A DNA stretch of 64,000 bases from NCBI GenBank assembly GCA_015057315.1, contig SVER01000011.1, forward strand, positions 1-64,000, read 5' to 3'. Made by a program: the position numbers and the translations under genes. This DNA comes from Pseudobutyrivibrio ruminis. Lineage in GTDB: Bacteria; Bacillota; Clostridia; Lachnospirales; Lachnospiraceae. Under the pieces are notes generated by a model, which was not told where the DNA came from, ran no database searches, and saw nothing but the letters and a program-made list of their open reading frames with translations. The number at the start of each line of letters is the position of its first letter. Within the stretch, counting starts at the first letter, position 1. Positions 1-64,000 of the stretch are shown piece after piece.

Positions 1-123
1 CTTTCTCTTTGTAGTCTTCTTGGTTAAGATATGGCTCTTGTATGCCTTGTTTCTCTTAAGCTTTCCTGTTCCTGTTACCTTAAAGCGCTTTGCAGCTGCT
101 CTTCTTGTCTTCATCTTTGGCAT
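1..123 (-). CDS. rpmI: 50S ribosomal protein L35 (3' end outside window)
   Basis: The frame starts at an ATG at 123 and runs out of the window at base 1, so only the first 41 codons are seen. The product begins [20 protein letters not shown], the hallmark N-terminus of bacterial L35, a small basic protein of the large ribosomal subunit. A good ribosome binding site (AGGAGG, around 132-137) precedes it, 17 bases after the infC stop. This is the standard infC-rpmI-rplT order; rplT is expected just beyond the window edge. Identity is clear from the sequence; completeness cannot be judged. Confidence 0.95.
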
Positions 124-140
124 GATAAATTCCTCCTGTA

Positions 141-650
141 TTACGATTTCTTTTCTGTAAGCACCAGGCTCATACTACGGCCTTCAATCTTAGGTGCCTT
201 TTCCACTACTGCAACATCTGCAAGAGCCTCAGCAAAATCATCTAAGATATGCTTAGAAGACTGCATGTGAGCCATCTCACGTCCACGGAAACGAAGTGTA
301 ACCTTAACCTTGTCACCCTTTGAAATGAACTTCTTAGCTGCATTTACCTTTGTGTTCATATCATTAGCATCAATGTTTGGAGACATACGTATTTCCTTTA
401 CCTCAACAACATGCTGCTTTTTCTTAGCTTCCTTTTCCCTACGTGCCTGCTCATAGCGGTATTTACCGTAATCTACAATCTTGCACACTGGTGGATTTGC
501 CTTAGGTGAAATCTTAACTAAATCTAAACCTTCATCATCGGCAAGCTTCTGCGCCTCTCTTGCTGACATAATGCCAAGCTGTTCCCCATCTGAACCGATT
601 ACACGAACTTCTTTGTCGCGAATCTGTTCATTAATCATTAATTCGCTAAT
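141..650 (-). CDS. infC: Translation initiation factor IF-3, AUU start codon
   Basis: IF-3 binds the 30S subunit and checks start-codon pairing. From 650 the product is 169 residues, the normal family length, with the N-domain ending near residue 70 ([12 protein letters not shown] at 53-64), a charged linker (KEAKKKQ) and the C-domain. I place the start at an ATT codon (650-648): a GGAGG at 658-662 lies seven bases upstream, and the sequence [15 protein letters not shown] matches the family from the first residue. An ATG at 638 is possible but its spacing is far too long. The longer frame back to 701 would run through a terminator hairpin. Rare AUU starts are known for infC and let IF-3 repress itself; that this occurs here is inferred. 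Confidence 0.93.
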
Positions 651-799
651 GGTACTACCTCCAAATAATAAAAAAAATAGTGGATACAGAATATCCACCA
701 TAAATCATCACAAACAAGGTTTGTGTGAAGTATAAACCCGAGTCACTAATAAGTGCTAAGGTGAGAGTGGATACTCTACTTTGTTTTCACAACAGTCAT
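651..799 (-). ncRNA. infC-rpmI-rplT leader RNA, probable L20-type attenuator
   Basis: About 145 nt of untranslated leader separate the promoter from the infC start. It holds a hairpin at 764-777 (AGAGT/ACTCT), one at 744-755 (CACT/AGTG), one at 709-725 (CACAAAC/GTTTGTG) and the terminator at 680-698. The segment at 767-776 (GAGTATCCAC on the minus strand) is complementary over 10 bp, with one G-U pair, to 689-698, the 5' arm of the terminator. Pairing of the two would prevent termination. In Firmicutes this operon is known to be controlled by ribosomal protein L20 through such a switch; assignment here rests on position and on the alternative pairing that I see. Confidence 0.75.
672..698 (-). 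terminator. Attenuator hairpin in the infC leader
   Basis: On the minus strand GTGGATA and TATCCAC (680-698) form a 7-bp stem with a 5-base loop, followed at once by TATTTTTTTTATT (to about 668). This intrinsic terminator ends only a few bases before the infC ribosome binding site, so it can only work as a regulated terminator. The left arm can instead pair with 767-776 further upstream (see the leader entry). Confidence 0.85.
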
Positions 800-828
800 A
801 ATTTAACACAAAACAAAACTAACGTCAA
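800..828 (-). promoter_or_regulatory. Sigma-A type promoter for infC operon
   Basis: Minus strand TTGACG (823-828), a 17-base spacer and TAAATT (800-805). Transcription would begin near 793. The same -10 (TAAATT) occurs before rpsB. Confidence 0.65.
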
Positions 829-838
829 CAGTTTTATG

Positions 839-1657
839 TTATTTAATAACAAATTTATGTATTACTTCTGCTATTGCACCATGGTTATTGTCATTTTCTG
901 TGACAAAATCTGCAACAGACTTTAATTCTTCTCTGGCATTTGCCACAGCTACACCAGTACCTGCCGCTTCTATCATACTGATATCATTTCTCTCATCTCC
1001 CACAGTTATAACATCATCCATGGAAATGCCTTTAAGCTTTGCAAGCTTTTTAACACCATCGCCTTTTCCAGTACCCTTTTTAATATATTCAAGGAAAGCA
1101 TAATGTGAGAAAAAGCTTTCGAAACGATTACCATAAACTTTTTCGTGTTCATCCTTAAATGCTTGAAGGTTTTCCGGATGATCATAGTCTATAGCAATAA
1201 GCTTTGTGATTTTTTTGTCCTTTAGATCATCAACACTATCTAAGTAAACTAGCTGTTCTCCTGAAAGCTTCTTATAGCTTTCTATAAACCAGTTGTCATT
1301 AAATGTGTAAATATGCTCAACATCAAAAGTGACACAAGTAAAGCCTTTAAGTAATACCTCTGAAATTACCTCTCTTGCATCATCGTTATTTAAATAATCA
1401 CCAAACAAAGCTTCATCGCTATCAAATCTGGTACCAATGATACCTTGATGTCCAAGAATATAAACATCATCTCTTTTAAATTCATCATACACTGAAAGAA
1501 TTTCTCTAAGGGCATGATTAGGTCTGCCAGTATTAAAGGCAAATACATGCCCTGCATCTAAAAGCTCACTGATTGCAGCAAGATTCTCCTTTGAAATAGT
1601 TTTGTCATCGTTAAAAAGTGTGCCGTCCATATCTACGGCTAATAATTTCCTACTCAT
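839..1657 (-). CDS. Cof-type HAD-superfamily sugar/cofactor phosphatase
   Basis: A 272-residue cytosolic hydrolase of the HAD IIB (Cof) subfamily. Motif I is DMDGTLF (Asp9 nucleophile, Asp11), the catalytic Lys region lies before the end, and motif IV is VGDERNDISMIEAAG, typical for Cof proteins that dephosphorylate sugar phosphates or cofactors; the substrate cannot be told. I start at the ATG at 1657, which follows GAGG with six bases between and overlaps the 3' end of ppk by 8 bases; the frame remains open up to 1687 but those ten residues have no family match. It is the last gene of the ppx-ppk series. No convincing terminator lies between its stop and the infC promoter. Confidence 0.85.
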   Translation of the reverse strand: MSRKLLAVDMDGTLFNDDKTISKENLAAISELLDAGHVFAFNTGRPNHALREILSVYDEFKRDDVYILGHQGIIGTRFDSDEALFGDYLNNDDAREVISEVLLKGFTCVTFDVEHIYTFNDNWFIESYKKLSGEQLVYLDSVDDLKDKKITKLIAIDYDHPENLQAFKDEHEKVYGNRFESFFSHYAFLEYIKKGTGKGDGVKKLAKLKGISMDDVITVGDERNDISMIEAAGTGVAVANAREELKSVADFVTENDNNHGAIAEVIHKFVIK

Positions 1658-3815
1658 CAATAACCTCATTAGCCAGAATAGGAACAAAAGTCCTCTTTTT
1701 AAAGAAATCTATATCTGGCTCACTATGTTTTTTTGCCTCCCTGCAAAAAGTATCCTGTGCACCTACAGGCTTTTTTCCACGAGGCGGCTTTATTCTAACA
1801 TAAGTAGAGTCATCTGTCATCTCATAGGCTTTTAGTGTATCGCTAAGCTGTACATCAAGAATATGCTTTACTTTTGCCTTTAACAAATCATCTTCCACAG
1901 GGAAAATAATTTCTACACGTCTATCCAGGTTACGTGGCATCCAGTCAGCAGAGCCCATGTATATATCCTCTGCACCATTGTTATAAAAATAAAATATTCT
2001 GGCATGCTCAAGGTATGTTCCAACTATAGATGTAACATGTATGTTTTCACTGACCCCGGCAATGCCTGTCTTTAAGCAACATATACCTCTTATAATTAAT
2101 CTAATCTTAACACCAGCATTGCTTGCTTCATAAAGCTTCTCAATAATTTCTTTATCGCAAAGAGAGTTCATCTTAGCTACAATAATTGCTTCTTTTCCCT
2201 CCTTGGCATGGCTGATTTCTCTATTGATTAAGCTTACAAATGTATTCCTTAACCAAAGTGGTGCCACAACAAGCTTGTTCCAGCTGGCTGGTTCTGAATA
2301 GCCAGATAACATATTAAATACAGCTGTTGCATCCTCTCCGTATGTTTCATTACAGGTGAACATACCACAATCTGTATATAGCTTTGCTGTGGAATCATTG
2401 TAATTTCCAGTTCCAAGATGGACATAGCGTCTGATTCCATCCTCTTCACGGCGTACAACAAGGGCTATCTTACAATGAGTCTTTAACCCTACAAGACCAT
2501 ATATTACATGCACACCTGCCTTTTCAAGCTTCTTTGCCCAGATAATATTGTTTTCCTCATCAAATCTGGCCTTAAGCTCTACTAGTACTGTGACCTGCTT
2601 TCCGTTTTCTGCAGCATGAGCAAGACTTGCAATAATAGGTGAATTACCACTGACTCTATACAGAGTCTGCTTAATAGCAAGCACCTGTGGGTCAAATGCC
2701 GCTTGCGCAATAAAATCAACTACAGGGTCAAAGGTTTCATAAGGATGATGTAACAAAATATCACCCTTTTTTATTTCATCAAAAATCTTTTCTCCTGGAC
2801 GAAGCCTTGGATTTTCCTGAGGCTTAAATATAGGCTGCTTAAGATTAGCGTGGCCCTCAATTCCATATAATTTCATAAGGAAGGTTAAATCAATAGGACC
2901 CTTAATCTTGTAAATGTCTATCTCATTTACACCTAGGTTTTTCTTAAGAATAGAAAGGAGCTTTTTATTTATCGTTCCTTCTACCTCTAATCTGATTACC
3001 TCTCCCCACTGACGAGACTTAATCTGCTTTTCTATTTCAAGGAGCAAATCCTCTGCCCCTTCTTCATCTATAGAAAAATCAGCATTACGCATAATACGAT
3101 AAGGCGAAGCTGCAACCACATTGTAGTTTAGGAATAGCTTTTCCATATTTCTTTCGATAATCTGCTCTAAAAGAATGAAGCAATCCTGCTGCTTTTCATT
3201 AGATGGCAATGATACAAACCTAGGAAGAACAGATGGCACCTGAACTGTGGCAAATTCCACATCATCATTGCTTCTATCTCCTAATGTGCTGCCCTTTTTC
3301 TTTTCGATTAAGGCGGCAATATTTAGAGACTTGTTTCTAATTAAAGGGAATGGTCTTGATGCATCAAAAGCCATAGGAGTAAGAACAGGATATACCTGAC
3401 TCATAAAAAATGAATCAATATATTTTAACTGCTCTTCATTTAAATCCTCATATTTGTCATAGATAATAATTCCGTTTTCTTTAAGAATAGGATTTAGATG
3501 TTTGCCAAAAATATTGTACTGTAAGTCCACAAGCTCTCTGGTCTTTTCGTTGATTGCAATAAGCTGCTCAGTAGGTGTCATGCCGGCAATGTCAGGCTTT
3601 GTGTAGCCTGCATGCTCCATATCCTTTAGGGATGCAACTCTTACCATAAAAAACTCATCCAGGTTAGATGATGTGATGCTTACAAACTTTACCCTGTCAA
3701 GTATAGGCAGCTCCTTTACCATAGCTTCATTTAAAACTCTAAGCTCAAACTTAAGCCAGCTAAGCTCTCTATTGTCATAATATTTTGCATCTGAAAGATT
3801 TATTTTATTTTTCAT
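1650..3815 (-). CDS. ppk1: Polyphosphate kinase 1
   Basis: A 721-residue kinase that polymerises the gamma phosphate of ATP into polyphosphate and can run in reverse. It has the normal PPK1 architecture: N-terminal domain (about 1-105), head domain and two phospholipase-D-like C-terminal domains. The phosphorylated histidine is His447 in GLKTHCK, the second catalytic histidine is His466 in YVHLGTGNYN, and the second PLD-like motif reads GSADWMPRNLDRRVE. The start ATG follows GGAGGG. It lies 8 bases after ppx and overlaps the HAD gene, so polymer synthesis and breakdown are co-transcribed. Confidence 0.97.
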   Translation of the reverse strand: MKNKINLSDAKYYDNRELSWLKFELRVLNEAMVKELPILDRVKFVSITSSNLDEFFMVRVASLKDMEHAGYTKPDIAGMTPTEQLIAINEKTRELVDLQYNIFGKHLNPILKENGIIIYDKYEDLNEEQLKYIDSFFMSQVYPVLTPMAFDASRPFPLIRNKSLNIAALIEKKKGSTLGDRSNDDVEFATVQVPSVLPRFVSLPSNEKQQDCFILLEQIIERNMEKLFLNYNVVAASPYRIMRNADFSIDEEGAEDLLLEIEKQIKSRQWGEVIRLEVEGTINKKLLSILKKNLGVNEIDIYKIKGPIDLTFLMKLYGIEGHANLKQPIFKPQENPRLRPGEKIFDEIKKGDILLHHPYETFDPVVDFIAQAAFDPQVLAIKQTLYRVSGNSPIIASLAHAAENGKQVTVLVELKARFDEENNIIWAKKLEKAGVHVIYGLVGLKTHCKIALVVRREEDGIRRYVHLGTGNYNDSTAKLYTDCGMFTCNETYGEDATAVFNMLSGYSEPASWNKLVVAPLWLRNTFVSLINREISHAKEGKEAIIVAKMNSLCDKEIIEKLYEASNAGVKIRLIIRGICCLKTGIAGVSENIHVTSIVGTYLEHARIFYFYNNGAEDIYMGSADWMPRNLDRRVEIIFPVEDDLLKAKVKHILDVQLSDTLKAYEMTDDSTYVRIKPPRGKKPVGAQDTFCREAKKHSEPDIDFFKKRTFVPILANEVIDE

Positions 3816-3823
3816 ATTCCCTC

Positions 3824-5347
3824 CTAAAGTATGCCATTTTCCTTAAGAACAGGTTTTATTGAAAATATATCCTCAAAATAATCTGCATTTTTCTTGAACA
3901 AGCCCTTTTCCAAGGCAAGGGAGCTATTAGCTTCAATAGATATTACAAGCTCTCTATCCTTTACTCGCATAGAAACGTTTTTGATTTTTTGCTTGTGAGA
4001 ACGATCCAGGGCATTTGCTACCTTTAATATTGCAAGTAGCTTTAGAATGATTAAATATTCTTCCCTTGTAAATCTATCTGAAAGATTTTCGTATGGCTCC
4101 ACAGGCTTTCGATTAAATTCTACAGTGGTGGCTATAAGTTCCCGTTCCTTATGACTAAGGCCAAGTATTTCAGATGACATGATAATTGTATAAGAACAGC
4201 TGGAAGCCTCTGCCAATGAAATATATTTGCCACAGTCATGGAGTATTGCTATACATTGAATTAGGATTCTTTCCCTTTTGCCTAAGCCATGGTATTTTTT
4301 CATTACATCAAAAATCTCTGATGATAGCTTAAACAACGCCTTTAGATGAGGCTGATAGCTGCCATATCTTTTTGCTATAGCCCAGGCTGCCGATATAATA
4401 TCGTTTTCAAAATCATGTGTTGCTGTAAGCCATTTTTTTAAATAGCTATGATTATATGCCATACCCTCGGAAACCGATACACCTGGGGCATATACCATAG
4501 ATGGATTTAGGGTTTCGCCTAAAACCTTGTAAAGCATAACAACAGGCTCGATAAATCCCTCATTATCAATATAAACATCATTTTCGATTTCATAATTCTT
4601 AATGTAGTTCTTATTAATCTTATTTAAAAAATCAAGATAGTCTTTTATCTTAACCTTTTTGGAAGAAAAGCCTGATAGCCTTTCTGCAATAGAGCTTATC
4701 TGCACCCCAAGAAGAATCATGTACTTAGGCTCTATGTCATTTAAAAACATGGTTTTAAATACCTCTAGCTCCTTATACATCATTTCATAGGTTTGCTCTA
4801 AAGAGTTACTTGATGCACTTGTAAGCTTCTTTAGATTTTCACTTATTGATACGGTACCAAGACTAAGGTGCTGGGTTGTCACTATCTTCCCCTTTGAAAA
4901 CAGTGTAATCTGAAGAGACATTCCACCAACATCTATAAGCACTGCACTTTCCCCTACAATCTCCTCAAAGCCTTCTGTAGCGGCAACTGCCTGGTAACCT
5001 AAAAATCTTTGCTCTGAATTGGATAATACAGTGACTGAAAAGCCTGTATGAACCTTAATCTGTTCTAGAACAATCAAAGAATTGCTGGCAAGCCTGATAT
5101 TAGGGCCTGCTACAATAGAGAAATCATCTACCTTATAGCCTTCCATTGTACGCTTCATATCTGACAATATGCGACAAAGCTTACTTGTGGTTTCAGGTAA
5201 TATCTTCCCTACAGACAGAATATCCTTAATAATGTCTGAGGGAAGCTTTAGTGTGTCAATTGTCTTAATCCCCTTTTGTTTTCCAATTTCAAAAACCTTC
5301 ATTGTAGTCTCATAAGAGCCTATATAAATGCTTGCGAATAATTTCAT
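3824..5347 (-). CDS. ppx: Exopolyphosphatase / pppGpp phosphohydrolase, Ppx/GppA family
   Basis: A 507-residue ASKHA-fold phosphatase with the Ppx/GppA glycine-rich motif (SAVLIDVGGMSLQITLF near residue 130) followed by a C-terminal HD-type domain (ILHDCGKYISL) as in long Ppx proteins. It should trim polyphosphate from its ends, and perhaps hydrolyse pppGpp. I use the ATG at 5347 behind GGGGGAAGG; a TTG at 5359 would include the Shine-Dalgarno sequence in the protein. It sits between pheA and ppk, 16 bases after pheA. The N-terminal residues (IYIGSYETTMKVFEI) diverge from the usual DxGSNS motif, so activity is less certain than family membership. Confidence 0.85.
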   Translation of the reverse strand: MKLFASIYIGSYETTMKVFEIGKQKGIKTIDTLKLPSDIIKDILSVGKILPETTSKLCRILSDMKRTMEGYKVDDFSIVAGPNIRLASNSLIVLEQIKVHTGFSVTVLSNSEQRFLGYQAVAATEGFEEIVGESAVLIDVGGMSLQITLFSKGKIVTTQHLSLGTVSISENLKKLTSASSNSLEQTYEMMYKELEVFKTMFLNDIEPKYMILLGVQISSIAERLSGFSSKKVKIKDYLDFLNKINKNYIKNYEIENDVYIDNEGFIEPVVMLYKVLGETLNPSMVYAPGVSVSEGMAYNHSYLKKWLTATHDFENDIISAAWAIAKRYGSYQPHLKALFKLSSEIFDVMKKYHGLGKRERILIQCIAILHDCGKYISLAEASSCSYTIIMSSEILGLSHKERELIATTVEFNRKPVEPYENLSDRFTREEYLIILKLLAILKVANALDRSHKQKIKNVSMRVKDRELVISIEANSSLALEKGLFKKNADYFEDIFSIKPVLKENGIL

Positions 5348-5363
5348 ACCTTCCCCCAATTAA

Positions 5364-6500
5364 TTAATAATTTCCTAAAACTCTTACACTTACACACTCC
5401 TCCGAAAGACCTATAAGTGCATTTCTCACGGCCTCATCATCAAGATTACCGTCAATATCAATAAAGAATCTATACTGCCAGTTAACCCCCTTAATTGGCC
5501 TTGATTCAATTCTATTCATATTAATTCCATTAAACATGAGATTTGAAAGTATACGATAAAGGCTTCCTGGCTCATGGTTAATTTCTAGACATAGGCTGAT
5601 TTTGTCTGCTTTAGATCGATATTTTTTATCCTTTGAGACAATAATAAACCTGGTCTCGTTATTCTTGGCATCCTGGATGCTCTCCTCAAGGATATCCAAA
5701 TCATAAAGAGTGGCATTATAAGTACTTCCAATAGCAGCCTGAGTCTTATCCTTGTCATCTCTGATTTTCATTGCACTAACTGCTGTATTGCGAAGATTGA
5801 TAACATCCCAATCCATGTGTAAATTACGAATATATCCTTCACACTGGGATATTGCCTTAGGGTGAGAGTACACTGTCTTAATATCCTCTATTGTAGCCCC
5901 CTTTACCCCAAGAAGTGCATGATCTACCTTTAGAATTTGCTCACCTACAATTGCCACATTATATTCACTTAGCAAATCAAAGTTTTCTTCTACAGAGCCT
6001 GCCAAGCTGTTTTCGATAGGAAGTACAGCGTAATCTGCCCTGCCATCATTTATGGCATCCATTGCATCACGCCACAAATCAACATGAAAGCTATCCTTTA
6101 TATTCTCTCCAAAGAATGCCATCATAGCAAGCTGAGAGTAGGCTCCTTGAACACCTTGAAAGCAAACTACTGCATCAGAAAAATCATATTCCTCTACTTT
6201 TGTAAAACCTGTGTCAAAACTGACTCCATTATCTCTTAAAATAGCAAATTGCTTTTTGCGGCTAATTGACATTATCTGAGTGTAAAGCTCTCTAACAGCC
6301 TGCTCACTAAATGCATCATCCACATAGGATGATAGCTTATCAAGTTTTTCGTCCTCTCTTGCCTTATCATAAACCTTCTTGCCAGTGGCTATTTTATATT
6401 CAGCGACCTGACATGCCAGTTCCATTCTCTTTTGAAAGAGATTAAGTATCTCCTTGTCTACCTTGTCAATATCAACTCTTACCTCTGCTAAGTCTCTCAT
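5364..6500 (-). CDS. pheA: Bifunctional chorismate mutase / prephenate dehydratase (P-protein)
   Basis: Makes phenylpyruvate for phenylalanine from chorismate. The 378 residues contain an AroQ-type chorismate mutase (about 1-85), a periplasmic-binding-fold prephenate dehydratase domain (about 105-285; VCFQGVQGAYSQLAM, SLAGSVEENFDLL, NNETRFIIVS) and an ACT domain (about 295-375; NHEPGSLYRILS, ESRPIKG) that normally senses Phe. The ATG at 6500 has AGGAG five to six bases upstream and lies 7 bases after the preceding gene; the frame is open to 6518. Its place between a DUF5050 gene and ppx gives no functional hint. Confidence 0.95.
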   Translation of the reverse strand: MRDLAEVRVDIDKVDKEILNLFQKRMELACQVAEYKIATGKKVYDKAREDEKLDKLSSYVDDAFSEQAVRELYTQIMSISRKKQFAILRDNGVSFDTGFTKVEEYDFSDAVVCFQGVQGAYSQLAMMAFFGENIKDSFHVDLWRDAMDAINDGRADYAVLPIENSLAGSVEENFDLLSEYNVAIVGEQILKVDHALLGVKGATIEDIKTVYSHPKAISQCEGYIRNLHMDWDVINLRNTAVSAMKIRDDKDKTQAAIGSTYNATLYDLDILEESIQDAKNNETRFIIVSKDKKYRSKADKISLCLEINHEPGSLYRILSNLMFNGINMNRIESRPIKGVNWQYRFFIDIDGNLDDEAVRNALIGLSEECVSVRVLGNY

Positions 6501-6507
6501 AAGTCTC

Positions 6508-7527
6508 CTAATCATCAAGTGGCAAAATAGGTGGGTCGAACAATCCTACTTCTATACTTCCAACAGGCGAATGGAAGGTTGTACCTGATTTATAATCTGC
6601 AAAATATACATATCTACTAGTTACATTAATGTTATTATACTCACCCTCAGCTAGTAACACTTCTGCTCCACTAGTCAAATCTACCCTGTAGATTCCATCG
6701 GGATTTCCCTTTATTGACTGATAGTACAAATAGTTTCCAGCAACATTGTATCCGCTTGTTCCATAAGTGGTTATACCTGTTTTGCCATCGCCTGATAAAG
6801 AGCTTTTGTATACACGATTGTTATCATCAAGATTCATGTAGTACAGATTGTTATCCTCTATTATTGGCATCCACAGATTTTCCTCTGAAACAAATGCAGA
6901 ATCCTTGGTATCTATATTCATGCTGTGTAGATTATGATCCTTTTCTACACCTGAATAATACAATTTACCGTTGTAAATACAACGTGGATCAATTGAGCTT
7001 TTTGAAAGTTGCTCCCTTACTTTTCCATCGATTCCAACCTTGTAAAGACTGGTGGCATCCTCAGAATCATAATGAAAATATAGCACGCTATTTCCATTAA
7101 GTGCAGCAGCATTACAATTGGCATCATCTAAAATAATAACCTTGCCATTTCTTTTAGACATTCTACATAAGCTGTTAATATTTACATTCAAAAAGCCCAT
7201 CTGAGAGCTATCTCTATTTCCATTACGGCTGTAATAAAGATAGTGAGAATCACCATTTATAAAATATACACTATCATTTGCTAATATCTCTATATCTGTT
7301 TCGTCAGGATTCATTTTGTAAATCCTACTGTAGTCATTAGGATTAGCAAAATACACCACACCATCGCTTTCGCAAAACAATCCATTACCATAAAGATTTC
7401 CTATAGTGTTACCTACAGTTCCCTCCTCATTGTAAAAGGTAACAGTGTTGATGTACTTGTAATAACCTAATCCGCCAATAATAGCCAGTGCAACAACTAA
7501 AATGATAATTCTTCTTACTACCTTCAT
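6508..7527 (-). CDS. DUF5050-type membrane-anchored beta-propeller-like protein
   Basis: A 339-residue protein with one N-terminal membrane segment (residues 7-25, IIILVVALAIIGGLGYY) and an outside-facing body. The body repeats units of roughly 40-45 residues with the pattern LYYxxxxGxxxIYKxxxDG (for example YYSRNG, LYKVGIDGK, VYKSSLSGDGK, GIYRVDLTSG), the signature of DUF5050 proteins in Clostridia, probably a beta-propeller. No catalytic motif is visible and the function is unknown. It lies 12 bases after polC and 7 before pheA, so it is likely co-transcribed with both. Confidence 0.75.
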   Translation of the reverse strand: MKVVRRIIILVVALAIIGGLGYYKYINTVTFYNEEGTVGNTIGNLYGNGLFCESDGVVYFANPNDYSRIYKMNPDETDIEILANDSVYFINGDSHYLYYSRNGNRDSSQMGFLNVNINSLCRMSKRNGKVIILDDANCNAAALNGNSVLYFHYDSEDATSLYKVGIDGKVREQLSKSSIDPRCIYNGKLYYSGVEKDHNLHSMNIDTKDSAFVSEENLWMPIIEDNNLYYMNLDDNNRVYKSSLSGDGKTGITTYGTSGYNVAGNYLYYQSIKGNPDGIYRVDLTSGAEVLLAEGEYNNINVTSRYVYFADYKSGTTFHSPVGSIEVGLFDPPILPLDD

Positions 7528-7539
7528 TTACTCGCCCCC

Positions 7540-10500
7540 TTATAAGTTAAAGAAATCTGAAAGTGAAAGCTGATTAGACTTAGGCAAATCCTTAACAATG
7601 CCAAGCTCAATCATTTTATCAAGTATTGTCTGCGAAACCTTTCCTCTATCTCTAATCTCATCCTGAGATAAAAACTTACCCTGGCTTGCAGCAATCTGTA
7701 ATTGTTCAGCAGCCTTATCACCCATACCTGAGATTACATTGAATGGAGGGAGAAGCTTCCCATCTACTATTTTAAAGTATCTTGAGTCAGATTGGTATAG
7801 GTCCATAGGTAAAAATTCAAATCCTCTTGCATACATTTCCTGACAAAGACGAAGTGCAATAAGTATATCCTTATCAGTTGCAGACAAATCTGACTGAGAT
7901 TTATAGTATTTAATCTCCTGCTCACATCTGGCCTTACCAAGACAGCACTTTTCATAATCAAAGCCACCTGCTCTAATTGAGAAGAATGCAGCATAGTATG
8001 CCAAAGGATAATAAATCTTACAATATGCAACACGCCATGCCATCATAACGTACGCAGCAGCGTGTGCCTTAGGGAACATGTACTTAATCTTTTCGCATGA
8101 ACCAATGTACCAATCCGGAACACCATGCTCTTTCATATGCTGCTTATAGGTAGGCCATTCATCGCATTTTCCCTTAGCAACAACGCCCTTACGAACTCGC
8201 TCCATGATAGTGAAAGATTCCGCTGGGTCAAGCCCCTTATGAATAAGGTAAACCATGATATCATCACGGGTACAAATAGCTTCGGTGATAGTAGCAGTTC
8301 CACTAAGAATAAGGTCCTGAGCATTACCTAACCATACGTCAGTACCATGGGCAAGTCCTGCTATACGAACTAAATCTGTAAAATACTTAGGCTTAGCCTC
8401 AACAAGCATCTGCATGGCGAAATCAGTACCAAACTCAGGAATACCAAGTGTACCAAGAGGAGTTCCCATAATATCATCAGGAGTAATACCAAGAGCTTCA
8501 GTACTTTGGAATAATGACATAACTCCTTTATCATCAAGTGGAATCTTTGTAGCATCAATTCCTGTTAAATCCTCAAGACGCTTAATCATGGTAGGATCCA
8601 GATGTCCAAGGATATCAAGCTTAAGTAGGTTGGCGTCAATCTTATGGTAATCAAAGTGTGTTGTAACAATATCTGTGTCCTTATTAGCAGGATGCTGAAC
8701 TGGTGTGAAGGAATAAATATCCTCACCATTTGGAAGAACTACTACACCACCTGGATGCTGTCCAGTTGTTGATTTAACGCCTTCAACTCCCTTAGCAAGA
8801 CGTTCGTTTTCAGCACGGCGTTTTCTAATACCACGCTTTTCAAAATACTTAAGAACGTAACCAACCGCGTTTTTATCGGCAAGGGTAGAAACTGTACCAG
8901 CCTTAAAGGTCTGACCATCACCGAAAATAACTTCTGTGTATTTATGAGCCTTTGACTGATATTCGTTTGAGAAGTTCAAATCGATATCAGGCTCCTTATC
9001 ACCCTTGAATCCAAGGAAGGTTTCGAATGGAATATCAAATCCATCCTTAGCAAGAGGCTTGCCACATTTAGGGCAGATTTTATCCGGCATATCTACGCCT
9101 GATAATCCCTGGTTAACTATTTCCTGAACCTCTGGGCCATCAAAATCCACATAGAAGCAATTAGGACATCTATAATGCGGAGGAAGTGGATTAACCTCTG
9201 TGATACCAGCCATTGTTGCTGCAAAGGAAGAACCTACGGAACCACGGGAACCTACCAGATAACCATCTTCGTTTGATTTCCAAACAAGCTTCTGGGCAAT
9301 AATATACATAACGGAGTATCCATTACCAATGATCGAATTAAGCTCTCGCTCTAATCTTGCTGATACTATTTCAGGAAGCTCAGGCCCATATACCTCATGG
9401 GCTCTTGTCTCACATATACGTCTTAAATCCTCTTCCGAATGTTCAATTACAGGAGGACATTTATCAGGACGAACCGGGTGGATGCGTTCGCACATATCTG
9501 CAATCCTGTTAGTGTTTTCCACTACAACCTCATGTGCTTTTGCAAGTCCTAAATATGCAAATTCCTCTAGCATCTCATCTGTTGTATGTAAATAAAGAGG
9601 CGCCTGCTGATCAGCATCATCAAAGCCTTTATTTGCCATAATGATTCGTCTATAGACTTCATCCTCAGGATCAAGGAAGTGAACATCACAGGTGGCTACT
9701 ACAGGTTTATTTAATTCCTCTCCTAAAGCAACAATCTTCTTATTAATCTCCTGTAAATCCTTAACAGAATTTATATTTTCGTATTTGCTCTTTTCAGAGC
9801 GAATCATAAATTCGTTGTTGCCTACAGGCTGAATCTCTAGATAATCGTAGAAATTAGCTATTCGCATAATCTCTGATTCATCTCTGCCATCAACGATAGC
9901 ATCATAAAGCTCACCGGCCTCGCAGGCAGAGCCAATAATAAGTCCCTCTCTACATTCTTCAAGCAAACTCTTAGGCACCCTAGGATGTCTACTGAAATAA
10001 TAAAGATGAGATTCGGAAACTAATCTATAAAGATTAATACGGCCTAAATCATTCTTAGCAAGGACAATACAGTGATTGCTTCGCATCTTTTTTATCTGTT
10101 CTGCCCCAGGCTTACTGTGAGCATTTAACTCTGTAAGTGTAAATATATTTTCAGCCTCAAGCTTAACAATAAATTTTTCAAATATCTTAGATGTAACTTC
10201 GGCATCATCTACAGCTCTATGGTGATGCTCGTTTACAAGATTCTCTGCCTTACATACAGCATCTAGGTTAAACCTTGCCATATTTGGATGCAAATATCTT
10301 GCCATCTCAACTGTATCCACATGGGTAAAATCGTACTCTAAACCAAGTAGCTTACAGTTATGTCTGATAAAGCTTGTATCAAAGCCAGCATTATGAGCAA
10401 CAAGAACAGTCCCCTTGCAAAATTCCATAAACCTAGGCAATATAACATCAATTGTAGGAGCGTCCTCTACCATTTCATCCTTAATTGATGTAAGCTCTGT

Positions 10501-11970
10501 TATTTTGTATGGAATAGGAACCTCAGGATTAACAAACTCTGAAAATCTATCTACAACCTGTCCATCAACAATCTTAACTGCACCGATTTCTATTATCTTA
10601 CAGGTACTAGGGTTAAAGCCTGTTGTTTCAATATCAAATACGACAAACTCTCCTCTAAGAGACTGTCCTCTATCGTTAGTGACAATCTGCTTGGTATCAT
10701 CTACAAGATAAATCTCGCAACCATAGATTACCTTAAAATCGCCCAAACCCTTCATGTGATCTGCATCACAGAATGCCTGAACAACGCCATGGTCTGTAAT
10801 TGCAAGAGCCTTATGCCCCCACGCCATAGCACGATTGATAATTGTAGTAATCTCTGATACACCATCAAAATCTGACATCTTAGTATGGCAATGAAGCTCC
10901 ACACGCTTTTCTACAGCTGTGTCTTGTCTTACTACTCTAAAATCACGTATCTTTTGAATAGAATTAATACGTCCTACAGTAAGCTCCTTGGAATATATAT
11001 CCTCATCAAGCTTACCGGCAATCTTATAAAAGCCGCCTACACTAAGAGCGCTTTCAAGCAATCGGCCCTGGTCTGCATCACTAAAGAAGAATTTAACCGA
11101 GATAGAATCTGTAAAATCTGTAATGGCACCAGTACCAAAATATCCGCCCTTTTTAGTTTCTCTAAATTCTAAAGCTGTAAGCTGTCCTCTAATTACAATA
11201 GGACCTAGCTGCTCTCCATTAATATCCTCAAGAGGAGTGGCATTCTCAAGTATCTCATTACCATAGATAACATCCGGGTCATCTGATTTAGTAAGAGGCT
11301 TGATAATCTTTTTTTCTGGCTCTTCTGGTGCATCATTTTCATCAGCAGATTCTTTAGCCTTTTTCTCCTCTTCCTTTTCTTCTATAGCATTTGTTCTAGA
11401 ATTGATTGCTGCAATCTTGTTTTCCATTTCCTTGATTGCATTTTCTAGATATTTACTCTTTACAGGCTCTTTGTAATCAAAATCAATTACAATATCCTGA
11501 TGACAACGTCTACAAATAATAGAATGAAGCACGTCAAAAAGCTCGTGCTCCTTTTCTCTACCAATAACTGTATCTTCTATTGTAACCTTTAGATGTCCCT
11601 CATCTGTAACATCTACATCGGCTTTTTTATATATGTTAAAAAGAAGAGCACTTCTATCCTCTAGCTCCTCTAAAATACTATCATTATATGAACTTATAAG
11701 ATTAGATGGTGTATACTGACTAGACAAATCGAAATCTTCTAGAATTTTAATTGTCACACCATTATTAGGGAAAAACTGTTTCTTAATGGACTTTTCCAAG
11801 TGCCAGATACGGCGCTTAGGAATCAGAGTATTAAAGGTAACATAAATCCTTATATCATCTTTATTACGACCTGTACTAACCTTAGTAACTGTAGCATCAC
11901 TAAGGGCTGCCTCAAGGTCGTTCTCTGCATCCATATTAGGAAACACATCATAAAAACTCATTTGATCCAT
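7540..11970 (-). CDS. polC: DNA polymerase III alpha subunit, PolC type
   Basis: The main replicative polymerase of low-GC Firmicutes, 1476 residues. Visible in order: an N-terminal domain, an OB fold (about 250-330), the first part of the PHP domain (HCHTKMSDFDGV), the inserted DEDD 3'-5' exonuclease (VVFDIETTGFNP, later HNAGFDTSF and HHRAVDDA), the rest of PHP, and the catalytic polymerase region with GSRGSVGSS and PDIDLNFSNEYQ, then the C-terminal region. A lysine/glutamate-rich linker lies near residues 190-225. The ATG follows GGAG by seven bases. A large foldable region (11987-12152) lies directly upstream. Confidence 0.98.
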   Translation of the reverse strand: MDQMSFYDVFPNMDAENDLEAALSDATVTKVSTGRNKDDIRIYVTFNTLIPKRRIWHLEKSIKKQFFPNNGVTIKILEDFDLSSQYTPSNLISSYNDSILEELEDRSALLFNIYKKADVDVTDEGHLKVTIEDTVIGREKEHELFDVLHSIICRRCHQDIVIDFDYKEPVKSKYLENAIKEMENKIAAINSRTNAIEEKEEEKKAKESADENDAPEEPEKKIIKPLTKSDDPDVIYGNEILENATPLEDINGEQLGPIVIRGQLTALEFRETKKGGYFGTGAITDFTDSISVKFFFSDADQGRLLESALSVGGFYKIAGKLDEDIYSKELTVGRINSIQKIRDFRVVRQDTAVEKRVELHCHTKMSDFDGVSEITTIINRAMAWGHKALAITDHGVVQAFCDADHMKGLGDFKVIYGCEIYLVDDTKQIVTNDRGQSLRGEFVVFDIETTGFNPSTCKIIEIGAVKIVDGQVVDRFSEFVNPEVPIPYKITELTSIKDEMVEDAPTIDVILPRFMEFCKGTVLVAHNAGFDTSFIRHNCKLLGLEYDFTHVDTVEMARYLHPNMARFNLDAVCKAENLVNEHHHRAVDDAEVTSKIFEKFIVKLEAENIFTLTELNAHSKPGAEQIKKMRSNHCIVLAKNDLGRINLYRLVSESHLYYFSRHPRVPKSLLEECREGLIIGSACEAGELYDAIVDGRDESEIMRIANFYDYLEIQPVGNNEFMIRSEKSKYENINSVKDLQEINKKIVALGEELNKPVVATCDVHFLDPEDEVYRRIIMANKGFDDADQQAPLYLHTTDEMLEEFAYLGLAKAHEVVVENTNRIADMCERIHPVRPDKCPPVIEHSEEDLRRICETRAHEVYGPELPEIVSARLERELNSIIGNGYSVMYIIAQKLVWKSNEDGYLVGSRGSVGSSFAATMAGITEVNPLPPHYRCPNCFYVDFDGPEVQEIVNQGLSGVDMPDKICPKCGKPLAKDGFDIPFETFLGFKGDKEPDIDLNFSNEYQSKAHKYTEVIFGDGQTFKAGTVSTLADKNAVGYVLKYFEKRGIRKRRAENERLAKGVEGVKSTTGQHPGGVVVLPNGEDIYSFTPVQHPANKDTDIVTTHFDYHKIDANLLKLDILGHLDPTMIKRLEDLTGIDATKIPLDDKGVMSLFQSTEALGITPDDIMGTPLGTLGIPEFGTDFAMQMLVEAKPKYFTDLVRIAGLAHGTDVWLGNAQDLILSGTATITEAICTRDDIMVYLIHKGLDPAESFTIMERVRKGVVAKGKCDEWPTYKQHMKEHGVPDWYIGSCEKIKYMFPKAHAAAYVMMAWRVAYCKIYYPLAYYAAFFSIRAGGFDYEKCCLGKARCEQEIKYYKSQSDLSATDKDILIALRLCQEMYARGFEFLPMDLYQSDSRYFKIVDGKLLPPFNVISGMGDKAAEQLQIAASQGKFLSQDEIRDRGKVSQTILDKMIELGIVKDLPKSNQLSLSDFFNL

Positions 11971-11986
11971 AACATATCTCCAGGGG

Positions 11987-12152
11987 TTTAGTCCGGGGTG
12001 TTACGCTATCAAACTAATTATTACTTCGTCGCGAGATTGGCTCCTTCAGTAATAATTAGTTTGACAGCTACCCCCTCACTTAATACCTTTAGTTCGAGGT
12101 ATGGGGCCCTCTTGCTCGCGCCTGCCAACATTTTGCAACACCCCTCACTAAA
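11987..12152 (-). ncRNA. Foldable leader region in front of polC, contains repeat A
   Basis: The 217 bases between polC and ispG fold into a closed multi-branch structure. The closing helix pairs 11987-11992 with 12147-12152 (TTTAGT/ACTAAA) and 11995-12002 with 12137-12144 (GGGGTGTT/AACACCCC), separated by a 2x2 loop. Inside are the long repeat A hairpin (12005-12068) and a hairpin at 12083-12102 (ATACCT/AGGTAT) that can extend through 12071-12074 with 12103-12106. The structure ends 6 bases before the polC Shine-Dalgarno (11978-11981). I recognise no known RNA family. Regulation of polC is an inference from position; the pairings are seen. Confidence 0.5.
11995..12075 (-). repeat. Repeat A: structured hairpin module, related to 43525-43620
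   Basis: A perfect 15-bp stem (12011-12025 with 12048-12062) extended by two pairs, then a 1x1 mismatch, GCT/AGC (12005-12007 with 12066-12068) and an asymmetric TAC/T internal loop. The 22-base apical loop (12026-12047) carries GTCGCGAGATTGGCTCC. Loop and basal part are shared with repeat B; the stem sequence is not. Confidence 0.75.
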
Positions 12153-12182
12153 AGCCTGTAGTTTTTAAAAACTACAGAGCTT
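12152..12182 (-). terminator. Hairpin downstream of ispG, probable terminator
   Basis: A perfect 22-base palindrome (12156-12177, CTGTAG then T5A5 then CTACAG), extended by AAGC/GCTT with one bulged base. On the minus strand it is followed by only four T residues, which also belong to the closing helix of the polC leader, so termination may be partial. Confidence 0.55.
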
Positions 12183-12194
12183 AAATATATTTAT

Positions 12195-13253
12195 TTACGA
12201 TTGTGGGCGAGGCCAGGCGATAAGTTCTTGGCGAAGGGCTTCTAGAAGCTCGCCTTCTGGCAGCTTTTTAACTACCTCGCCGTGTTTGATGAGAAGGCCT
12301 TCGCCGATGCCGCCGGCTACGCCGAGGTCGGCTTCTTTGGCTTCCCCTGGGCCGTTTACTACGCAACCCATAACAGCTACTTTAATGTCCAAATCTGAGA
12401 ATTCTTCTACGAGATTTTCTACCTTATTGGCAAGACCAATTAAATCTATTTGGGTACGGCCGCAGGTAGGACAGGATACTACTTCTATTCCACCTTTTCT
12501 AAGGCCAAGTGTACGAAGGATAAGCTTAGCTGATTTAATCTCTTCGATAGGGTCGCCTGTAAGAGATACACGAATGGTATCGCCAATGCCCTGGGATAAA
12601 ATCATAGAAAGACCGCATGCACTCTTGATGTTGCCAGCCTTAAGTGTACCGGCTTCTGTAATACCTACGTGAAGAGGATGTGTAGTCTTATCTGCAATAA
12701 GCTCATGTGCCTTAACGCACATCATAACATCAGAAGATTTGATGCTGATTACAAGATTGTCATAGCCTAATCTTTCGATAATTGCTACCTTATCAAGTGC
12801 TGATTCAACAAGACCTTCTGCTGTAACGCCACCGTACTTTTCTACAAGATTCTTCTCTAAAGAGCCTGAGTTAACACCAACTCTAATAGGAATATTCTTA
12901 GCCTTTGCTGCATCAACAACAGCCTTAATTCTTTCTTCGCTTCCAATGTTACCTGGATTAATTCTGATTTTGTCAGCACCATTTTCAATAGCTGCAATAG
13001 CAAGTCTATAGTCAAAATGAATATCTGCAACAAGAGGGATGTTGATTCGTTCTTTTATCTTTGCAATAGCCTTAGCAGCATCCATATCTGGAACAGCACA
13101 TCTGATAATATCGCAGCCCGCTTTTTCAAGCTCTTTAATCTGAGCAACAGTAGCATCAACATCCTGTGTCTTTGTATTTGTCATAGATTGGATAAGGATA
13201 GGATTACCGCCACCAATCACTCTATTTCCAATTTTAACCTCTGTAGTTTTCAT
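12195..13253 (-). CDS. ispG: 4-hydroxy-3-methylbut-2-en-1-yl diphosphate synthase (flavodoxin)
   Basis: Sixth step of the MEP isoprenoid pathway, converting MEcPP to HMBPP with a [4Fe-4S] cluster. The 352 residues show the GcpE TIM barrel (begins VKIGNRVIGGGNPILIQSMT) and the cluster cysteines in VSCPTCGRTQIDL and VMGCVVNGPGEA, plus the following glutamate. It lies 10 bases after rseP and shares the cluster with dxr and uppS, which feed and use the same pathway. In Bacillus subtilis this position before polC is held by proS. A terminator-like hairpin follows. Confidence 0.97.
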   Translation of the reverse strand: MKTTEVKIGNRVIGGGNPILIQSMTNTKTQDVDATVAQIKELEKAGCDIIRCAVPDMDAAKAIAKIKERINIPLVADIHFDYRLAIAAIENGADKIRINPGNIGSEERIKAVVDAAKAKNIPIRVGVNSGSLEKNLVEKYGGVTAEGLVESALDKVAIIERLGYDNLVISIKSSDVMMCVKAHELIADKTTHPLHVGITEAGTLKAGNIKSACGLSMILSQGIGDTIRVSLTGDPIEEIKSAKLILRTLGLRKGGIEVVSCPTCGRTQIDLIGLANKVENLVEEFSDLDIKVAVMGCVVNGPGEAKEADLGVAGGIGEGLLIKHGEVVKKLPEGELLEALRQELIAWPRPQS

Positions 13254-13263
13254 AATAAAACCT

Positions 13264-14298
13264 CTACATTAATTTCAAAATATCATTGTACATTACCACT
13301 ACCATAAGAACCATAAGTAAACCAAAGCCAACCAGATTAATTCCGTTTTCTATTTCTGGTCTCATCTTTTTACCTCTGATTCCCTCGATAATGAAAAGTA
13401 AGATTCTTCCTCCATCCAGGGCTGGGAAAGGAAGCAGATTCATAACACCAAGGTTTGCAGTAAGCAGTATTGCAATAGAAGTAAGATTTATAAATACGTA
13501 AAAGGCTCCGCTAGTAACTGATTCATCATATACATTTGATATAGTAGATACCACACCTACAGGACCGGAAACCTCATTCATGGAAACTTGCCCTGTAAAT
13601 AACAGCTTCAAGCTAGATAATGTTATATATATCTGATATTTAATCTCGTAAACAGAATACTCAAGAACCTTAATGGGTGATACCTTTTGATAATCATTTG
13701 TTTTGGTTACACCTAGCATCTTTTTTCCAGCTTCTTTTGAATATACTGGTGTAATGGTTGTAGTGTGCTTTTGTCCATCTCTTAAATATACTACTGTGTA
13801 GTCATCCTCATCAGCATTCAAAAATGTATAAATGCTAACTTCATTATAAAAATGAACATTATAGCCATCAATGCTGATAATCTTATCTCCAGCCTTCATA
13901 CCGGCCTCAGCTGCTGGCATATTTTCCATTACATCTGTAATAGTAGTGTCATTAACACCAATGCAAGCAATATAAACAACTGAAAGTATGTATGCCAGGA
14001 TAAAATTAAAGAAAGGTCCTGCAAAAACAATCTGAAATCTTTCCCATAAGGATTTCTTGCTAAAGGATCTATCGCTATCGCTTTCCTCATCCTCACCTTC
14101 CATAACACAAGAACCACCAAAAGGCAAAAGCTTCAAACAATATTTTGTCTCCCCCTTGCCCCAGGAAAGAATTGTAGGTCCAAGACCTAATGTAAACTCA
14201 TTAACCTTAACATTACACTTTTTTGCAAATAAAAAATGCCCTAACTCATGAAAAATAATAATAAAGCTAAATATAAGTATGGCAAGAATTATTTTCAT
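13264..14298 (-). CDS. rseP: Site-2 intramembrane zinc metalloprotease (RseP/RasP)
   Basis: A 344-residue membrane protease that cleaves anti-sigma factors and leftover signal peptides within the bilayer. The first membrane helix holds the zinc motif HELGH (FHELGHFLFAKK, residues about 17-28); the third part of the site is NLLPFPALDGGR near residue 290. A PDZ domain lies between (about 115-190, AAEAGMKAGDKIISIDGYN). Four membrane segments are apparent. It starts 3 bases after dxr and is followed closely by ispG, as in the B. subtilis dxr-rasP order. Confidence 0.95.
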   Translation of the reverse strand: MKIILAILIFSFIIIFHELGHFLFAKKCNVKVNEFTLGLGPTILSWGKGETKYCLKLLPFGGSCVMEGEDEESDSDRSFSKKSLWERFQIVFAGPFFNFILAYILSVVYIACIGVNDTTITDVMENMPAAEAGMKAGDKIISIDGYNVHFYNEVSIYTFLNADEDDYTVVYLRDGQKHTTTITPVYSKEAGKKMLGVTKTNDYQKVSPIKVLEYSVYEIKYQIYITLSSLKLLFTGQVSMNEVSGPVGVVSTISNVYDESVTSGAFYVFINLTSIAILLTANLGVMNLLPFPALDGGRILLFIIEGIRGKKMRPEIENGINLVGFGLLMVLMVVVMYNDILKLM

Positions 14299-14301
14299 AA
14301 A

Positions 14302-15450
14302 CTACCACCTGCTCTCAATATAATCGTAAGTCATCTGTTCTGTTTCTAATACCTGTTCAATAGAAGGATTGTCAATAAAATCTACATTCATCATTGCATC
14401 AGATACAATTTCAGGAATCTCTAAAAACTTAATCTTATTATTCAAAAACTTAGCAACTGCCCTCTCATTTGCAGCGTTGAATACTGTAGGAACATTTCCA
14501 CCAGCATCCATGGCATCATAAGCAAGTGAAAGTCCGTAAAATGTTTCCATATCAGGCTTTTCAAATGTAAGTGTTCCCACCTTAAACAAATCCAAAGGCT
14601 CAGCATACAAAGTCTTTCTGTTAGGATAAAACAGTGCGTAAAGTATAGGTAGTCTCATATCAGGTGTACCCATCTGGCCGATTACTGCCCCATCCATAAA
14701 CTCTACTGCTGAATGCAATATACTCTGTGGATGAACAACAACCTCCACCTGATTAAGATTGACGCCAAATAGCCACTTAGCCTCCATAACCTCTAGTCCC
14801 TTATTAATCATGGTAGCTGAATCAATAGTAATCTTGGCTCCCATAGACCAGTTAGGATGCTTTAAGGCATCTTCTAATCTAACATTTTCAAGCTCTTCTA
14901 AAGTGCGACCTCTGAAAGGTCCACCTGATGCTGTAAGTAAAATCTTAGAAATCTTATTGTGTCTTTCACCATTAAGTGACTGAAAAATTGCACTATGTTC
15001 ACTATCTACAGGAAGAATTGATACTCCCTTTTCCTTTGCAAGTGGCATAATAATATGCCCAGCTGTAACAAGAGTCTCTTTGTTTGCAAGGGCTATGGTT
15101 TTGCCTGCATTTATAGCAGCAATTGTAGGCTTAACACCAATCATTCCTACAACAGCAGTAACCACTGTATCTGCCTTATCATAAGTAGCTACATCTATAA
15201 GACCATCCATGCCATAGACAATCTTTATTTCAATATCTGAAAGTCTTGTCTTTAAATCTGCTGCCAATTCTTCAGTACCAATAGAAACAAGACTAGGACG
15301 ATATTTTCTAATCTGCTTTTCAAATAAATCAATATTTTTTCCACATGACATTGCAACAACCTGTAAGTCATCTGGATTCTGTGAAACTATATCAAGGGTC
15401 TGTGTTCCTATAGACCCTGTAGAACCTAAAATAGCCAACTTCTGTGACAT
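14302..15450 (-). CDS. dxr: 1-deoxy-D-xylulose 5-phosphate reductoisomerase
   Basis: Commits carbon to the MEP isoprenoid pathway by converting DXP to MEP with NADPH. The 382-residue protein has the Rossmann loop GSTGSIGTQTLDI at its N-terminus, the metal/substrate region (LPVDSEHSAIFQ; KITIDSATMINKG) and the flexible loop/C-terminal region with HPQSILHSAVEF. Start: ATG at 15450 with AGAGG eight bases upstream; an in-frame GTG at 15459 lies inside the ribosome binding site. It follows cdsA by about 20 bases. Confidence 0.97.
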   Translation of the reverse strand: MSQKLAILGSTGSIGTQTLDIVSQNPDDLQVVAMSCGKNIDLFEKQIRKYRPSLVSIGTEELAADLKTRLSDIEIKIVYGMDGLIDVATYDKADTVVTAVVGMIGVKPTIAAINAGKTIALANKETLVTAGHIIMPLAKEKGVSILPVDSEHSAIFQSLNGERHNKISKILLTASGGPFRGRTLEELENVRLEDALKHPNWSMGAKITIDSATMINKGLEVMEAKWLFGVNLNQVEVVVHPQSILHSAVEFMDGAVIGQMGTPDMRLPILYALFYPNRKTLYAEPLDLFKVGTLTFEKPDMETFYGLSLAYDAMDAGGNVPTVFNAANERAVAKFLNNKIKFLEIPEIVSDAMMNVDFIDNPSIEQVLETEQMTYDYIESRW

Positions 15451-15469
15451 AACGTCCACCTCTAATTAA

Positions 15470-16273
15470 TTAAATATAGAAATAGTATGCTAAGAAAAAG
15501 ATGATAGGTGCTGTAATAATCATACTATCAAATCTGTCTAACACACCACCGTGACCAGGAATAAGCTTTCCATAGTCCTTTATATCAAAATTACGCTTAA
15601 TAGCTGAGGCTGCTAAATCTCCAACCATGGAAATAAGAGCTCCTATACCAGAGATAATAACAAGCGGCAAAATAACAATGTTATCAACATTAAATGCTGC
15701 CGATATGGCAACGCAATAAATAGCAGTTAATAACATGGTTCCTGCCACGCCACCAATTGCTCCCTCCACGGATTTCTTAGGGGAAAGAAGTGGTGACATT
15801 TTGTGTTTGCCAAATAATACACCGACGCAGTATGCGCAAGTATCGCAGCCCCAAGAACATAGGAATATGAGCCAAACAATATATTGTCCGCCTTCAAGCA
15901 TACGTGTCTGGTATAAAAACGAAAGCATAACACCTACATAGAAAACACCAAAAAATGCAGCCATAACCTGATGTGTATGATATTTAGGGTACCCAAATAC
16001 GAATACTGCCAAAAGAATTATTAAAAACGCCAAGAAAATCACCATAACATCCTGGCAAAATTTAAATCTTAAATCCATATAATATGTAATACATGATAAA
16101 TAACCAAGTATTCCAGGAAGGCTCTTTTCAATCTTAAAAATCCTGTAGATTTCAAACATGCCAATAAGTGATAATATAAGCATTGCTGCCAGCAGAACAT
16201 CCCCACCAGTACATATAAATATAAGTGCTAATGCCACAAGAATAATTCCACTTGTCAATCTAGTAATAAACAT
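15470..16273 (-). CDS. cdsA: Phosphatidate cytidylyltransferase (CDP-diglyceride synthase)
   Basis: Makes CDP-diacylglycerol, the precursor of phosphatidylglycerol and other phospholipids, in the membrane. The 267 residues form about seven to eight transmembrane segments, and the C-terminal CDS signature is intact: VGDLAASAIKRNFDIKD followed by LIPGHGGVLDRFDS. It lies between uppS and dxr in the conserved lipid/isoprenoid cluster, 12 bases after uppS. Confidence 0.97.
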   Translation of the reverse strand: MFITRLTSGIILVALALIFICTGGDVLLAAMLILSLIGMFEIYRIFKIEKSLPGILGYLSCITYYMDLRFKFCQDVMVIFLAFLIILLAVFVFGYPKYHTHQVMAAFFGVFYVGVMLSFLYQTRMLEGGQYIVWLIFLCSWGCDTCAYCVGVLFGKHKMSPLLSPKKSVEGAIGGVAGTMLLTAIYCVAISAAFNVDNIVILPLVIISGIGALISMVGDLAASAIKRNFDIKDYGKLIPGHGGVLDRFDSMIITAPIIFFLAYYFYI

Positions 16274-16285
16274 AAATTTTCCTTC

Positions 16286-16984
16286 CTATATACCGCCAAA
16301 ACGACGATTTCTTTTATCGTATTCTTCTACAGCCTTCTTAAGCTCATCAGGAGTAAACTCAGGCCAAGGTACAGGTGTAAAATAAAACTCTGCATAAGCC
16401 AACTGCCATAATAGATAATTAGACAGTCTTTGTTCTCCAGATGTTCTAATCATAAAATCAGGATCCGGAATATCCCTTGTATCAAGATATGATGAAAACA
16501 GCTTTTCATCAATATCACTAGCCTCTAGCTTTCCGTCCTTAACATCAGTAGAAATTTGTCTTATTGCCCTGGTCATTTCATCTCTACTACCGTAATTTAT
16601 AGCAATAGTAAGTGTCAAACCTGTGAACTGAGATGAATATTCAGTAAGTTCAGCAATACTATTTTTAAGCTTGTCATCAAGCTTTGATAAATCACCGATA
16701 AATCTAACTCTAAGATTATCCTTCTTGGCCGTTTTCATACATGTCTTGATGTATTCTCCAAGAAGCTTCATCAAAGCCTTAACCTCATCAGCAGGTCTAG
16801 ACCAGTTTTCTGTAGAAAAAGCGTACATAGTAACGTATTTAACCCCTAAATCATGGGCAGCTCTACATATTGTTTCAACATTCTTTGCACCTACTGTGTG
16901 GCCGTAAGTACGTGGCATGCCCTTAGACTTTGCCCAACGGCCATTGCCATCCAAAATAATAGCTATATGCTCTGGTACGTTCAT
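16286..16984 (-). CDS. uppS: Undecaprenyl diphosphate synthase (cis-prenyltransferase)
   Basis: Condenses FPP with eight IPP units to the lipid carrier for cell-wall precursors. The 232-residue protein begins MNVPEHIAIILDGNGRWAKS, where the aspartate of DGNGRWA is catalytic; the C-terminal RTSGEQRLSNYLLWQ and AEFYFT motifs bind the isoprenyl diphosphate. I start at the ATG at 16984 after GGAGGTGCT; the frame is open 13 codons further back but these lie in the ribosome binding site and the intergenic region. A terminator sits between frr and this gene, so it may rely on read-through or a promoter that I cannot define. Confidence 0.97.
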   Translation of the reverse strand: MNVPEHIAIILDGNGRWAKSKGMPRTYGHTVGAKNVETICRAAHDLGVKYVTMYAFSTENWSRPADEVKALMKLLGEYIKTCMKTAKKDNLRVRFIGDLSKLDDKLKNSIAELTEYSSQFTGLTLTIAINYGSRDEMTRAIRQISTDVKDGKLEASDIDEKLFSSYLDTRDIPDPDFMIRTSGEQRLSNYLLWQLAYAEFYFTPVPWPEFTPDELKKAVEEYDKRNRRFGGI

Positions 16985-17004
16985 AGCACCTCCAAAATCT
17001 AAAT

Positions 17005-17040
17005 AAATAATTGAAAAGGGCACAATAAATGTGCCCCTTA
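17005..17040 (-). terminator. Intrinsic terminator between frr and uppS
   Basis: Stem GGGCACA/TGTGCCC (17018-17024 with 17030-17036) with a 5-base loop; on the minus strand it is followed by TTTTCAATTATTTATTT. It lies inside the otherwise continuous rpsB-to-ispG cluster and would set translation genes apart from envelope genes. Confidence 0.75.
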
Positions 17041-17055
17041 ATAGACTACTAAAAA

Positions 17056-17610
17056 TTAAACAGTCATAATCTCTTTTGTCTTAGCCTCAACAGCCTTATC
17101 TACCTCAGCGATGAACTTATCTGTCATCTTTTGGCACTTATCCTCAAGATCCTTGATTTCATCCTCTGAAACACCTTCGTCCTTAGAATGTTTCTTTAAT
17201 GCATCAATAGCATCTCTACGGATATTTCTGATTGCGACCTTAGCATCTTCACCATGCTTCTTAACATCCTTTGCAATCTCTTTACGACGCTCTTCTGTAA
17301 GCTCAGGAAAAACAAGACGGATAAGCTTACCATCGTTAGTAGGATTGATACCAATATCTGACATATTGATTGCTTTTTCAATTTCCTTCACCAGTGAAGG
17401 CTCCCAAGGCTGAATCTGAATAAGTCTTGGTTCTGGAACTGAAATATTAGCAACCTGCTGAAGTGGAGTTGGTGCTCCATAATAATCAACAGTAATCTTG
17501 TCTAAGATATGTGGATTAGCTCTACCAGCGCGGATTGTTGTAAATTCGCTTTCAAGATTATTGTAGCTTTTTGTCATCTTCTCTTCATAAGTTGAAAGTA
17601 TATTATCCAT
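17056..17610 (-). CDS. frr: Ribosome recycling factor
   Basis: Splits post-termination ribosomes together with EF-G. The 184 residues are the exact family length, starting MDNILSTYEEKMTKS, with the conserved TTIRAGRANPHILDKITVDYYG and the second conserved block RLVFPELTEERRKE, all in the three-helix bundle. It is 9 bases after pyrH with its own Shine-Dalgarno (AGGAGG), and is followed by a terminator. Confidence 0.98.
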   Translation of the reverse strand: MDNILSTYEEKMTKSYNNLESEFTTIRAGRANPHILDKITVDYYGAPTPLQQVANISVPEPRLIQIQPWEPSLVKEIEKAINMSDIGINPTNDGKLIRLVFPELTEERRKEIAKDVKKHGEDAKVAIRNIRRDAIDALKKHSKDEGVSEDEIKDLEDKCQKMTDKFIAEVDKAVEAKTKEIMTV

Positions 17611-17619
17611 TAATCCTCC

Positions 17620-18315
17620 TTAAACAGTAACAACTGTTCCATTAAATTTTCCTGTGATAGCCTTAACAATTGAATCCTCTTCATTAAGAGAGAATACATA
17701 CATAGGCATCTTTTGCTCCATTGCAATGATTGAAGCTGTCATATCGACAACCTGTAGCTTCTGATCGATAACATCCTGGATGCTGATTTCATCATAACGC
17801 TTAGCATCTGGATTCTTTGCTGGGTCACTATCATAAACGCCATCAATTGACTTAGCAAGTAAAATAACATCTGCTTCAATTTCAACTGCACGAAGTACTG
17901 TAGCAGTATCTGTTGAGAAGTAAGGATGTCCTGTACCACCTGCAAAGAATACAACCATATTTCTATCGAAATACTTGTTAGCTCTATCCTTTGAATAAAG
18001 CTTTGAAACATTGCCACACTCGAAAGGAGTAAGAACAGATGTCTTCATGCCTTCTGTTCTGAAAATTTCAGAAACATAAACACAATTCATAACTGTAGCA
18101 AGCATTCCAATCTGGTCAGCCTTAGTTCTGTCAATCTTTTCAGAAGAACGGCCTCTCCAGAAGTTTCCACCACCGATAACAACGCCAACCTGTACGCCAT
18201 CATCTACAAGCTTCTTAACCTGCTTAGCTACCATTACACATGTAGCTTCGTCAAATCCAAACCCCTTGTTACCTGATAATGCTTCTCCGCTAAGCTTTAA
18301 TAATACTCTTTTCAT
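17620..18315 (-). CDS. pyrH: Uridylate kinase (UMP kinase)
   Basis: Phosphorylates UMP to UDP and acts in the cytosol. The 231-residue amino-acid-kinase fold starts MKRVLLKLSGEALSG, with GVVIGGGNFWRGR for phosphate binding and LLAKSIDGVYDSDPAKNP in the nucleotide region. It keeps its usual place before frr, but here a bactofilin and a deacetylase gene separate it from tsf. Confidence 0.98.
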   Translation of the reverse strand: MKRVLLKLSGEALSGNKGFGFDEATCVMVAKQVKKLVDDGVQVGVVIGGGNFWRGRSSEKIDRTKADQIGMLATVMNCVYVSEIFRTEGMKTSVLTPFECGNVSKLYSKDRANKYFDRNMVVFFAGGTGHPYFSTDTATVLRAVEIEADVILLAKSIDGVYDSDPAKNPDAKRYDEISIQDVIDQKLQVVDMTASIIAMEQKMPMYVFSLNEEDSIVKAITGKFNGTVVTV

Positions 18316-18338
18316 TTGCCAAATTTCCTCTGTAATAA

Positions 18339-19112
18339 TTAAATATTGAATACGCTGTTAACATCAACGTCAGAATAGCTCTGTGAGCAGAAGCCCTCGA
18401 TAACAGCGCCATTGTTAATCTGAACTGAACGAGACTTAATATTACCCATAACTACAGCAGAAGTATCAACAACTACTGGACCATTAACATCAATATCACC
18501 CTTTACAGCACCAGCGATAACAGCAGATGTAGCTGTAATATTACCAATGATTACAGAACCAACACCAACCTTAGCTGTTCCTGATGTAACAACCTCTCCT
18601 TCAATCTTAGCAGCATCTGCAAAGAATTCAGAAGACTGTGAATTACCATTTACCTTACCTGTAATAACTAATTTACCATTACATGTAACATCACCAACGA
18701 TTTCTCCCTGTACTTCAATTGAACCGATTGATTCAACATTACCTGTAATTTTCATGCCAGCAGTAATAACTGCATTCTCATCTGAAGCCTGAGTCTTGTT
18801 CTCAGCAACATTTCCCATAACATCCATTGTTCTTGGTGCCTCCATTTTAGTTTCTCTTTTTGTGTCGAAGAACGATTTCTTTTCTTCTGGTGTTCCAACT
18901 GTTACATTAGCCTCTGCTTTGTTTGCAACAGGTGTCTCAACCTTTTTTGTTACCTGCTCAAGAAGTCCATCAAGCTTATTAAGCTCAGATTCAACATCAA
19001 TATCCCCATCAAGAGTATTTACCATAACCTCTTCGTTAGGTGTCTCTTCTGCGCCAGCCATCTCGTCTAAAGCATCATTGAAATCCTCTTTGAAATCTTT
19101 AAAAAAGCCCAT
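18339..19112 (-). CDS. Bactofilin (polymer-forming cytoskeletal protein)
   Basis: A 257-residue protein. Residues 1-110 are hydrophilic and probably disordered, starting MGFFKDFKEDF, which could be an amphipathic membrane-targeting stretch. Residues about 118-235 are the bactofilin beta-helix, with repeated short turns such as GSIEVQGEIVGDVTCNGKLV, AKIEGEVVTSG and GAVKGDIDVNG. Bactofilins polymerise without nucleotide and position wall enzymes. It lies 21 bases after a predicted membrane-anchored deacetylase and just before pyrH, so a shared role in wall remodelling is a reasonable inference. Confidence 0.9.
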   Translation of the reverse strand: MGFFKDFKEDFNDALDEMAGAEETPNEEVMVNTLDGDIDVESELNKLDGLLEQVTKKVETPVANKAEANVTVGTPEEKKSFFDTKRETKMEAPRTMDVMGNVAENKTQASDENAVITAGMKITGNVESIGSIEVQGEIVGDVTCNGKLVITGKVNGNSQSSEFFADAAKIEGEVVTSGTAKVGVGSVIIGNITATSAVIAGAVKGDIDVNGPVVVDTSAVVMGNIKSRSVQINNGAVIEGFCSQSYSDVDVNSVFNI

Positions 19113-19132
19113 TACAAATCCTCCACTTTTAT

Positions 19133-20047
19133 TTATTGTACAACATTAACATGCTGTATAATTGTTGTTTCATCTGTGATTGGTAAAATCATAGCCCCCC
19201 GCTCTTGTAAAGCTTCGATTAGACCAGGTAAAGCTTCTACTGTTGCATTCTTGTTAGACGCATCATGCAACAAAACTACAGACGTTTTGTATTTTACCAC
19301 ATCCTTCATAACATTATCAATAAGCTGTTCAGATGTAAATGCTTGAGATGTTGCATCACCTGATGCTACATTCCAATCAAAATAAACAGCATTTTGCTCA
19401 TTGAGATAATTTATGAATGTAGACATACTTGTACTACTAACTCTATTACTACTTCCTCCTGGGAATCTATAATATTTGGTATCAACGCCAGTAGTATTAA
19501 GTATTAAATCATGAATCTTGGTGTAATCAGCTGCGAATGCCTCTCCTGATGAGTAAATATCACCAAAATTATGACTATATGAATGCATACCGATTGTATG
19601 ACCATCTTCAACAATCCGCTTATAATCATCCGAATATAGCTCTAAGTCCTTACCACAAACAAAGAAAGTTGCCTTAATATTATAGTCATCTAATATATCA
19701 AGAATCTTTGCTGTATTAGAACTTGGTCCATCATCAAATGTAAGATAAACCTTTGGAATATCCCCTTCCTCAGCTATATTATCGATATCATCCACCTTAT
19801 AAACATCATCTAAAACGCTGTCATCCACCATCTCATTGGAGTCTTCTACATTGGTAGCTACATACACCTGTTTTGAAAGCTCACGAAGCTCTCTTTTTAG
19901 CGATATAACCTGATAACATAAAATACTCATTACCGTAATAGTAAGAAGCATAAATACCAAAACAGTGGAGACAATGAACCTCTTCATGCGTGCAACACGT
20001 TTCCGCTTAGCGCGTTGCCGTTCAAGCTCCTCGTTTACTTTTTCCAA
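19133..20047 (-). CDS. Membrane-anchored polysaccharide (peptidoglycan) deacetylase, NodB fold
   Basis: A 304-residue protein with one membrane segment (about 24-47, FIVSTVLVFMLLTITVMSIL) after a basic cytosolic tail, then a coiled linker and a NodB domain (about 95-300). Carbohydrate esterase 4 motifs are complete: TFDDGPSS with the catalytic Asp pair, HTIGMHSYSH with the two zinc histidines, RFPGGSSN, DWNVASGDA and VVLLHDA. It should remove acetyl groups from peptidoglycan or a similar glycan outside the membrane. The start is TTG at 20047 behind GGGAGG. Its gene is followed directly by the bactofilin gene. Confidence 0.9.
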   Translation of the reverse strand: MEKVNEELERQRAKRKRVARMKRFIVSTVLVFMLLTITVMSILCYQVISLKRELRELSKQVYVATNVEDSNEMVDDSVLDDVYKVDDIDNIAEEGDIPKVYLTFDDGPSSNTAKILDILDDYNIKATFFVCGKDLELYSDDYKRIVEDGHTIGMHSYSHNFGDIYSSGEAFAADYTKIHDLILNTTGVDTKYYRFPGGSSNRVSSTSMSTFINYLNEQNAVYFDWNVASGDATSQAFTSEQLIDNVMKDVVKYKTSVVLLHDASNKNATVEALPGLIEALQERGAMILPITDETTIIQHVNVVQ

Positions 20048-20080
20048 AACACTCCCTCCCCCTTTAAAATTTCCTTTATC

Positions 20081-20109
20081 ATTTTATCACAAGATATTTA
20101 CAATATAAA
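20081..20109 (-). promoter_or_regulatory. Extended -10 promoter for deacetylase-bactofilin genes
   Basis: Minus strand TGATAAAAT (TAAAAT at 20081-20086) is an extended -10 element; a weak TTTATA lies 17 bases upstream (20104-20109). It follows the tsf terminator directly. Confidence 0.45.
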
Positions 20110-20112
20110 GGA

Positions 20113-20147
20113 CAAAAAATAAAGAGTCCACAAAATGTGGACTCTTT
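20113..20147 (-). terminator. Terminator of the rpsB-tsf operon
   Basis: A 12-bp perfect stem (AAAGAGTCCACA/TGTGGACTCTTT, 20121-20132 with 20136-20147) with a 3-base loop; the minus-strand tail is ATTTTTTG. A-rich flanks let it work in either direction. Confidence 0.9.
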
Positions 20148-20184
20148 ATGAAAATACTTATTGGCAAATCATCAGATAAAGCAA

Positions 20185-21114
20185 TTAAGCGTTCATCTGT
20201 GCTGCAACCTCTGCTGCGAAGTCTTCATTTTTCTTCTCAAGACCTTCACCAGTCTCAAAACGAACAAAGTTCTTAACTGTAAGCTCAGAACCTGTCTCCT
20301 TAGAAACCTGCTCTAAGTACTTAGCAACACTCTGCTTTCCATCCTCTGCCTTAACGTATACCTGATCAAGTAAGCAGATTTCCTTAAGCTCCTTAGATAC
20401 ACGACCTTCGATCATGCCATTGATAACCTTCTCAGGCTTCTGAGATTCCTTAGGATCGTTCATAATCTGAGCAAGAAGGATTTCCTTCTCGTGTGCGATG
20501 TAATCAGCAGATACCTCATCACGAGATACATACTTAGGATTAAGAGCTGCAATCTGCATAGCAATGTTTGTAGCTGCTTCCTTAGCTGCATCGCTCTCAG
20601 CGCCAGCCATGTTAACGATAACGCCGATACGTCCGCCACCGTGAGTATAAGAAACTACGAAGCCATTAGCTGTAACCTTCTCAAATCTTCTAAGAGAAAG
20701 CTTCTCACCGATTGTAGCAACCATCTCGATGTGTACGTCGTTAACTGTCTTTGATGTATCCTCTGCCCATGGCTGAGCTAACAACTCATCAATTGTCTTA
20801 ACATCAGACTTAAGAATCTGGTTAGCAACCTTCTCTACATAAGTCTGGAACTTCTCGTTCTTAGCAACGAAATCAGTCTCTGAGTTAACCTCAAGAACAA
20901 CTGCTGTATTGCCTTCAACTACAACCTTGCAGATACCCTCTGCTGCGATACGAGATGCCTTCTTTTCAGCCTTAGCTGCACCATTCTTACGAAGAAGCTC
21001 GAAAGCTGCATCCATATCACCATCGCACTCAGAGAGTGCCTTCTTACAATCCATCATACCTGCGCCAGACTGCTCGCGAAGGTCCTTTACCATTGCTGCT
21101 GTAATAGCTGCCAT
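20185..21114 (-). CDS. tsf: Translation elongation factor Ts
   Basis: Nucleotide exchange factor for EF-Tu. The 309-residue protein has the N-terminal UBA-like domain (MAAITAAMVKDLREQSGAGM, DCKKAL), the TDFVAKNEKFQ core motif that contacts EF-Tu, and the dimerisation region. It starts 4 bases after rpsB and is closed by a strong terminator. Confidence 0.98.
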   Translation of the reverse strand: MAAITAAMVKDLREQSGAGMMDCKKALSECDGDMDAAFELLRKNGAAKAEKKASRIAAEGICKVVVEGNTAVVLEVNSETDFVAKNEKFQTYVEKVANQILKSDVKTIDELLAQPWAEDTSKTVNDVHIEMVATIGEKLSLRRFEKVTANGFVVSYTHGGGRIGVIVNMAGAESDAAKEAATNIAMQIAALNPKYVSRDEVSADYIAHEKEILLAQIMNDPKESQKPEKVINGMIEGRVSKELKEICLLDQVYVKAEDGKQSVAKYLEQVSKETGSELTVKNFVRFETGEGLEKKNEDFAAEVAAQMNA

Positions 21115-21118
21115 AATC

Positions 21119-21850
21119 TTATGCCTCCTCTACTGCTTCTGCTGATTCCTCAGCAACCTCATTCATTTCGCCCTGCTTTGCTTCGATAACAGCATCTGCC
21201 ATCTTTGCAACGATAAGCTTAACTGCACGGATAGCATCATCGTTACCTGGGATTACATAATCAAGCTCATCAGGATCACAGTTTGTATCGCAAACACCTA
21301 CAAGTGGAATACCAAGTGCGTGTGCTTCCTGGATACAGATGTGCTCCTTCTTAGGATCGATAACAAAGATAGCGTCAGGAATTCTGTTCATTTCCTTAAT
21401 ACCGCCGAGAACCTTTGTAAGCTTCTCCTGCTCCTTCTTAAGACCTGTAACTTCCTTCTTAGGAAGAAGATCAAATGTACCGTCTGCTTCCATCTTCTCG
21501 ATTTCCTTAAGACGTGCAATTCTTGTCTGAACTGTCTTAAAGTTTGTAAGCATACCACCGAGCCATCTCTCGTTTACATAGAACATACCGCAACGCTCTG
21601 CCTCTGATGCGATAGCATCCTGAGCCTGCTTCTTTGTACCAACGAAAAGGATTGTACCACCCTGCTGTGCGATATCGAAGATAACATCGTAAGCATCGTC
21701 TACCATACCTACAGACTTCTGAAGGTCGATAATGTGGATACCATTACGCTCTGTGTAGATGTAAGGAGCCATCTTAGGGTTCCATCTACGTGTCTGATGT
21801 CCAAAGTGAACACCTGCCTCAAGTAACTGCTTCATTGAAATAACACTCAT
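21119..21850 (-). CDS. rpsB: 30S ribosomal protein S2
   Basis: A 243-residue small-subunit protein beginning [20 protein letters not shown], with the usual [20 protein letters not shown] and an acidic alanine/glutamate-rich C-terminal tail. The chosen ATG at 21850 has GGAGG seven bases upstream. A second ATG in the same frame at 21880 also has a good Shine-Dalgarno (GGAGG, four bases away) and would add [10 protein letters not shown]; the family start favours 21850. It begins the ribosomal operon and has its own promoter, separate from the motility genes. Confidence 0.98.
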
Positions 21851-21884
21851 TTTAATACCTCCTGGTTTGTTCTTCCGCATGATT

Positions 21885-21935
21885 CCTCCTGACAAAAACC
21901 CTGCCTACGATAGGTTGGGAACCAATGTCAGTCCT
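21885..21935 (-). ncRNA. Candidate S2 autoregulatory leader (three-way junction)
   Basis: Just before the rpsB ribosome binding sites the RNA can close CTGACA/TGTCAG (21889-21894 with 21926-21931) around two adjacent hairpins, CCTA/TAGG (21904-21914) and TTGG/CCAA (21915-21925), each with a 3-base loop. The closing helix abuts the first GGAGG. A role in feedback control by S2 is inferred from position only; S2 leaders are known in other bacteria but I cannot match this to a named family. Confidence 0.45.
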
Positions 21936-21962
21936 CACGCGTGTATTTTCAACAGCCCTTAT

Positions 21963-21991
21963 AATTTACCATAGATTTCAAGCTGTTGCAA
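21963..21991 (-). promoter_or_regulatory. Promoter of rpsB-tsf
   Basis: Minus strand TTGCAA (21986-21991), 17-base spacer, TAAATT (21963-21968); the start would be near 21956, giving a leader of about 105 nt. Confidence 0.6.
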
Positions 21992-22026
21992 GCTTTAGAT
22001 TATTGTTCTCCCCAAAAAGTCAGATT

Positions 22027-22650
22027 TTAATCCTGTTTAGGAGGAGTTGTGGTTCTCGAATCCTTATTTACAAGGAGAGCAGCCAAATCATCGTACGAGC
22101 TGCCTTCCATTACATAAAAAGTACCTGCCTGAATTAAATTATCAATATTAAGCTTGTTAAGATATTTATTAAAATCATCAACAGAATCAATTAAACCTGC
22201 TTTTTTAAGATTCTTAGAAACCATTTCAGATGATTCCCCACCTTTTACTGTAAAAGGTACATATTTAACCTCTTCAGTTACTTCACTTGTATTTTGCTGT
22301 TCTACGGAAGCACTTTCTTCTGAAGAACTTTCTTCCTTAGCAGTGGAATCCTTAGGTGACTCATCAGCTGATTCATCCACAGCTTCTTCTATAATATTTT
22401 CTTTAGAATTCATAGAAGATTTATCTTCAGATTCCATGGATGAATCCTTAGGAATATCCTCTCCTACATTTTCTTCAAGCCCTTCATCAGTCATAACCAT
22501 TCCAAGCTCTGTAGCTCTTTTTATTATTTCAGCATCAGAAATTGTCTCCTTTGCCAAGCTATCCTTGCCAAAATACAAGCATATCGTTAAAAGAAGCGTA
22601 GAAAAAATAATGCCAATTCCAATTCCTCTAAGATAATATTTCAGCCTCAT
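22027..22650 (-). CDS. Membrane protein with MltG-type LysM-like domain, no catalytic domain
   Basis: A 207-residue protein: one membrane segment (about 10-28), a long Ser/Glu-rich linker (about 60-125) and a C-terminal module (about 130-200) reading VPFTVKGGESSEMVSKNLKK, then GLIDSVDDFNKYL and IQAGTFYVMEGSSYDDLAALL. This resembles the small N-terminal domain of the lytic transglycosylase MltG/YceG, but the catalytic YceG domain is absent. It overlaps the preceding swrB-like gene by one base and is the last gene of the motility operon. Function unknown; peptidoglycan contact outside the membrane is a guess from the domain. Confidence 0.65.
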   Translation of the reverse strand: MRLKYYLRGIGIGIIFSTLLLTICLYFGKDSLAKETISDAEIIKRATELGMVMTDEGLEENVGEDIPKDSSMESEDKSSMNSKENIIEEAVDESADESPKDSTAKEESSSEESASVEQQNTSEVTEEVKYVPFTVKGGESSEMVSKNLKKAGLIDSVDDFNKYLNKLNIDNLIQAGTFYVMEGSSYDDLAALLVNKDSRTTTPPKQD

Positions 22651-23381
22651 TATCTCCCCTCCTGATAAAGACCAAGTACAAATTTAACTTCTCCCAAACC
22701 TCTTCCAAGCTTTTTGGCAATCTCTACCTCGGACAATCCCTCATCATGAAGAGTAAGAATTTCCATGTTGCCATTTTGTTTTACATTTGGGCTTTCATCT
22801 GCAAACTTTTCTGCTAATGCCTCTGTAAAGGAGGCTGGCTTTTCTATGCTTTCAGTAAGTGAAACAAAAGGCTTATCTGCTTCTGCTCTTGCCTTATCAA
22901 GCTCTTTTTTCTTTTCTTCGATTTCTATTTCTCTATCTCTAAGCAAATCAAGTTTTTTCGCAATAGAAGCATCAAGGGCAACTAAAGTATCCTCTAACTC
23001 TGAAAGCTTTTTTGTCATATCTAAGGTATCCTGTTGCTTTTCATTTAGCATGGAATACATAAATGTAACTTCTTTGTGAGACTTGTCTACAGATTCAAGT
23101 ACAGTATCTGAATACTCAGATATCTCCATGATTTTGTCTGTAGTTTCTTTATCCGTCTTTCTATCAATTTCCTCCATAGCCTCATCTATTGTAGCAGATA
23201 GCTTATCCTCAAGTTCCACATTAGCATCGGCCATTTTATCCTTGATTATTTCCTGAATCTGATCCTTTGTAAGCTTTTGAAGATTTTCTCTGTCCTTTGA
23301 TGACAATCTTTCAGACACAAAAAAACTCCCAATGCAAAAGGCTAACCCAATGATTAGGAGTACAATTTCTAGTACAGTCAT
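22650..23381 (-). CDS. SwrB-like coiled-coil membrane protein (DUF6115 type)
   Basis: A 243-residue protein with an N-terminal membrane anchor (residues 3-21, VLEIVLLIIGLAFCIGSFF), a long coiled coil (about 30-175) and a conserved C-terminal helix-turn-helix-like end: ILTLHDEGLSEVEIAKKLGR then GLGEVKFVLGLY. This build and its place between the flagellar sigma factor and rpsB match SwrB (YlxL) of Bacillus subtilis, which promotes flagellar export-gate activation and swarming. Orthology is inferred from build and position. Confidence 0.7.
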   Translation of the reverse strand: MTVLEIVLLIIGLAFCIGSFFVSERLSSKDRENLQKLTKDQIQEIIKDKMADANVELEDKLSATIDEAMEEIDRKTDKETTDKIMEISEYSDTVLESVDKSHKEVTFMYSMLNEKQQDTLDMTKKLSELEDTLVALDASIAKKLDLLRDREIEIEEKKKELDKARAEADKPFVSLTESIEKPASFTEALAEKFADESPNVKQNGNMEILTLHDEGLSEVEIAKKLGRGLGEVKFVLGLYQEGR

Positions 23382-23393
23382 TTTAGTCCCCCT

Positions 23394-23720
23394 TTAAACT
23401 CTCATGTCAAACGAAGGCTTTGGCTTTTCTATAACAGTGCCATCCCCTTCTAAATTCTGTCCCTTTTTTTCTTTAGGAGGTTTTCGTTTTTTATTGCCTT
23501 CATAGCCCTTGCCATTACCTTCCCTATCATAGCTATCCTCAGTACGCTTGGCATTATAGGTATCATTCACCTGATGTGCCTTCTGTTCCTGTTGTTTCTC
23601 AACAGTATCAGTTAAAACCGACTGCTGTAGTAATGGCTTTTGGTCTTCATTAGCTTTAGTGTGACTAATTTCGTTGGTATTTTGTATCATTCCATTGAAA
23701 TTAATTGGACTAATTGACAT
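23394..23720 (-). CDS. Small hydrophilic protein of the motility operon
   Basis: A 108-residue protein without membrane segments and with many Lys, Gln, Glu and Gly residues (for example KGYEGNKKRKPPKEKKGQ). I recognise no domain. The start ATG has GGGAGGG upstream. It lies between sigD and the swrB-like gene with the expected short spacing, so it is probably a real, fast-evolving operon member. Low complexity makes structure prediction unreliable. Confidence 0.6.
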   Translation of the reverse strand: MSISPINFNGMIQNTNEISHTKANEDQKPLLQQSVLTDTVEKQQEQKAHQVNDTYNAKRTEDSYDREGNGKGYEGNKKRKPPKEKKGQNLEGDGTVIEKPKPSFDMRV

Positions 23721-23763
23721 AACATTCCCTCCCTATTTGGAATACCATACAATTAAAGAACCA

Positions 23764-24531
23764 TTATTTGTTTGTTAGAATTCCCATATATTCACCAAGT
23801 ATTCCACGCATCTTCTGCAGTGCCTTGGTGTGGAGCTGTGAAACTCTAGATTCAGAAACCTCCAAAGCTGCACTAATCTCCTTTAAGGTTAATTCTTCGT
23901 AATAATAGAGAAGAATAACCTGTTTTTCCTTTTCTGTTAACCTATCTAAAGCCTCTTTTAGCTTTTCTGAAAGCTCCTGTTTTGAGATGTTATCCTCTGG
24001 CTGAATAAAATGAGAATTATGTTCAGCCTCCATAACAGGCTCATTACCGGATTCAACAAATTCATTTAACGATACTACGTTAGTAACATTAAGTTGAGAC
24101 TGCCATTTAAGAAATTCATCAGAAGAAATATTAAGCTCAGCAGCTATATCCTCATCTGATGCACTATGCCCTGTTCTAGCCTCAATTGTTTTTATAGCGT
24201 CATCAATCATTCTTTGGCGCTGTCTAATGGTTCTAGGAATCCAATCCATTTTACGGATCTGGTCTAAAATAGAACCTCTAATGCGAAGACTTGCGTAGGT
24301 TTCGAATTTGACATCCTTTGCCAAATCAAACTTGTCAATCGCATCAATAAGGCCAAAGATGCCATAGCTGCATAAATCCTCGTACTCCACTGTATTACCT
24401 AAATACATGCAAAGACGACCTGCAACAATTTTCACAAGTGGCGCATATTCAAGTATTAATTGCTCTCTAAGCTCCTGGGATGGATTAACCTTATACTTAT
24501 CCCAGAGCTTTTCTCTGTCACCTGCTTTCAT
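23764..24531 (-). CDS. fliA: RNA polymerase sigma factor for flagellar operon (sigma-28, FliA/SigD)
   Basis: A 255-residue alternative sigma factor that reads late motility and chemotaxis promoters. Region 2 is clear (DLCSYGIFGLIDAIDKFD, FETYASLRIRGSILDQIR), followed by the WhiG/FliA-specific DWIPRTIRQRQR, region 3 (GHSASDEDIAAELNIS) and region 4 with the HTH LTLKEISAALEVSESRVSQL. It is co-transcribed with chemotaxis genes as in B. subtilis. No flgM is visible in the window. Confidence 0.95.
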   Translation of the reverse strand: MKAGDREKLWDKYKVNPSQELREQLILEYAPLVKIVAGRLCMYLGNTVEYEDLCSYGIFGLIDAIDKFDLAKDVKFETYASLRIRGSILDQIRKMDWIPRTIRQRQRMIDDAIKTIEARTGHSASDEDIAAELNISSDEFLKWQSQLNVTNVVSLNEFVESGNEPVMEAEHNSHFIQPEDNISKQELSEKLKEALDRLTEKEKQVILLYYYEELTLKEISAALEVSESRVSQLHTKALQKMRGILGEYMGILTNK

Positions 24532-24565
24532 TTATGCCCCCTTCAATACGAGTAACCTTATTATT

Positions 24566-24871
24566 TTAACCTTCCTCAGATTCACTCGGATTTTCTTCTG
24601 TGGTTGCAACATCCTCCTGTGGCATTTCCTCACTAGGTTCATCAGGCATAATTGCATCCATCTGTTCATCAATCGGAACAGTTGGTTCTAATGTTCTAAA
24701 GGAATAATCCAAAATCATTTTAATGATAGTTCCCATTGTAAGAAACACAAGGACTACCACAAGTAATCGGCTGACAAAAACAGAAAATTCTACATGCTCT
24801 ACTATAGAAATTACACATGACAATAAGGCTGCAGCAAGTGTAATAATTATAGGTATAGGCTTGGTTTTCAT
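24566..24871 (-). CDS. Small two-helix membrane protein of the chemotaxis operon
   Basis: A 101-residue protein with two membrane segments (about 5-23 and 30-54) and a very acidic, Pro/Glu-rich C-terminal tail (about 65-101). Start at ATG 24871 after GGAGG with five bases between; a TTG at 24883 would overlap that site. It lies between cheD and sigD. No family recognised; similar small proteins occupy this position in related motile Clostridia, but I cannot assign a role. Confidence 0.55.
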   Translation of the reverse strand: MKTKPIPIIITLAAALLSCVISIVEHVEFSVFVSRLLVVVLVFLTMGTIIKMILDYSFRTLEPTVPIDEQMDAIMPDEPSEEMPQEDVATTEENPSESEEG

Positions 24872-24898
24872 TACATCCTCCAACTACTAATATATATT

Positions 24899-25387
24899 TT
24901 AAATAATCTTTAGCTCTTTGCCAACTGCTTTTATATAGTATTTACCAGTTTCACTGTATATTTCTACAGTTCTACCATAATTCAATCCACAATCCTCTGC
25001 TACAAGTTTTACTCCAAGCTGCTTTAGCTTAGCTCTAGACGCCTCTGCATTCCTTTCACCAACATTGATACCGGCGGCATTAGCTCCAGGCATTTCAAAC
25101 ATCTTAGCCCCTCCAGCAATCTTCGCAACAAGTCTTGCCTTATTCGCCCCGGCTTTAAGCATGTCATCATAAAGCTTTTGTATGCCAGTATCGGCAAATT
25201 TAGCAATGTTTGAATTGTTCCTTATAGAGGTACTGTCAGGAAGCATTATATGTGCAAGCCCTGTAATTTTTGTAGATGGATCATAAATAGCAATTCCGAT
25301 ACACGACCCCAGACCAATAGTAGTCAGGTTATCTGGAGCTTTGCATATCTTCAGGTCGGCCATACCGACTTTAATCATCTGCCCCAT
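24899..25387 (-). CDS. cheD: Chemoreceptor glutamine deamidase CheD
   Basis: A 162-residue deamidase that converts receptor Gln to Glu and interacts with CheC. The catalytic Cys lies in LTTIGLGSCIGIAIYD, the His in GLAHIMLPDS and the Thr just before the Cys motif. It directly follows cheC (11 bases), which fits the CheC-CheD pair of the Bacillus-type adaptation system. Confidence 0.95.
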   Translation of the reverse strand: MGQMIKVGMADLKICKAPDNLTTIGLGSCIGIAIYDPSTKITGLAHIMLPDSTSIRNNSNIAKFADTGIQKLYDDMLKAGANKARLVAKIAGGAKMFEMPGANAAGINVGERNAEASRAKLKQLGVKLVAEDCGLNYGRTVEIYSETGKYYIKAVGKELKII

Positions 25388-25398
25388 AATACCACTCC

Positions 25399-26013
25399 TT
25401 ATATTGGTACACCAAGTGCCGTTAATATTTTTGCATAAGAGTCTTCCTCTGGCATAAGAATAAAATGTCCCTTAATTCCTAAGTCATCAGAAAAATCAGT
25501 ATTAATCATAAGTGCATTGTCACCAAAAATACCAAACTGTACAGCAGGAACGGATAAAATGGCAGCTGCCATATCTACTGCAACAAAAGGTACTGATGGA
25601 ACAATTGTAAGATTTGTAAGTCCGGAAAGCGCGGACAAATAAGAACCTGCAATAATATTGCCTACTTCTTTAATTGCAGATAAATCCATCTCATCGAATG
25701 GCTCGTTGTATGAATCATCACGCATCATAAGCTTATTTACAATATGATGTGCACTGGCCATATCCATCAAAAACATCATTGAGCCATCAATGTCCTCTTC
25801 AACTCCAAGTAATATACCAACAATTATTTCTTCTTCCGAACCAATTGCTGAACCTAATTTCTCAACAGGTAAAAATGCTACCTCTGGAACGCTCATATCA
25901 ATTCTAAGGCCAAGCATATTGGCGATGGCAGTTGTTGCGTTGCCAGCGCCAATATTACCTATTTCCTTGAGGACATCAAAATATTTCTCATTAACTTCAT
26001 CAAGTGTGAGCAT
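25399..26013 (-). CDS. cheC: CheY-P phosphatase CheC
   Basis: A 204-residue phosphatase of the CheC/CheX/FliY family. Both active-site helices are present: FDVLKEIGNIGAGNATTA near residues 13-30 and LSAIKEVGNIIAGSYLSA near 110-127, each with the Glu and Asn pair. Two intact sites and length mark it as CheC and not CheX. CheD normally binds it and enhances its activity; the two genes are adjacent. Confidence 0.93.
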   Translation of the reverse strand: MLTLDEVNEKYFDVLKEIGNIGAGNATTAIANMLGLRIDMSVPEVAFLPVEKLGSAIGSEEEIIVGILLGVEEDIDGSMMFLMDMASAHHIVNKLMMRDDSYNEPFDEMDLSAIKEVGNIIAGSYLSALSGLTNLTIVPSVPFVAVDMAAAILSVPAVQFGIFGDNALMINTDFSDDLGIKGHFILMPEEDSYAKILTALGVPI

Positions 26014-26025
26014 AAAAACCTCCCA

Positions 26026-26493
26026 TTAAGAAGCATCATTTTCTCCAATAATTGAGCTGATTTCAAAGATAGAAATTAACTCGTCCCCATTTTTTCCTAC
26101 ACCGTTAATAAATGAGTTTTTGCTCTTAAGTGTAGATGATGGTGCTTCAATATCATCCTCTGATAATGAAAGAACCTCTTTAACCTCGTCAACAATAACA
26201 CCCATTAATCCACCGCTATCAAGCTTAAGGATTATAATACGGGATGCGTCTGTAAATTCATCATCATCAAGATCCATTCTGCGTCTTAAGCTCATTACAG
26301 GAACAACTTCACCACGAAGATTAATAACACCCCTGTAATATGATGGAGCCTTTGGAACTCTTGTGATTTTACTCATACGAACAATGTTATCAATATAGGA
26401 AATGTCGATACCATAATGTTCGCCACCAATCTTTACTACAATGTATTGCTTTTTCTCTTTCTCAACTACATCATACATAGCCAAATCTGACAT
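26026..26493 (-). CDS. cheW: Chemotaxis coupling protein CheW
   Basis: A 155-residue SH3-like scaffold that links CheA to receptors. The CheW core is plain: YIVVKIGGEHYGIDISYI, then RVPKAPSYYRGVINLRGEV, and VMSLRRRMDL. Start ATG with AGGAGG nine to ten bases upstream. Lies 14 bases after cheA, in the expected order. Confidence 0.96.
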   Translation of the reverse strand: MSDLAMYDVVEKEKKQYIVVKIGGEHYGIDISYIDNIVRMSKITRVPKAPSYYRGVINLRGEVVPVMSLRRRMDLDDDEFTDASRIIILKLDSGGLMGVIVDEVKEVLSLSEDDIEAPSSTLKSKNSFINGVGKNGDELISIFEISSIIGENDAS

Positions 26494-26507
26494 GGTCTCA
26501 CCTCCTA

Positions 26508-28616
26508 TTAAATAACAGCATTGACATCAAGAATCATAGCGATTTCACCATCACCAAGGATTGTAGCACCGCTAATGAGCTTGTTATTGTCAAGCTTACC
26601 AAGTGACTTAATAACGATTTCTAGCTGACCAATAAGGTTGTCAACGATAATACCGCCAAGGGTATCACCCTTCTTACAAATAACAACTGTCATTGTATCT
26701 TCTTCGCTTTCCTTTGGCTCGAAATCAAGAATCTTATCAAGGTGAATAAGAGGAATAACCTGGCCTCTAAGATGGATAACCTCTTTAGATTCAACATACT
26801 TGATATCAGATACTGGAATATTTTCAATGTTCATAATTGAAGCTAAGGCAATTGCATATTTTTCATCTCTAATCTCAACCATGAGAGCCTGAATAATAGC
26901 AAGTGTAAGTGGAAGTCGTACTGTAAAGGTAGAGCCTTCGCCCATAACAGACTTAACTGATACGTCACCACCAAGTGCCTCAATATTACTTTTAACTACA
27001 TCAAGACCAACGCCTCGACCAGAAATATCTGTAATCTGCTTTGCCATAGAGAAGGATGGCATAAACAGGAAGTCGATGATTTCCTTCTGAGTAAGATTTT
27101 CTGCTTCTTCAGGAGTTACAAGGCCTCTCTCCACAGCCTTGTCACGAACCTTGTCAGTATTGATACCGCCACCATCATCACCTACTTCGATGATAACGTT
27201 GTTGCCCTCCTGGAAAGCGTTAAGGAAAATTGTACCCTTCTCAGGCTTTCCTGCAGCTTTTCTGTCTTCAGGAGATTCAATACCATGATCAGCTGAATTT
27301 CTAAGCAAATGCTGAAGTGGGTCACCAAGCTGATCTACTACAGTTCTATCAAGCTCTGTATCCTCACCAGTCATTACAAGTTCCATTGGCTTATTAAGCT
27401 TTCTATCAAGGTCTCGAATCATACGTGGGAACTTGGCAACTACTGATTCAATAGGAACCATTCGAACCTTCATAACTGATTCATGAAGATTTGTGGTAAT
27501 ACGCTCAAGGTATTCAATATTCTCATGTAAGGTCTGTCCATCAATCTCACCAGAGCTGTTAGACTGTGATGCCAATGAGTTCTTTGCAATAATAAGCTCG
27601 GAAACCTGATTCATAAGTGCATCAAGCTTTTCAATATCAACACGGATTGTACGTGATGTAACTGGCTTATTAGCAGGCTGGTTCTTTCCACCAGCAGATT
27701 TTGCAGTAGATGCTGCTGGCTTTGCAGCTGGCGCTGGGGCTGGAGCTGCAGGAGCTGCTGCCTCTGGTGCAGGGGCTGGCTCTGGAGCTGCTTCCTCCTC
27801 TTTTTTCTCGTACATTTCTGGAGTAACCTTGTCTGCTTCAACTGATTCTATCTCGGAAACAGCCTTTACTGCCTCCAGTATAGGATCTAGTTCTGATTCA
27901 GTTGAAAGAATAAATGAAAAATCAAATTCGAACTTCTCATCTTCGATATCAGATGAGCTTGGATCAAAGGCCATAATCTGACCAAAGTCCTCTACAGCCT
28001 TAAATACAAGGAAAGCTCTTGCTGCCTTAAGCAAGCATTCCTTGTTAATATGAATTGTAAAACCATAAAGCTGTTTCTCGCCCTTAAGCTTTTCTATAAG
28101 CTCAGGTTCAAGCTTCATCTTCTTGTAAAGAGGACCATCTGCTCCATCATCAGCTGCAGCACCGCCTGATTCTCCATCGGCGCCTGATGCAGCCTCTGCA
28201 GGTGCCGAATCAGCAGGAGCCTCGCCCCCTTCTGCCTGAGCAAGATAATCGTTAAGAAGTTTAATTAAGGCTTCGTTTTCTTCCTCACCCTCATTAGAAG
28301 TAGCTTTAACTGTATCAAGGTAGCCCTCGATAGCATCAAGACACTTAAATAGAATATCAATAAGGTTAGAATTAACCTTGACATTATCATTTCTTACTTC
28401 CTGGAAAACGTTTTCCATGTCGTGTGTAAGATGCTGCATTCGTTTGAATCCCATAGTACCAGCCATACCCTTTAAAGAGTGGGCTGCACGGAAGATTTCA
28501 TTTACAACATCCTTATTTTCAGGCTCTTTCTCAAGTTCCATAATGTTGTCGGAAAGGCTCTGAATATGACCGCTTGTCTCGTCGATAAAGATATCCAAAT
28601 ATTGACTTACATCCAT
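26508..28616 (-). CDS. cheA: Chemotaxis histidine kinase CheA
   Basis: A 702-residue kinase that phosphorylates CheY and CheB. In order: P1 with phospho-His46 in FRAAHSLKGMAG, a linker, a P2-like domain (about 165-275), a long Ala/Pro-rich linker (about 280-325), P3 dimerisation, P4 ATPase with HLLRNSADHGIESPEDR (N box), VGDDGGGI and GRGVGLDVVKSN (G boxes), and P5, a CheW-like domain. The ATG at 28616 follows GGAGG, which overlaps the end of cheB; the frame is open five codons further back. Confidence 0.97.
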   Translation of the reverse strand: MDVSQYLDIFIDETSGHIQSLSDNIMELEKEPENKDVVNEIFRAAHSLKGMAGTMGFKRMQHLTHDMENVFQEVRNDNVKVNSNLIDILFKCLDAIEGYLDTVKATSNEGEEENEALIKLLNDYLAQAEGGEAPADSAPAEAASGADGESGGAAADDGADGPLYKKMKLEPELIEKLKGEKQLYGFTIHINKECLLKAARAFLVFKAVEDFGQIMAFDPSSSDIEDEKFEFDFSFILSTESELDPILEAVKAVSEIESVEADKVTPEMYEKKEEEAAPEPAPAPEAAAPAAPAPAPAAKPAASTAKSAGGKNQPANKPVTSRTIRVDIEKLDALMNQVSELIIAKNSLASQSNSSGEIDGQTLHENIEYLERITTNLHESVMKVRMVPIESVVAKFPRMIRDLDRKLNKPMELVMTGEDTELDRTVVDQLGDPLQHLLRNSADHGIESPEDRKAAGKPEKGTIFLNAFQEGNNVIIEVGDDGGGINTDKVRDKAVERGLVTPEEAENLTQKEIIDFLFMPSFSMAKQITDISGRGVGLDVVKSNIEALGGDVSVKSVMGEGSTFTVRLPLTLAIIQALMVEIRDEKYAIALASIMNIENIPVSDIKYVESKEVIHLRGQVIPLIHLDKILDFEPKESEEDTMTVVICKKGDTLGGIIVDNLIGQLEIVIKSLGKLDNNKLISGATILGDGEIAMILDVNAVI

Positions 28617-28620
28617 CCTA

Positions 28621-29865
28621 CTAACCTCCAAGTTTCTTTACTATTGAATTAGCTACTGATTTAAGTGGAGCTACCTCATTTGATAACCCACCTTGTTCCA
28701 CCGCTTTAGGCATACCATAAACTACGCATGTAGATGCCTCTTGCGAAATAACGTAAGTCTTTTTGTATTGATTTAAATACCTGATTCCTTCTGAACCATC
28801 TGCCCCCATACCTGTAAGTACTACACAAATTATTTCATCAAAGCTTGATTTGGCCAAAGACTGATACATTACATCAGCACAAGGCTTCAAGCTATTTACA
28901 GGTGGACCGTCATCAAGCTGACAATAAGCAGCACGACTTGCGTCTTCGCAGATTTTCATGTGCTTACCACCTGGTGTAATATACACTACTCCAGGTTTAA
29001 AATACTCTCCATCTTCGGCTTCTTTAACGCTAATGCTGGATATCTGATTTAATCTAGCAGCAAGTGATGCAGTGAAGCCTTCTGGCATGTGTTGTACCAG
29101 AACAAGAGGTACTGACAGATTAGCAGGAAGCATAGGCACAAATGTATGAAGCGCCTGTGGACCTCCTGTGGAACAGGCAAGGGCAATAAACTTTTTGGTT
29201 CTAACCCCTGTGCCAGAAGGTGTTGTAGCCTTGCTACCTGAGCTTTGAATTGAGCTTTGGGTAGAAGTAGATACTGTACCAGACATTCTTGATACTACTG
29301 ATTCCTTGTTGCTTTCAGTATTAGTATGCGCATTACCAATACCCTGCTTCGCCTCAGCAAGTCTGGTTCTTACACCTGCCATCCTTTCAGCTGTCTTTCT
29401 GTGGGAATCCTCAATAGACCTAGTGTTATCAGAGGTTCCGCCTCTTTGAACGACTGGTTTGAAAGCCCTTGATTTGGTAACGTTGTGGAGAGCTTCAAGT
29501 AACTGCTTTCCAAAGATTTCTCTAGTTTCACCACTAGAACGGATAGGCTTAACTACGAAATCAAGTGCACCATATTCCATTGCCTTCATTGTACTGTCAG
29601 CATCTTCCTTTAAGGATGAACTAATTAGGACAGCATTAATATCTTGATTTTCCTTGTTAAGCTTTTCAAGAAGCTCAAGTCCTGTTAGTTTAGGAAGCAC
29701 CATGTCAAGTACAACCAAATCGTATGGAGTCTTCTTTATTTTGTTGTAAGCGTCTTCGCCGTCTGCACTGACGTCAATTACACGAAAATCACTATCTGCG
29801 TTGATAATATCACAAATAATCCTTCTCATGAGTGCAGAGTCATCAACAACTAAAATCTTATACAT
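28621..29865 (-). CDS. cheB: Chemotaxis response regulator / protein-glutamate methylesterase CheB
   Basis: A 414-residue receptor demethylase. The receiver domain (1-120) has Asp54 in VVLDMVLPKLTG; a Ser/Thr-rich linker of about 100 residues follows; the esterase domain (about 225-412) has the catalytic Ser in ACSTGGPQAL, His in QHMPEGFTASLA and Asp in LTGMGADGSEG. The linker is long for the family. It lies 3 bases after the pilZ gene and its stop precedes the cheA start by four bases. Confidence 0.97.
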   Translation of the reverse strand: MYKILVVDDSALMRRIICDIINADSDFRVIDVSADGEDAYNKIKKTPYDLVVLDMVLPKLTGLELLEKLNKENQDINAVLISSSLKEDADSTMKAMEYGALDFVVKPIRSSGETREIFGKQLLEALHNVTKSRAFKPVVQRGGTSDNTRSIEDSHRKTAERMAGVRTRLAEAKQGIGNAHTNTESNKESVVSRMSGTVSTSTQSSIQSSGSKATTPSGTGVRTKKFIALACSTGGPQALHTFVPMLPANLSVPLVLVQHMPEGFTASLAARLNQISSISVKEAEDGEYFKPGVVYITPGGKHMKICEDASRAAYCQLDDGPPVNSLKPCADVMYQSLAKSSFDEIICVVLTGMGADGSEGIRYLNQYKKTYVISQEASTCVVYGMPKAVEQGGLSNEVAPLKSVANSIVKKLGG

Positions 29866-29868
29866 TCC

Positions 29869-30612
29869 CTACCCCTGATCTTTTTTTCTTAAACGTCGGT
29901 CCTCATCAAAAATGTACTTAATTATGGTCTCTCTATCTTCCGGTTCTTTAAAAAGGAATTCTATACGATGTTCATATACACCCAAATTTTCTTTGTGCTC
30001 TGTCTTTACACGTCTTGCAATAACATTTATTGTCTCGTCCATATCCTTTGATTTTAGTTTAAAGGATACATACATATATCTTTCTGTTAATATATCAGTC
30101 TTGGCACTGAATTTTGCTCCACCGCCACTAATGTCCAAAATATTGCCTGTTACTGGTGGGCCGTAGGTATTTCCATATTTTTCCAAATCATCCTCAACTA
30201 AGGCCATATTAGGCAGGATTGCCACATCCTTAGGAATAGGTAAAACCTTTACTGGTATAAGACACTGAAATCTAAAGTAATCTCTTCTTTGAACCTTTTT
30301 CAGCTTGCTGTCAGGTACAAACACATACACAGGAAAATTCTCTAAACGCCCTCTTTTTGTTATTTCCCCTGAAAGCTGAAACATACCCTGTTTTGTATTA
30401 AAAACTGCGTTAAAAGGAACATTCATCGGAATTGTTACCGTATGTCCTTTTCTGGTTGGAATATGAAATATAATCTCCTCTTTTTTAGTTACGCCAAAAA
30501 CACTGGAGATATAAATACTTCTATCCTCATCTATGTTGCTTTCCACGTCAGAATTTGTGCTGGCAAAAGAAAACTCTATAGGTGTGCCAGGCCTCAGTTC
30601 TAATATTTCCAT
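29869..30612 (-). CDS. Flagellar brake protein with YcgR-like and PilZ domains
   Basis: A 247-residue protein with an N-terminal YcgR-type domain (about 1-100) and a C-terminal PilZ domain (about 105-235). The c-di-GMP binding pattern is present as RRDYFRFQ (RxxxR) and ILDISGGGAKF (D/NxSxxG). Such proteins slow or stop the motor when c-di-GMP is high, via MotA or the switch. Placement between flhG and cheB supports a motility role; the orthologue in B. subtilis is DgrA/YpfA-like. Confidence 0.85.
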   Translation of the reverse strand: MEILELRPGTPIEFSFASTNSDVESNIDEDRSIYISSVFGVTKKEEIIFHIPTRKGHTVTIPMNVPFNAVFNTKQGMFQLSGEITKRGRLENFPVYVFVPDSKLKKVQRRDYFRFQCLIPVKVLPIPKDVAILPNMALVEDDLEKYGNTYGPPVTGNILDISGGGAKFSAKTDILTERYMYVSFKLKSKDMDETINVIARRVKTEHKENLGVYEHRIEFLFKEPEDRETIIKYIFDEDRRLRKKDQG

Positions 30613-30615
30613 AAG

Positions 30616-31491
30616 CTATGCCCTATCCTTAAGTAATGCATTGAATATATGTGATACACCCCATCTAAAGTGAGTGTTCTCATCCTTTTTAAGTAACTTT
30701 GAAGCCACTGATTCAAAGCACTTTGTAGCCTTAGATGTAGGATATTCCAAGGATACTACCTTTTGATTTCTTACAGCCTTTTCAAGCTGGCTGTCATAGG
30801 CCACATATCCTAAATAATCTAAGCTGCCACCTAAAAACTTTTGTACAACAGAATTCATTTTTTCGTATACGGCTCTTCCCTCTGCCTCACTTGTAACCTT
30901 GTTAGCTACTAAATGCACATTAGTTCCGTCTTTGGAATACTTAGGACTTTTGTACATTGCTTTCATAAGGGAATAAGAATCCGTAAGGGAACTTGGCTCT
31001 GGTGTTGATACCAAAATCACCTCAGGAGAAGCTAAAACGAACTCTAATACCTGATCTGAAACTCCCGCACCTGTATCTATTATAAGAATATCACATAAAT
31101 CATTTAAAAGTGATAGGTTGTGGACTAAAAACGCAATTTGTTCACGATTTAGGTTGTTTAATCCAACTACGCCTGAGCCTCCAGATATAAAACCTATTCC
31201 CATAGGTCCTGTTGTTATAATATCTCTGATGCTCATTCCCTTAAAAATCACATCAGAAAGATTGTATTTAGGTAAAGTACCAAACATTACCTCTACATTG
31301 GCAAGGCCAAAATCCCCGTCCAAAATAATTACCTTTTTATCAAGTCGAGTGAACCAAACTGCCAGATTAACTGCCATATTGGATTTACCAACTCCACCCT
31401 TGCCAGATGTTATGGTAATTACCTTTGTCTTTTCAACGGTTCTGATATTTGAAGCCTTGATGACGTTACGTAGGTTCTGTGCTTGATCCAT
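30616..31491 (-). CDS. flhG: Flagellar number/placement ATPase FlhG (MinD-like)
   Basis: A 291-residue P-loop ATPase that controls FlhF and flagellar number. It begins MDQAQNLRNVI, where DQAxxLR is the known motif that stimulates the FlhF GTPase; the deviant Walker A is TSGKGGVGKSN (about residues 28-38) and the switch region is IIDTGAGVSD. The gene starts one base before the end of flhF, the usual tandem. Confidence 0.93.
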   Translation of the reverse strand: MDQAQNLRNVIKASNIRTVEKTKVITITSGKGGVGKSNMAVNLAVWFTRLDKKVIILDGDFGLANVEVMFGTLPKYNLSDVIFKGMSIRDIITTGPMGIGFISGGSGVVGLNNLNREQIAFLVHNLSLLNDLCDILIIDTGAGVSDQVLEFVLASPEVILVSTPEPSSLTDSYSLMKAMYKSPKYSKDGTNVHLVANKVTSEAEGRAVYEKMNSVVQKFLGGSLDYLGYVAYDSQLEKAVRNQKVVSLEYPTSKATKCFESVASKLLKKDENTHFRWGVSHIFNALLKDRA

Positions 31492-32883
31492 TTAGTTTCC
31501 TCCCAATAATAGCTTTACCAGCTTTTGGGCGTTTACAATCTCAATGTCATCTGGCACATTTTGTCCAACTGTAATATATGAAAGAGGCGCCTTTGTATAA
31601 ACCTTCATGTTAAAAATATTTCCAAGGCACTTAGTTTCATCAAGTTTTGTAAAAATAAGGTTAAACTTTGCAAATTCCATATAAGAATCTGCAATATCAA
31701 TTAAATCCTTCTGCTTTGTGGTGGCTGACAAAACAAGATAAACTTCGCTGTCATAATAATCTCCTAAAGCAGAAATCAGTTTTTTAGTGTCCTGCCTTTG
31801 TTCCTCATTCTTATGAGAAAAGCCTATGGTATCAACTAAAATAACATCTAAATCATCGTTTTCTCTTACCTGCTTTTTAACAGTATCTAAAAGCTCCTCT
31901 GGAGAATAGATTACATTAAGAGGTACACCTAGAATATTTGCATAGGTCTGCAGCTGATTAGCTGCTGCCATTCTGTAGGTGTCAGCAGTGATAAGACCGA
32001 CCTTTTTACCTTCCTCAACCTTGAATTTGGAAGCGATTTTAGCAATAGTTGTAGTCTTTCCAACCCCAGTAGGTCCAATGAAAAACACAACCTTTGGTCT
32101 TCTTTCCCCTGGAACAATCCTTGTAGGTGTTCCAAGCTTAAGTACCATCTTTTGATATACATTAGACAAAAGATTATCTAAAGAATGGCTGGTACGTAAG
32201 ACCTTATCCATATCCTCTAGAACCTGATTTATATATTTTTCCTGCACCTCATTTTCAAGAAGCACATTGTAAAGCATCTTTACAAATACATGATTATCAC
32301 CATCAATAGATGGCTTATTGTTTTCTAATTCCTTAATTTGAATATCGTCATCTTCTGTTTTATTTATTACTTTTGCAGGCTGTTTTTCACTTACCACAGC
32401 TTTAGCATAAGCAGGCTTAGAATATGTAGGCTCAAAAAGCTTTGCATGCTTAGCGTTATCAGCCAAAGGTTCAAAATTATCTTCTTTGTTATTCGTAGCT
32501 TTAGGTAATTCATCTATAGCTGATTTTACCTCAGAAGCAGTATCTATATTTGCATCTTTTACTACAGGCTCAGCAGGTGCCTGCTTTTCTAACACCTGAT
32601 TAACAGCAGAAAATGCATCCTTTAATATAATTGCATCATCTGCAACAGCCTCAAATGAGCCAGCCTTTGCTTCAGAAGGCACAGCGAATGCTTTGGCACC
32701 GCCTGACAAGCCATCATCTTCAACAGCTGCTGTTACTTCATAGGTACTGTGTTTGAATAACCCGCCGATTCCCTTAGGCTTTACAACCTTCACATTCATT
32801 ATGACGGCTGCGCCACCAAGCTCCTTTCGTACCTTCTCCATTGCTTCTTCTTCAGTTTTTCCTGTGTACTTATTAATTGTCAT
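31492..32883 (-). CDS. flhF: Flagellar SRP-type GTPase FlhF
   Basis: A 463-residue GTPase that targets the first flagellar components to the assembly site. It has an N-terminal basic region with TGKTEEEAMEKVRKELG, a long acidic variable region (about 70-200), an N-domain, and the G domain with IGPTGVGKTTTIAKIAS (P loop), DTIGFSHKN and TKLDETKCLGN. It overlaps neither neighbour but abuts flhG. Confidence 0.95.
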   Translation of the reverse strand: MTINKYTGKTEEEAMEKVRKELGGAAVIMNVKVVKPKGIGGLFKHSTYEVTAAVEDDGLSGGAKAFAVPSEAKAGSFEAVADDAIILKDAFSAVNQVLEKQAPAEPVVKDANIDTASEVKSAIDELPKATNNKEDNFEPLADNAKHAKLFEPTYSKPAYAKAVVSEKQPAKVINKTEDDDIQIKELENNKPSIDGDNHVFVKMLYNVLLENEVQEKYINQVLEDMDKVLRTSHSLDNLLSNVYQKMVLKLGTPTRIVPGERRPKVVFFIGPTGVGKTTTIAKIASKFKVEEGKKVGLITADTYRMAAANQLQTYANILGVPLNVIYSPEELLDTVKKQVRENDDLDVILVDTIGFSHKNEEQRQDTKKLISALGDYYDSEVYLVLSATTKQKDLIDIADSYMEFAKFNLIFTKLDETKCLGNIFNMKVYTKAPLSYITVGQNVPDDIEIVNAQKLVKLLLGGN

Positions 32884-32888
32884 TTACT

Positions 32889-34940
32889 CTACCCCGTTAC
32901 CATACCTACTGATGAAAGCTCTACATTAGAATCAATTTCATTGTAAGATACAACAATCAAGTCCTTCACATAATCCTGTGTAAGACTCTTAAAATACATT
33001 CTCACTATTGGAGATGTAACAACAATAGGTGTTTTTCCCATCTCCTCAAGCTTTTTAATCTGCTCCTCTAATGATGCTATAATGGCTTTTATTCGTTCAG
33101 GATCAAGTGTCAAATACGCCCCTTGCTCCGTCTGCTTTATTGAAGCCATTATATCCTGCTCAACCTTAGGATCCACTGTAATTACCTGTGTCACCTCGTT
33201 AGGAGCAAAATATCTTCCTGATATAGCTCTCTTTAATCCCTGTCTTACATATTCTGTAAGTACATCTGTATCATGGGTTGTTGTAGCATGATCTGCCAGT
33301 ACTTCAAATATTGTAAGAAGGTCTCTGATAGAAACCCCTTCTGAAAGCAAGTTCTGTAATACCTTTTGTACATCTCCAAGTCCAAGTAGCTTTGGAACAA
33401 GCTCATCAACAATAACAGGATTGCTTTCCTTAAGGTTATCAATAAGATTTTGAACATCCTGTCTGGTAAGAAGCTCTGCAATATGGCTTCTGATAACCTC
33501 CGTCAGATGTGTTGCAATAATTGAAGGTGGATCTACAACAGTATATCCTAAAGATTCAGCTCTTTCTCTCTGGCTTTCCGTTATCCATAATGCAGGCAAA
33601 TGGAAGGATGGCTCAAAGGTAGGAATACCTGTAATTTCTTCTTCCACATAGCCAGGATTCATAGCCATGTAATGGTCAAATAGAATCTCGCCTTCTGTAA
33701 CCTGAATTCCCTTAATCTTAATTATGTATTGATTAGGATTAAGCTGAATGTTATCGCGAAGTCTGATAATAGGAACTACTGTACCAAGCTCTAGTGCTAT
33801 CTGCCTTCGAATCATAACAACTCTATCTAGCAAATCACCTCCTTGATTAGCATCAGCTAGAGGTATAATGCCGTATCCAAATTCAAGCTCAATTGGGTCA
33901 ACCTGCAAGAGAGATACAACATTTTCCGGCTTTCTTATTTCTTCTGCTTCAGTTTCTTCTGCTGCTACCTCATGTTCAATTTCTTCTTCACCTAAGGTCT
34001 TAGACATTGAATAGCCAGTGATAATAAAGGCTGCACCAAATGCCACAAACAATACCACGTTCAAAGGTGTTGCTATACCAAGGAAAGCCATTGAACCACC
34101 AACTATATAAAGAACCTTTGGAATACCAAATAATTGTCTTACAAGTGTTCCAGAAAAATCTGCCGCTTTTGATCCTTTTGTTACAAGAATACCAGTTGAT
34201 AATGAAATCAAAAGAGATGGTATCTGAGATACTAGTCCATCACCAATTGTTAAAATACCAAACTGTTGAATAGCTTCTGCAGCAGGAAGCCCCTGATTTA
34301 TCATTCCGAGAGCTGTACCACCTGCAAGGTTGATTACTGTTATTATAAGACCTGCAGTAGCATCTCCTTTTACGTACTTTGTAGCACCATCCATAGCTCC
34401 GAAAAATGATGATTCTTCCTGAATCTTATCTCTTCTTCGCTTTGCTTCGGCATCATCTATTGCTCCTGTATTAAGGTCTGCATCGATAGCCATCTGTTTT
34501 CCTGGCATAGCATCCAGTGTAAATCTTGCTGTTACTTCAGCTACACGCTCAGAACCTTTGTTGATTACCATGAATTGAATAATAATCAGTACTATGAAAA
34601 TAATGGCACCGATTACCAGATTATTGCCTCCAACGAAACTACCGAAGGTTCTAACTACGTTTCCTGGATCTCCTGTAGATAGAATAAGTCTTGTAGAAGA
34701 AACGTTTAATGAAATTCTAAAAATAGTTGAAAATAAAAGTAATGTAGGGAAGAAGGACATGTCCAAAACTTCCTGAACAAAAAGTGTGTTCATAAGAATA
34801 ATGAGTGCTATAGAAATATTAAAAGCAATCATTATATCAAGTAAAAAATTAGGGATTGGGATAACAAAGAAGATTACGGCTGCAAGTAGATATGCTGCTA
34901 CGCCGAAATCAGTTTTCTTAACTGATGATGTTATATCCAT
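32889..34940 (-). CDS. flhA: Flagellar type III export gate protein FlhA
   Basis: A 683-residue export-gate protein: about eight membrane segments in the first 310 residues, then the cytosolic ring domain. The FHIPEP-type conserved loop is present (FTLDAMPGKQMAIDADLNTG, DAEAKRRRDKI). It forms the nonameric ring that receives substrates and couples export to proton flow. It lies 5 bases before flhF and 25 after flhB. Confidence 0.96.
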   Translation of the reverse strand: MDITSSVKKTDFGVAAYLLAAVIFFVIPIPNFLLDIMIAFNISIALIILMNTLFVQEVLDMSFFPTLLLFSTIFRISLNVSSTRLILSTGDPGNVVRTFGSFVGGNNLVIGAIIFIVLIIIQFMVINKGSERVAEVTARFTLDAMPGKQMAIDADLNTGAIDDAEAKRRRDKIQEESSFFGAMDGATKYVKGDATAGLIITVINLAGGTALGMINQGLPAAEAIQQFGILTIGDGLVSQIPSLLISLSTGILVTKGSKAADFSGTLVRQLFGIPKVLYIVGGSMAFLGIATPLNVVLFVAFGAAFIITGYSMSKTLGEEEIEHEVAAEETEAEEIRKPENVVSLLQVDPIELEFGYGIIPLADANQGGDLLDRVVMIRRQIALELGTVVPIIRLRDNIQLNPNQYIIKIKGIQVTEGEILFDHYMAMNPGYVEEEITGIPTFEPSFHLPALWITESQRERAESLGYTVVDPPSIIATHLTEVIRSHIAELLTRQDVQNLIDNLKESNPVIVDELVPKLLGLGDVQKVLQNLLSEGVSIRDLLTIFEVLADHATTTHDTDVLTEYVRQGLKRAISGRYFAPNEVTQVITVDPKVEQDIMASIKQTEQGAYLTLDPERIKAIIASLEEQIKKLEEMGKTPIVVTSPIVRMYFKSLTQDYVKDLIVVSYNEIDSNVELSSVGMVTG

Positions 34941-34965
34941 ACTCTTCTCCCCCTTTCCTTAAAGA

Positions 34966-36099
34966 TTAGCCAACCTGCTGATCTCTGTTAGTGTAAACAA
35001 CAGCAAGTATTTCTGCCACCGCCTGATAAAGCTCTGGCGGAATTGTTTCATCTATTTCAACTGTGGCATATAATGCCCTTGCTAGAGGCTTGTTCTCAAC
35101 TATTGGAACATCACTTTCCTTAGCTAAATCTTTGATTTTTTTTGCAAGATAATCCTCTCCCTTTGCCACAACTCTTGGGGCTTCATCCTTAGTATTGTCA
35201 TAAAGAATTGCAACCGCAATATGAGTTGGGTTTGTGATGACTACGTCTGCCTGGGGAACATTTTTCATCATTCTCCGCTGAGAGCTTTCCATCATCCTTT
35301 GTCTTTGTTTACCTTTAATCTGAGGATCACCTTCAGTATTTTTGTATTCGTCTTTAACCTCTTGCTTAGTCATCTTCATATCATCTTTGAATTTCCATCT
35401 TTGATATGCGTAGTCAGCAAGACCAAGAAAAATGTAAACAACACTAATTTTTATACCGGTATCAACGATAATCTCAAATATTAAACTTAATGCAGCATTT
35501 AAAGCTATATCATAAAGCAAAAACAATGTCTTGGCCTGATCCTTAATACTGGTGTAGGCTATAAAGCAAACCAGTCCAATCTTTGCAATAGCAAAAATCA
35601 GGTTTACAATTGACTGTTTTGAAAATATACGTTTAAAGCCACTAATTGGATTAAACTTTGACAGCTTAGGTTCAAGTGGCTTTAATGTTGGTTTCCAGCC
35701 AACCTGAACAAGATTTGTAACAAAATCTGCAGCAAATCCGATTAACAAAAAGGGCATTAATATAATAAGTGTCTTTGCTAAAAGCGGTCTAAGAATTCCA
35801 ATGAAAACCTGAATTGTAAGGCCACCTTTCGTATTTTCGATATCAGGCATAAGGGTGTATATCCATCTAAAGATATCCGATATGCGAACACCTGCAAACC
35901 CAAAGAAAATCCTAAGCGCCAAGAAGAACCCCAAAAGAGATACACCATTAACTATCTCTTTACTTTTTGCAACCTTACCTTCTTTTCTGGCATCAGAAAG
36001 CTTTTTACTGGTAGGTTCCTCTGTTTTTTCGCCCCCTTCACCGTCAGGAGCAAAAAATTGTAGATTATATGGAATTAGCAAATAATTCTTTTCATACAT
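34966..36099 (-). CDS. flhB: Flagellar export specificity-switch protein FlhB
   Basis: A 377-residue membrane protein with four membrane segments and a cytosolic domain that cleaves itself; the autocleavage motif NPTH is at residues 290-293 (VVITNPTHIAVAI). The cleavage changes export from rod/hook to filament substrates. The ATG at 36099 overlaps the fliR stop by one base; a TTG just before is in the same frame. In some Clostridia fliR and flhB are fused; here they are separate. Confidence 0.95.
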   Translation of the reverse strand: MYEKNYLLIPYNLQFFAPDGEGGEKTEEPTSKKLSDARKEGKVAKSKEIVNGVSLLGFFLALRIFFGFAGVRISDIFRWIYTLMPDIENTKGGLTIQVFIGILRPLLAKTLIILMPFLLIGFAADFVTNLVQVGWKPTLKPLEPKLSKFNPISGFKRIFSKQSIVNLIFAIAKIGLVCFIAYTSIKDQAKTLFLLYDIALNAALSLIFEIIVDTGIKISVVYIFLGLADYAYQRWKFKDDMKMTKQEVKDEYKNTEGDPQIKGKQRQRMMESSQRRMMKNVPQADVVITNPTHIAVAILYDNTKDEAPRVVAKGEDYLAKKIKDLAKESDVPIVENKPLARALYATVEIDETIPPELYQAVAEILAVVYTNRDQQVG

Positions 36100-36878
36100 C
36101 AATACAACCCCTGCAAATAAAGCGACATCATCTTCTTCATTTCTTTAAAAATAAATGTAGCAATGTCTGGTAGTAAAAATACCGTTAGAAACAGCACTGT
36201 AAATCCAACAATTATTTTAAGCTGGGCACCAACTGAAAACATGTGAATCTGAGGTGCCACCTTAACCATAATTCCAAGTATGGCATTAAGTACCATAATT
36301 ACCGCAAATACTGGAAGAACAATTCTAAATCCAATAATAAAAATATCAGTGATAAAGGTAATGGTACTTGTTAGCAATGAATCCCATTTAAATATGGTTC
36401 CTCCAATGGGAATGAGTGTGTATGCATCAACGAAAGTCTTGAATATATATCGATGCATTCCCGATAAAATCAACAAAATCATAATGAAATTGTTGTAAAG
36501 TGTTCCTGTTGCAGAATTTTCAGTCTGTAAAGACGGGTCATACTCCTGTGCCATAGATAGACCAATATTCATGTCTATCATATTTCCAGAAAGTAGAATA
36601 ATAAAATTGCAACAGAATGTGGCAAAGCCTATTATTAATCCTGTAATAGCCTCCTTAACAACTAAAAAAGCATATCCAACAACCGTAGAGTAATTAAGAG
36701 CGCTAAAATCCACAACAAAATACAAAAGTAAAGCAACTAAAGCAGAAAAGCCTATTTTAAGTCTAGCTGGTGTATTTCTTGTGTTAAAAAATGGCGCCAC
36801 TACTACAAACATGGATATGCGGGTAAGGAGTAACAAGTAATATTCAAAATTTTGTAATGTAAAATGAATACTAAACAT
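36099..36878 (-). CDS. fliR: Flagellar export gate protein FliR
   Basis: A 259-residue integral membrane protein with five to six hydrophobic segments, forming the export channel together with FliP and FliQ. Family features include the N-terminal LLLLTRISMFVVVAPFFNTR and the MIDMNIGLSMAQEYDPSLQ region. It sits in the invariable fliP-fliQ-fliR-flhB order and overlaps flhB by one base. Confidence 0.95.
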   Translation of the reverse strand: MFSIHFTLQNFEYYLLLLTRISMFVVVAPFFNTRNTPARLKIGFSALVALLLYFVVDFSALNYSTVVGYAFLVVKEAITGLIIGFATFCCNFIILLSGNMIDMNIGLSMAQEYDPSLQTENSATGTLYNNFIMILLILSGMHRYIFKTFVDAYTLIPIGGTIFKWDSLLTSTITFITDIFIIGFRIVLPVFAVIMVLNAILGIMVKVAPQIHMFSVGAQLKIIVGFTVLFLTVFLLPDIATFIFKEMKKMMSLYLQGLY

Positions 36879-36883
36879 CTATT

Positions 36884-37153
36884 CTAGCCCAGGTATATGG
36901 AAAAGTTTGCCCAAAGGTCTGTAATATAATTAACAAGCACTGTGAGCATCCATGGACCGAAAAACATAAGTGCTGCAAATACCCCTACAATCTTAGGTAT
37001 AAATGTAAGGGTTTGCTCCTGAATAGATGTGACTGTCTGAAAAATACTGATAACAAGACCTATCACAAGTGAAACTAGCAAAAGTGGTAATGATGTAATC
37101 AAAAGAATGTAGATACTATTTCTAATGATATCTAATACCTGTCCTTCAGTCAT
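36884..37153 (-). CDS. fliQ: Flagellar export gate protein FliQ
   Basis: An 89-residue protein with two membrane hairpins, exactly the family length (MTEGQVLDIIRNSIYILLIT; QTVTSIQEQTLTFIPKI). Four copies normally wrap the FliP/FliR channel. It lies 29 bases after fliP and 5 before fliR. Confidence 0.96.
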   Translation of the reverse strand: MTEGQVLDIIRNSIYILLITSLPLLLVSLVIGLVISIFQTVTSIQEQTLTFIPKIVGVFAALMFFGPWMLTVLVNYITDLWANFSIYLG

Positions 37154-37182
37154 AACCTATCCTCTCCTAAAATTTTCTATTA

Positions 37183-38043
37183 TTAATAGAATGTTTTCAC
37201 TAACCCGCCAATTACAAGATCCCATCCATCTACTAAAATGAAAAGTAGCATTTTGAATGGTAATGAAATAGTTGTAGGTGGAAGCATCATCATACCCATA
37301 GACATAAGCACCGATGCAACTACCATATCAATAACAATAAAAGGAACATAAATCAAAAAGCCTATAATAAATGCGGCCCTAAGCTCTGATAAGATGAAGG
37401 ATGGTACAAGGACTGTAAACGGAACCTCGTCTAATTCATCTAAGCTATAGGTGATACCTGCAATGTCACAAAACAAAGCCAAATCCTTTTCCTGAGTCTG
37501 TGGATACATAAACTCTCTAACAGGAGTAATCGCTGCATCTATTGCTTCCTCCTGGGTAATTTCGCCTGCATCAAATGGATCAATTGCATCTGTTTTAATC
37601 TGAGTTAAAACAGGTGACATAATGAACAATGTTAAAAACAACGCCAACCCTATCAAAATCTGATTTGGAGGCGCTGTATTAGTTCCAATAGCAGCGCGAA
37701 CAAAGTGAAGCACAATGACGCATCTGGTAAAGGATGTAAGCATTATCAGAATTGAAGGCGCTAAGGTAATGATAGTAAGAACAAGCAGCATTCTAAGTGT
37801 AGCTGTAAAATTACCGTCCTCACCATCAAATGTTAATGAAAAGCCCTTATTTCCGCTGCCGACAACCTCGTCCGATGCATTAGGTGCATTTTCAGTTGCA
37901 CCATAGCCCTCGTTACTGGCCCCATATTCTGTACCATATTCAGTTGCATAAGCTTCCATGCTCCAAGTAAAAAGTGTATATGAAATAACAGCCAGTGAAA
38001 AAATCAGGCTAAAAATCACATACCCCTTCTTTAATTTTTTCAT
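37183..38043 (-). CDS. fliP: Flagellar export gate protein FliP
   Basis: A 286-residue membrane protein. A signal-peptide-like segment (about 7-33) and a short Gly/Asn-rich outer stretch precede the conserved core with four membrane segments: TLAPSILIMLTSFTRCVIVL, NQILIGLALFLTLFIMSP and MMMLPPTTISLPFKMLLF. Five copies form the export pore with FliR and FliQ. Confidence 0.96.
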   Translation of the reverse strand: MKKLKKGYVIFSLIFSLAVISYTLFTWSMEAYATEYGTEYGASNEGYGATENAPNASDEVVGSGNKGFSLTFDGEDGNFTATLRMLLVLTIITLAPSILIMLTSFTRCVIVLHFVRAAIGTNTAPPNQILIGLALFLTLFIMSPVLTQIKTDAIDPFDAGEITQEEAIDAAITPVREFMYPQTQEKDLALFCDIAGITYSLDELDEVPFTVLVPSFILSELRAAFIIGFLIYVPFIVIDMVVASVLMSMGMMMLPPTTISLPFKMLLFILVDGWDLVIGGLVKTFY

Positions 38044-38061
38044 AACAATCTCGCCGCCTAA

Positions 38062-38424
38062 TTATTTTTGTTTCTTGGAAAGCTTCTCTAAAACTGTTTT
38101 AAAATCAACAGGTTGAATGCTTTCAACAGGCTCATCTAACTCTCTGAGCTGTGATGAGGATAATTCACCTAAAAGTGTAACCTCATCCTTACCTGTGGCA
38201 ACTACGAAGTATTTATCCTCACCAGCTCTAATAATTTGTACAAATTTATTGTTTGATAGCCTGATAGCCTCAATTATCTCTAGATTTTTTTTTGCCCCCA
38301 CTGTCTTTTGATATCCTGCAATCCACTTTGTGACAAAAGCGGTAAGTGCAAGAACCCCCACAAATACAAATAAGGCAAAAACCAATTGAAAGAAGCTTTC
38401 CCCCGCCGAAGAAAGAAGTATCAT
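38062..38424 (-). CDS. fliO: Flagellar assembly protein FliO/FliZ
   Basis: A 120-residue protein with one membrane segment (about 12-33, FQLVFALFVFVGVLALTAFV) and a small cytosolic domain (LEIIEAIRLSNNKFVQIIRA, YFVVATGKDEVTLLGEL) as in FliO, a chaperone for FliP assembly. I use the ATG at 38424, one base after the cheY stop; a TTG at 38433 in the same frame overlaps cheY and has a Shine-Dalgarno that is too close, so the start is not settled. Confidence 0.85.
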   Translation of the reverse strand: MILLSSAGESFFQLVFALFVFVGVLALTAFVTKWIAGYQKTVGAKKNLEIIEAIRLSNNKFVQIIRAGEDKYFVVATGKDEVTLLGELSSSQLRELDEPVESIQPVDFKTVLEKLSKKQK

Positions 38425-38425
38425 A

Positions 38426-38788
38426 TTATCCAATTACCTTCTTTACAGCTTCTAGTACACGCTCAGCCTGGAATGGCTTAACGATAAAGTCTTTTGCACC
38501 AGACTGAATAGCTTCAATAACCATAGCCTGCTGACCCATAGCAGAGCACATAATAACACATGCGTTAGGATCCTTTTCCTTGATTGCCTTAAGGGCACCA
38601 ATACCATCCATCTCAGGCATTGTGATATCAAGAAGTACAAGATCTGGAGAAAGCTCAGCATACTTATCAACAGCAATCTTGCCGTTTTCAGCTTCTCCGA
38701 CTACATTGTAGCCATTCTTGGTGAGAATGTCCTTAATCATCATTCTCATAAATGCAGCATCGTCACAGATTAAAATGTTTTTTGCCAT
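38426..38788 (-). CDS. cheY: Chemotaxis response regulator CheY
   Basis: A 120-residue single receiver domain. Phospho-acceptor Asp54 in VLLDITMPEMDG, the acidic pair at Asp9/Asp10, and the conserved Lys in FIVKPF. CheY-P binds FliM/FliY at the switch. It lies between fliY and fliO, as in B. subtilis, so the motor switch and its signal are made together. Confidence 0.97.
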   Translation of the reverse strand: MAKNILICDDAAFMRMMIKDILTKNGYNVVGEAENGKIAVDKYAELSPDLVLLDITMPEMDGIGALKAIKEKDPNACVIMCSAMGQQAMVIEAIQSGAKDFIVKPFQAERVLEAVKKVIG

Positions 38789-38813
38789 GTCTTCATCTCC
38801 TTAAATATATTGT

Positions 38814-40001
38814 TTATTCTTTGATGATTTCTGTTATTCGTACACCAAAAGACTCCTCGATTACTACGACTTCGCCTTTTGCCACGTACTTGCCGTTCAC
38901 AAGTACATCTATTGGTTCACCGGCTATTTTATTTAGCTCGATGATGGTACCTGGTGCAAAATCCAAAATATCTTGGATTGTTTTATTGGTTCGACCTAAC
39001 TCAACTGTAACCTCCAAAGGCACATCTAAGATTAAGTCGATATTCTCCTGAGCGAACTGTGCTGCAAAGCCAGGGCCGAAAGGAGAAAACTGTGCAGGCT
39101 GTACATTTACCTGCTGCTGAGGTGGATACATATATTGTGGCATCATCATAGGCTGACCTTGTGGCATCTGCCCTGCCATCATATTTGGATCCATCTGTGG
39201 TGGTGGAGCAGCCTGTGGTGGTGGGGCTGCTGCCTCTGGTGCTGGTTGTGGTGCCGGCGCTTCTGCTGGTGCTTCTGCTATTCCGTCATCCACTGTAGAC
39301 TTAGAATCAGACTCCATATTATTGAGTACTGAATCACACATCTCCTTGGCAAGTGAAATAGGATACAGCTGCATCATTTCACTGTCTACCAGTGTTCCAA
39401 TTTCCATCTTAAAGGCTATTCTTACGAAATTGTCCTTTAAGAATTCGTCAATCTCACCCGCATCTATTGTAGCCAAATCTGTAAGAGTGGCTGTAGGAGG
39501 TGATATATCTACCATTTTATTTAGCATAGATGAAAGGGATGTTGCACTTGCTCCCATCATCTGGTTCATGGCCTCTGATATTGCCGATAGATGAAGGTCT
39601 GTTATCTCACCATCTATATTGGTGCCATCTCCACCCATCATCAGGTCTGTGATAACCTTTACGTCATCCTCTTTTAGTACAAGGATGTTAGAACCATCAA
39701 GGCCCTTAGTATAACCAATTCTAACTACAACGCAGGAATTATCATAATTAGATGCTAAATCTTCCCAGTTAGTTTCAGTAACAACCGGTGTTGATATTTC
39801 TACCTTTTGGTTAACCAAGGAGAAAAGTGTTGTTGCTGCACTTCCCATGCTGATATTGGCAACCTCACCAATTGTATCTATTTGCTGTTCAGAAAGTTCT
39901 CCACCGCCTCCTGACGATCCGCTTTCCGAAGGGCTTGCATCTGGAATACCCCCACTAAGTAGTGCATTAATCTCATCCTGTGATAATACACCGTCTCCCA
40001 T
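38814..40001 (-). CDS. fliY: Flagellar motor switch phosphatase FliY (CheC-FliN fusion)
   Basis: A 395-residue C-ring protein. It begins with a FliM-like CheY-binding peptide (MGDGVLSQDEINALLSGG), then a CheC-type phosphatase domain (about 35-230; QIDTIGEVANISMGSAATTL and LSAISEAMNQMMGASATSLS), a linker of about 70 residues rich in Pro, Gln, Ala and Met (about 240-310), and the FliN/SpoA domain (about 320-395; LDVPLEVTVELGRT). It removes phosphate from CheY-P at the motor. Confidence 0.95.
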   Translation of the reverse strand: MGDGVLSQDEINALLSGGIPDASPSESGSSGGGGELSEQQIDTIGEVANISMGSAATTLFSLVNQKVEISTPVVTETNWEDLASNYDNSCVVVRIGYTKGLDGSNILVLKEDDVKVITDLMMGGDGTNIDGEITDLHLSAISEAMNQMMGASATSLSSMLNKMVDISPPTATLTDLATIDAGEIDEFLKDNFVRIAFKMEIGTLVDSEMMQLYPISLAKEMCDSVLNNMESDSKSTVDDGIAEAPAEAPAPQPAPEAAAPPPQAAPPPQMDPNMMAGQMPQGQPMMMPQYMYPPQQQVNVQPAQFSPFGPGFAAQFAQENIDLILDVPLEVTVELGRTNKTIQDILDFAPGTIIELNKIAGEPIDVLVNGKYVAKGEVVVIEESFGVRITEIIKE

Positions 40002-40002
40002 T

Positions 40003-40983
40003 CTACTGCTCCTCCCTAATGATTTGTGTCACTCTAACTGCGTAATCCTTACCTGATGCTCCTGGAAGGGCTTGGAACTTCTTTATATCGCCCACGAAAA
40101 CATCTAGCTCTTGATCTACCTTAGTATCAAGTCTAACTATATCCCCAACTTGAAGTTGAGAGAAATCAGCTACCGTAATTGTACTATTACCAAGCACTGC
40201 GGTAACTGGTATCTTAGCGTGAGTAATTAGTGCTTCAACAGTCTCTGAATAATTCTCACCTGCTTTCTCCTTTTGACTACTATACCAGAATTTTGTGTTT
40301 AATTTGTCCATAACTGGCTCTAAAGTAATAAAAGGTAAACAAATATTCATAAGACCTTCTACATCGCCGATTTTTATATTTACTGTTACAATTGCAATCA
40401 TCTCTGACGGCGATATAATCTGTGCGAACTGGGAGTTTGTCTCAATTCTTTCAAGTCTAGGATGAACATCAAGTACGTTCTCCCAGGGCTCTCTAAGCAG
40501 GTCCACACATGAAGTCATAACTCTTTCTATAAGTAACAGCTCAATTTCTGAGAAATCTCTTATTTTATCAAGTGGTTCTCCTTCTCCTCCAAGCATTCTG
40601 TCAACCATGGCAAAACCAAGATTCGAAGCCATTTCTACGATTATATTCCCCTCTAAGGGAGAAAAATCTACTACGCCTAAAAGTACAGGATTTGAAAGAG
40701 AGTTTGAAAACTCCATATAGGTAACAGCCTCGGAGTTCATTACCTCTACCTGTATATTTTTTCTAAGAAATATCGGTAAATTGGTGGAAAGTAATCTTCC
40801 GTAATGCTCGAAGATAATTTCCATTGTACGAAGATGTTCCTTAGAAAACTTGGATGGCCTTGCAAAATCATAATTCTTAACAGGCTTTTCTTTATTATTT
40901 TTTATTTCTTCTGCGTCTAGTTCACCGCTTGTTAAGGCGTTCAGCAGGTTGTCTATTTCGTTTTGTGAAAGAACGTCACCCAA
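40003..40983 (-). CDS. fliM: Flagellar motor switch protein FliM
   Basis: A 326-residue C-ring protein with the N-terminal CheY-P binding peptide (LSQNEIDNLLNAL), a middle domain (GGEGEPLDKIRDFSEIE; GLMNICLPF) that binds FliG, and a C-terminal FliN-like domain. The start is TTG at 40983, with GGTGAG six bases upstream. A separate short frame with a perfect AGGAGG (40953-41030) overlaps this start. The gene precedes fliY by two bases. Confidence 0.95.
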   Translation of the reverse strand: MGDVLSQNEIDNLLNALTSGELDAEEIKNNKEKPVKNYDFARPSKFSKEHLRTMEIIFEHYGRLLSTNLPIFLRKNIQVEVMNSEAVTYMEFSNSLSNPVLLGVVDFSPLEGNIIVEMASNLGFAMVDRMLGGEGEPLDKIRDFSEIELLLIERVMTSCVDLLREPWENVLDVHPRLERIETNSQFAQIISPSEMIAIVTVNIKIGDVEGLMNICLPFITLEPVMDKLNTKFWYSSQKEKAGENYSETVEALITHAKIPVTAVLGNSTITVADFSQLQVGDIVRLDTKVDQELDVFVGDIKKFQALPGASGKDYAVRVTQIIREEQ

Positions 40984-41030
40984 AGTTTTCTCACCACCAT
41001 TCGTCCCAGTAATAATGTATTTCGGCTCAT
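40953..41030 (-). CDS. Candidate 25-residue leader peptide overlapping fliM start
   Basis: ATG at 41030 follows AGGAGG (41037-41042) at ideal distance; the frame ends with TAG at 40953, 31 bases into fliM, in a different frame. The peptide is MSRNTLLLGRMVVRKLWVTF plus five residues, basic, with no known match. It may couple fliM translation to its own, or be a chance frame. Confidence 0.3.
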   Translation of the reverse strand: MSRNTLLLGRMVVRKLWVTFFHKTK

Positions 41031-41061
41031 TTAAAGCCTCCTACGGCAAGAGCCTTACAGC

Positions 41062-41586
41062 TTATTGATAAGTCGCACTACTGAAGTTAACTCTTACAAT
41101 AAATGCTGATTTAAACAATCCCTGGAGAGCTTCAAGAATTTCTTCCTTTACCTCATCCTCGTTATTTTTCATATCATCAATAGTGTGATTCTTAACTATT
41201 GTATTTATGGTATCTCTTATAACGCTGTCATAAGTTGCTAAAGAACCATCTGGAGCAATTGTTGCGTAATCCTCATTTGTACTGTCAAGAGATAACGATA
41301 CACTAAGCACAGCGTAATGAGTTCCTCCATCGCCACTATCAGCTAAGTTTATAGTAAGATTTTCGCCTGTATTAACGGCGTAATCTACCATATCGGATAC
41401 ATTTACTGCCAGTGAACCTGCGGTATCTCCAGCCACCAAATCCAAATCTATAGCTGAGCACACCTTTGTGATAAGTTCATTAGCTTTTTGCGTCTCTGGT
41501 ATGATAGTTATTGTCAAAACAGCTGTAAGAACAAGATTAACAACAACCAGTGCAAGTATAACTACTGTAATCAAATTCTTCTTCAT
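41062..41586 (-). CDS. fliL: Flagellar basal body-associated protein FliL
   Basis: A 174-residue protein with one membrane segment (residues 4-28, NLITVVILALVVVNLVLTAV) and an outer domain of stomatin-like fold that surrounds the stator. Family assignment relies on size, topology, the C-terminal NFSSATYQ ending and position between motB and fliM; sequence identity in this family is generally low. Confidence 0.85.
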   Translation of the reverse strand: MKKNLITVVILALVVVNLVLTAVLTITIIPETQKANELITKVCSAIDLDLVAGDTAGSLAVNVSDMVDYAVNTGENLTINLADSGDGGTHYAVLSVSLSLDSTNEDYATIAPDGSLATYDSVIRDTINTIVKNHTIDDMKNNEDEVKEEILEALQGLFKSAFIVRVNFSSATYQ

Positions 41587-41598
41587 GATTTGCCTTTC

Positions 41599-42501
41599 TT
41601 ATTCATCTGTATTAGATGAATATGAGTTGTAAATTTTGATTTCAACACGTCTATTTCTTGCTCGTCCCTCTGCAGTGCTATTATCTGCTATAGGGACATA
41701 TTCGCCTCGACCTGCGGATTTAATATAAGCAGGATTAAGATTAGTAACCTGTCGTATTCTTTCGGCAACATAAAGTGCTCTGTACATTGAAAGTACATCG
41801 TTATTCTCGTAAGTACCAGATTTCATTGGAACATTATCTGTATGTCCCTCTATTTCAATAATATTATTTGTATACTGTGAAAGTATTTTGGATAAATTAT
41901 CAACTATAGGTATAGCATCTTCTGTAAGCACTGCCTTACCAGAATCAAAAAGCAAAGCACCATTAATGGTAATCATTACGTAATTTGCATTAAAATCAAC
42001 TTCCACCTGATCCTGAAGACCATATTCTGAAAGCTTGCTTTCAATCTCTTCTGCAATGGACTCGCTTTCTGTAGCACCAGCTTCCTCTAAAGCTTCTTGT
42101 GCCTCTTCTACAGAAACGCCATTTGAGGTTTCCTCACCTTCATTTGAAGCAGAGCCATCTTCCTGTTGTTCTCCTTCATTTTGGGTATCGGTTGATCCCT
42201 CCTTTTCATACTGCTCATCATCACCATCATGAACACTATTAAAATAATCATCAAACATTTCAAGCTGACTGATTCCAGAAGAAATCATCTGTCCCTCACC
42301 AATAGAGGTTCCGCCTGATGAAAATATACTAAAACTAGACTGGATACTTGCTATTACTTCCTGGAATTTCTCCGTATCTGTGCTACTCATAGAGAAAAGC
42401 AATACGAAGAAGCAAAGTAACAGGTTCATCAAGTCTGAGAAGGTGGCCATCCAGGCAGGAGAACCAGCAGGAGCCTCCTCTTGCTTTGGCTTCTTTGCCA
42501 T
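41599..42501 (-). CDS. motB: Flagellar stator protein MotB
   Basis: A 300-residue stator protein. Residues PAWMATFSDLMNLLLCFFVL contain the ion-binding Asp23 in the membrane segment; the C-terminal OmpA-like domain (about 165-295) binds peptidoglycan (IEIEGHTDNVP, RALYVAERI, SAGRGEYVPIADN, RARNRRVEI). Between them lies an acidic, Ser/Glu-rich stretch (about 85-145) longer than usual. It overlaps the motA stop by one base. Whether H+ or Na+ drives it cannot be told. Confidence 0.95.
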   Translation of the reverse strand: MAKKPKQEEAPAGSPAWMATFSDLMNLLLCFFVLLFSMSSTDTEKFQEVIASIQSSFSIFSSGGTSIGEGQMISSGISQLEMFDDYFNSVHDGDDEQYEKEGSTDTQNEGEQQEDGSASNEGEETSNGVSVEEAQEALEEAGATESESIAEEIESKLSEYGLQDQVEVDFNANYVMITINGALLFDSGKAVLTEDAIPIVDNLSKILSQYTNNIIEIEGHTDNVPMKSGTYENNDVLSMYRALYVAERIRQVTNLNPAYIKSAGRGEYVPIADNSTAEGRARNRRVEIKIYNSYSSNTDE

Positions 42502-43298
42502 TAGCCTTCACCTCCTCCATCGCCTCCGCCAATAGCTTCACGAGCTGAAGGTGGCAAGAAGGATTTAAGTTTTTCTTCTATTACTCGTGGGTTTTCACCT
42601 GCTTGAATAGACAGCAAGCCCTCCACTGTAATACTCTTAGACATAGTCTCTAATCCACTGTTAACACCAAGCTTATTTCCTATAGGGCCTGTAAGCCAAT
42701 TGGCAATTAGAGAACCATAAAGTGTTGTAAGTAAGGCAACGGCCATGTTAGGACCGATTGTAGATGCATCCTCAAGGTTCTTTAACATGTTAACCAGACC
42801 TACTAGGGTACCAATCATTCCCCAGGCTGGTCCCATTTCACCCCATTTAGACCAAAAGTTGATAACAACCTTATGTCTTGATTCCATATTATCAAGATCC
42901 GTTTCAAGAATAGCTCTTACAAGCTCAGGATCTGTACCATCTACTACTAAGTTAATTCCTTTTTTTAGGAATTCATCATCTATACTATGTGCTGCCTCTT
43001 CTAGGGCAAGTATACCCTCTTTTCTGGAAATATTGGCCAGATTAATGATTTGAGAAATACTATCAGCTGGGCTTACTACCTTTGGTTCATTAATAGCTAA
43101 AGTGATACCCTTTAGTCCACCAATGAAGTCCGCCATCTTATTACACGCCAAACAAGAAGACAATGAACCACCAATTGTGATAATAACTGATGGAACGTCT
43201 ATGAAGTTTGCCATTGCTGCGACACCACCGGATGAAACGATTCCGAAGATAACCATTACAACACCCAGTACCAAACCAGCTAAAGTAGCTATATCCAA
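42501..43298 (-). CDS. motA: Flagellar stator protein MotA
   Basis: A 265-residue stator protein with four membrane segments and the conserved WGMIGTLVGLVNMLKNL and MAVALLTTLYGSLIANW helices that line the ion path. I place the start at TTG 43298 (MDIATLAGLVLGVV), with GGTGAG just upstream, much like fliM; upstream GTG codons at 43310 fall in the ribosome binding site. First gene of the second motility operon, with a promoter at 43374-43402. Confidence 0.94.
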   Translation of the reverse strand: MDIATLAGLVLGVVMVIFGIVSSGGVAAMANFIDVPSVIITIGGSLSSCLACNKMADFIGGLKGITLAINEPKVVSPADSISQIINLANISRKEGILALEEAAHSIDDEFLKKGINLVVDGTDPELVRAILETDLDNMESRHKVVINFWSKWGEMGPAWGMIGTLVGLVNMLKNLEDASTIGPNMAVALLTTLYGSLIANWLTGPIGNKLGVNSGLETMSKSITVEGLLSIQAGENPRVIEEKLKSFLPPSAREAIGGGDGGGEG

Positions 43299-43373
43299 AA
43301 CTCTCACCACCCCGTAATTTTTTAGAAAATCTAGCCAAATTGCATGGAATTACGCGCTTTAACTTTTGTGTAT

Positions 43374-43402
43374 ATTTTACTAGATTTAAACTTTATTGTC
43401 TA
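43374..43402 (-). promoter_or_regulatory. Sigma-A type promoter for motA operon
   Basis: Minus strand TAGACA (43397-43402), 17 bases, TAAAAT (43374-43379). The start would be near 43367, giving a leader of about 70 nt. No sigma-28 type site is visible. The rest of 43299-43524 is AT-rich and holds no gene of credible length. Confidence 0.6.
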
Positions 43403-43524
43403 CTTTTATACATAAAATCCTCTCATATTATTGTGTTTTTTCCATGTCCTAACCACTAAATATAGAATATTCACAAAATTTTTAAAATTTCATTACACAA
43501 TCATTCTACGCGGCCTCCAAAACA

Positions 43525-43620
43525 AAAACCAGATTGTTACGCTCTCAAGCCTTAGTATTACTCCGTCGCGAAATTGCTCCTCGAGTAACACTAAGAGCTT
43601 GATAGCTACAATCTGGTTTT
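43525..43620 (-). repeat. Repeat B: structured hairpin ending the flgE operon
   Basis: Outer 13-bp perfect stem (AAAACCAGATTGT, 43525-43537, with 43608-43620), the TAC/T internal loop, GCT/AGC, a 1x1 mismatch, and an inner stem of about 20 pairs (43545-43562 with 43584-43602) with one bulge and one mismatch. The 21-base apical loop (43563-43583) has GTCGCGAAATTGCTCC. On the minus strand GGTTTTTGTTTTGG follows, so it can end flgE transcription. It shares loop and base with repeat A. Confidence 0.75.
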
Positions 43621-43644
43621 ATCTAGATTTTATTTGTTCAACAA

Positions 43645-45324
43645 TTATCGTTTAAGGTTGATAAGTTCTTCAAGCATTGTGTCGGATACGGTGATGATAC
43701 GTGAGTTTGCCTGGAAACCACGTTGAGTGGTAATCATGTCGGTGAACTCTGCAGAAAGGTCTACGTTAGCCATTTCAAGCTGTCCTGTGTTCATAGAAGA
43801 ACCATCAGCTGAAATGTCAACTCCGATACCATCAAACTCTCCTGAGTTAAGTGTTGTCTTGTAACAGTTGTTACCAATTTCTTCAAGACCAGATGCGTTT
43901 GCGAATTGAGCAGCTGCAATCTGTCCTAAAAGAACTGTGTTACCATTTGAATAAGAACCATAAATCCTACCGTCATTAGATACTGAAAGACCTGTCATGG
44001 TACCAAGCTTCTTACCTTCGCCTCTCATAATTGTTCCATCTGGAACACCACGGTTTGCAACAGCTGTTGATGTACCGCCGTTATCATAATTCATAAGCTG
44101 AGCAAAATCGATAGAGATATCAGATAGAGCCTGATTAATTTCAGGTGGCTGCTCAGGATCTGTTGTGCTTCTATTAGGTCCAAGAAGGGAAGTATGTAAT
44201 GTTATTTTTTTACTTCCTGTAGCTCCTGCATAAATCAAATTACCTTCTTTTGTATCAAACTGAAGCTCTGATGCTGCAAAGGTAATATCTAACTTTTCTG
44301 TAGCCGCATCATAGCTTACGCCTAATACCGCTCTATCATCATCCAATCCACATGCCTGAGCTAAAGAAATTGGTGCTGCCCCAGCAGTACTACTAACAAA
44401 TTTTTTAGTTTTTGCATCAAATGTGTAGTCAGAAACACCACCATAGCTGAATGTCTGTGGATTTGTTGTACTTGAAGCAGTAAATCCATCACTAAGGGAA
44501 TAGCTACGTTTAAATTCTTCTGTAGTATCTCCACCAAAAATCTTATCAAGAGTATGAGGCTCTCCAGTTGTAACCTCTTCATTTAAATAATTAGCCAAAA
44601 TATCTACATTATTCTTGTCAGTAATTCCTGTTAAGCTCACTGAATATTTTCCCATAGTCTCATCTTCAAGCTTAATAGAAAACTTTGCAGTATATGGATA
44701 TCCCAGGTTATCATAAAGAGTAAAGGAACGAATATATCCACCTGATGATTTAAATTGCGAATCATATTTGTCAAGCACTCCACTAAAGCTAGCTTCTGTA
44801 GTAGCTTCTGGTGGAGATGTTAGATTTGCCGGTTGCATAACACGCAAAGGAGTAACAGTATTTTTAGTGATAACCGAAGGATTATCAGGATCAACCTGCC
44901 ATCCCATAACAAGGTAACCAGTTGTTGTCATAGCAAGGTTACCATTACCATCAATATAGAATGAACCAGCTCTTGTAAATACGTTCTCAGAACCATTATT
45001 TACTACAAAAAAGTTGGTTGTATTAGTGTCAGATAATCTAATATCAAGGGCATCACCAGTAGACTGGGCAGCGCCTGATGAAGTAACAGATATTTTTGTT
45101 GCTCCATTAGTAACACCAAGACCAATCTGCTTAGCATTTACACCACCACGGGTTGCAGTGGCACCAGATGCCTGTGAAGTTGTCTGATACATAATATCAG
45201 AAAACGTTGTTGAAGATGATTTGAACGCAACTGTGTTAACGTTAGAGATGTTATTACCAATAACATCCATTTTTGTCTGATGTGTCTTAAGACCTGCCAC
45301 ACCAGAGAAAAGTGATCTCATCAT
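43645..45324 (-). CDS. flgE: Flagellar hook protein FlgE
   Basis: A 559-residue axial protein. The N-terminal rod/hook motif is MMRSLFSGVAGLKTHQTKMD then GNNISNVNTVAFKSS; the C-terminal helix region (AELTDMITTQRGFQANSRII) is typical for hook proteins. The start at ATG 45324 has GGAGG nine bases upstream; the open frame extends 23 codons further without family support. Its size, larger than FlgG (about 260), and its place after flgD and the TIGR02530 gene indicate FlgE. No flbD follows. Confidence 0.93.
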   Translation of the reverse strand: MMRSLFSGVAGLKTHQTKMDVIGNNISNVNTVAFKSSSTTFSDIMYQTTSQASGATATRGGVNAKQIGLGVTNGATKISVTSSGAAQSTGDALDIRLSDTNTTNFFVVNNGSENVFTRAGSFYIDGNGNLAMTTTGYLVMGWQVDPDNPSVITKNTVTPLRVMQPANLTSPPEATTEASFSGVLDKYDSQFKSSGGYIRSFTLYDNLGYPYTAKFSIKLEDETMGKYSVSLTGITDKNNVDILANYLNEEVTTGEPHTLDKIFGGDTTEEFKRSYSLSDGFTASSTTNPQTFSYGGVSDYTFDAKTKKFVSSTAGAAPISLAQACGLDDDRAVLGVSYDAATEKLDITFAASELQFDTKEGNLIYAGATGSKKITLHTSLLGPNRSTTDPEQPPEINQALSDISIDFAQLMNYDNGGTSTAVANRGVPDGTIMRGEGKKLGTMTGLSVSNDGRIYGSYSNGNTVLLGQIAAAQFANASGLEEIGNNCYKTTLNSGEFDGIGVDISADGSSMNTGQLEMANVDLSAEFTDMITTQRGFQANSRIITVSDTMLEELINLKR

Positions 45325-45413
45325 AATGAATGACCTCCTCAAAGCAAAGTGCACTTGAGGTGACTGCTTGCCCCATCTGTCAGTCAGGGACAATTAGCTT
45401 CCATAAGGTCCAG

Positions 45414-45815
45414 CTAAACTATAACAGCACCGTCAATATTTGTAAAAATGTTTTCTTCTGATTCAGTCTGATCCATAGCAGTTACTACTGTCTGGTTAGG
45501 TACATTGACTATGAATGCAAGTGTATCTACTAAAACCAGAGAATCAGTTATACCCTTAGCCTGTGCCTTTTGAACACCTTCCTCTAATCTAAGAGATTGC
45601 TCCTCAGATAGAACGATATTTCTGTCATCAAGCCTTTGGGTTGCATGCTTAGAGAATTTTAATTCAGAAGCACTTTCAAGCTTCTGCTTAAAAATATCTT
45701 CAAAGCTTGCGCCATTTAAGTTGCCAAGTGGTCTAGACTCAGCAGCTGGATTTAGATAAGTTCCAGCAACTTGCTCTATGGAGGTGAAATTAGGATTAAT
45801 ACTTATATTACTCAT
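45414..45815 (-). CDS. Flagellar operon protein, TIGR02530 family
   Basis: A 133-residue cytosolic protein with the conserved pattern FSKHATQRLDDRNIVLS, then KAQAKGITDSLVLVDTLAFI and NVPNQTVVTAMDQ, ending in NIFTNIDGAVIV. This is the small conserved protein found between flgD and flgE in many Firmicutes, whose biochemical role is not established. A gap of 89 bases separates it from flgE. Confidence 0.85.
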   Translation of the reverse strand: MSNISINPNFTSIEQVAGTYLNPAAESRPLGNLNGASFEDIFKQKLESASELKFSKHATQRLDDRNIVLSEEQSLRLEEGVQKAQAKGITDSLVLVDTLAFIVNVPNQTVVTAMDQTESEENIFTNIDGAVIV

Positions 45816-45831
45816 GTTACCCTCCTAAGCT

Positions 45832-46686
45832 TTAAATCTCTGTGGCTCCTTCCACTAAAACCTCTTCATCTTCTGTATTTACTTCTGGGGTATTATCAGT
45901 TGATATATTCATGTCAGCATTCTTTTCAGCCTCAGCAGTATTTTCAGATGAAGCATCCGATACTTTTTCAGTGGTATCAGAAGTAACCTCACTATTTTTA
46001 TCGGCTTCTTCTACCGCTTTCATTAGCTTTTCAAATTGAGCTAATACTTCAAGATACTTTTTCTCAACATCCTCTTCCAAGAAATCATAAGACCTTGGAT
46101 ATTGACTTAGTGCGTTGTAATATGCAGTTGCACCTGCAATCTTCTCTCCATCCTTTACTGTAACTTCCTCTACATTAGGAAGCTTTTTAACTTCATCGGC
46201 AAAGAGGCTTACAACGTATTTAGACATGTAATAGTCTCCGTCAACAACAGATGTTATTTTTGACTTTTCATACATCTGTCCATCCACAGATACCATTAAG
46301 CCTTTTTCGTCATCCTTCTGCACAAAATCAACAATACCTGTAATTTCCTTACCATTAACATTTAATGTCACATAATTTCCAACTAAGCTATTGCCTTCGA
46401 TATTTTCCATACCAGATTGTACACTTTGAATGGCTTCAATCTGTGTAAACGAAGCAAGCTGAGCAACATACTGGCTGTTATCTGTAGGCTGTAGTGGATC
46501 CTGGTATTGCATTTCAGCTACTAATAGCTGTAAAAACATATCTTGATTATATTCAGTACTTTTCGCATCCTTAGTTTTAGATGTGGATGTAGCAGTATTA
46601 CTTTTAGTAGCCTCTTGTGACTCTGCAGTCTTTTTATACTGACCATTAGTTACACCACCAATAAGGTCAAGCTTTACATCTGCCAT
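45832..46686 (-). CDS. flgD: Flagellar hook capping protein FlgD
   Basis: A 284-residue hook assembly cap. The N-terminal FlgD signature is clear (DMFLQLLVAEMQYQDPLQPT, then NSQYVAQLASFTQIEA), followed by a Tudor/Ig-like part (GNYVTLNVNGKEITGIVDFV). The last 80 residues are very acidic and Ser/Thr-rich (for example SSENTAEAEKN), an unusual tail for this family. Lies 15 bases after fliK. Confidence 0.92.
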   Translation of the reverse strand: MADVKLDLIGGVTNGQYKKTAESQEATKSNTATSTSKTKDAKSTEYNQDMFLQLLVAEMQYQDPLQPTDNSQYVAQLASFTQIEAIQSVQSGMENIEGNSLVGNYVTLNVNGKEITGIVDFVQKDDEKGLMVSVDGQMYEKSKITSVVDGDYYMSKYVVSLFADEVKKLPNVEEVTVKDGEKIAGATAYYNALSQYPRSYDFLEEDVEKKYLEVLAQFEKLMKAVEEADKNSEVTSDTTEKVSDASSENTAEAEKNADMNISTDNTPEVNTEDEEVLVEGATEI

Positions 46687-46701
46687 TTAATTCCTCCTCC
46701 C

Positions 46702-48174
46702 TTACGCCTGATAATCTAAAGTATTGCCATTATCAATCATCATCTGAGCAATCAGTGCATCCTCATCAGACATCAATCCTGAAAGCTCATCCAAGCTATT
46801 CAAATTGATTCCCCTAGTCTGTTTTCTTGATCTATCTTCCTGCTCATTTCTCTGCTGTTGATTTCTGGCATCTTCCTCAAGATTTCTTTCAAACTCGTGA
46901 GTTCCTACTGATACTTCAATGGATGTTACCTTAGTAGAGCTCTGATTCATTTCAAGCTTAAGATTAGCCATTTGACTTTCTAGAGCCTGTTTTACAGCAT
47001 CATTTTCTGTGAAAATTTTTGCTACAATATCATTACCCTTTTGTGTAACCTCCAGATAGATTTTACCTAAACCCTCTGGATTAAGAGTCATTTCCATTGT
47101 TGTTGATTCTGCATTAGTTAGAACTCTTGCCTGTTCAACCAGTTGATTAATGATTTCTTCACTTCTTACAGTCTCTCCAGTAGGAAGTGTAACAATCTGT
47201 TCTTCACTTGAAAATTGAAGTTCAAATTTAGGCTCAGCATATACTATGCCTTCACCTTTAATCTCTGGCTTTGTCTCAGGCTTAATTTCCATCTTAAATG
47301 TTTTTGCATCAGAAGATTGTCCTTCATTAAAGCTTTCTTTCTTATTTTCCGTAGCATTTTGCTTTTCCAAAGAAGCTTCCACATCTGAATAATTATCATC
47401 TGTTGCAATTACATCTTTTGACTCCTTATTTACATTCTCTTTAACCACATCATTTGAAATTACCTGTGCTTTGTTTTCTTCATTCTTCATAGGTTGTAAT
47501 TCTTCTGTTGTCTCAACAGGTACTTCTTTATTTTCCTGGGTTAAATTTTCCTGCACTAAAGGAGCAATTTCTTTCTCACCTTTCGTTTCAAAGGAAGCAA
47601 TTATTTCCTTGAAATCCTCTAAAGGTATCTTTGTTTCTTGTAGCAACTGGTCAGTAATCTCATTTACCGAATCAAGTATAGCCTTAAATTCATCACTCAT
47701 AACTAAAGTGATAGAATCCTCTTCCCCTTTTAGAGCGGCCACTACATCTGCAAGCTTTTGTGGATTAAACAAATCCATTAATGAAAGTCCTAATTCTTCT
47801 ATAGCTTTTTCAATATCTTCCTCAGATACGCCAAGCTCATCTGCTATGCCTTCCTTAATTTCATCTACCGCTTCCACCACCTTATCTACAGTCTCCTGAG
47901 GTTCTTTTTCTTTTACAGGAGTAGAATCTTCAAGCTTACTATTTTTCGTTCCACTAAGCTTTTTTGAGGCATCACTTGCAGTATTATCAGCAGGTGTAGC
48001 CTTTGGTTCTACGACTTTAGATAAGTCAGTCCCTTGCACATTTGATCCAGCAATGTTTTTTAATGTACTTTCAAATAAAGTGGAATTATTCGCCTTATCC
48101 GCTTTACCTGCAGGCATTTCTACATTAATGCTTTTTACCTGAACCAGTAGATTTGAAACATTGCTACTTGTCAT
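46702..48174 (-). CDS. fliK: Flagellar hook-length control protein FliK
   Basis: A 490-residue secreted ruler. The first 340 residues are low in conservation and rich in Lys, Glu, Ser and Asn. The C-terminal domain (about 360-450) carries the FliK core, TMEMTLNPEGLGKIYLEVTQ and VKQALESQMANLKLEM, that triggers the FlhB switch. The start ATG at 48174 lies six bases after AAAGGAGG; the open frame extends seven codons further back into that site. Confidence 0.9.
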   Translation of the reverse strand: MTSSNVSNLLVQVKSINVEMPAGKADKANNSTLFESTLKNIAGSNVQGTDLSKVVEPKATPADNTASDASKKLSGTKNSKLEDSTPVKEKEPQETVDKVVEAVDEIKEGIADELGVSEEDIEKAIEELGLSLMDLFNPQKLADVVAALKGEEDSITLVMSDEFKAILDSVNEITDQLLQETKIPLEDFKEIIASFETKGEKEIAPLVQENLTQENKEVPVETTEELQPMKNEENKAQVISNDVVKENVNKESKDVIATDDNYSDVEASLEKQNATENKKESFNEGQSSDAKTFKMEIKPETKPEIKGEGIVYAEPKFELQFSSEEQIVTLPTGETVRSEEIINQLVEQARVLTNAESTTMEMTLNPEGLGKIYLEVTQKGNDIVAKIFTENDAVKQALESQMANLKLEMNQSSTKVTSIEVSVGTHEFERNLEEDARNQQQRNEQEDRSRKQTRGINLNSLDELSGLMSDEDALIAQMMIDNGNTLDYQA

Positions 48175-48227
48175 GCAATTCCTCCTTTCTAACATATTCT
48201 GTTTTCAAGTTGCTATATAAGATGTTA

Positions 48228-49103
48228 TTAAGGCTCCATCATCTTTGTAATGATTGCTGCATTTTCAGTACTCATAGCTGAAATGATATCTGCTCTTGTG
48301 GCTGCATCCATACCAGAAAGTATTTGGCAAACCAGGTCAAAATCATCTGTCATAGTATCAAAAATTGCAGCTGCATTTTTTGGCTTCATGCTGGTATAAA
48401 CCTTTACATAGTCTTCGATTTCTGCATCCTTTTGGAGCTGAGAAACCACCTGCTTGTAAATAGCTTCAGCATTATCAGGTTCAATGGATTCATAATAGCT
48501 CTTATATTCATTTATATCGGGTGCTTTATCTGAAAAAACAACCTCTTCATAAAATTTTTCTTTTTCCTGTTCAAAGGCTGCTTCATTAGCCTTATATTCA
48601 GCGAGCTCCGCTGAAGCAGCCTCAAGCTCCTTGATATAATCGCCGTTTTCAGTTCCAGCTTTTTTTAGCTCTTCTATCTGCACCTCTAATTCCTTAATTC
48701 TTTCCATGGCCTCTTCCACAGTTTTGTAAGGAATTTCTTCCTCTTCCTCAGCTGGAATATATTCTTCGATTCCTGGCAAAATACGATTTACATAAGGCAC
48801 GTCCTTAAGCACAGGAAACAGCACTGTAGAGCCAAATCCGCCTACATCCATTTTTACTAAAAAGGCAAAAATAACAAGCCAGATAAGAATAATAAGAAGT
48901 ACAACAAATCCCATGATAAGGCCACCTACTACTCCTAGGCGTTCCTCATCGCCGGGATATACCTCTCCATTTTTCTTTGCTTCTTTTCTGGCTTCCTTTT
49001 CAGCTTTTTTCGCTTCTTTTTTTGCTTCCTTTTCGGCTTTTTTCGCTGCCTTCTTATCCTCTTTGCTTTCTTGTGTCTCTTGTGTCTCTGCTACATCTGC
49101 CAT
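48228..49103 (-). CDS. MotE-like flagellar protein with MgtE N-terminal-type domain
   Basis: A 291-residue protein: an N-terminal cytosolic tail of tandem Lys/Ala/Glu units (about 15-45, KKAEKEAKKEAKKAEKEARK), one membrane segment (about 58-82), a coiled coil (about 118-180) and a C-terminal domain resembling MgtE-N/FliG-middle (VKVYTSMKPKNAAAIFDTM, ILSGMDAATRADIISAM). This matches YlxF/MotE-type proteins between fliJ and fliK in Firmicutes, probably a periplasmic stator or rod partner. Role inferred from family. Confidence 0.75.
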   Translation of the reverse strand: MADVAETQETQESKEDKKAAKKAEKEAKKEAKKAEKEARKEAKKNGEVYPGDEERLGVVGGLIMGFVVLLIILIWLVIFAFLVKMDVGGFGSTVLFPVLKDVPYVNRILPGIEEYIPAEEEEEIPYKTVEEAMERIKELEVQIEELKKAGTENGDYIKELEAASAELAEYKANEAAFEQEKEKFYEEVVFSDKAPDINEYKSYYESIEPDNAEAIYKQVVSQLQKDAEIEDYVKVYTSMKPKNAAAIFDTMTDDFDLVCQILSGMDAATRADIISAMSTENAAIITKMMEP

Positions 49104-49106
49104 AAC

Positions 49107-49562
49107 TTATCCTTCCTCTTTTTCTGAATTAAAATATGAATAGCTAACTAGTTCATCTGTAATCTTGCCTTCTTCATAGTCCATTTCTTCAATAAATTCC
49201 TCAAAGGCATGCTCGCGTAATTTCTCATGCATTTTTCTTTCCATCATTACATCATTAAGTTTTTTTCTAGCATTTTCCATAGCCTTTTGAGCCTTTGACA
49301 GCTCTATCATCTGGTCTCTAAGAGCCACTTTCATAGAAGAAATTGCATTCTTACAGGTCTTTATTTCCTTGATATCAATATTTCCGATAGAAAGCTCCTT
49401 TAACTGTCTTTCATAACCAGCCTGACGAATCATAAGCTCTCTAAGCTTTTGTTGTTCTTCGTTAAACCTGGCGGTAGCCATACCAAAATTTGCTTTTTCC
49501 TGCTCTTCAATCTTCTGTTTTAACTCCAGGATATTTTGCATCCTATAAACAAATTTTGCCAT
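49107..49562 (-). CDS. fliJ: Flagellar export chaperone/stalk protein FliJ
   Basis: A 151-residue all-helical coiled-coil protein (FVYRMQNILELKQKIEEQEK at the start), of FliJ size and position directly after fliI. FliJ inserts into the FliI hexamer and contacts FlhA. FliJ sequences are weakly conserved, so the call rests on structure and context. Confidence 0.85.
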   Translation of the reverse strand: MAKFVYRMQNILELKQKIEEQEKANFGMATARFNEEQQKLRELMIRQAGYERQLKELSIGNIDIKEIKTCKNAISSMKVALRDQMIELSKAQKAMENARKKLNDVMMERKMHEKLREHAFEEFIEEMDYEEGKITDELVSYSYFNSEKEEG

Positions 49563-49573
49563 AAGCTAACCCC

Positions 49574-50884
49574 TTAATCATCGAAAATAGCTGTCATTTG
49601 TGAGATGATATCATCAAATTCAAACTTGTCATGTGTTTGCTGCAAAAGGAATTCATTTACAGCATCTATCTTTTTAATAGCATAATCTATCGATTTATTT
49701 GAGCCATTTTTATATGCACCAATATTTATAAGGTCCTCTGCCTCCTGATAGGTTGCAAGTACATTCTTAAGCTTTCCAGCTATTGCCTTATGCTCCGGTG
49801 TTGCCACAGCAGACATTACTCTGGAAATTGATTGAAGCACATCTATAGCAGGATAATGATTCTTTTGAGCAAGCTTACGATTAAGCATTATATGTCCATC
49901 TAAAATGGAACGGGCTGTATCAGTAATAGGTTCATTAAAATCATCACCGTCTACAAGAACCGTATAAAGGCCTGTTATAGACCCTTCAGATGCATTTCCT
50001 GCTCGTTCAAGAAGACGAGGCATTTCTGAATATACAGATGGTGGATATCCTCTTGTAACAGGAGGCTCCCCTGATGCCAAGCCAATTTCACGTTGCGCCA
50101 TAGAAAAACGGGTAAGGGAATCCATCATCAAAAGAACATCTTTACCCTGGTCTCTAAAATATTCAGCAATGGCTGTAGCTGTAAGCGCAGCCTTTTTTCT
50201 AATAAGCGCCGGCTTATCAGATGTAGCACACACTACGACAGACCTTGCCATGCCCTCAGGTCCTAAATCGTTTTCTACGAATTCTCTTACCTCTCGTCCA
50301 CGCTCGCCAATGAGCGCTATAACATTTATTTCAGCCTTAGTATTTCTTGCAAACATACCCATAAGGGTAGATTTGCCAACACCAGAGCCTGCAAATATAC
50401 CAATTCTTTGTCCCTTTCCTACTGTAATCAGTCCATCTACAGCCTTAACCCCCAGTGGAAGCGGCTCTTTAATAATTACTCGGGACATAGGATCAGGCGG
50501 GTCTGCTTCTGCAGGATACTCCACCAGATTCTCAAATTCATTTAAGTCATCTACATCTGATGGGATACCTAGCCCATCCACCAGATGTCCTAATAGCTCA
50601 TTGCCAACAGCTACCCCAAGAGGATGTCCAGTGTTTTCTACCATGCAGCCAACACCAATGCCCTCCACATTCTCATAAGGCATCAAAAGCAGACGTTTAT
50701 CCTTAAATCCGACAACCTCTGCTTTAATTCTTTCCTCAGACCCTTCTACAATAATTTCGCACAAATCACGTAGCTTGGCCTCAGGCCCAACTGATTCAAT
50801 TGTAAGTCCAACTACCTTAACCACCTTGCCAAGAGATTTAAAATAATCCTTTTCAACAAGCTGCATTAAAGAATTCGCATCCAA
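49574..50884 (-). CDS. fliI: Flagellar export ATPase FliI
   Basis: A 436-residue ATPase related to F1-beta. Walker A is GIFAGSGVGKSTLMG (about 165-179), Walker B is LLMMDSLTRFSMAQRE and the signature PSVYSEMPRLLERAG is present. It lies 12 bases after fliH and promotes export with FliH and FliJ. Confidence 0.97.
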   Translation of the reverse strand: MDANSLMQLVEKDYFKSLGKVVKVVGLTIESVGPEAKLRDLCEIIVEGSEERIKAEVVGFKDKRLLLMPYENVEGIGVGCMVENTGHPLGVAVGNELLGHLVDGLGIPSDVDDLNEFENLVEYPAEADPPDPMSRVIIKEPLPLGVKAVDGLITVGKGQRIGIFAGSGVGKSTLMGMFARNTKAEINVIALIGERGREVREFVENDLGPEGMARSVVVCATSDKPALIRKKAALTATAIAEYFRDQGKDVLLMMDSLTRFSMAQREIGLASGEPPVTRGYPPSVYSEMPRLLERAGNASEGSITGLYTVLVDGDDFNEPITDTARSILDGHIMLNRKLAQKNHYPAIDVLQSISRVMSAVATPEHKAIAGKLKNVLATYQEAEDLINIGAYKNGSNKSIDYAIKKIDAVNEFLLQQTHDKFEFDDIISQMTAIFDD

Positions 50885-50896
50885 ATTATCTTCTCC

Positions 50897-51793
50897 TTAA
50901 CTCAAGGCTCTAATCTCTCTAATAAGATTATCCAGCTCTGTATCAATACTGCAATCAAAAATACCCCCATCAGTTTCTATGATACATTGACTGTCATTTA
51001 ATAGAGGGTCAGCTATTATATCAAGGCCAACCTCTGCGCCTACTTTCCCCTGTATTTCGTCCTTTTTGCTCTTTATAAAATCTGCATTTGCATCACTAAC
51101 CTTGATTTGCATCTGTCCAGTGCGCTCTATCTTCATAATACAATGGTCTAAAAGATGATATATAACATCCTTTCTACCGCCTAGCTCTACAGAAAAAACA
51201 TGTTCAAATACTGGGAGACACATCTCTACAATCTCTCTTTCCATTTGAAGCTGCTTTTCCATATAATCGTTTTGGATTTTATCAACTTCAGATTGCATGG
51301 AACGCTGTGCCTCCTGAAGTTCCATAGCGGCACGCTGGGTGCCTTCGTTATAGCCTTCCTTTTCACCATCTTGACGTGCAAGATTTTTCATAGCATCAGC
51401 ATTTAACTTAGCAGCTGAAAGAATCTCTTCTGCCTGGGAATTGGCATCTGCTATTATCTGCTCAGCATTTTGCCTTGCTTCTTCTAATATAGCCTCAGTC
51501 TGCTCAGACATATCAATAGGTTCTTCCTCAGGCTGAGAAATAGTATCAACCAGGCCTAAGAACTCATCTACATCCATTCCATCAGGAACCTCTTCTCCTG
51601 ATTCCCTCATAGCCTCCAGGCGACGTTCCCTTTCCTCTTCTAAAAGTTTAGCCTTATATTCCTCTTCCTGCTTTAAAATGATACGCCTTGCAAGCTCATT
51701 AGAATCAATAACAGCCGATTCTCGCTCCCCTTCCTCATCAACAGCATCCGGGGCAACGGTAAAGCCATAAATGACATTTTTACTAGACAACAA
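50897..51793 (-). CDS. fliH: Flagellar export regulator FliH
   Basis: A 298-residue helical protein that regulates FliI and binds the C-ring. It has a long central coiled coil (about 95-190, with Glu/Gln/Ala heptads) and a C-terminal V1-ATPase-E-like domain (MEREIVEMCLPVFEHVFSVE). I prefer the TTG at 51793, eight bases after GGAGG; a GTG at 51808 lies before that site. Either way it overlaps the end of fliG, which suggests translational coupling. Confidence 0.9.
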   Translation of the reverse strand: MLSSKNVIYGFTVAPDAVDEEGERESAVIDSNELARRIILKQEEEYKAKLLEEERERRLEAMRESGEEVPDGMDVDEFLGLVDTISQPEEEPIDMSEQTEAILEEARQNAEQIIADANSQAEEILSAAKLNADAMKNLARQDGEKEGYNEGTQRAAMELQEAQRSMQSEVDKIQNDYMEKQLQMEREIVEMCLPVFEHVFSVELGGRKDVIYHLLDHCIMKIERTGQMQIKVSDANADFIKSKKDEIQGKVGAEVGLDIIADPLLNDSQCIIETDGGIFDCSIDTELDNLIREIRALS

Positions 51794-52790
51794 GTTCGTC
51801 TCCTCCACCTCTTGAAATTACAATTTCTGCGGAATCCTCCAGCTTTCTGATAATACCAACAATCTTCTGTTGAGCTTCCTCAACATCCTTCATACGTACT
51901 GGACCCATGAATTCCATGTCTTCCTTAATCATTGCTGCAAGACGAGAAGAAAGGTTCTTAAATATAGCAGCCTGAACCTCATCATTTGCTCCCTTAAGTG
52001 CCACGCCAAGGTCTGAGTTATCAACGTCACGAAGTACACGCTGAATAGCTCTATCATCAAGAAGCAAGATATCCTCGAATACGAACATCTTCTTTCTGAT
52101 TTCCTCTGCAAGCTCTGGCTCTTCGATTTCCAGAGATTCCATGATACGTTTTTCTGTACCACGGTCAACTGTATTAAGAATATTAACAACAGCATCTACG
52201 CCACCAGCGATTGTGTAATCCTGATTGATAAGAGAAGAAAGCTTTCTTTCAAGTACTCGCTCAACCTCCTTAATAACTTCAGGTGATGTTCTATCCATCA
52301 TAGCAATACGCTTTGCAACATCCGCCTGCTTTTCAGGAGGAAGTGCGCCGATGATAAGTGATGCCTGCCCCGCCGACAGGTAAGACAAAATCATTGCGAT
52401 AGTCTGTGGATGCTCGTCCTGTATAAAGTTAAGTACCTGTGAAGGCTCTGTCTTTCTGATAAATTCGAAAGGTCTAACCTGTAAGCTTGCTGTAAGCTTT
52501 GTAATAACATCCTGTGCCCTGTCGTCTCCAAGAGCCTTCTCCAAAAGCTCTTTGGCGTAGCCAATACCACCTTCTGCAATGTATTGCTGGGCAAGACACA
52601 CCTGGTAAAACTCCTCAATAACTTCTTCCTTTAGCGCTGGAGAAATGCTTCTGGTATTTGCAATCTCAAGCGTAAGTTCCTCTATTTCCTCTTCCTTGAG
52701 ATGTTTAAAAATCTGAGCCGATTTCTCCGGGCCAAGGGCAATTAAAAGTATAGCTGCCTTTTGTACGCCATTTAAATCCTCGTTCGCCAT
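51783..52790 (-). CDS. fliG: Flagellar motor switch protein FliG
   Basis: A 335-residue C-ring protein that contacts MotA. N-domain GVQKAAILLIALGPEKSAQI, the FliM-binding EHPQTIAMILSYL motif (about 125-137), and the C-terminal torque helix with conserved charges (FEDILLLDDRAIQRVLRDVD). Its Shine-Dalgarno is weak (GGGGATAA), so translation may be coupled to fliF, whose stop lies 6 bases upstream. Confidence 0.97.
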   Translation of the reverse strand: MANEDLNGVQKAAILLIALGPEKSAQIFKHLKEEEIEELTLEIANTRSISPALKEEVIEEFYQVCLAQQYIAEGGIGYAKELLEKALGDDRAQDVITKLTASLQVRPFEFIRKTEPSQVLNFIQDEHPQTIAMILSYLSAGQASLIIGALPPEKQADVAKRIAMMDRTSPEVIKEVERVLERKLSSLINQDYTIAGGVDAVVNILNTVDRGTEKRIMESLEIEEPELAEEIRKKMFVFEDILLLDDRAIQRVLRDVDNSDLGVALKGANDEVQAAIFKNLSSRLAAMIKEDMEFMGPVRMKDVEEAQQKIVGIIRKLEDSAEIVISRGGGDELVV

Positions 52791-52796
52791 AACTTA

Positions 52797-54410
52797 TTAT
52801 CCCCAATCCTCATTTAGCCAATTTCTAAGAAGCTGCGCAACAGCCTCCGGTTTCTCGTCAACAAATTTTTCAATAAGGATACGTGCCTCAGATTTTTCAG
52901 TATAGCCAATATCCTCAAGCTCTTCTTCCTCCTCTTCCTGAGTGGAAGCAATCAAATCGTCAATTGTAAGCTCCTGCTCCACAGGCTCCTCTTCCTCTGT
53001 TCTAAGACTTCTAAATACAACAAAGCCAAGCATTGCAAAGATAAGGAATGCAAGAACGATTTGAAGTATATCTGTTATGGAAATTCCTGAACCTTCTGAA
53101 TACTGGAACATAGGAATTTCATAAGCAACAACTTTAACACTTGTGGTTGGAAAACCTGTGGCTCTTGCTACCACTTCCACAATATCATCTGTAACCTCCT
53201 GCTGAACAGGATCGGAATTTGCTCTGACAAATTCATCAAAGGTCTGTCCCAGCTCTTCTAGTGTGCCATCGCTTTCCATCTTATCCTGATTGTAAATTGC
53301 AAAGGTCTTACATGTAACAGAAATAGAAGAATCATCTAATATACGCTTTCCCATCTCATCCTTATGGGTGGTGATTCTCTCATCAGGTAAATAATCCTTG
53401 TAGAACTCTTCTGTAGAGGTCTCTGTTTGGTTGTTATCCTCCATGACGTAGGTGGTGTCATCATCATTGGTATCTGTTCCAGGAACTCCACCTGCTCCAT
53501 TTACTGAGTTTGAGCTTGAACCTGATTCGCTATCAAGATAGCCCTCGGTACGGCCTTCATCTACTGAATAGTCATAATCTACATAACTATTTTCATCGAA
53601 ATTCATAGATAGATTTACACCTACAGAAATATCATCATATAGGTTTGTTCCATCTAAAACCTTATGTACTCTCTCGGCTATTTCATTACTAGCCTGCTGT
53701 CTAACATCCTGATTGCCAGCAGCACTTGATAATGATGTTGTTTCTTCGTCACCAGGGAAAAGCATATTGCCTTCTGTATCCATAATGGCGATATTATCGG
53801 TATTGTCATTTCCTAAGGTACATGCCACATATCTGGCAATTCCTCTGGCAGTTTCAGGAGACATTTCAGACGATAATGTAAGAGTAATTGTCGCCCAAGA
53901 TGGTTCTTTTTTAGCTATCAAAGTACCATCCTGTTCTGGAATGTTTAAAAGAACCTCTGCTTTTTCTATCATAGACTGAAGTTCAAGTGTTTTTTCATAT
54001 TTTTCTTCAAGAAGCTCTTTATATTTTTTCTGCTTGTCAGCTTCCGTGGTAGAAAAGCTTCCGTCAAAAACATCATCAATTGAATAGCCTGAACTTGGAA
54101 TATCGTTAGAACCAAGAACAACATTCATCTGTCCATAGTTCTTATCCATTACGTAGAATGTAAAGCCATCATCACTGGTTTGATATTTGACACCTTCAGA
54201 CTCCAGCAATTCTTTTACCTGTGCAGCCTGTGCGCCGTCTTCACATTTTATTAATTCAACGTAATTCGGTCTTGTGATAACAACCGCTAAAATAATGAAA
54301 GACACAAGAACAACAGCAGTAATTGACACAATCAACACCTGCTGTCGTTTTGTAAACTTCCTCCACCATTCAAGTATTCTGTTAATGATAGCTTGAATCT
54401 GTTCTGGCAT
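52797..54410 (-). CDS. fliF: Flagellar MS-ring protein FliF
   Basis: A 537-residue ring protein with two membrane segments (about 25-46, VLIVSITAVVLVSFIILAVV, and about 438-460) enclosing the ring-building domains with the YscJ-like region (DKNYGQMNVVLGSNDIPSSG). The cytosolic C-terminal end (after 500, IEKFVDEKPEAVAQLLRNWL) binds FliG. It follows fliE as expected. Confidence 0.97.
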   Translation of the reverse strand: MPEQIQAIINRILEWWRKFTKRQQVLIVSITAVVLVSFIILAVVITRPNYVELIKCEDGAQAAQVKELLESEGVKYQTSDDGFTFYVMDKNYGQMNVVLGSNDIPSSGYSIDDVFDGSFSTTEADKQKKYKELLEEKYEKTLELQSMIEKAEVLLNIPEQDGTLIAKKEPSWATITLTLSSEMSPETARGIARYVACTLGNDNTDNIAIMDTEGNMLFPGDEETTSLSSAAGNQDVRQQASNEIAERVHKVLDGTNLYDDISVGVNLSMNFDENSYVDYDYSVDEGRTEGYLDSESGSSSNSVNGAGGVPGTDTNDDDTTYVMEDNNQTETSTEEFYKDYLPDERITTHKDEMGKRILDDSSISVTCKTFAIYNQDKMESDGTLEELGQTFDEFVRANSDPVQQEVTDDIVEVVARATGFPTTSVKVVAYEIPMFQYSEGSGISITDILQIVLAFLIFAMLGFVVFRSLRTEEEEPVEQELTIDDLIASTQEEEEEELEDIGYTEKSEARILIEKFVDEKPEAVAQLLRNWLNEDWG

Positions 54411-54435
54411 ATGATCTCCCCTTTTTGTGCATTAA

Positions 54436-54741
54436 TTAGATTTGCATTTGCATAATCTGCTGATAAGCCTCTAGAACCCTATCGCGAACTGCTACTGTAT
54501 ACTGTAATGCAATATTTGCTTTTTGCTCGGCAATCATCAAATCGTGTGTATTGTCAGTCTCGCCAAGTGCAAAAGCAACCTCCTCCTTATGAGCTGCCTG
54601 AATCTGCGAATTGGTATCATTCACCAAATTCATAACAGAATCCAACATACTCTGAAAACCCTTATCCGCATCTACCTTCACTTCTGATGTGGATTTAACT
54701 GGTGTAGCCCCATATAATTCCTTAAGTGCCGCAATATCCAT
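54436..54741 (-). CDS. fliE: Flagellar hook-basal body protein FliE
   Basis: A 101-residue protein joining MS ring and rod. The C-terminal half has FQSMLDSVMNLVNDTNSQIQ and QKANIALQYTVAVRDRVLEA, the FliE signature. Start ATG with GGGGAGG upstream. It keeps the flgB-flgC-fliE order. Confidence 0.95.
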   Translation of the reverse strand: MDIAALKELYGATPVKSTSEVKVDADKGFQSMLDSVMNLVNDTNSQIQAAHKEEVAFALGETDNTHDLMIAEQKANIALQYTVAVRDRVLEAYQQIMQMQI

Positions 54742-54795
54742 GTAACTCCTCCCCTAATCAAGAAATTGCCCTTACGAATTTCTCCTTAATTGTAT

Positions 54796-55248
54796 TTACT
54801 GTCCAACCTGTATTCCTGATGAAGCCATGCTCTTAATTGCCTGGAAAGCTGTAACATTAGCCTCGTAAGAACGGCTGGCATCAATAAGGTTAGTCATCTC
54901 AGTAACTGTGTTTACATTAGGATATCTAACGTATCCATTCTCATCAGCATCTGGATGAGATGGGTCGTAAGCCATAATAAAATCCGTTTCAGTATCTTCA
55001 GAAACCTTGGATACCTTAACACCATTTCCCATATATGCAGCTGTGCTGTCTTTTAAAATATGCTTAAACGAAGGCACCCCAGCCTTAAGCTGCTTCTCCT
55101 GAAAAGTAACAATCTTTCTTCTGTATGGACCACCATTTTCAGTACGAGTAGTACTAACATTAGCAATATTTTCTGCTATAACATCCATACGAAAACGCTG
55201 TGCAGTCATTCCTGTAGCTGCAATATCAAAAGGTTGAAATAATCCCAT
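54796..55248 (-). CDS. flgC: Flagellar basal-body rod protein FlgC
   Basis: A 150-residue rod protein. N-terminal motif FDIAATGMTAQRFRMDVIAE followed by NIANVSTTRTENGGPYRRK, and the C-terminal helix NLIDASRSYEANVTAFQAIK. Length is usual for FlgC. It lies 23 bases after flgB. Confidence 0.96.
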   Translation of the reverse strand: MGLFQPFDIAATGMTAQRFRMDVIAENIANVSTTRTENGGPYRRKIVTFQEKQLKAGVPSFKHILKDSTAAYMGNGVKVSKVSEDTETDFIMAYDPSHPDADENGYVRYPNVNTVTEMTNLIDASRSYEANVTAFQAIKSMASSGIQVGQ

Positions 55249-55271
55249 AGTCTACCTCCTTAAAAACCTAA

Positions 55272-55670
55272 CTACTTGGAAATAACCGACTTAAATCTGT
55301 TAAATTCGTTGGTAGTACTAGTCATTAGTGCCTGATACCTAAGGGTCTCTGATGCAAGCTCTACGTTTTCGGTATCCATATCAACATTGTTTCCATCTAA
55401 TCTATATGAATAGTGTCCGTAATCTGTATATTCTATTCCTTCTACCTTGTGACCGTCATCATCAAGCTTATTAACAGCTCTCTCTAACGAGGTCTCGTGA
55501 ACATCTAGAAGTTCCTTTCTGAGAACACTTTCAAACTCTATATCCTGTCTCTTATATCCAGGAGTATCATCGTTTGCCATGTTATTCAAGATGAGAGTCT
55601 GTCTTTGCCAACTCACATCAGCTGTATTATCAAGTGCATTGATAAATCCAAAAGCGTCTGAAGTAATCAT
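55272..55670 (-). CDS. flgB: Flagellar basal-body rod protein FlgB
   Basis: A 132-residue proximal rod protein and the first gene of the motility region. It has WQRQTLILNNMANDDTPGYK (the NxANxxTPGYK rod motif) and a C-terminal helix ETLRYQALMTSTTNEFNRFK. Start ATG after AGGAGG. It lies directly downstream of codY, the same neighbour as in B. subtilis. Confidence 0.96.
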   Translation of the reverse strand: MITSDAFGFINALDNTADVSWQRQTLILNNMANDDTPGYKRQDIEFESVLRKELLDVHETSLERAVNKLDDDGHKVEGIEYTDYGHYSYRLDGNNVDMDTENVELASETLRYQALMTSTTNEFNRFKSVISK

Positions 55671-55695
55671 TCTGCAATCCTCCTAGATTAATATA

Positions 55696-55780
55696 ATTAT
55701 AGAAATATTTACCAAAAAACACAAGGTATTTTTACATCATATAGTATAAATTGCTTGTTGTGTATACAACTAATTGTATA
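55696..55780 (-). promoter_or_regulatory. flgB promoter region with operator-like dyad
   Basis: Proximal promoter: TTGTGT (55719-55724), 17 bases, TATAAT (55696-55701). Possible distal promoter: TTGTAT (55764-55769), 17 bases, TACTAT (55741-55746). The distal -35 lies inside an 18-base inverted repeat TATACAA/TTGTATA (55763-55780), which could be a regulator site. Otherwise the 245 bases between flgB and codY hold only the codY terminator. Confidence 0.45.
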
Positions 55781-55870
55781 AAAGGCATTTTTTATTAAAC
55801 ACCTATATATATATTATGATAATTTTGTGTATAAGTTATGAAAAATAACATCAAAATTCCAAAGAATACA

Positions 55871-55900
55871 AAAAAGGACCTACTTCGAGTAAGTCCTTTT
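55871..55900 (-). terminator. Terminator of codY
   Basis: Stem AAAAGGAC/GTCCTTTT plus TACT/AGTA with one mismatch and a TCG loop; the minus-strand tail is TTTTTTG. It separates codY from the flagellar operon. Confidence 0.85.
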
Positions 55901-55915
55901 ATTACACAAATCCAT

Positions 55916-56692
55916 TTATTTATTTTTCTTAATCTCGTTAAGTTCATCAAATACAACATCATTTAAAACCTTAATGTATGTACCCTTCATACCAGAAGAA
56001 CGAGATTCGATAACACCTGCCGACTCGAACTTGCGAAGAGCATTTACGATAACTGATCTTGTTATACCTACTCTATCGGCAATTTTTGATGCAACCAACA
56101 CCCCTTCGGTACCATCTAATTCATCAAAGATGTGAATGATTGCCTCAAGCTCTGAATAAGAAAGTGTTGAAATAGCACTCTTTACTACCTGAAGCTTACG
56201 ATTTTCCTCAGCAGACTCCTCATTAACTGAACGCATCATCTCAAGGCCAACTACTGTTGTACCATACTCTGTAAGAATGATATCATCAATATCGTACTGC
56301 TTGTCAAATCTGTAAACAAATAATGTTCCAAGTCTCTCTCCTGCAATATCAATTGGAGCAATGATTGCTGAATACATATCAATATCAGATTTCTCAAAGC
56401 CAAGAGTCTTAAGATTTACATTCTCCTTTGTAGAAAGGATTGAAAGTAATCTTTCGTTTAAAAGAGGGTCGATAAATCCTCCAACCTCATCCACAATAAG
56501 CTCACCTATTTCTGTGGTGTTTGGAAGATGTGAAAGTCCAAGCACTTTACCCTTCTTCGAAATAACAAGTACAGAAGAATCCAAGATTTCTGTAAGAACA
56601 GAACAAATATCATTGAATACTACCTTTGAAGAGTTATTATTGTGAAGAAGCTTTCCAATCTTTCTTGTCTTGTCTAATAACTGTACACTCAT
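55916..56692 (-). CDS. codY: GTP- and branched-chain amino acid-sensing global repressor CodY
   Basis: A 258-residue regulator: GAF sensor domain (about 1-155, starting MSVQLLDKTRKIGKLLH) and a winged helix-turn-helix (about 185-250; ASKIADRVGITRSVIVNALR, then SAGVIESRSSGMKGTYI), both strongly conserved. It represses adaptation genes, often including motility, when nutrients are plentiful. The Shine-Dalgarno (AGGAGG) is 12 bases from ATG, longer than usual. Unlike B. subtilis, no codV/hslV/hslU genes precede it. Confidence 0.97.
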   Translation of the reverse strand: MSVQLLDKTRKIGKLLHNNNSSKVVFNDICSVLTEILDSSVLVISKKGKVLGLSHLPNTTEIGELIVDEVGGFIDPLLNERLLSILSTKENVNLKTLGFEKSDIDMYSAIIAPIDIAGERLGTLFVYRFDKQYDIDDIILTEYGTTVVGLEMMRSVNEESAEENRKLQVVKSAISTLSYSELEAIIHIFDELDGTEGVLVASKIADRVGITRSVIVNALRKFESAGVIESRSSGMKGTYIKVLNDVVFDELNEIKKNK

Positions 56693-56771
56693 TTAAACTA
56701 TATTCCTCCTAAATCTAAACATACTCAAATATTCATAATCATCTATCCCCTGTTTTGTGAAATTTGTGTAT

Positions 56772-56816
56772 ATTATAGCACCGATTGATACAAATTACAA
56801 TTAATTTCAGAATATT
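56772..56816 (-). promoter_or_regulatory. codY promoter with adjacent CodY-box-like site
   Basis: Minus strand TTGTAA (56795-56800), 17 bases, TATAAT (56772-56777). The 15-mer at 56802-56816 (TAATTTCAGAATATT on the plus strand) matches the CodY consensus AATTTTCWGAAAATT at 12 of 15 bases and touches the -35 element. Autoregulation is inferred. Confidence 0.5.
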
Positions 56817-56820
56817 ATAA

Positions 56821-58893
56821 CTATTTATTCTGATTTTCAACAAATCTGCATTCATCGTTGGCGCAAACTAGTTTATTGCCCTTTTCCACCATATAGGTTC
56901 CACACTTAGGACACTTTTCTGTAGTTGGTCTAGACCAGCTAATGAAATCACACTCTGGATGATTTGCACATCCAAAGAACTTTCTTCCCTTTTGTGACTT
57001 TCTGATAACAACATCACCGCCACATTTAGGACAAGGTACTCCAATCTTTTCCAAGAATGGCTTAGTATTACGGCACTCAGGGAAACCTGGACATGCCAAA
57101 AATTTACCATGAGGTCCAAATTTGATAACCATGTTACGTCCACACTCTTCGCAGATAACATCTGTTACCTCATCATGAATCTCAACCTTAGCAAGCTCTT
57201 CCTCTGCTACCTGAACAGCCTTTTCCAAATCAGGGTAGAAGTTTCTGACAACAGACTTCCACTCTACCGTACCTTCCTCTACTCCGTCAAGAAGCATTTC
57301 TAAATTTGCTGTAAATTTATCATCTACAATAATAGGGAATGATGCTTCCATTATAGAATTAACAACCTCTCCAAGCTCTGTCACAAAAAGGTTCTTAGCT
57401 TCCTTTGTGATGTAATGACGCTTGATAAGTGTTGTAATTGTTGGAGAATAAGTACTTGGTCTACCAATACCAAGCTCCTCTAATGTCTTTACCAGTGATG
57501 CCTCAGTAAAATGAGGTGAAGGCTGTGTAAAGTGCTGCTTTTCCTCAAAGCTGTCAAAGGCAAGCTTTGTATCTTCTGTTAATTTTGAAAGAGGATGTGT
57601 CTTCGACTCTCCCTCATCATCAGCAGAAACATATATCATCATAAAGCCATCAAACTTAATAGATGAATCTGCAGCTGTAAATACATGATTCTTAGCCTGT
57701 ACATTAAGTGAAACTGTATCATAAACAGCATTTGCCATCTGGCTTGCAACAAATCGCTTCCAAACAAGCTGATATAGTCTGAATTGATCTCTTGTTAAGC
57801 TATCCTTAATTTCCGATGGAATAAGCTCAATATTCGCAGGTCTAATTGCCTCATGGGCATCTTGAACCTTACCTGTATTTTTCTTAGAAGCAACTGAAGG
57901 TGCAGATAAATAATTATCACCGTAGTTTGCAGTAATAAATTCTTCTGCTGCTGCCCTAGCCTCATCAGATACTCTAGTTGAATCTGTACGAAGATAAGTA
58001 ATAAGACCGATTGTACCATGGCCTTTTACACTAACACCTTCGTAAAGCTGTTGTGCAACGCTCATAGTCTTTTGAATTGAAAAATTCAAAGCCTTTGAAG
58101 CTTCTTGTTGCATTGTAGATGTCGTAAATGGAAGAGGCGCTTTCTTCTCTCTCGTACCCTTTTTGATAGATGCTATTGAAAAATCAGCACCCTTCAAATC
58201 TTCCATAATTTTATCAAGACTTTCCTTATCTGAAATGTCCTTTTTACCAGTTGTATCGCCATAATATTTAGCGACGATTGGTTTCTTAGAATGTTCTGCA
58301 TCAAGTAAAACATCAAGTGTGTAATACTCCTGAGGAATAAACTGTTCAATCTCTTTTTCTCTGTCGCAGATAATACGAAGTGCTACAGATTGAACACGTC
58401 CTGCAGATAAACCTCTTTTAACCTTTGCCCAAAGAAGTGGTGAAATCTTATAACCTACCATTCTATCAAGCATACGTCTAGCCTGCTGAGCATCAACAAG
58501 ATCCATGTCAATTTCTCTAGGATGCTTGATTGCGTTTTTAACAGCTGTTTTTGTAATTTCGTTAAAGGTAATACGATATACCTTTTTATCTTGTAAATTA
58601 AGGGCGTGAGTAAGATGCCATGAAATAGCTTCTCCCTCACGGTCGGGATCAGTTGCGAGATATATCTTGTCTGCCTTCTTTACTTCCTTACGAAGTGCTG
58701 CAAGCAACTCTCCCTTGCCACGAATTGTAATATATTTAGGTTCAAAATCATTATCCGGGTCAAAGCCAAGCTGACTCTTTGGCATGTCTCTGACATGACC
58801 TTGAGAAGCCATAACCTCGTAATTACTACCTAAAAATTTCTTTATGGTATGCACCTTTGCTGGTGACTCCACAATAACTAGATTTTTTGCCAT
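56821..58893 (-). CDS. topA: DNA topoisomerase I
   Basis: A 690-residue type IA topoisomerase that relaxes negative supercoils. Toprim domain at the start (LVIVESPAKVHTIKKFLG, DPDREGEAISWHL), the active-site Tyr in GLITYLRTDSTRVSDEA (about residue 300), and three C-terminal zinc ribbons (CEECGRNM, CPKCGGDVV and CPKCGTYM blocks with their partner CxxxxC pairs). Conserved place after dprA. Confidence 0.97.
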   Translation of the reverse strand: MAKNLVIVESPAKVHTIKKFLGSNYEVMASQGHVRDMPKSQLGFDPDNDFEPKYITIRGKGELLAALRKEVKKADKIYLATDPDREGEAISWHLTHALNLQDKKVYRITFNEITKTAVKNAIKHPREIDMDLVDAQQARRMLDRMVGYKISPLLWAKVKRGLSAGRVQSVALRIICDREKEIEQFIPQEYYTLDVLLDAEHSKKPIVAKYYGDTTGKKDISDKESLDKIMEDLKGADFSIASIKKGTREKKAPLPFTTSTMQQEASKALNFSIQKTMSVAQQLYEGVSVKGHGTIGLITYLRTDSTRVSDEARAAAEEFITANYGDNYLSAPSVASKKNTGKVQDAHEAIRPANIELIPSEIKDSLTRDQFRLYQLVWKRFVASQMANAVYDTVSLNVQAKNHVFTAADSSIKFDGFMMIYVSADDEGESKTHPLSKLTEDTKLAFDSFEEKQHFTQPSPHFTEASLVKTLEELGIGRPSTYSPTITTLIKRHYITKEAKNLFVTELGEVVNSIMEASFPIIVDDKFTANLEMLLDGVEEGTVEWKSVVRNFYPDLEKAVQVAEEELAKVEIHDEVTDVICEECGRNMVIKFGPHGKFLACPGFPECRNTKPFLEKIGVPCPKCGGDVVIRKSQKGRKFFGCANHPECDFISWSRPTTEKCPKCGTYMVEKGNKLVCANDECRFVENQNK

Positions 58894-58933
58894 TTAAATT
58901 TGCTCCTATATCTTAAAATAGAAATCGTTTCTC

Positions 58934-58962
58934 ACTATACAACATTATTTTTTTATTTTCAA
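58934..58962 (-). promoter_or_regulatory. Sigma-A type promoter of topA
   Basis: Minus strand TTGAAA (58957-58962), 17 bases, TATAGT (58934-58939). The start would be near 58927, about 34 bases before the topA ATG. Confidence 0.65.
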
Positions 58963-59022
58963 GGAAAAATTTTCCATATTGAAGAAACAATTTAATTAAA
59001 GAGTATAAAAACTAGCTACAAA

Positions 59023-60117
59023 TCATATCATTTTTACGTAATTATTTTTGAAGACTTCAGACAGCGCGCCTAGTCTTTCCAATGAAAGTACAGTTGATAA
59101 AAGCTTTAGATAATCCATGTTACTTTCCTCTAAGGCTGTAGCAAGGCTTTTGGGATATTCATCAAACATGCACAGCACCTTCTTTTGTTCAGCTGTTAGA
59201 TTTAAAGATTCCTTTTTTCTATTAAGCTCACTTTTGGGCTGCCCGTAATAATTCAGCAGCTCGTTTACAAATGCATCAATATTATATATTATACCAGCGC
59301 CCTGGGATATAAGCTTATTGGTACCAGTGCTAAGTGAATCTCCAACTCTACCAGGAGTTACATAAATATCCTTTCCATGCTCTAGTGCAAAATCAGCCGT
59401 TATCAGTGAGCCCGATTTATCTCTTGCTTCTACCACTATCACTATATCAGATAAAGCAGAAACAATGCGGTTTCTTCTTGGAAAATTTAAAGCTACAGGG
59501 CTTGCTCCCATTTGATATTCGGAAATTACAGCTCCTTTGGATGCAACTATTTCTTCATATATATTTCTATTATCACTTGGATAAATAACATCACATCCGC
59601 TTCCTAAAACTGCCACAGTGTTTCCACCACTATCAAGACAGCCTCTATGGGAATATGCATCTATCCCTCTTGCCATTCCACTGATTACAGTAAAGCCATT
59701 TAGCCCAAGCTTTTCTCCAAGCTCCAGCGCCATCTTCTTTCCATAGGCACTACATCTTCTTGCGCCAACAATAGATACAGCTCTATTAAAATCAGGAAGT
59801 TCGCCAATATAAAACAGGCCGTAGGGATAATCATATATATTCCTTAGTTTTTCAGGATATTTATCATTTTCCACTGTGATAAATGAAAATGGAGAGTTAT
59901 AAAATTCGTAATACTCCTTTTCTAAATCAAATTTTTTCCTGCCCTCTAAAAATTTATCTATTGTCTTTTCATCTAAAAGTTTAGTGGCCATAAGCTCTGC
60001 TTTAGAGGCATTATACAGATTATACGAATCATAAAAATATTCTATCAGCTTTGGCTTTTTGCCATAGGTAATATCTTCATTTTTCATAAACCAATACTGG
60101 TAGTGAATGTTTTCCAT
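59023..60117 (-). CDS. dprA: DNA-processing protein DprA (Smf)
   Basis: A 364-residue protein that loads RecA on incoming single-stranded DNA. The Rossmann-like core is complete: SIVGARRCSAYGKKMA, VISGMARGIDAYSHRG, AVLGSGCDVIYPSDN and FPRRNRIVSALSD, then ARDKSGSLITADFALEHGKD. A winged-helix C-terminal end follows. It starts on the last base of comM, so both competence-type genes are coupled. Confidence 0.95.
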   Translation of the reverse strand: MENIHYQYWFMKNEDITYGKKPKLIEYFYDSYNLYNASKAELMATKLLDEKTIDKFLEGRKKFDLEKEYYEFYNSPFSFITVENDKYPEKLRNIYDYPYGLFYIGELPDFNRAVSIVGARRCSAYGKKMALELGEKLGLNGFTVISGMARGIDAYSHRGCLDSGGNTVAVLGSGCDVIYPSDNRNIYEEIVASKGAVISEYQMGASPVALNFPRRNRIVSALSDIVIVVEARDKSGSLITADFALEHGKDIYVTPGRVGDSLSTGTNKLISQGAGIIYNIDAFVNELLNYYGQPKSELNRKKESLNLTAEQKKVLCMFDEYPKSLATALEESNMDYLKLLSTVLSLERLGALSEVFKNNYVKMI

Positions 60118-61649
60118 TAAATCCCCTCCTCCCAGTATCTCTTATCCAAGCCTCTGTAGCAAAGAGCCTCCTGTAGATGCTCTAAACAAATATTCTCACT
60201 TAAATCCATATCGGCAATGGTACGTGCCACCCTTAATACCTTGTGATAGGTTCTTGCGGTAAGAGAATATTTTTCGTACATAGCTTCCATGTATTGAATT
60301 TGCTCATCTGTAAGAATGCAAAACTTATCTATCAATCCACTAGGAATTTGACTGTTAAATTTAAAATCATAATCTTCATATCTCTTTTTTTGAATTTCAT
60401 GACAGGCGATTACTCTTTTTCTAATATCGTAAGAGCTTTCATTTTTCTGCTTCATAGATATCTGGGCAAAATTAAGAGTTGGCGCCTCAACACAAATATC
60501 TATTCTATCTAAAAGAGGCTGTGATATTTTGGATAAATATCTTTGAATAGACAAGCGTGTACAATGACATCTGTTCAAATCCGGATAGTATCCGCAAGAG
60601 CATGGATTCATTGCTGCAACAAGTACAAAATCTGCCGGAAATGTAAAGCTTCCTGCTGCCCTGGAAATATTTACCTGCTTATCTTCTAAAGGCTGCCTAA
60701 GTATTTCCAATGTACTTTTATTAAATTCTGTTAGCTCATCCAAAAATAATACACCTCTATGGGCAAGTGAGATTTCCCCGGGATGGGGATTATGTCCTCC
60801 CCCAACAAGCCCCTGGGCTGATACTGTATGATGAGGACTCCTAAACGGTCTAGCTTGAATCAAGCCCTTTCTTTCATCAAACATACCACAAACTGAATAT
60901 ATCTTTGAAAGCTCCAGCTGCTCCTTATCATCCATCTTTGGCAAAATAGATGGAATACATTTTGCAATCATAGATTTGCCGGCACCAGGCGGGCCTACCA
61001 TAAGCATGTTATGCATACCTGAGATAGCTACTTCACAGGCTCTTCGTAAGGCCTGTTGCCCATTAATCATGGCAAAATCATATTCTTCCTGGGATGGTTT
61101 TACATCAAATCCTGCATCTAGCTTCTTTTCTTCAAAGATGCCTTCATTCATAAGCTCAATCACATCGCTTATATTTTCAACGCCTATACTTTTAATACCT
61201 GTAACCAGTCTTGCTTCTAAAAGATTTCCTTTTGGAACAATCAAAATCTCAAAATTATTCTTTTTAGCTTCTATGGCCATTGATAGCACACCGTTTATAG
61301 GCTGTATTTTGCCATCTAAGCCAATTTCTCCGCATAGGCATATAGATGGAAGCTTTTCGCATTCAATTATGCCTATAGCCGATAAAATGGCCACTGCAAT
61401 AGGCAAATCAAAGCCTGCTCCTGTTTTTCTAATACTGGCTGGTGATAAATTAATGGTGATTCGCTTTATAGGAAGTGCATAACCTGCGTTTTTTAGCGCA
61501 GCTCTCACTCGCTCCTTTGCTTCCTTCACCTCTGAGGATAGGTAGCCCACCATCTCAAAAATAGGCATACCTTCAGAAATATCTGCTTCTACAGATATCA
61601 GCTTTGAATCGATACCATAAATGGTAGCGGTATTTACAATACTATACAA
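60117..61649 (-). CDS. comM: ComM/YifB family Mg-chelatase-like AAA+ ATPase
   Basis: A 510-residue helicase-like ATPase, thought to drive branch migration during natural transformation. N-terminal Lon-protease-like domain (ISEGMPIFEMVGYLSSEVKE), Walker A VGPPGAGKSMIAKCIPS (about 220), Walker B GVLFLDELTEF, and the C-terminal LTARTYHKVLRVARTIADM. The start is TTG at 61649, five bases after AAGGAG. Coupled with dprA. Confidence 0.95.
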   Translation of the reverse strand: MYSIVNTATIYGIDSKLISVEADISEGMPIFEMVGYLSSEVKEAKERVRAALKNAGYALPIKRITINLSPASIRKTGAGFDLPIAVAILSAIGIIECEKLPSICLCGEIGLDGKIQPINGVLSMAIEAKKNNFEILIVPKGNLLEARLVTGIKSIGVENISDVIELMNEGIFEEKKLDAGFDVKPSQEEYDFAMINGQQALRRACEVAISGMHNMLMVGPPGAGKSMIAKCIPSILPKMDDKEQLELSKIYSVCGMFDERKGLIQARPFRSPHHTVSAQGLVGGGHNPHPGEISLAHRGVLFLDELTEFNKSTLEILRQPLEDKQVNISRAAGSFTFPADFVLVAAMNPCSCGYYPDLNRCHCTRLSIQRYLSKISQPLLDRIDICVEAPTLNFAQISMKQKNESSYDIRKRVIACHEIQKKRYEDYDFKFNSQIPSGLIDKFCILTDEQIQYMEAMYEKYSLTARTYHKVLRVARTIADMDLSENICLEHLQEALCYRGLDKRYWEEGI

Positions 61650-61683
61650 TTAAACTCCTTGGAATAGTATAAGATATATATAA

Positions 61684-61718
61684 GAAAAGACAGGAGTTAT
61701 ATTAGCATACTCCTGTCT
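61684..61718 (-). terminator. Terminator of trpS
   Basis: A 10-bp perfect stem (AGACAGGAGT/ACTCCTGTCT, 61688-61697 with 61709-61718) with an 11-base loop; the minus-strand tail is TTTTCTTATATAT. Confidence 0.8.
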
Positions 61719-61727
61719 ATTGTTCAA
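61699..61727 (-). promoter_or_regulatory. Possible comM promoter overlapping the trpS terminator
   Basis: Minus strand TTGAAC (61722-61727), 17 bases, TAATAT (61699-61704). The elements lie within and around the trpS terminator hairpin. Confidence 0.35.
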
Positions 61728-61740
61728 GATATTTTATAAC

Positions 61741-62748
61741 TTAACGAATTCTTTCTGTAAGACCAAGCTTCTTATGAACCTTTCTAAGTGTCTTATTGGC
61801 AAAATAAGATGCCTTCTCAGCATTTTCTTTAATGCATTCGTTAATATATGTTTTATCATTTTCAAGCTCAGCGCATCTAGCGTGGAATGGATCAAGCATG
61901 TCTGCAACGGCTTCACCTACAGCAACCTTGAAATCGCCATAGCCCTTACCTTCAAATTCCTTTGCAACCTCATCCATAGTCTTATTTGTAACAACACCAT
62001 AGATTTCCATAAGATTAGATACACCTGGCTTATTCTCCACATCATATCTAACCTCTGCGTCAGAATCAGTTACTGCCTTTTTAAACTTGCGGATGATTGT
62101 ATCTCTATCATCAATAAGGTAAATTGTGGCATTGGCATTTTCATCTGATTTAGACATTTTCTTTGTAGGCTCTGCAAGGGACATAATTCTTGCACCAGCC
62201 TTAGGGAAGTATCCCTCTGGAATTGTAAATACATCACCATAAATATTATTAAAGCGTTCTGCCACATCTCTACAGATTTCAAGATGCTGCTTTTGGTCTG
62301 CTCCAATTGGTACTAAATCAGTCTGATACAAAAGAATATCAGCAGCCATTAATGCAGGATATGTAAATAAACCAGCATTGATATTGTCTGCATGCTTAGC
62401 AGATTTATCCTTAAACTGAGTCATTCTGTTAAGCTCGCCCATATATGTAAAGCAATCTAAAACCCAGCCAAGCTCAGCATGAGCTGGTACATGTGACTGA
62501 AAATAGATACAGTTCTTCTTAGGATCTAAGCCTGCTGCCACATACTGAGTATAAATACGTCTTGCATTCTGCTTGAACTCTGTAGGGTTCTGTCTAACTG
62601 TAAGTGAATGTAAATCCATTACGCCAAAGAAGCAATCATACTCCTCATTAAGATTAACCCAGTTCTTAAGTGCTCCAATATAATTTCCAAGGGTAAGCTT
62701 TCCTGTAGCCTGCATACCCGAATATAATACTTTTCTTTCTTTTTCCAT
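61741..62748 (-). CDS. trpS: Tryptophanyl-tRNA synthetase
   Basis: Charges tRNA-Trp; class I synthetase of 335 residues. The HIGH-type motif is in GMQATGKLTLGNYIGAL at the N-terminus, and the second signature is KKMSKSDENANATIYL. The ATG at 62748 has GGAG nine bases upstream; the frame starts seven codons earlier at 62769, overlapping the previous gene's stop, which is less likely. No T-box leader can exist here, because coding sequence lies immediately upstream. Confidence 0.96.
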   Translation of the reverse strand: MEKERKVLYSGMQATGKLTLGNYIGALKNWVNLNEEYDCFFGVMDLHSLTVRQNPTEFKQNARRIYTQYVAAGLDPKKNCIYFQSHVPAHAELGWVLDCFTYMGELNRMTQFKDKSAKHADNINAGLFTYPALMAADILLYQTDLVPIGADQKQHLEICRDVAERFNNIYGDVFTIPEGYFPKAGARIMSLAEPTKKMSKSDENANATIYLIDDRDTIIRKFKKAVTDSDAEVRYDVENKPGVSNLMEIYGVVTNKTMDEVAKEFEGKGYGDFKVAVGEAVADMLDPFHARCAELENDKTYINECIKENAEKASYFANKTLRKVHKKLGLTERIR

Positions 62749-62768
62749 AATACTAGTCTCCAAATTCA

Positions 62769-63302
62769 TTATTTATTATGAAGTATATTCTTTCGAATAT
62801 ACTCATTAGTAGCTGCTTCTCCTTCATTAGCCAGATGTGTAAGCATATCCTCTAAAAGCCTTGCTGTCTCTTCATGCATAAGATACTTGGCCTTACCCTT
62901 ATTGTAGTATTCAAGGGCACTGGCATCGGTGTAAGCATCCTTTTGATAGTTCTTACAAGCTGCCACTCTATCGCAGTACATTTCCACTACGTAATTAACT
63001 GGCATCTTCATACCAGCCATTCCTGATTTTCCATCTAAAGCGTAATCAATCCAATATTCAAAATGATGCTTATTTCTGCCTTTGTGATGAAGCCAGGCAA
63101 GTGATACTCCCTTATCTTCTCTTTCAGCGTTGTTAGGACTCTTATCGCCTTGATAGTATTTAGCTCCAACCAAAAACTCCACAGGGCTGTATTTAGATAA
63201 ATCATGTAATAGTCCTTGTTTGTATAGCCCTACTGCAAAGCATCCTTTCATTACAAGATGTCTATGATGTGTAATTGTTTTAAAATGTTCCCAAGCTTTC
63301 AT
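62769..63302 (-). CDS. DUF5662 family HD-like metal-binding protein
   Basis: A 177-residue soluble protein with His-rich motifs: ITHHRHLVMKGCF (about 10-22), LLHDLSKYSPVEFLVGAKYY (about 32-51) and AWLHHKGRNKHHFEYWIDYA (about 69-88). These look like an HD-domain-type metal site, as in DUF5662 proteins of Clostridia. Substrate and role are unknown. It begins directly after the debranching enzyme gene. Confidence 0.8.
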   Translation of the reverse strand: MKAWEHFKTITHHRHLVMKGCFAVGLYKQGLLHDLSKYSPVEFLVGAKYYQGDKSPNNAEREDKGVSLAWLHHKGRNKHHFEYWIDYALDGKSGMAGMKMPVNYVVEMYCDRVAACKNYQKDAYTDASALEYYNKGKAKYLMHEETARLLEDMLTHLANEGEAATNEYIRKNILHNK

Positions 63303-64000
63303 TTAATTTGTACCCTTCTTCATCTTAATTCCAACTAAAACGCTAATGGAATTTCCCGGAACATTTATCGATTGCTGATCATGGATTGGCTTTGGTGAAA
63401 AATCACCATCATACTTAGCTGTATTAAAGCAAAGACGCCATCGCTTTCCAGGCGCCAATAGAGGAAGTGCCATATTAACATCATCATAGTGATAGTTGTA
63501 GCATACAAAAACCTCTTCGTTTTCATCCACATAAGCTCCGTTATATAAAACACCAAGAGCCTTCTGTTCCTCTCCAATAGACATCATCCAAGGCTCTGTT
63601 CCATGAAATGACATATCAGGCAAGCCTAAATGTCTATAATCGTTCATAAGAAAAGGTGTCTCACCCCTTAAGCACTTGTGATTCTTCCTAAACTTAACAA
63701 GCTCTTTTACAAAGCCTGTAAGCTCTTCCTTACTCTTTGCTTTGGAAAAAACAGTGTAGCCTGTTTTATTATCCTGGCAATATGGATTGTTATTTCCAAA
63801 ATGTGTTGCAGCAGCCTCATCGGCAGCAACAAAAAGCGGTACGCTTTGTGCCAGCATAAGTGCAGTAAATGCATTACGCATTTCTCTGAATCGATTAGCA
63901 TTAATAATGCGATTAGTTGTTTTTCCTTCTATTCCATAATTAAAGGAGAAATTGTTATTAGTACCATCTCTGTTTTCTTCACCATTATCAAAATTATGCT
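63303..64000 (-). CDS. glgX: Glycogen debranching enzyme / isoamylase-type GH13 protein (5' end outside window)
   Basis: The frame is open from the window edge to the stop at 63303; I see the last 232 residues. The order is HNFDNGEENRDGTNN, RNAFTALMLAQSVPLFVAAD, HFGNNNPYCQDNKTGYTVF and a C-terminal beta domain with ALGVLYNGAYVDENEEVFVC and FNTAKYDGDFSPKP. This matches the C-terminal part of GlgX/TreX-type alpha-1,6 debranching enzymes. The family's GDE near the active site reads ADE here. The start codon and the catalytic Asp/Glu pair lie beyond base 64000, so GlgX and a general isoamylase cannot be told apart. Confidence 0.8.
   Translation of the reverse strand, partial: HNFDNGEENRDGTNNNFSFNYGIEGKTTNRIINANRFREMRNAFTALMLAQSVPLFVAADEAAATHFGNNNPYCQDNKTGYTVFSKAKSKEELTGFVKELVKFRKNHKCLRGETPFLMNDYRHLGLPDMSFHGTEPWMMSIGEEQKALGVLYNGAYVDENEEVFVCYNYHYDDVNMALPLLAPGKRWRLCFNTAKYDGDFSPKPIHDQQSINVPGNSISVLVGIKMKKGTN

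Follow-up and report, generated by a model that had tools for sequence, protein, structure and literature searches.

The stretch analysed here, called the window, comprises 64,000 nucleotides of Pseudobutyrivibrio ruminis DNA (contig SVER01000011.1, positions 1 to 64,000) and carries two copies of a hairpin element that read on its minus strand, which is also the strand of the flanking genes. Copy A follows ispG, which stops at 12195, and precedes polC, which starts at 11970, the gene names being given by family match. Copy B follows a FlgE-like gene that stops at 43645 and precedes a MotA/PomA-like gene that starts at 43310; these names are best family matches under the single-gene cut-offs, with the FlgEFG subfamily model above its cut-off. 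The parts of the two copies are as follows:

11992..12078, minus strand: copy A, whole element (covariance model match, 80.8 bits)
12071..12075, minus strand: copy A, 5′ arm GGGGG of the outer stem P1, with TGA before it, an operon-type flank (sequence, fold)
12068..12071, minus strand: copy A, 5′ foot GTAG (invariant in 18 aligned copies)
12048..12068, minus strand: copy A, 5′ arm of the long stem P2, 21 pairs, one of them G-U (fold)
12026..12047, minus strand: copy A, apical part GAAGGAGCCAATCTCGCGACGA (sequence)
12005..12025, minus strand: copy A, 3′ arm of P2 (fold)
12000..12005, minus strand: copy A, 3′ foot CGTAAC (invariant in 18 aligned copies)
11995..12000, minus strand: copy A, 3′ arm CACCCC of P1, followed by GGACTA (sequence)
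43528..43616, minus strand: copy B, whole element (covariance model match, 88.4 bits)
43609..43620, minus strand: copy B, 5′ arm AAAACCAGATTG of the outer (terminator) stem (sequence, fold)
43583..43606, minus strand: copy B, 5′ arm of P2, with one bulged T (fold, model)
43564..43582, minus strand: copy B, apical part (sequence)
43541..43563, minus strand: copy B, 3′ arm of P2 (fold, model)
43525..43536, minus strand: copy B, 3′ arm CAATCTGGTTTT of the outer (terminator) stem, followed by TGTTTT (sequence)

An earlier note, made from the sequence alone, had placed the two copies at 12003-12070 and 43538-43608, where they are indeed seen, and had described a shared base (TACGCT/AGCTA), the adjoining TCAA/TTGA pairs and a loop GTCGCGARATTG(G)CTCC, all of which are found in both. 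The stems differ between A and B, yet each is self-complementary, and the differing outer flanks pair too; this last description is amended in that A has an operon-type outer stem and B a terminator stem. Both copies fold far better than shuffled sequences, with z values of -6.0 on the plus and -8.1 on the minus strand for copy A and of -9.8 on the plus strand for copy B.

Copy B is of the terminator type despite the next gene lying on the same strand, and a promoter-like site of that gene (consensus match only) is situated between the two, at 43402-43374. With the loop limited to 8 bases, a terminator scan missed copy B. A terminator-like hairpin also lies between ispG and copy A, at 12178-12155 on the minus strand, so that ispG and polC may not form a single transcript.

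Size, range and anatomy of the family

Copies A and B had been taken for a two-copy module, a count corrected by the covariance-model search that the earlier note itself had suggested: the element belongs to a genus-wide, multi-copy family whose stems covary. Searching the source genome with copy A, copy B and the loop pattern gave 10, 15, and 10 matches, respectively, the 15 for copy B including partial and reverse-strand ones at E up to 1. A first covariance model, built from 18 copies aligned on the window's minus strand, gave 66 matches in the source genome (150 of 1055 candidates scored), one of which is a reverse-strand shadow, leaving 65 copies; a second model, run on the fetched stretches of that genome, gave 65 again. 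In two relatives, G006 and G008, 72 and 65 matches were found at E up to 0.001.

A survey of 61 genomes (the source genome, 28 of the same genus and 32 of other genera) applied stricter filters and scored at most 72 candidates per genome, so that its counts are lower bounds. Matches occurred in 28 of the 61, all of them Pseudobutyrivibrio (28 of the 29 of the genus, the source genome included), and in none of the 32 genomes of other genera. Within the genus, the counts extend down to at least six matches in G004, at least one in G007 and none in G021, which is 83% complete. In a family-wide sample of 397 genomes from 334 genera, with the best 11 candidates per genome scored, two genomes matched, both Pseudobutyrivibrio, and no second genus carried the element. 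The family thus seems confined to Pseudobutyrivibrio within the genomes sampled.

The earlier note knew of no named family with this loop, and no Rfam family matches either. At the curated thresholds of Rfam 15, the window gave no match, and at 20 loci the element was not matched, the only hits at these loci being tmRNA and TPP and lying outside the element; a permissive search (E up to 10, 301 bases) returned two miRNA families only, far below threshold and at chance level. Among the titles listed by literature searches, which covered mainly open-access and top-ranked papers, none describes this hairpin family, and the main texts of PMC12306157 and PMC8040213 contain neither 'butyrivibrio' nor 'lachnospir'. 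The covariance model could also be put forward as a new RNA family. Carriage by phages or plasmids was considered and rejected after viral contigs gave no exact match to one loop pattern (that of one of several tips) and a plasmid collection gave no match to copy B.

Read on the minus strand from the outside inwards, the element consists of P1, the feet GTAG and CGTAAC, CAA/TTG pairs, P2, an internal loop, a short stem and a loop. P1 varies in both sequence and length. The outer ends of the feet lie 71-80 bases apart in the 48 of 65 copies of the source genome that have both, and model matches span 86-95 bases. P2, of about 20 pairs (at most 22 modelled), is largely free in sequence and often has one bulged T on its 5′ side. 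Conserved, purine-rich internal loops enclose it, GTAG/CGTAAC forming the one at its base. The internal loop near the tip is of the AAGGA/GACG or the AAGCGA/GAGCG type, both with what reads from the sequences as a GA/GA step.

In the 18 copies aligned first, GTAG, CGTAAC and CAA/TTG are invariant and the tip varies. The feet vary somewhat in the wider set: GTAG stands at the 5′ foot of 162 of 200 copies (54/65 in the source genome, 54/64 in G008, 54/71 in G006) and is missing from 38. By rough pattern classes, the tip that the earlier note had taken as the conserved loop is present in A and B but is one of several, occurring in 11/65 copies of the source genome, 8/64 of G008 and 6/71 of G006; tips of the form GGA-NAC...GTN-GA number 13, 26, and 24 in the same order, those of the form CGA...GAGC 19, 18, and 23, and those outside the classes 22, 12, and 18.

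Three known motifs were considered and set aside. A CsrA site was suggested by the GGA in the tip; many copies, however, have CGAAG instead. A kink-turn would have a three-base bulge right beside the GA/GA step, and none is apparent on reading the sequences. Integron attC sites came into question as the stems vary and still pair, but the feet do not seem to match the core-site motifs.

Covariation and strand bias

That pairing kept through sequence change marks selection on structure, as the earlier note had argued from two copies, is borne out by covariation, by compensated changes between orthologous copies and by a one-strand excess of G-U pairs. The alignment used for covariation has 103 rows (101 distinct), 65 from the source genome and 38 from relatives. 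Two-sided change is seen in 28 of the 30 modelled pairs, and 90.4% of the paired cells can pair, far above the 62.8% of shuffled and the 35.0-53.9% of slid controls; the covariation score reaches 0.654, compared with 0.175. Covariation is favoured by the alignment having been fitted to the structure and by the use of 18 of its rows to train the first model, although we do not think that this explains a gap of such size. The stem at the tip, P3, is weaker in the same alignment, with 67.6% of cells paired, and 41 of the 103 rows have an A-G mismatch at one pair of P2 (columns 15-117).

On the sense strand, P2 holds 105 G-U against 8 A-C pairs in the model alignment. Because the model itself favours G-U, the count was redone with the arms aligned and all mismatches scored alike. 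This strand-symmetric recount covered 195 of the 200 copies of the three genomes, five without a recognisable 3′ foot being skipped, and gave 3674 Watson-Crick, 163 G-U, 16 A-C, 189 A-G, 64 U-U and 90 other pairs, orthologous copies not being independent. Since the ratio of G-U to A-C would invert if the opposite strand were read, selection acts on the sense strand, which is the one co-transcribed with the flanking genes. Of the 200 copies, 194 also fold more stably in sense than in antisense. Selection on structure at the level of RNA is thus well supported.

Template switching is known to correct imperfect palindromes, and a DNA-level artefact of this kind could keep the arms paired with no RNA function. 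As the source of the pattern seen here it is extremely improbable: such correction should be indifferent to strand, yet G-U exceeds A-C about 10 to 1, which refutes it in part, and it would erase asymmetric internal loops, yet these are among the best-conserved parts of the element.

Comparison with the two relatives adds changes at orthologous sites. Both flanks match between the source genome and G006 at 36 of its sites, and between the source genome and G008 at 34 (38 and 37 pairs when tandem copies are counted separately). The element is at least 97% identical at 16/36 and 16/34 of these, respectively, the flanks being 76-97% identical, and at the remaining sites the best element pair is lower, down to 53%. 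Twenty-four orthologous pairs, chosen by hand from the 75 found and mostly of intermediate divergence, were compared base pair by base pair, with the structure taken from the source-genome copy only: of 761 base pairs, 664 are unchanged, 46 differ by two-sided and 24 by one-sided changes that keep the pairing, 25 have lost it and 2 coincide with gaps. Counts made on the model alignments were discarded, as register shifts inflate two-sided changes; copies L107 and L302, for instance, are 98% identical and still show 12 apparent two-sided changes.

Position behind genes and proposed roles

In the source genome, by crude reading-frame calls, the upstream gene is co-directional for 62 of the 64 copies with a call. 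Within a limit of 300 bases, the element lies sense to the upstream gene in 61/63 copies there, 58/62 in G008 and 58/67 in G006, a total of 177/192; the other 15 are antisense, some of them head to head with a sense copy. None of the 200 copies of the three genomes was called between divergent genes, 8 being without an upstream call. The median distance from the stop codon to the start of the model is 25, 27, and 46 bases in the source genome, G008, and G006, respectively. The downstream gene is mostly co-directional, often starting 10-30 bases on, and is otherwise a gene on the other strand. In operon copies, the hairpin stands between the stop codon and the next start, and the flank GGACTAGGAG continues into the ribosome-binding site of the next gene. 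The hosts include such core gene pairs as thyA-dfr, plsY-gpsA, ispG-polC, fabF-fabZ, rnr-smpB, rnc-smc, and pyrB-pyrI, names that are best family matches on fragments and mostly under whole-protein cut-offs.

The outer stem is often longer where the next gene lies on the opposite strand. Of the 57 copies so placed, antisense ones among them, 36 have an outer stem of at least 8 pairs, against 14 of the 135 before a co-directional gene, and a T-run of at least four is found in 20/57 against 5/135; a further 8 copies are without a downstream call. Part of the copies, B included, share hairpin and T-run with intrinsic terminators, the conserved module forming the tip of the stem, whereas most copies lack the T-run and precede a co-directional gene; a hairpin directly followed by a T-run is not a property of the family as a whole.

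Taken together, the strand bias, the compensated changes and the place behind stop codons locate the action of the element in the upstream gene's transcript. Our preferred reading, which we hold tentatively, is that it is a genus-specific, cis-acting mRNA hairpin of 3′ untranslated and intercistronic parts that caps or processes transcript 3′ ends. The hairpin would act after transcription by stopping 3′ to 5′ exonucleases and would thereby set the 3′ end and the lifetime of the upstream message; this is the simplest task that such a hairpin could have, in operons and terminators alike. Within operons, such protection would take effect once the downstream part is processed or decays; at operon ends, the element would be the upper part of an intrinsic terminator hairpin. 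The conserved, purine-rich internal loops may be read by a protein.

The sense-strand structure, the sense placement, the terminator link, the retention at orthologous sites and the core genes among the hosts all speak for 3′-end capping. It accounts less well for the conserved internal loops, which a pure exonuclease block does not need, for the T-run being found in so few of the copies with a gene on the other strand, and for the antisense copies. A comparable repeat also points the other way: ERIC is reported, in PMC2229807, to make the upstream transcript less stable.

The main rival to capping, though an unlikely one, is a ribonuclease processing site, at which RNase III or a similar enzyme would cut the long stem and give the parts of an operon message different lifetimes. 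A double-strand-specific enzyme would find its kind of substrate in a conserved stem of some 20 pairs whose sequence is free and whose internal loops are fixed, and the sense orientation agrees with such a role. There are precedents in ERIC and NEMIS, small repeats that, as set out in PMC2229807, are co-transcribed with their neighbours, with RNase III action proposed for NEMIS, RNase E described for ERIC, and the orientation of ERIC crucial for its effect on mRNA; these occur in other taxa than the element studied here and are compared by description only. Processing alone, however, leaves unexplained the copies at the ends of operons, since hardly anything follows there that could be split off.

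The closeness of operon copies to the next start, together with the flank that reaches the ribosome-binding site and the conservation of the internal loops, could instead be taken to indicate a protein- or ligand-binding element that controls the downstream gene as an attenuator or translation switch and so forms a regulon. This is very doubtful. For 13 of the 65 copies of the source genome, the downstream gene is convergent (by the crude calls, at least one of which, at L039, is doubtful), so that there is no gene to control, and no copy was called behind a divergent gene. A family search of 10 downstream genes, of which 9 were matched, revealed no common functional theme.

Site turnover, nesting and likeness to known repeats

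Among the polC loci fetched, 6 of the 9 from Pseudobutyrivibrio match the model at this site and none of the 71 others does; the three Pseudobutyrivibrio loci without the element, which count against 3′-end capping, have short spacers. Since sites at housekeeping genes exist without the element, no single copy looks essential.

The flgE site, that of copy B, is clear in 26 of the 29 genomes of the genus, the source genome included; at L346, the site is unreadable. Five loci match the model, four in sense and one in antisense. By eye, G008, G015, and G019 have a plain terminator there (GCTAGGGCG-loop-CGCCCTAGC), G016 has the GCTAGGGCG/CGCCCTAGC stem with a shortened element as its loop, and G024 combines a stem almost like that of copy B with an element that is mostly missing. 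At these sites, as the sequences read, P1 is the stem of a host hairpin and the element its loop; at L285, by the same kind of reading, P1 seems to have arrived together with the element. Also behind flgE, L341 (G017) and L342 (G013) have long, nested-looking terminator hairpins, CCCGTAG...ACGGGTTTTTTT, which are unmatched by the model and are perhaps a diverged relative of the family.

Among the 64 copies of G008, 31 have flanks that are long enough and show no flank match to source-genome copies. For 12 of these, the joined flanks were searched in the source genome (G000), G006, and G015, and 8 were aligned, L251 (no partner set), L273, L278, and L286 not being among them and one G000 partner of L247 remaining unplaced. 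Element-free sites were found for the second copy of L245 in G000 and G015, for L287 in G000, G006, and G015, for L258 in G015 and for L285 in G006; L252 is element-free in G006 with other sequence there. The element is kept at L285, the first copy of L245, and L252 in G015 and at L247 in G006, and the first copy of L245 is present in G006 with a different sequence. At 4 of the 12 queried sites (L258, L285, the first copy of L245, and L266), the source genome has another hairpin-like repeat instead, CTTCYCC...GGRGAAG...GATGAGGGT, at its loci L371, L374, L380, and L389. This substitution favours 3′-end capping and would fit a requirement for some hairpin, whatever its sequence, although it may equally mark a shared insertion hot spot. 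No target-site duplication is evident by eye at the aligned sites.

Elements also occur inside other elements. At L102, a full element is enclosed by the stem of a second one, and the outer arms of that second one correspond to the single element in G008; at L047, a new shell lies inside an old one that G006 and G008 have kept. Nesting is claimed for inspected cases only, since a general test of outer stems stayed near its controls of shuffled partners: scores of at least 18 were reached by 19/65, 25/64, and 24/71 copies in the source genome, G008, and G006, against control fractions of 0.24, 0.26, and 0.27, and scores of at least 20 by 12/65 source-genome copies against 0.097. Relatives were compared for L102 and L047, and four further cases (L050, L054, L060, and L105) were inspected by eye in one genome.

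Presence and absence between related genomes, the nested copies, the copy number and the genus limit would all suit a selfish miniature mobile element, REP- or MITE-like, that has no host function and is tolerated behind genes. We consider this quite unlikely. The two-sided, pair-keeping changes, the one-strand G-U excess and the sense orientation speak for selection on RNA, and identities within genomes hardly suggest recent dispersal: the nearest counterpart of a copy in its own genome has a median identity of 80-83%. Among tandem pairs, identity rises to 91-92%; the top non-tandem values are 96% (two G008 copies 3.4 kb apart), then 91% and 90%. Nor was a link with a Y1 transposase seen: the source genome (94.5% complete) has no Y1 match, such matches occur in 10 of the 29 genomes of the genus, and the 8 loci scanned, out of 18 Y1 matches listed, hold no element.

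GTAG REPs, as described in PMC3733652 and PMC2817692, are multi-copy palindromes of 20-40 bp associated with RAYT transposases, lying mostly behind co-directional or convergent genes and likely to be transcribed. The present element is likewise a multi-copy palindrome, mostly downstream of coding regions and with GTAG at one end in most copies. It differs, however, in its length foot to foot, in stems whose sequence changes from copy to copy with pairing kept, and in showing no link with a Y1 transposase (RAYT). The tag of REPs is unpaired; in six predicted folds of the present element, GTAG lies partly in pairs and partly in an internal loop. Membership was rejected on length and on the missing transposase link. 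The main text of PMC3733652 contains neither 'Clostridi' nor 'Firmicutes'.

The bcr repeats of the Bacillus cereus group are also lineage-specific and intergenic; according to PMC3446304 and PMC2267715, about half are transcribed in untranslated or intercistronic parts, and bcr10 and bcr18 have conserved secondary structure. The presence of bcr3 in a transcript correlates with its decay rate (PMC3446304; a table row gives 3.6 versus 2.5, read here as half-lives), which offers a precedent for 3′-end capping. The likeness is one of description, and the texts consulted do not mention, for bcr, the sense-only placement behind genes or the embedding in terminator stems. The element resembles transcribed REP, ERIC, or bcr repeats, but differs from REPs on two of the points tested.

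A wider proposal, which we regard as rather unlikely, is that a genus-specific post-transcriptional system recognises the element. A single RNA-binding protein or nuclease would read the fixed internal loops behind at least 65 transcripts, the site having spread into the loops of existing hairpins (terminators, other repeats and even copies of itself); many core operons would thereby have had their 3′ ends rebuilt around one hairpin. It has long been asked whether structured repeats downstream of genes benefit the host or are merely tolerated. Strong signs of selection on RNA, many copies, and empty, filled, replaced and nested sites in close relatives make this question testable in one genus, and Pseudobutyrivibrio has cultured members.

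Other repeats and arrangements were seen nearby. A second intergenic family (GCGCGAGCAAGAGGGCCCC and variants), palindromic and about 110-200 bases long by eye, adjoins copy A at 12103-12121 on the minus strand; with up to 3 mismatches, GCGCGAGCAAGAGGGCCCC has one match in the window against 0 expected. By eye, it also stands at the flgE site of relatives (L331, L332, L334, L340, L344, and L351). Near matches to the CTGATGAGGG part of the third repeat, the CTTCYCC...GGRGAAG repeat, number 13 in the window, where 3.4 are expected; all of them lie on the minus strand, and they may be coding. Downstream of copies L036 and L050 of the source genome lie arrays of the 3′ half alone (TTGTTAACGTAACAGCCGGACTAG; GCTTGAGAGCGTAAC..GCGAG), so that one 5′ arm could pair in alternative ways. 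Opposite-strand copies stand head to head in G006 (C305:8685-8881, C244:28831-29022, and C270:7070-7269) and in G008 (C7:73346-73591), each of these pairs spanning about 190-250 bases.
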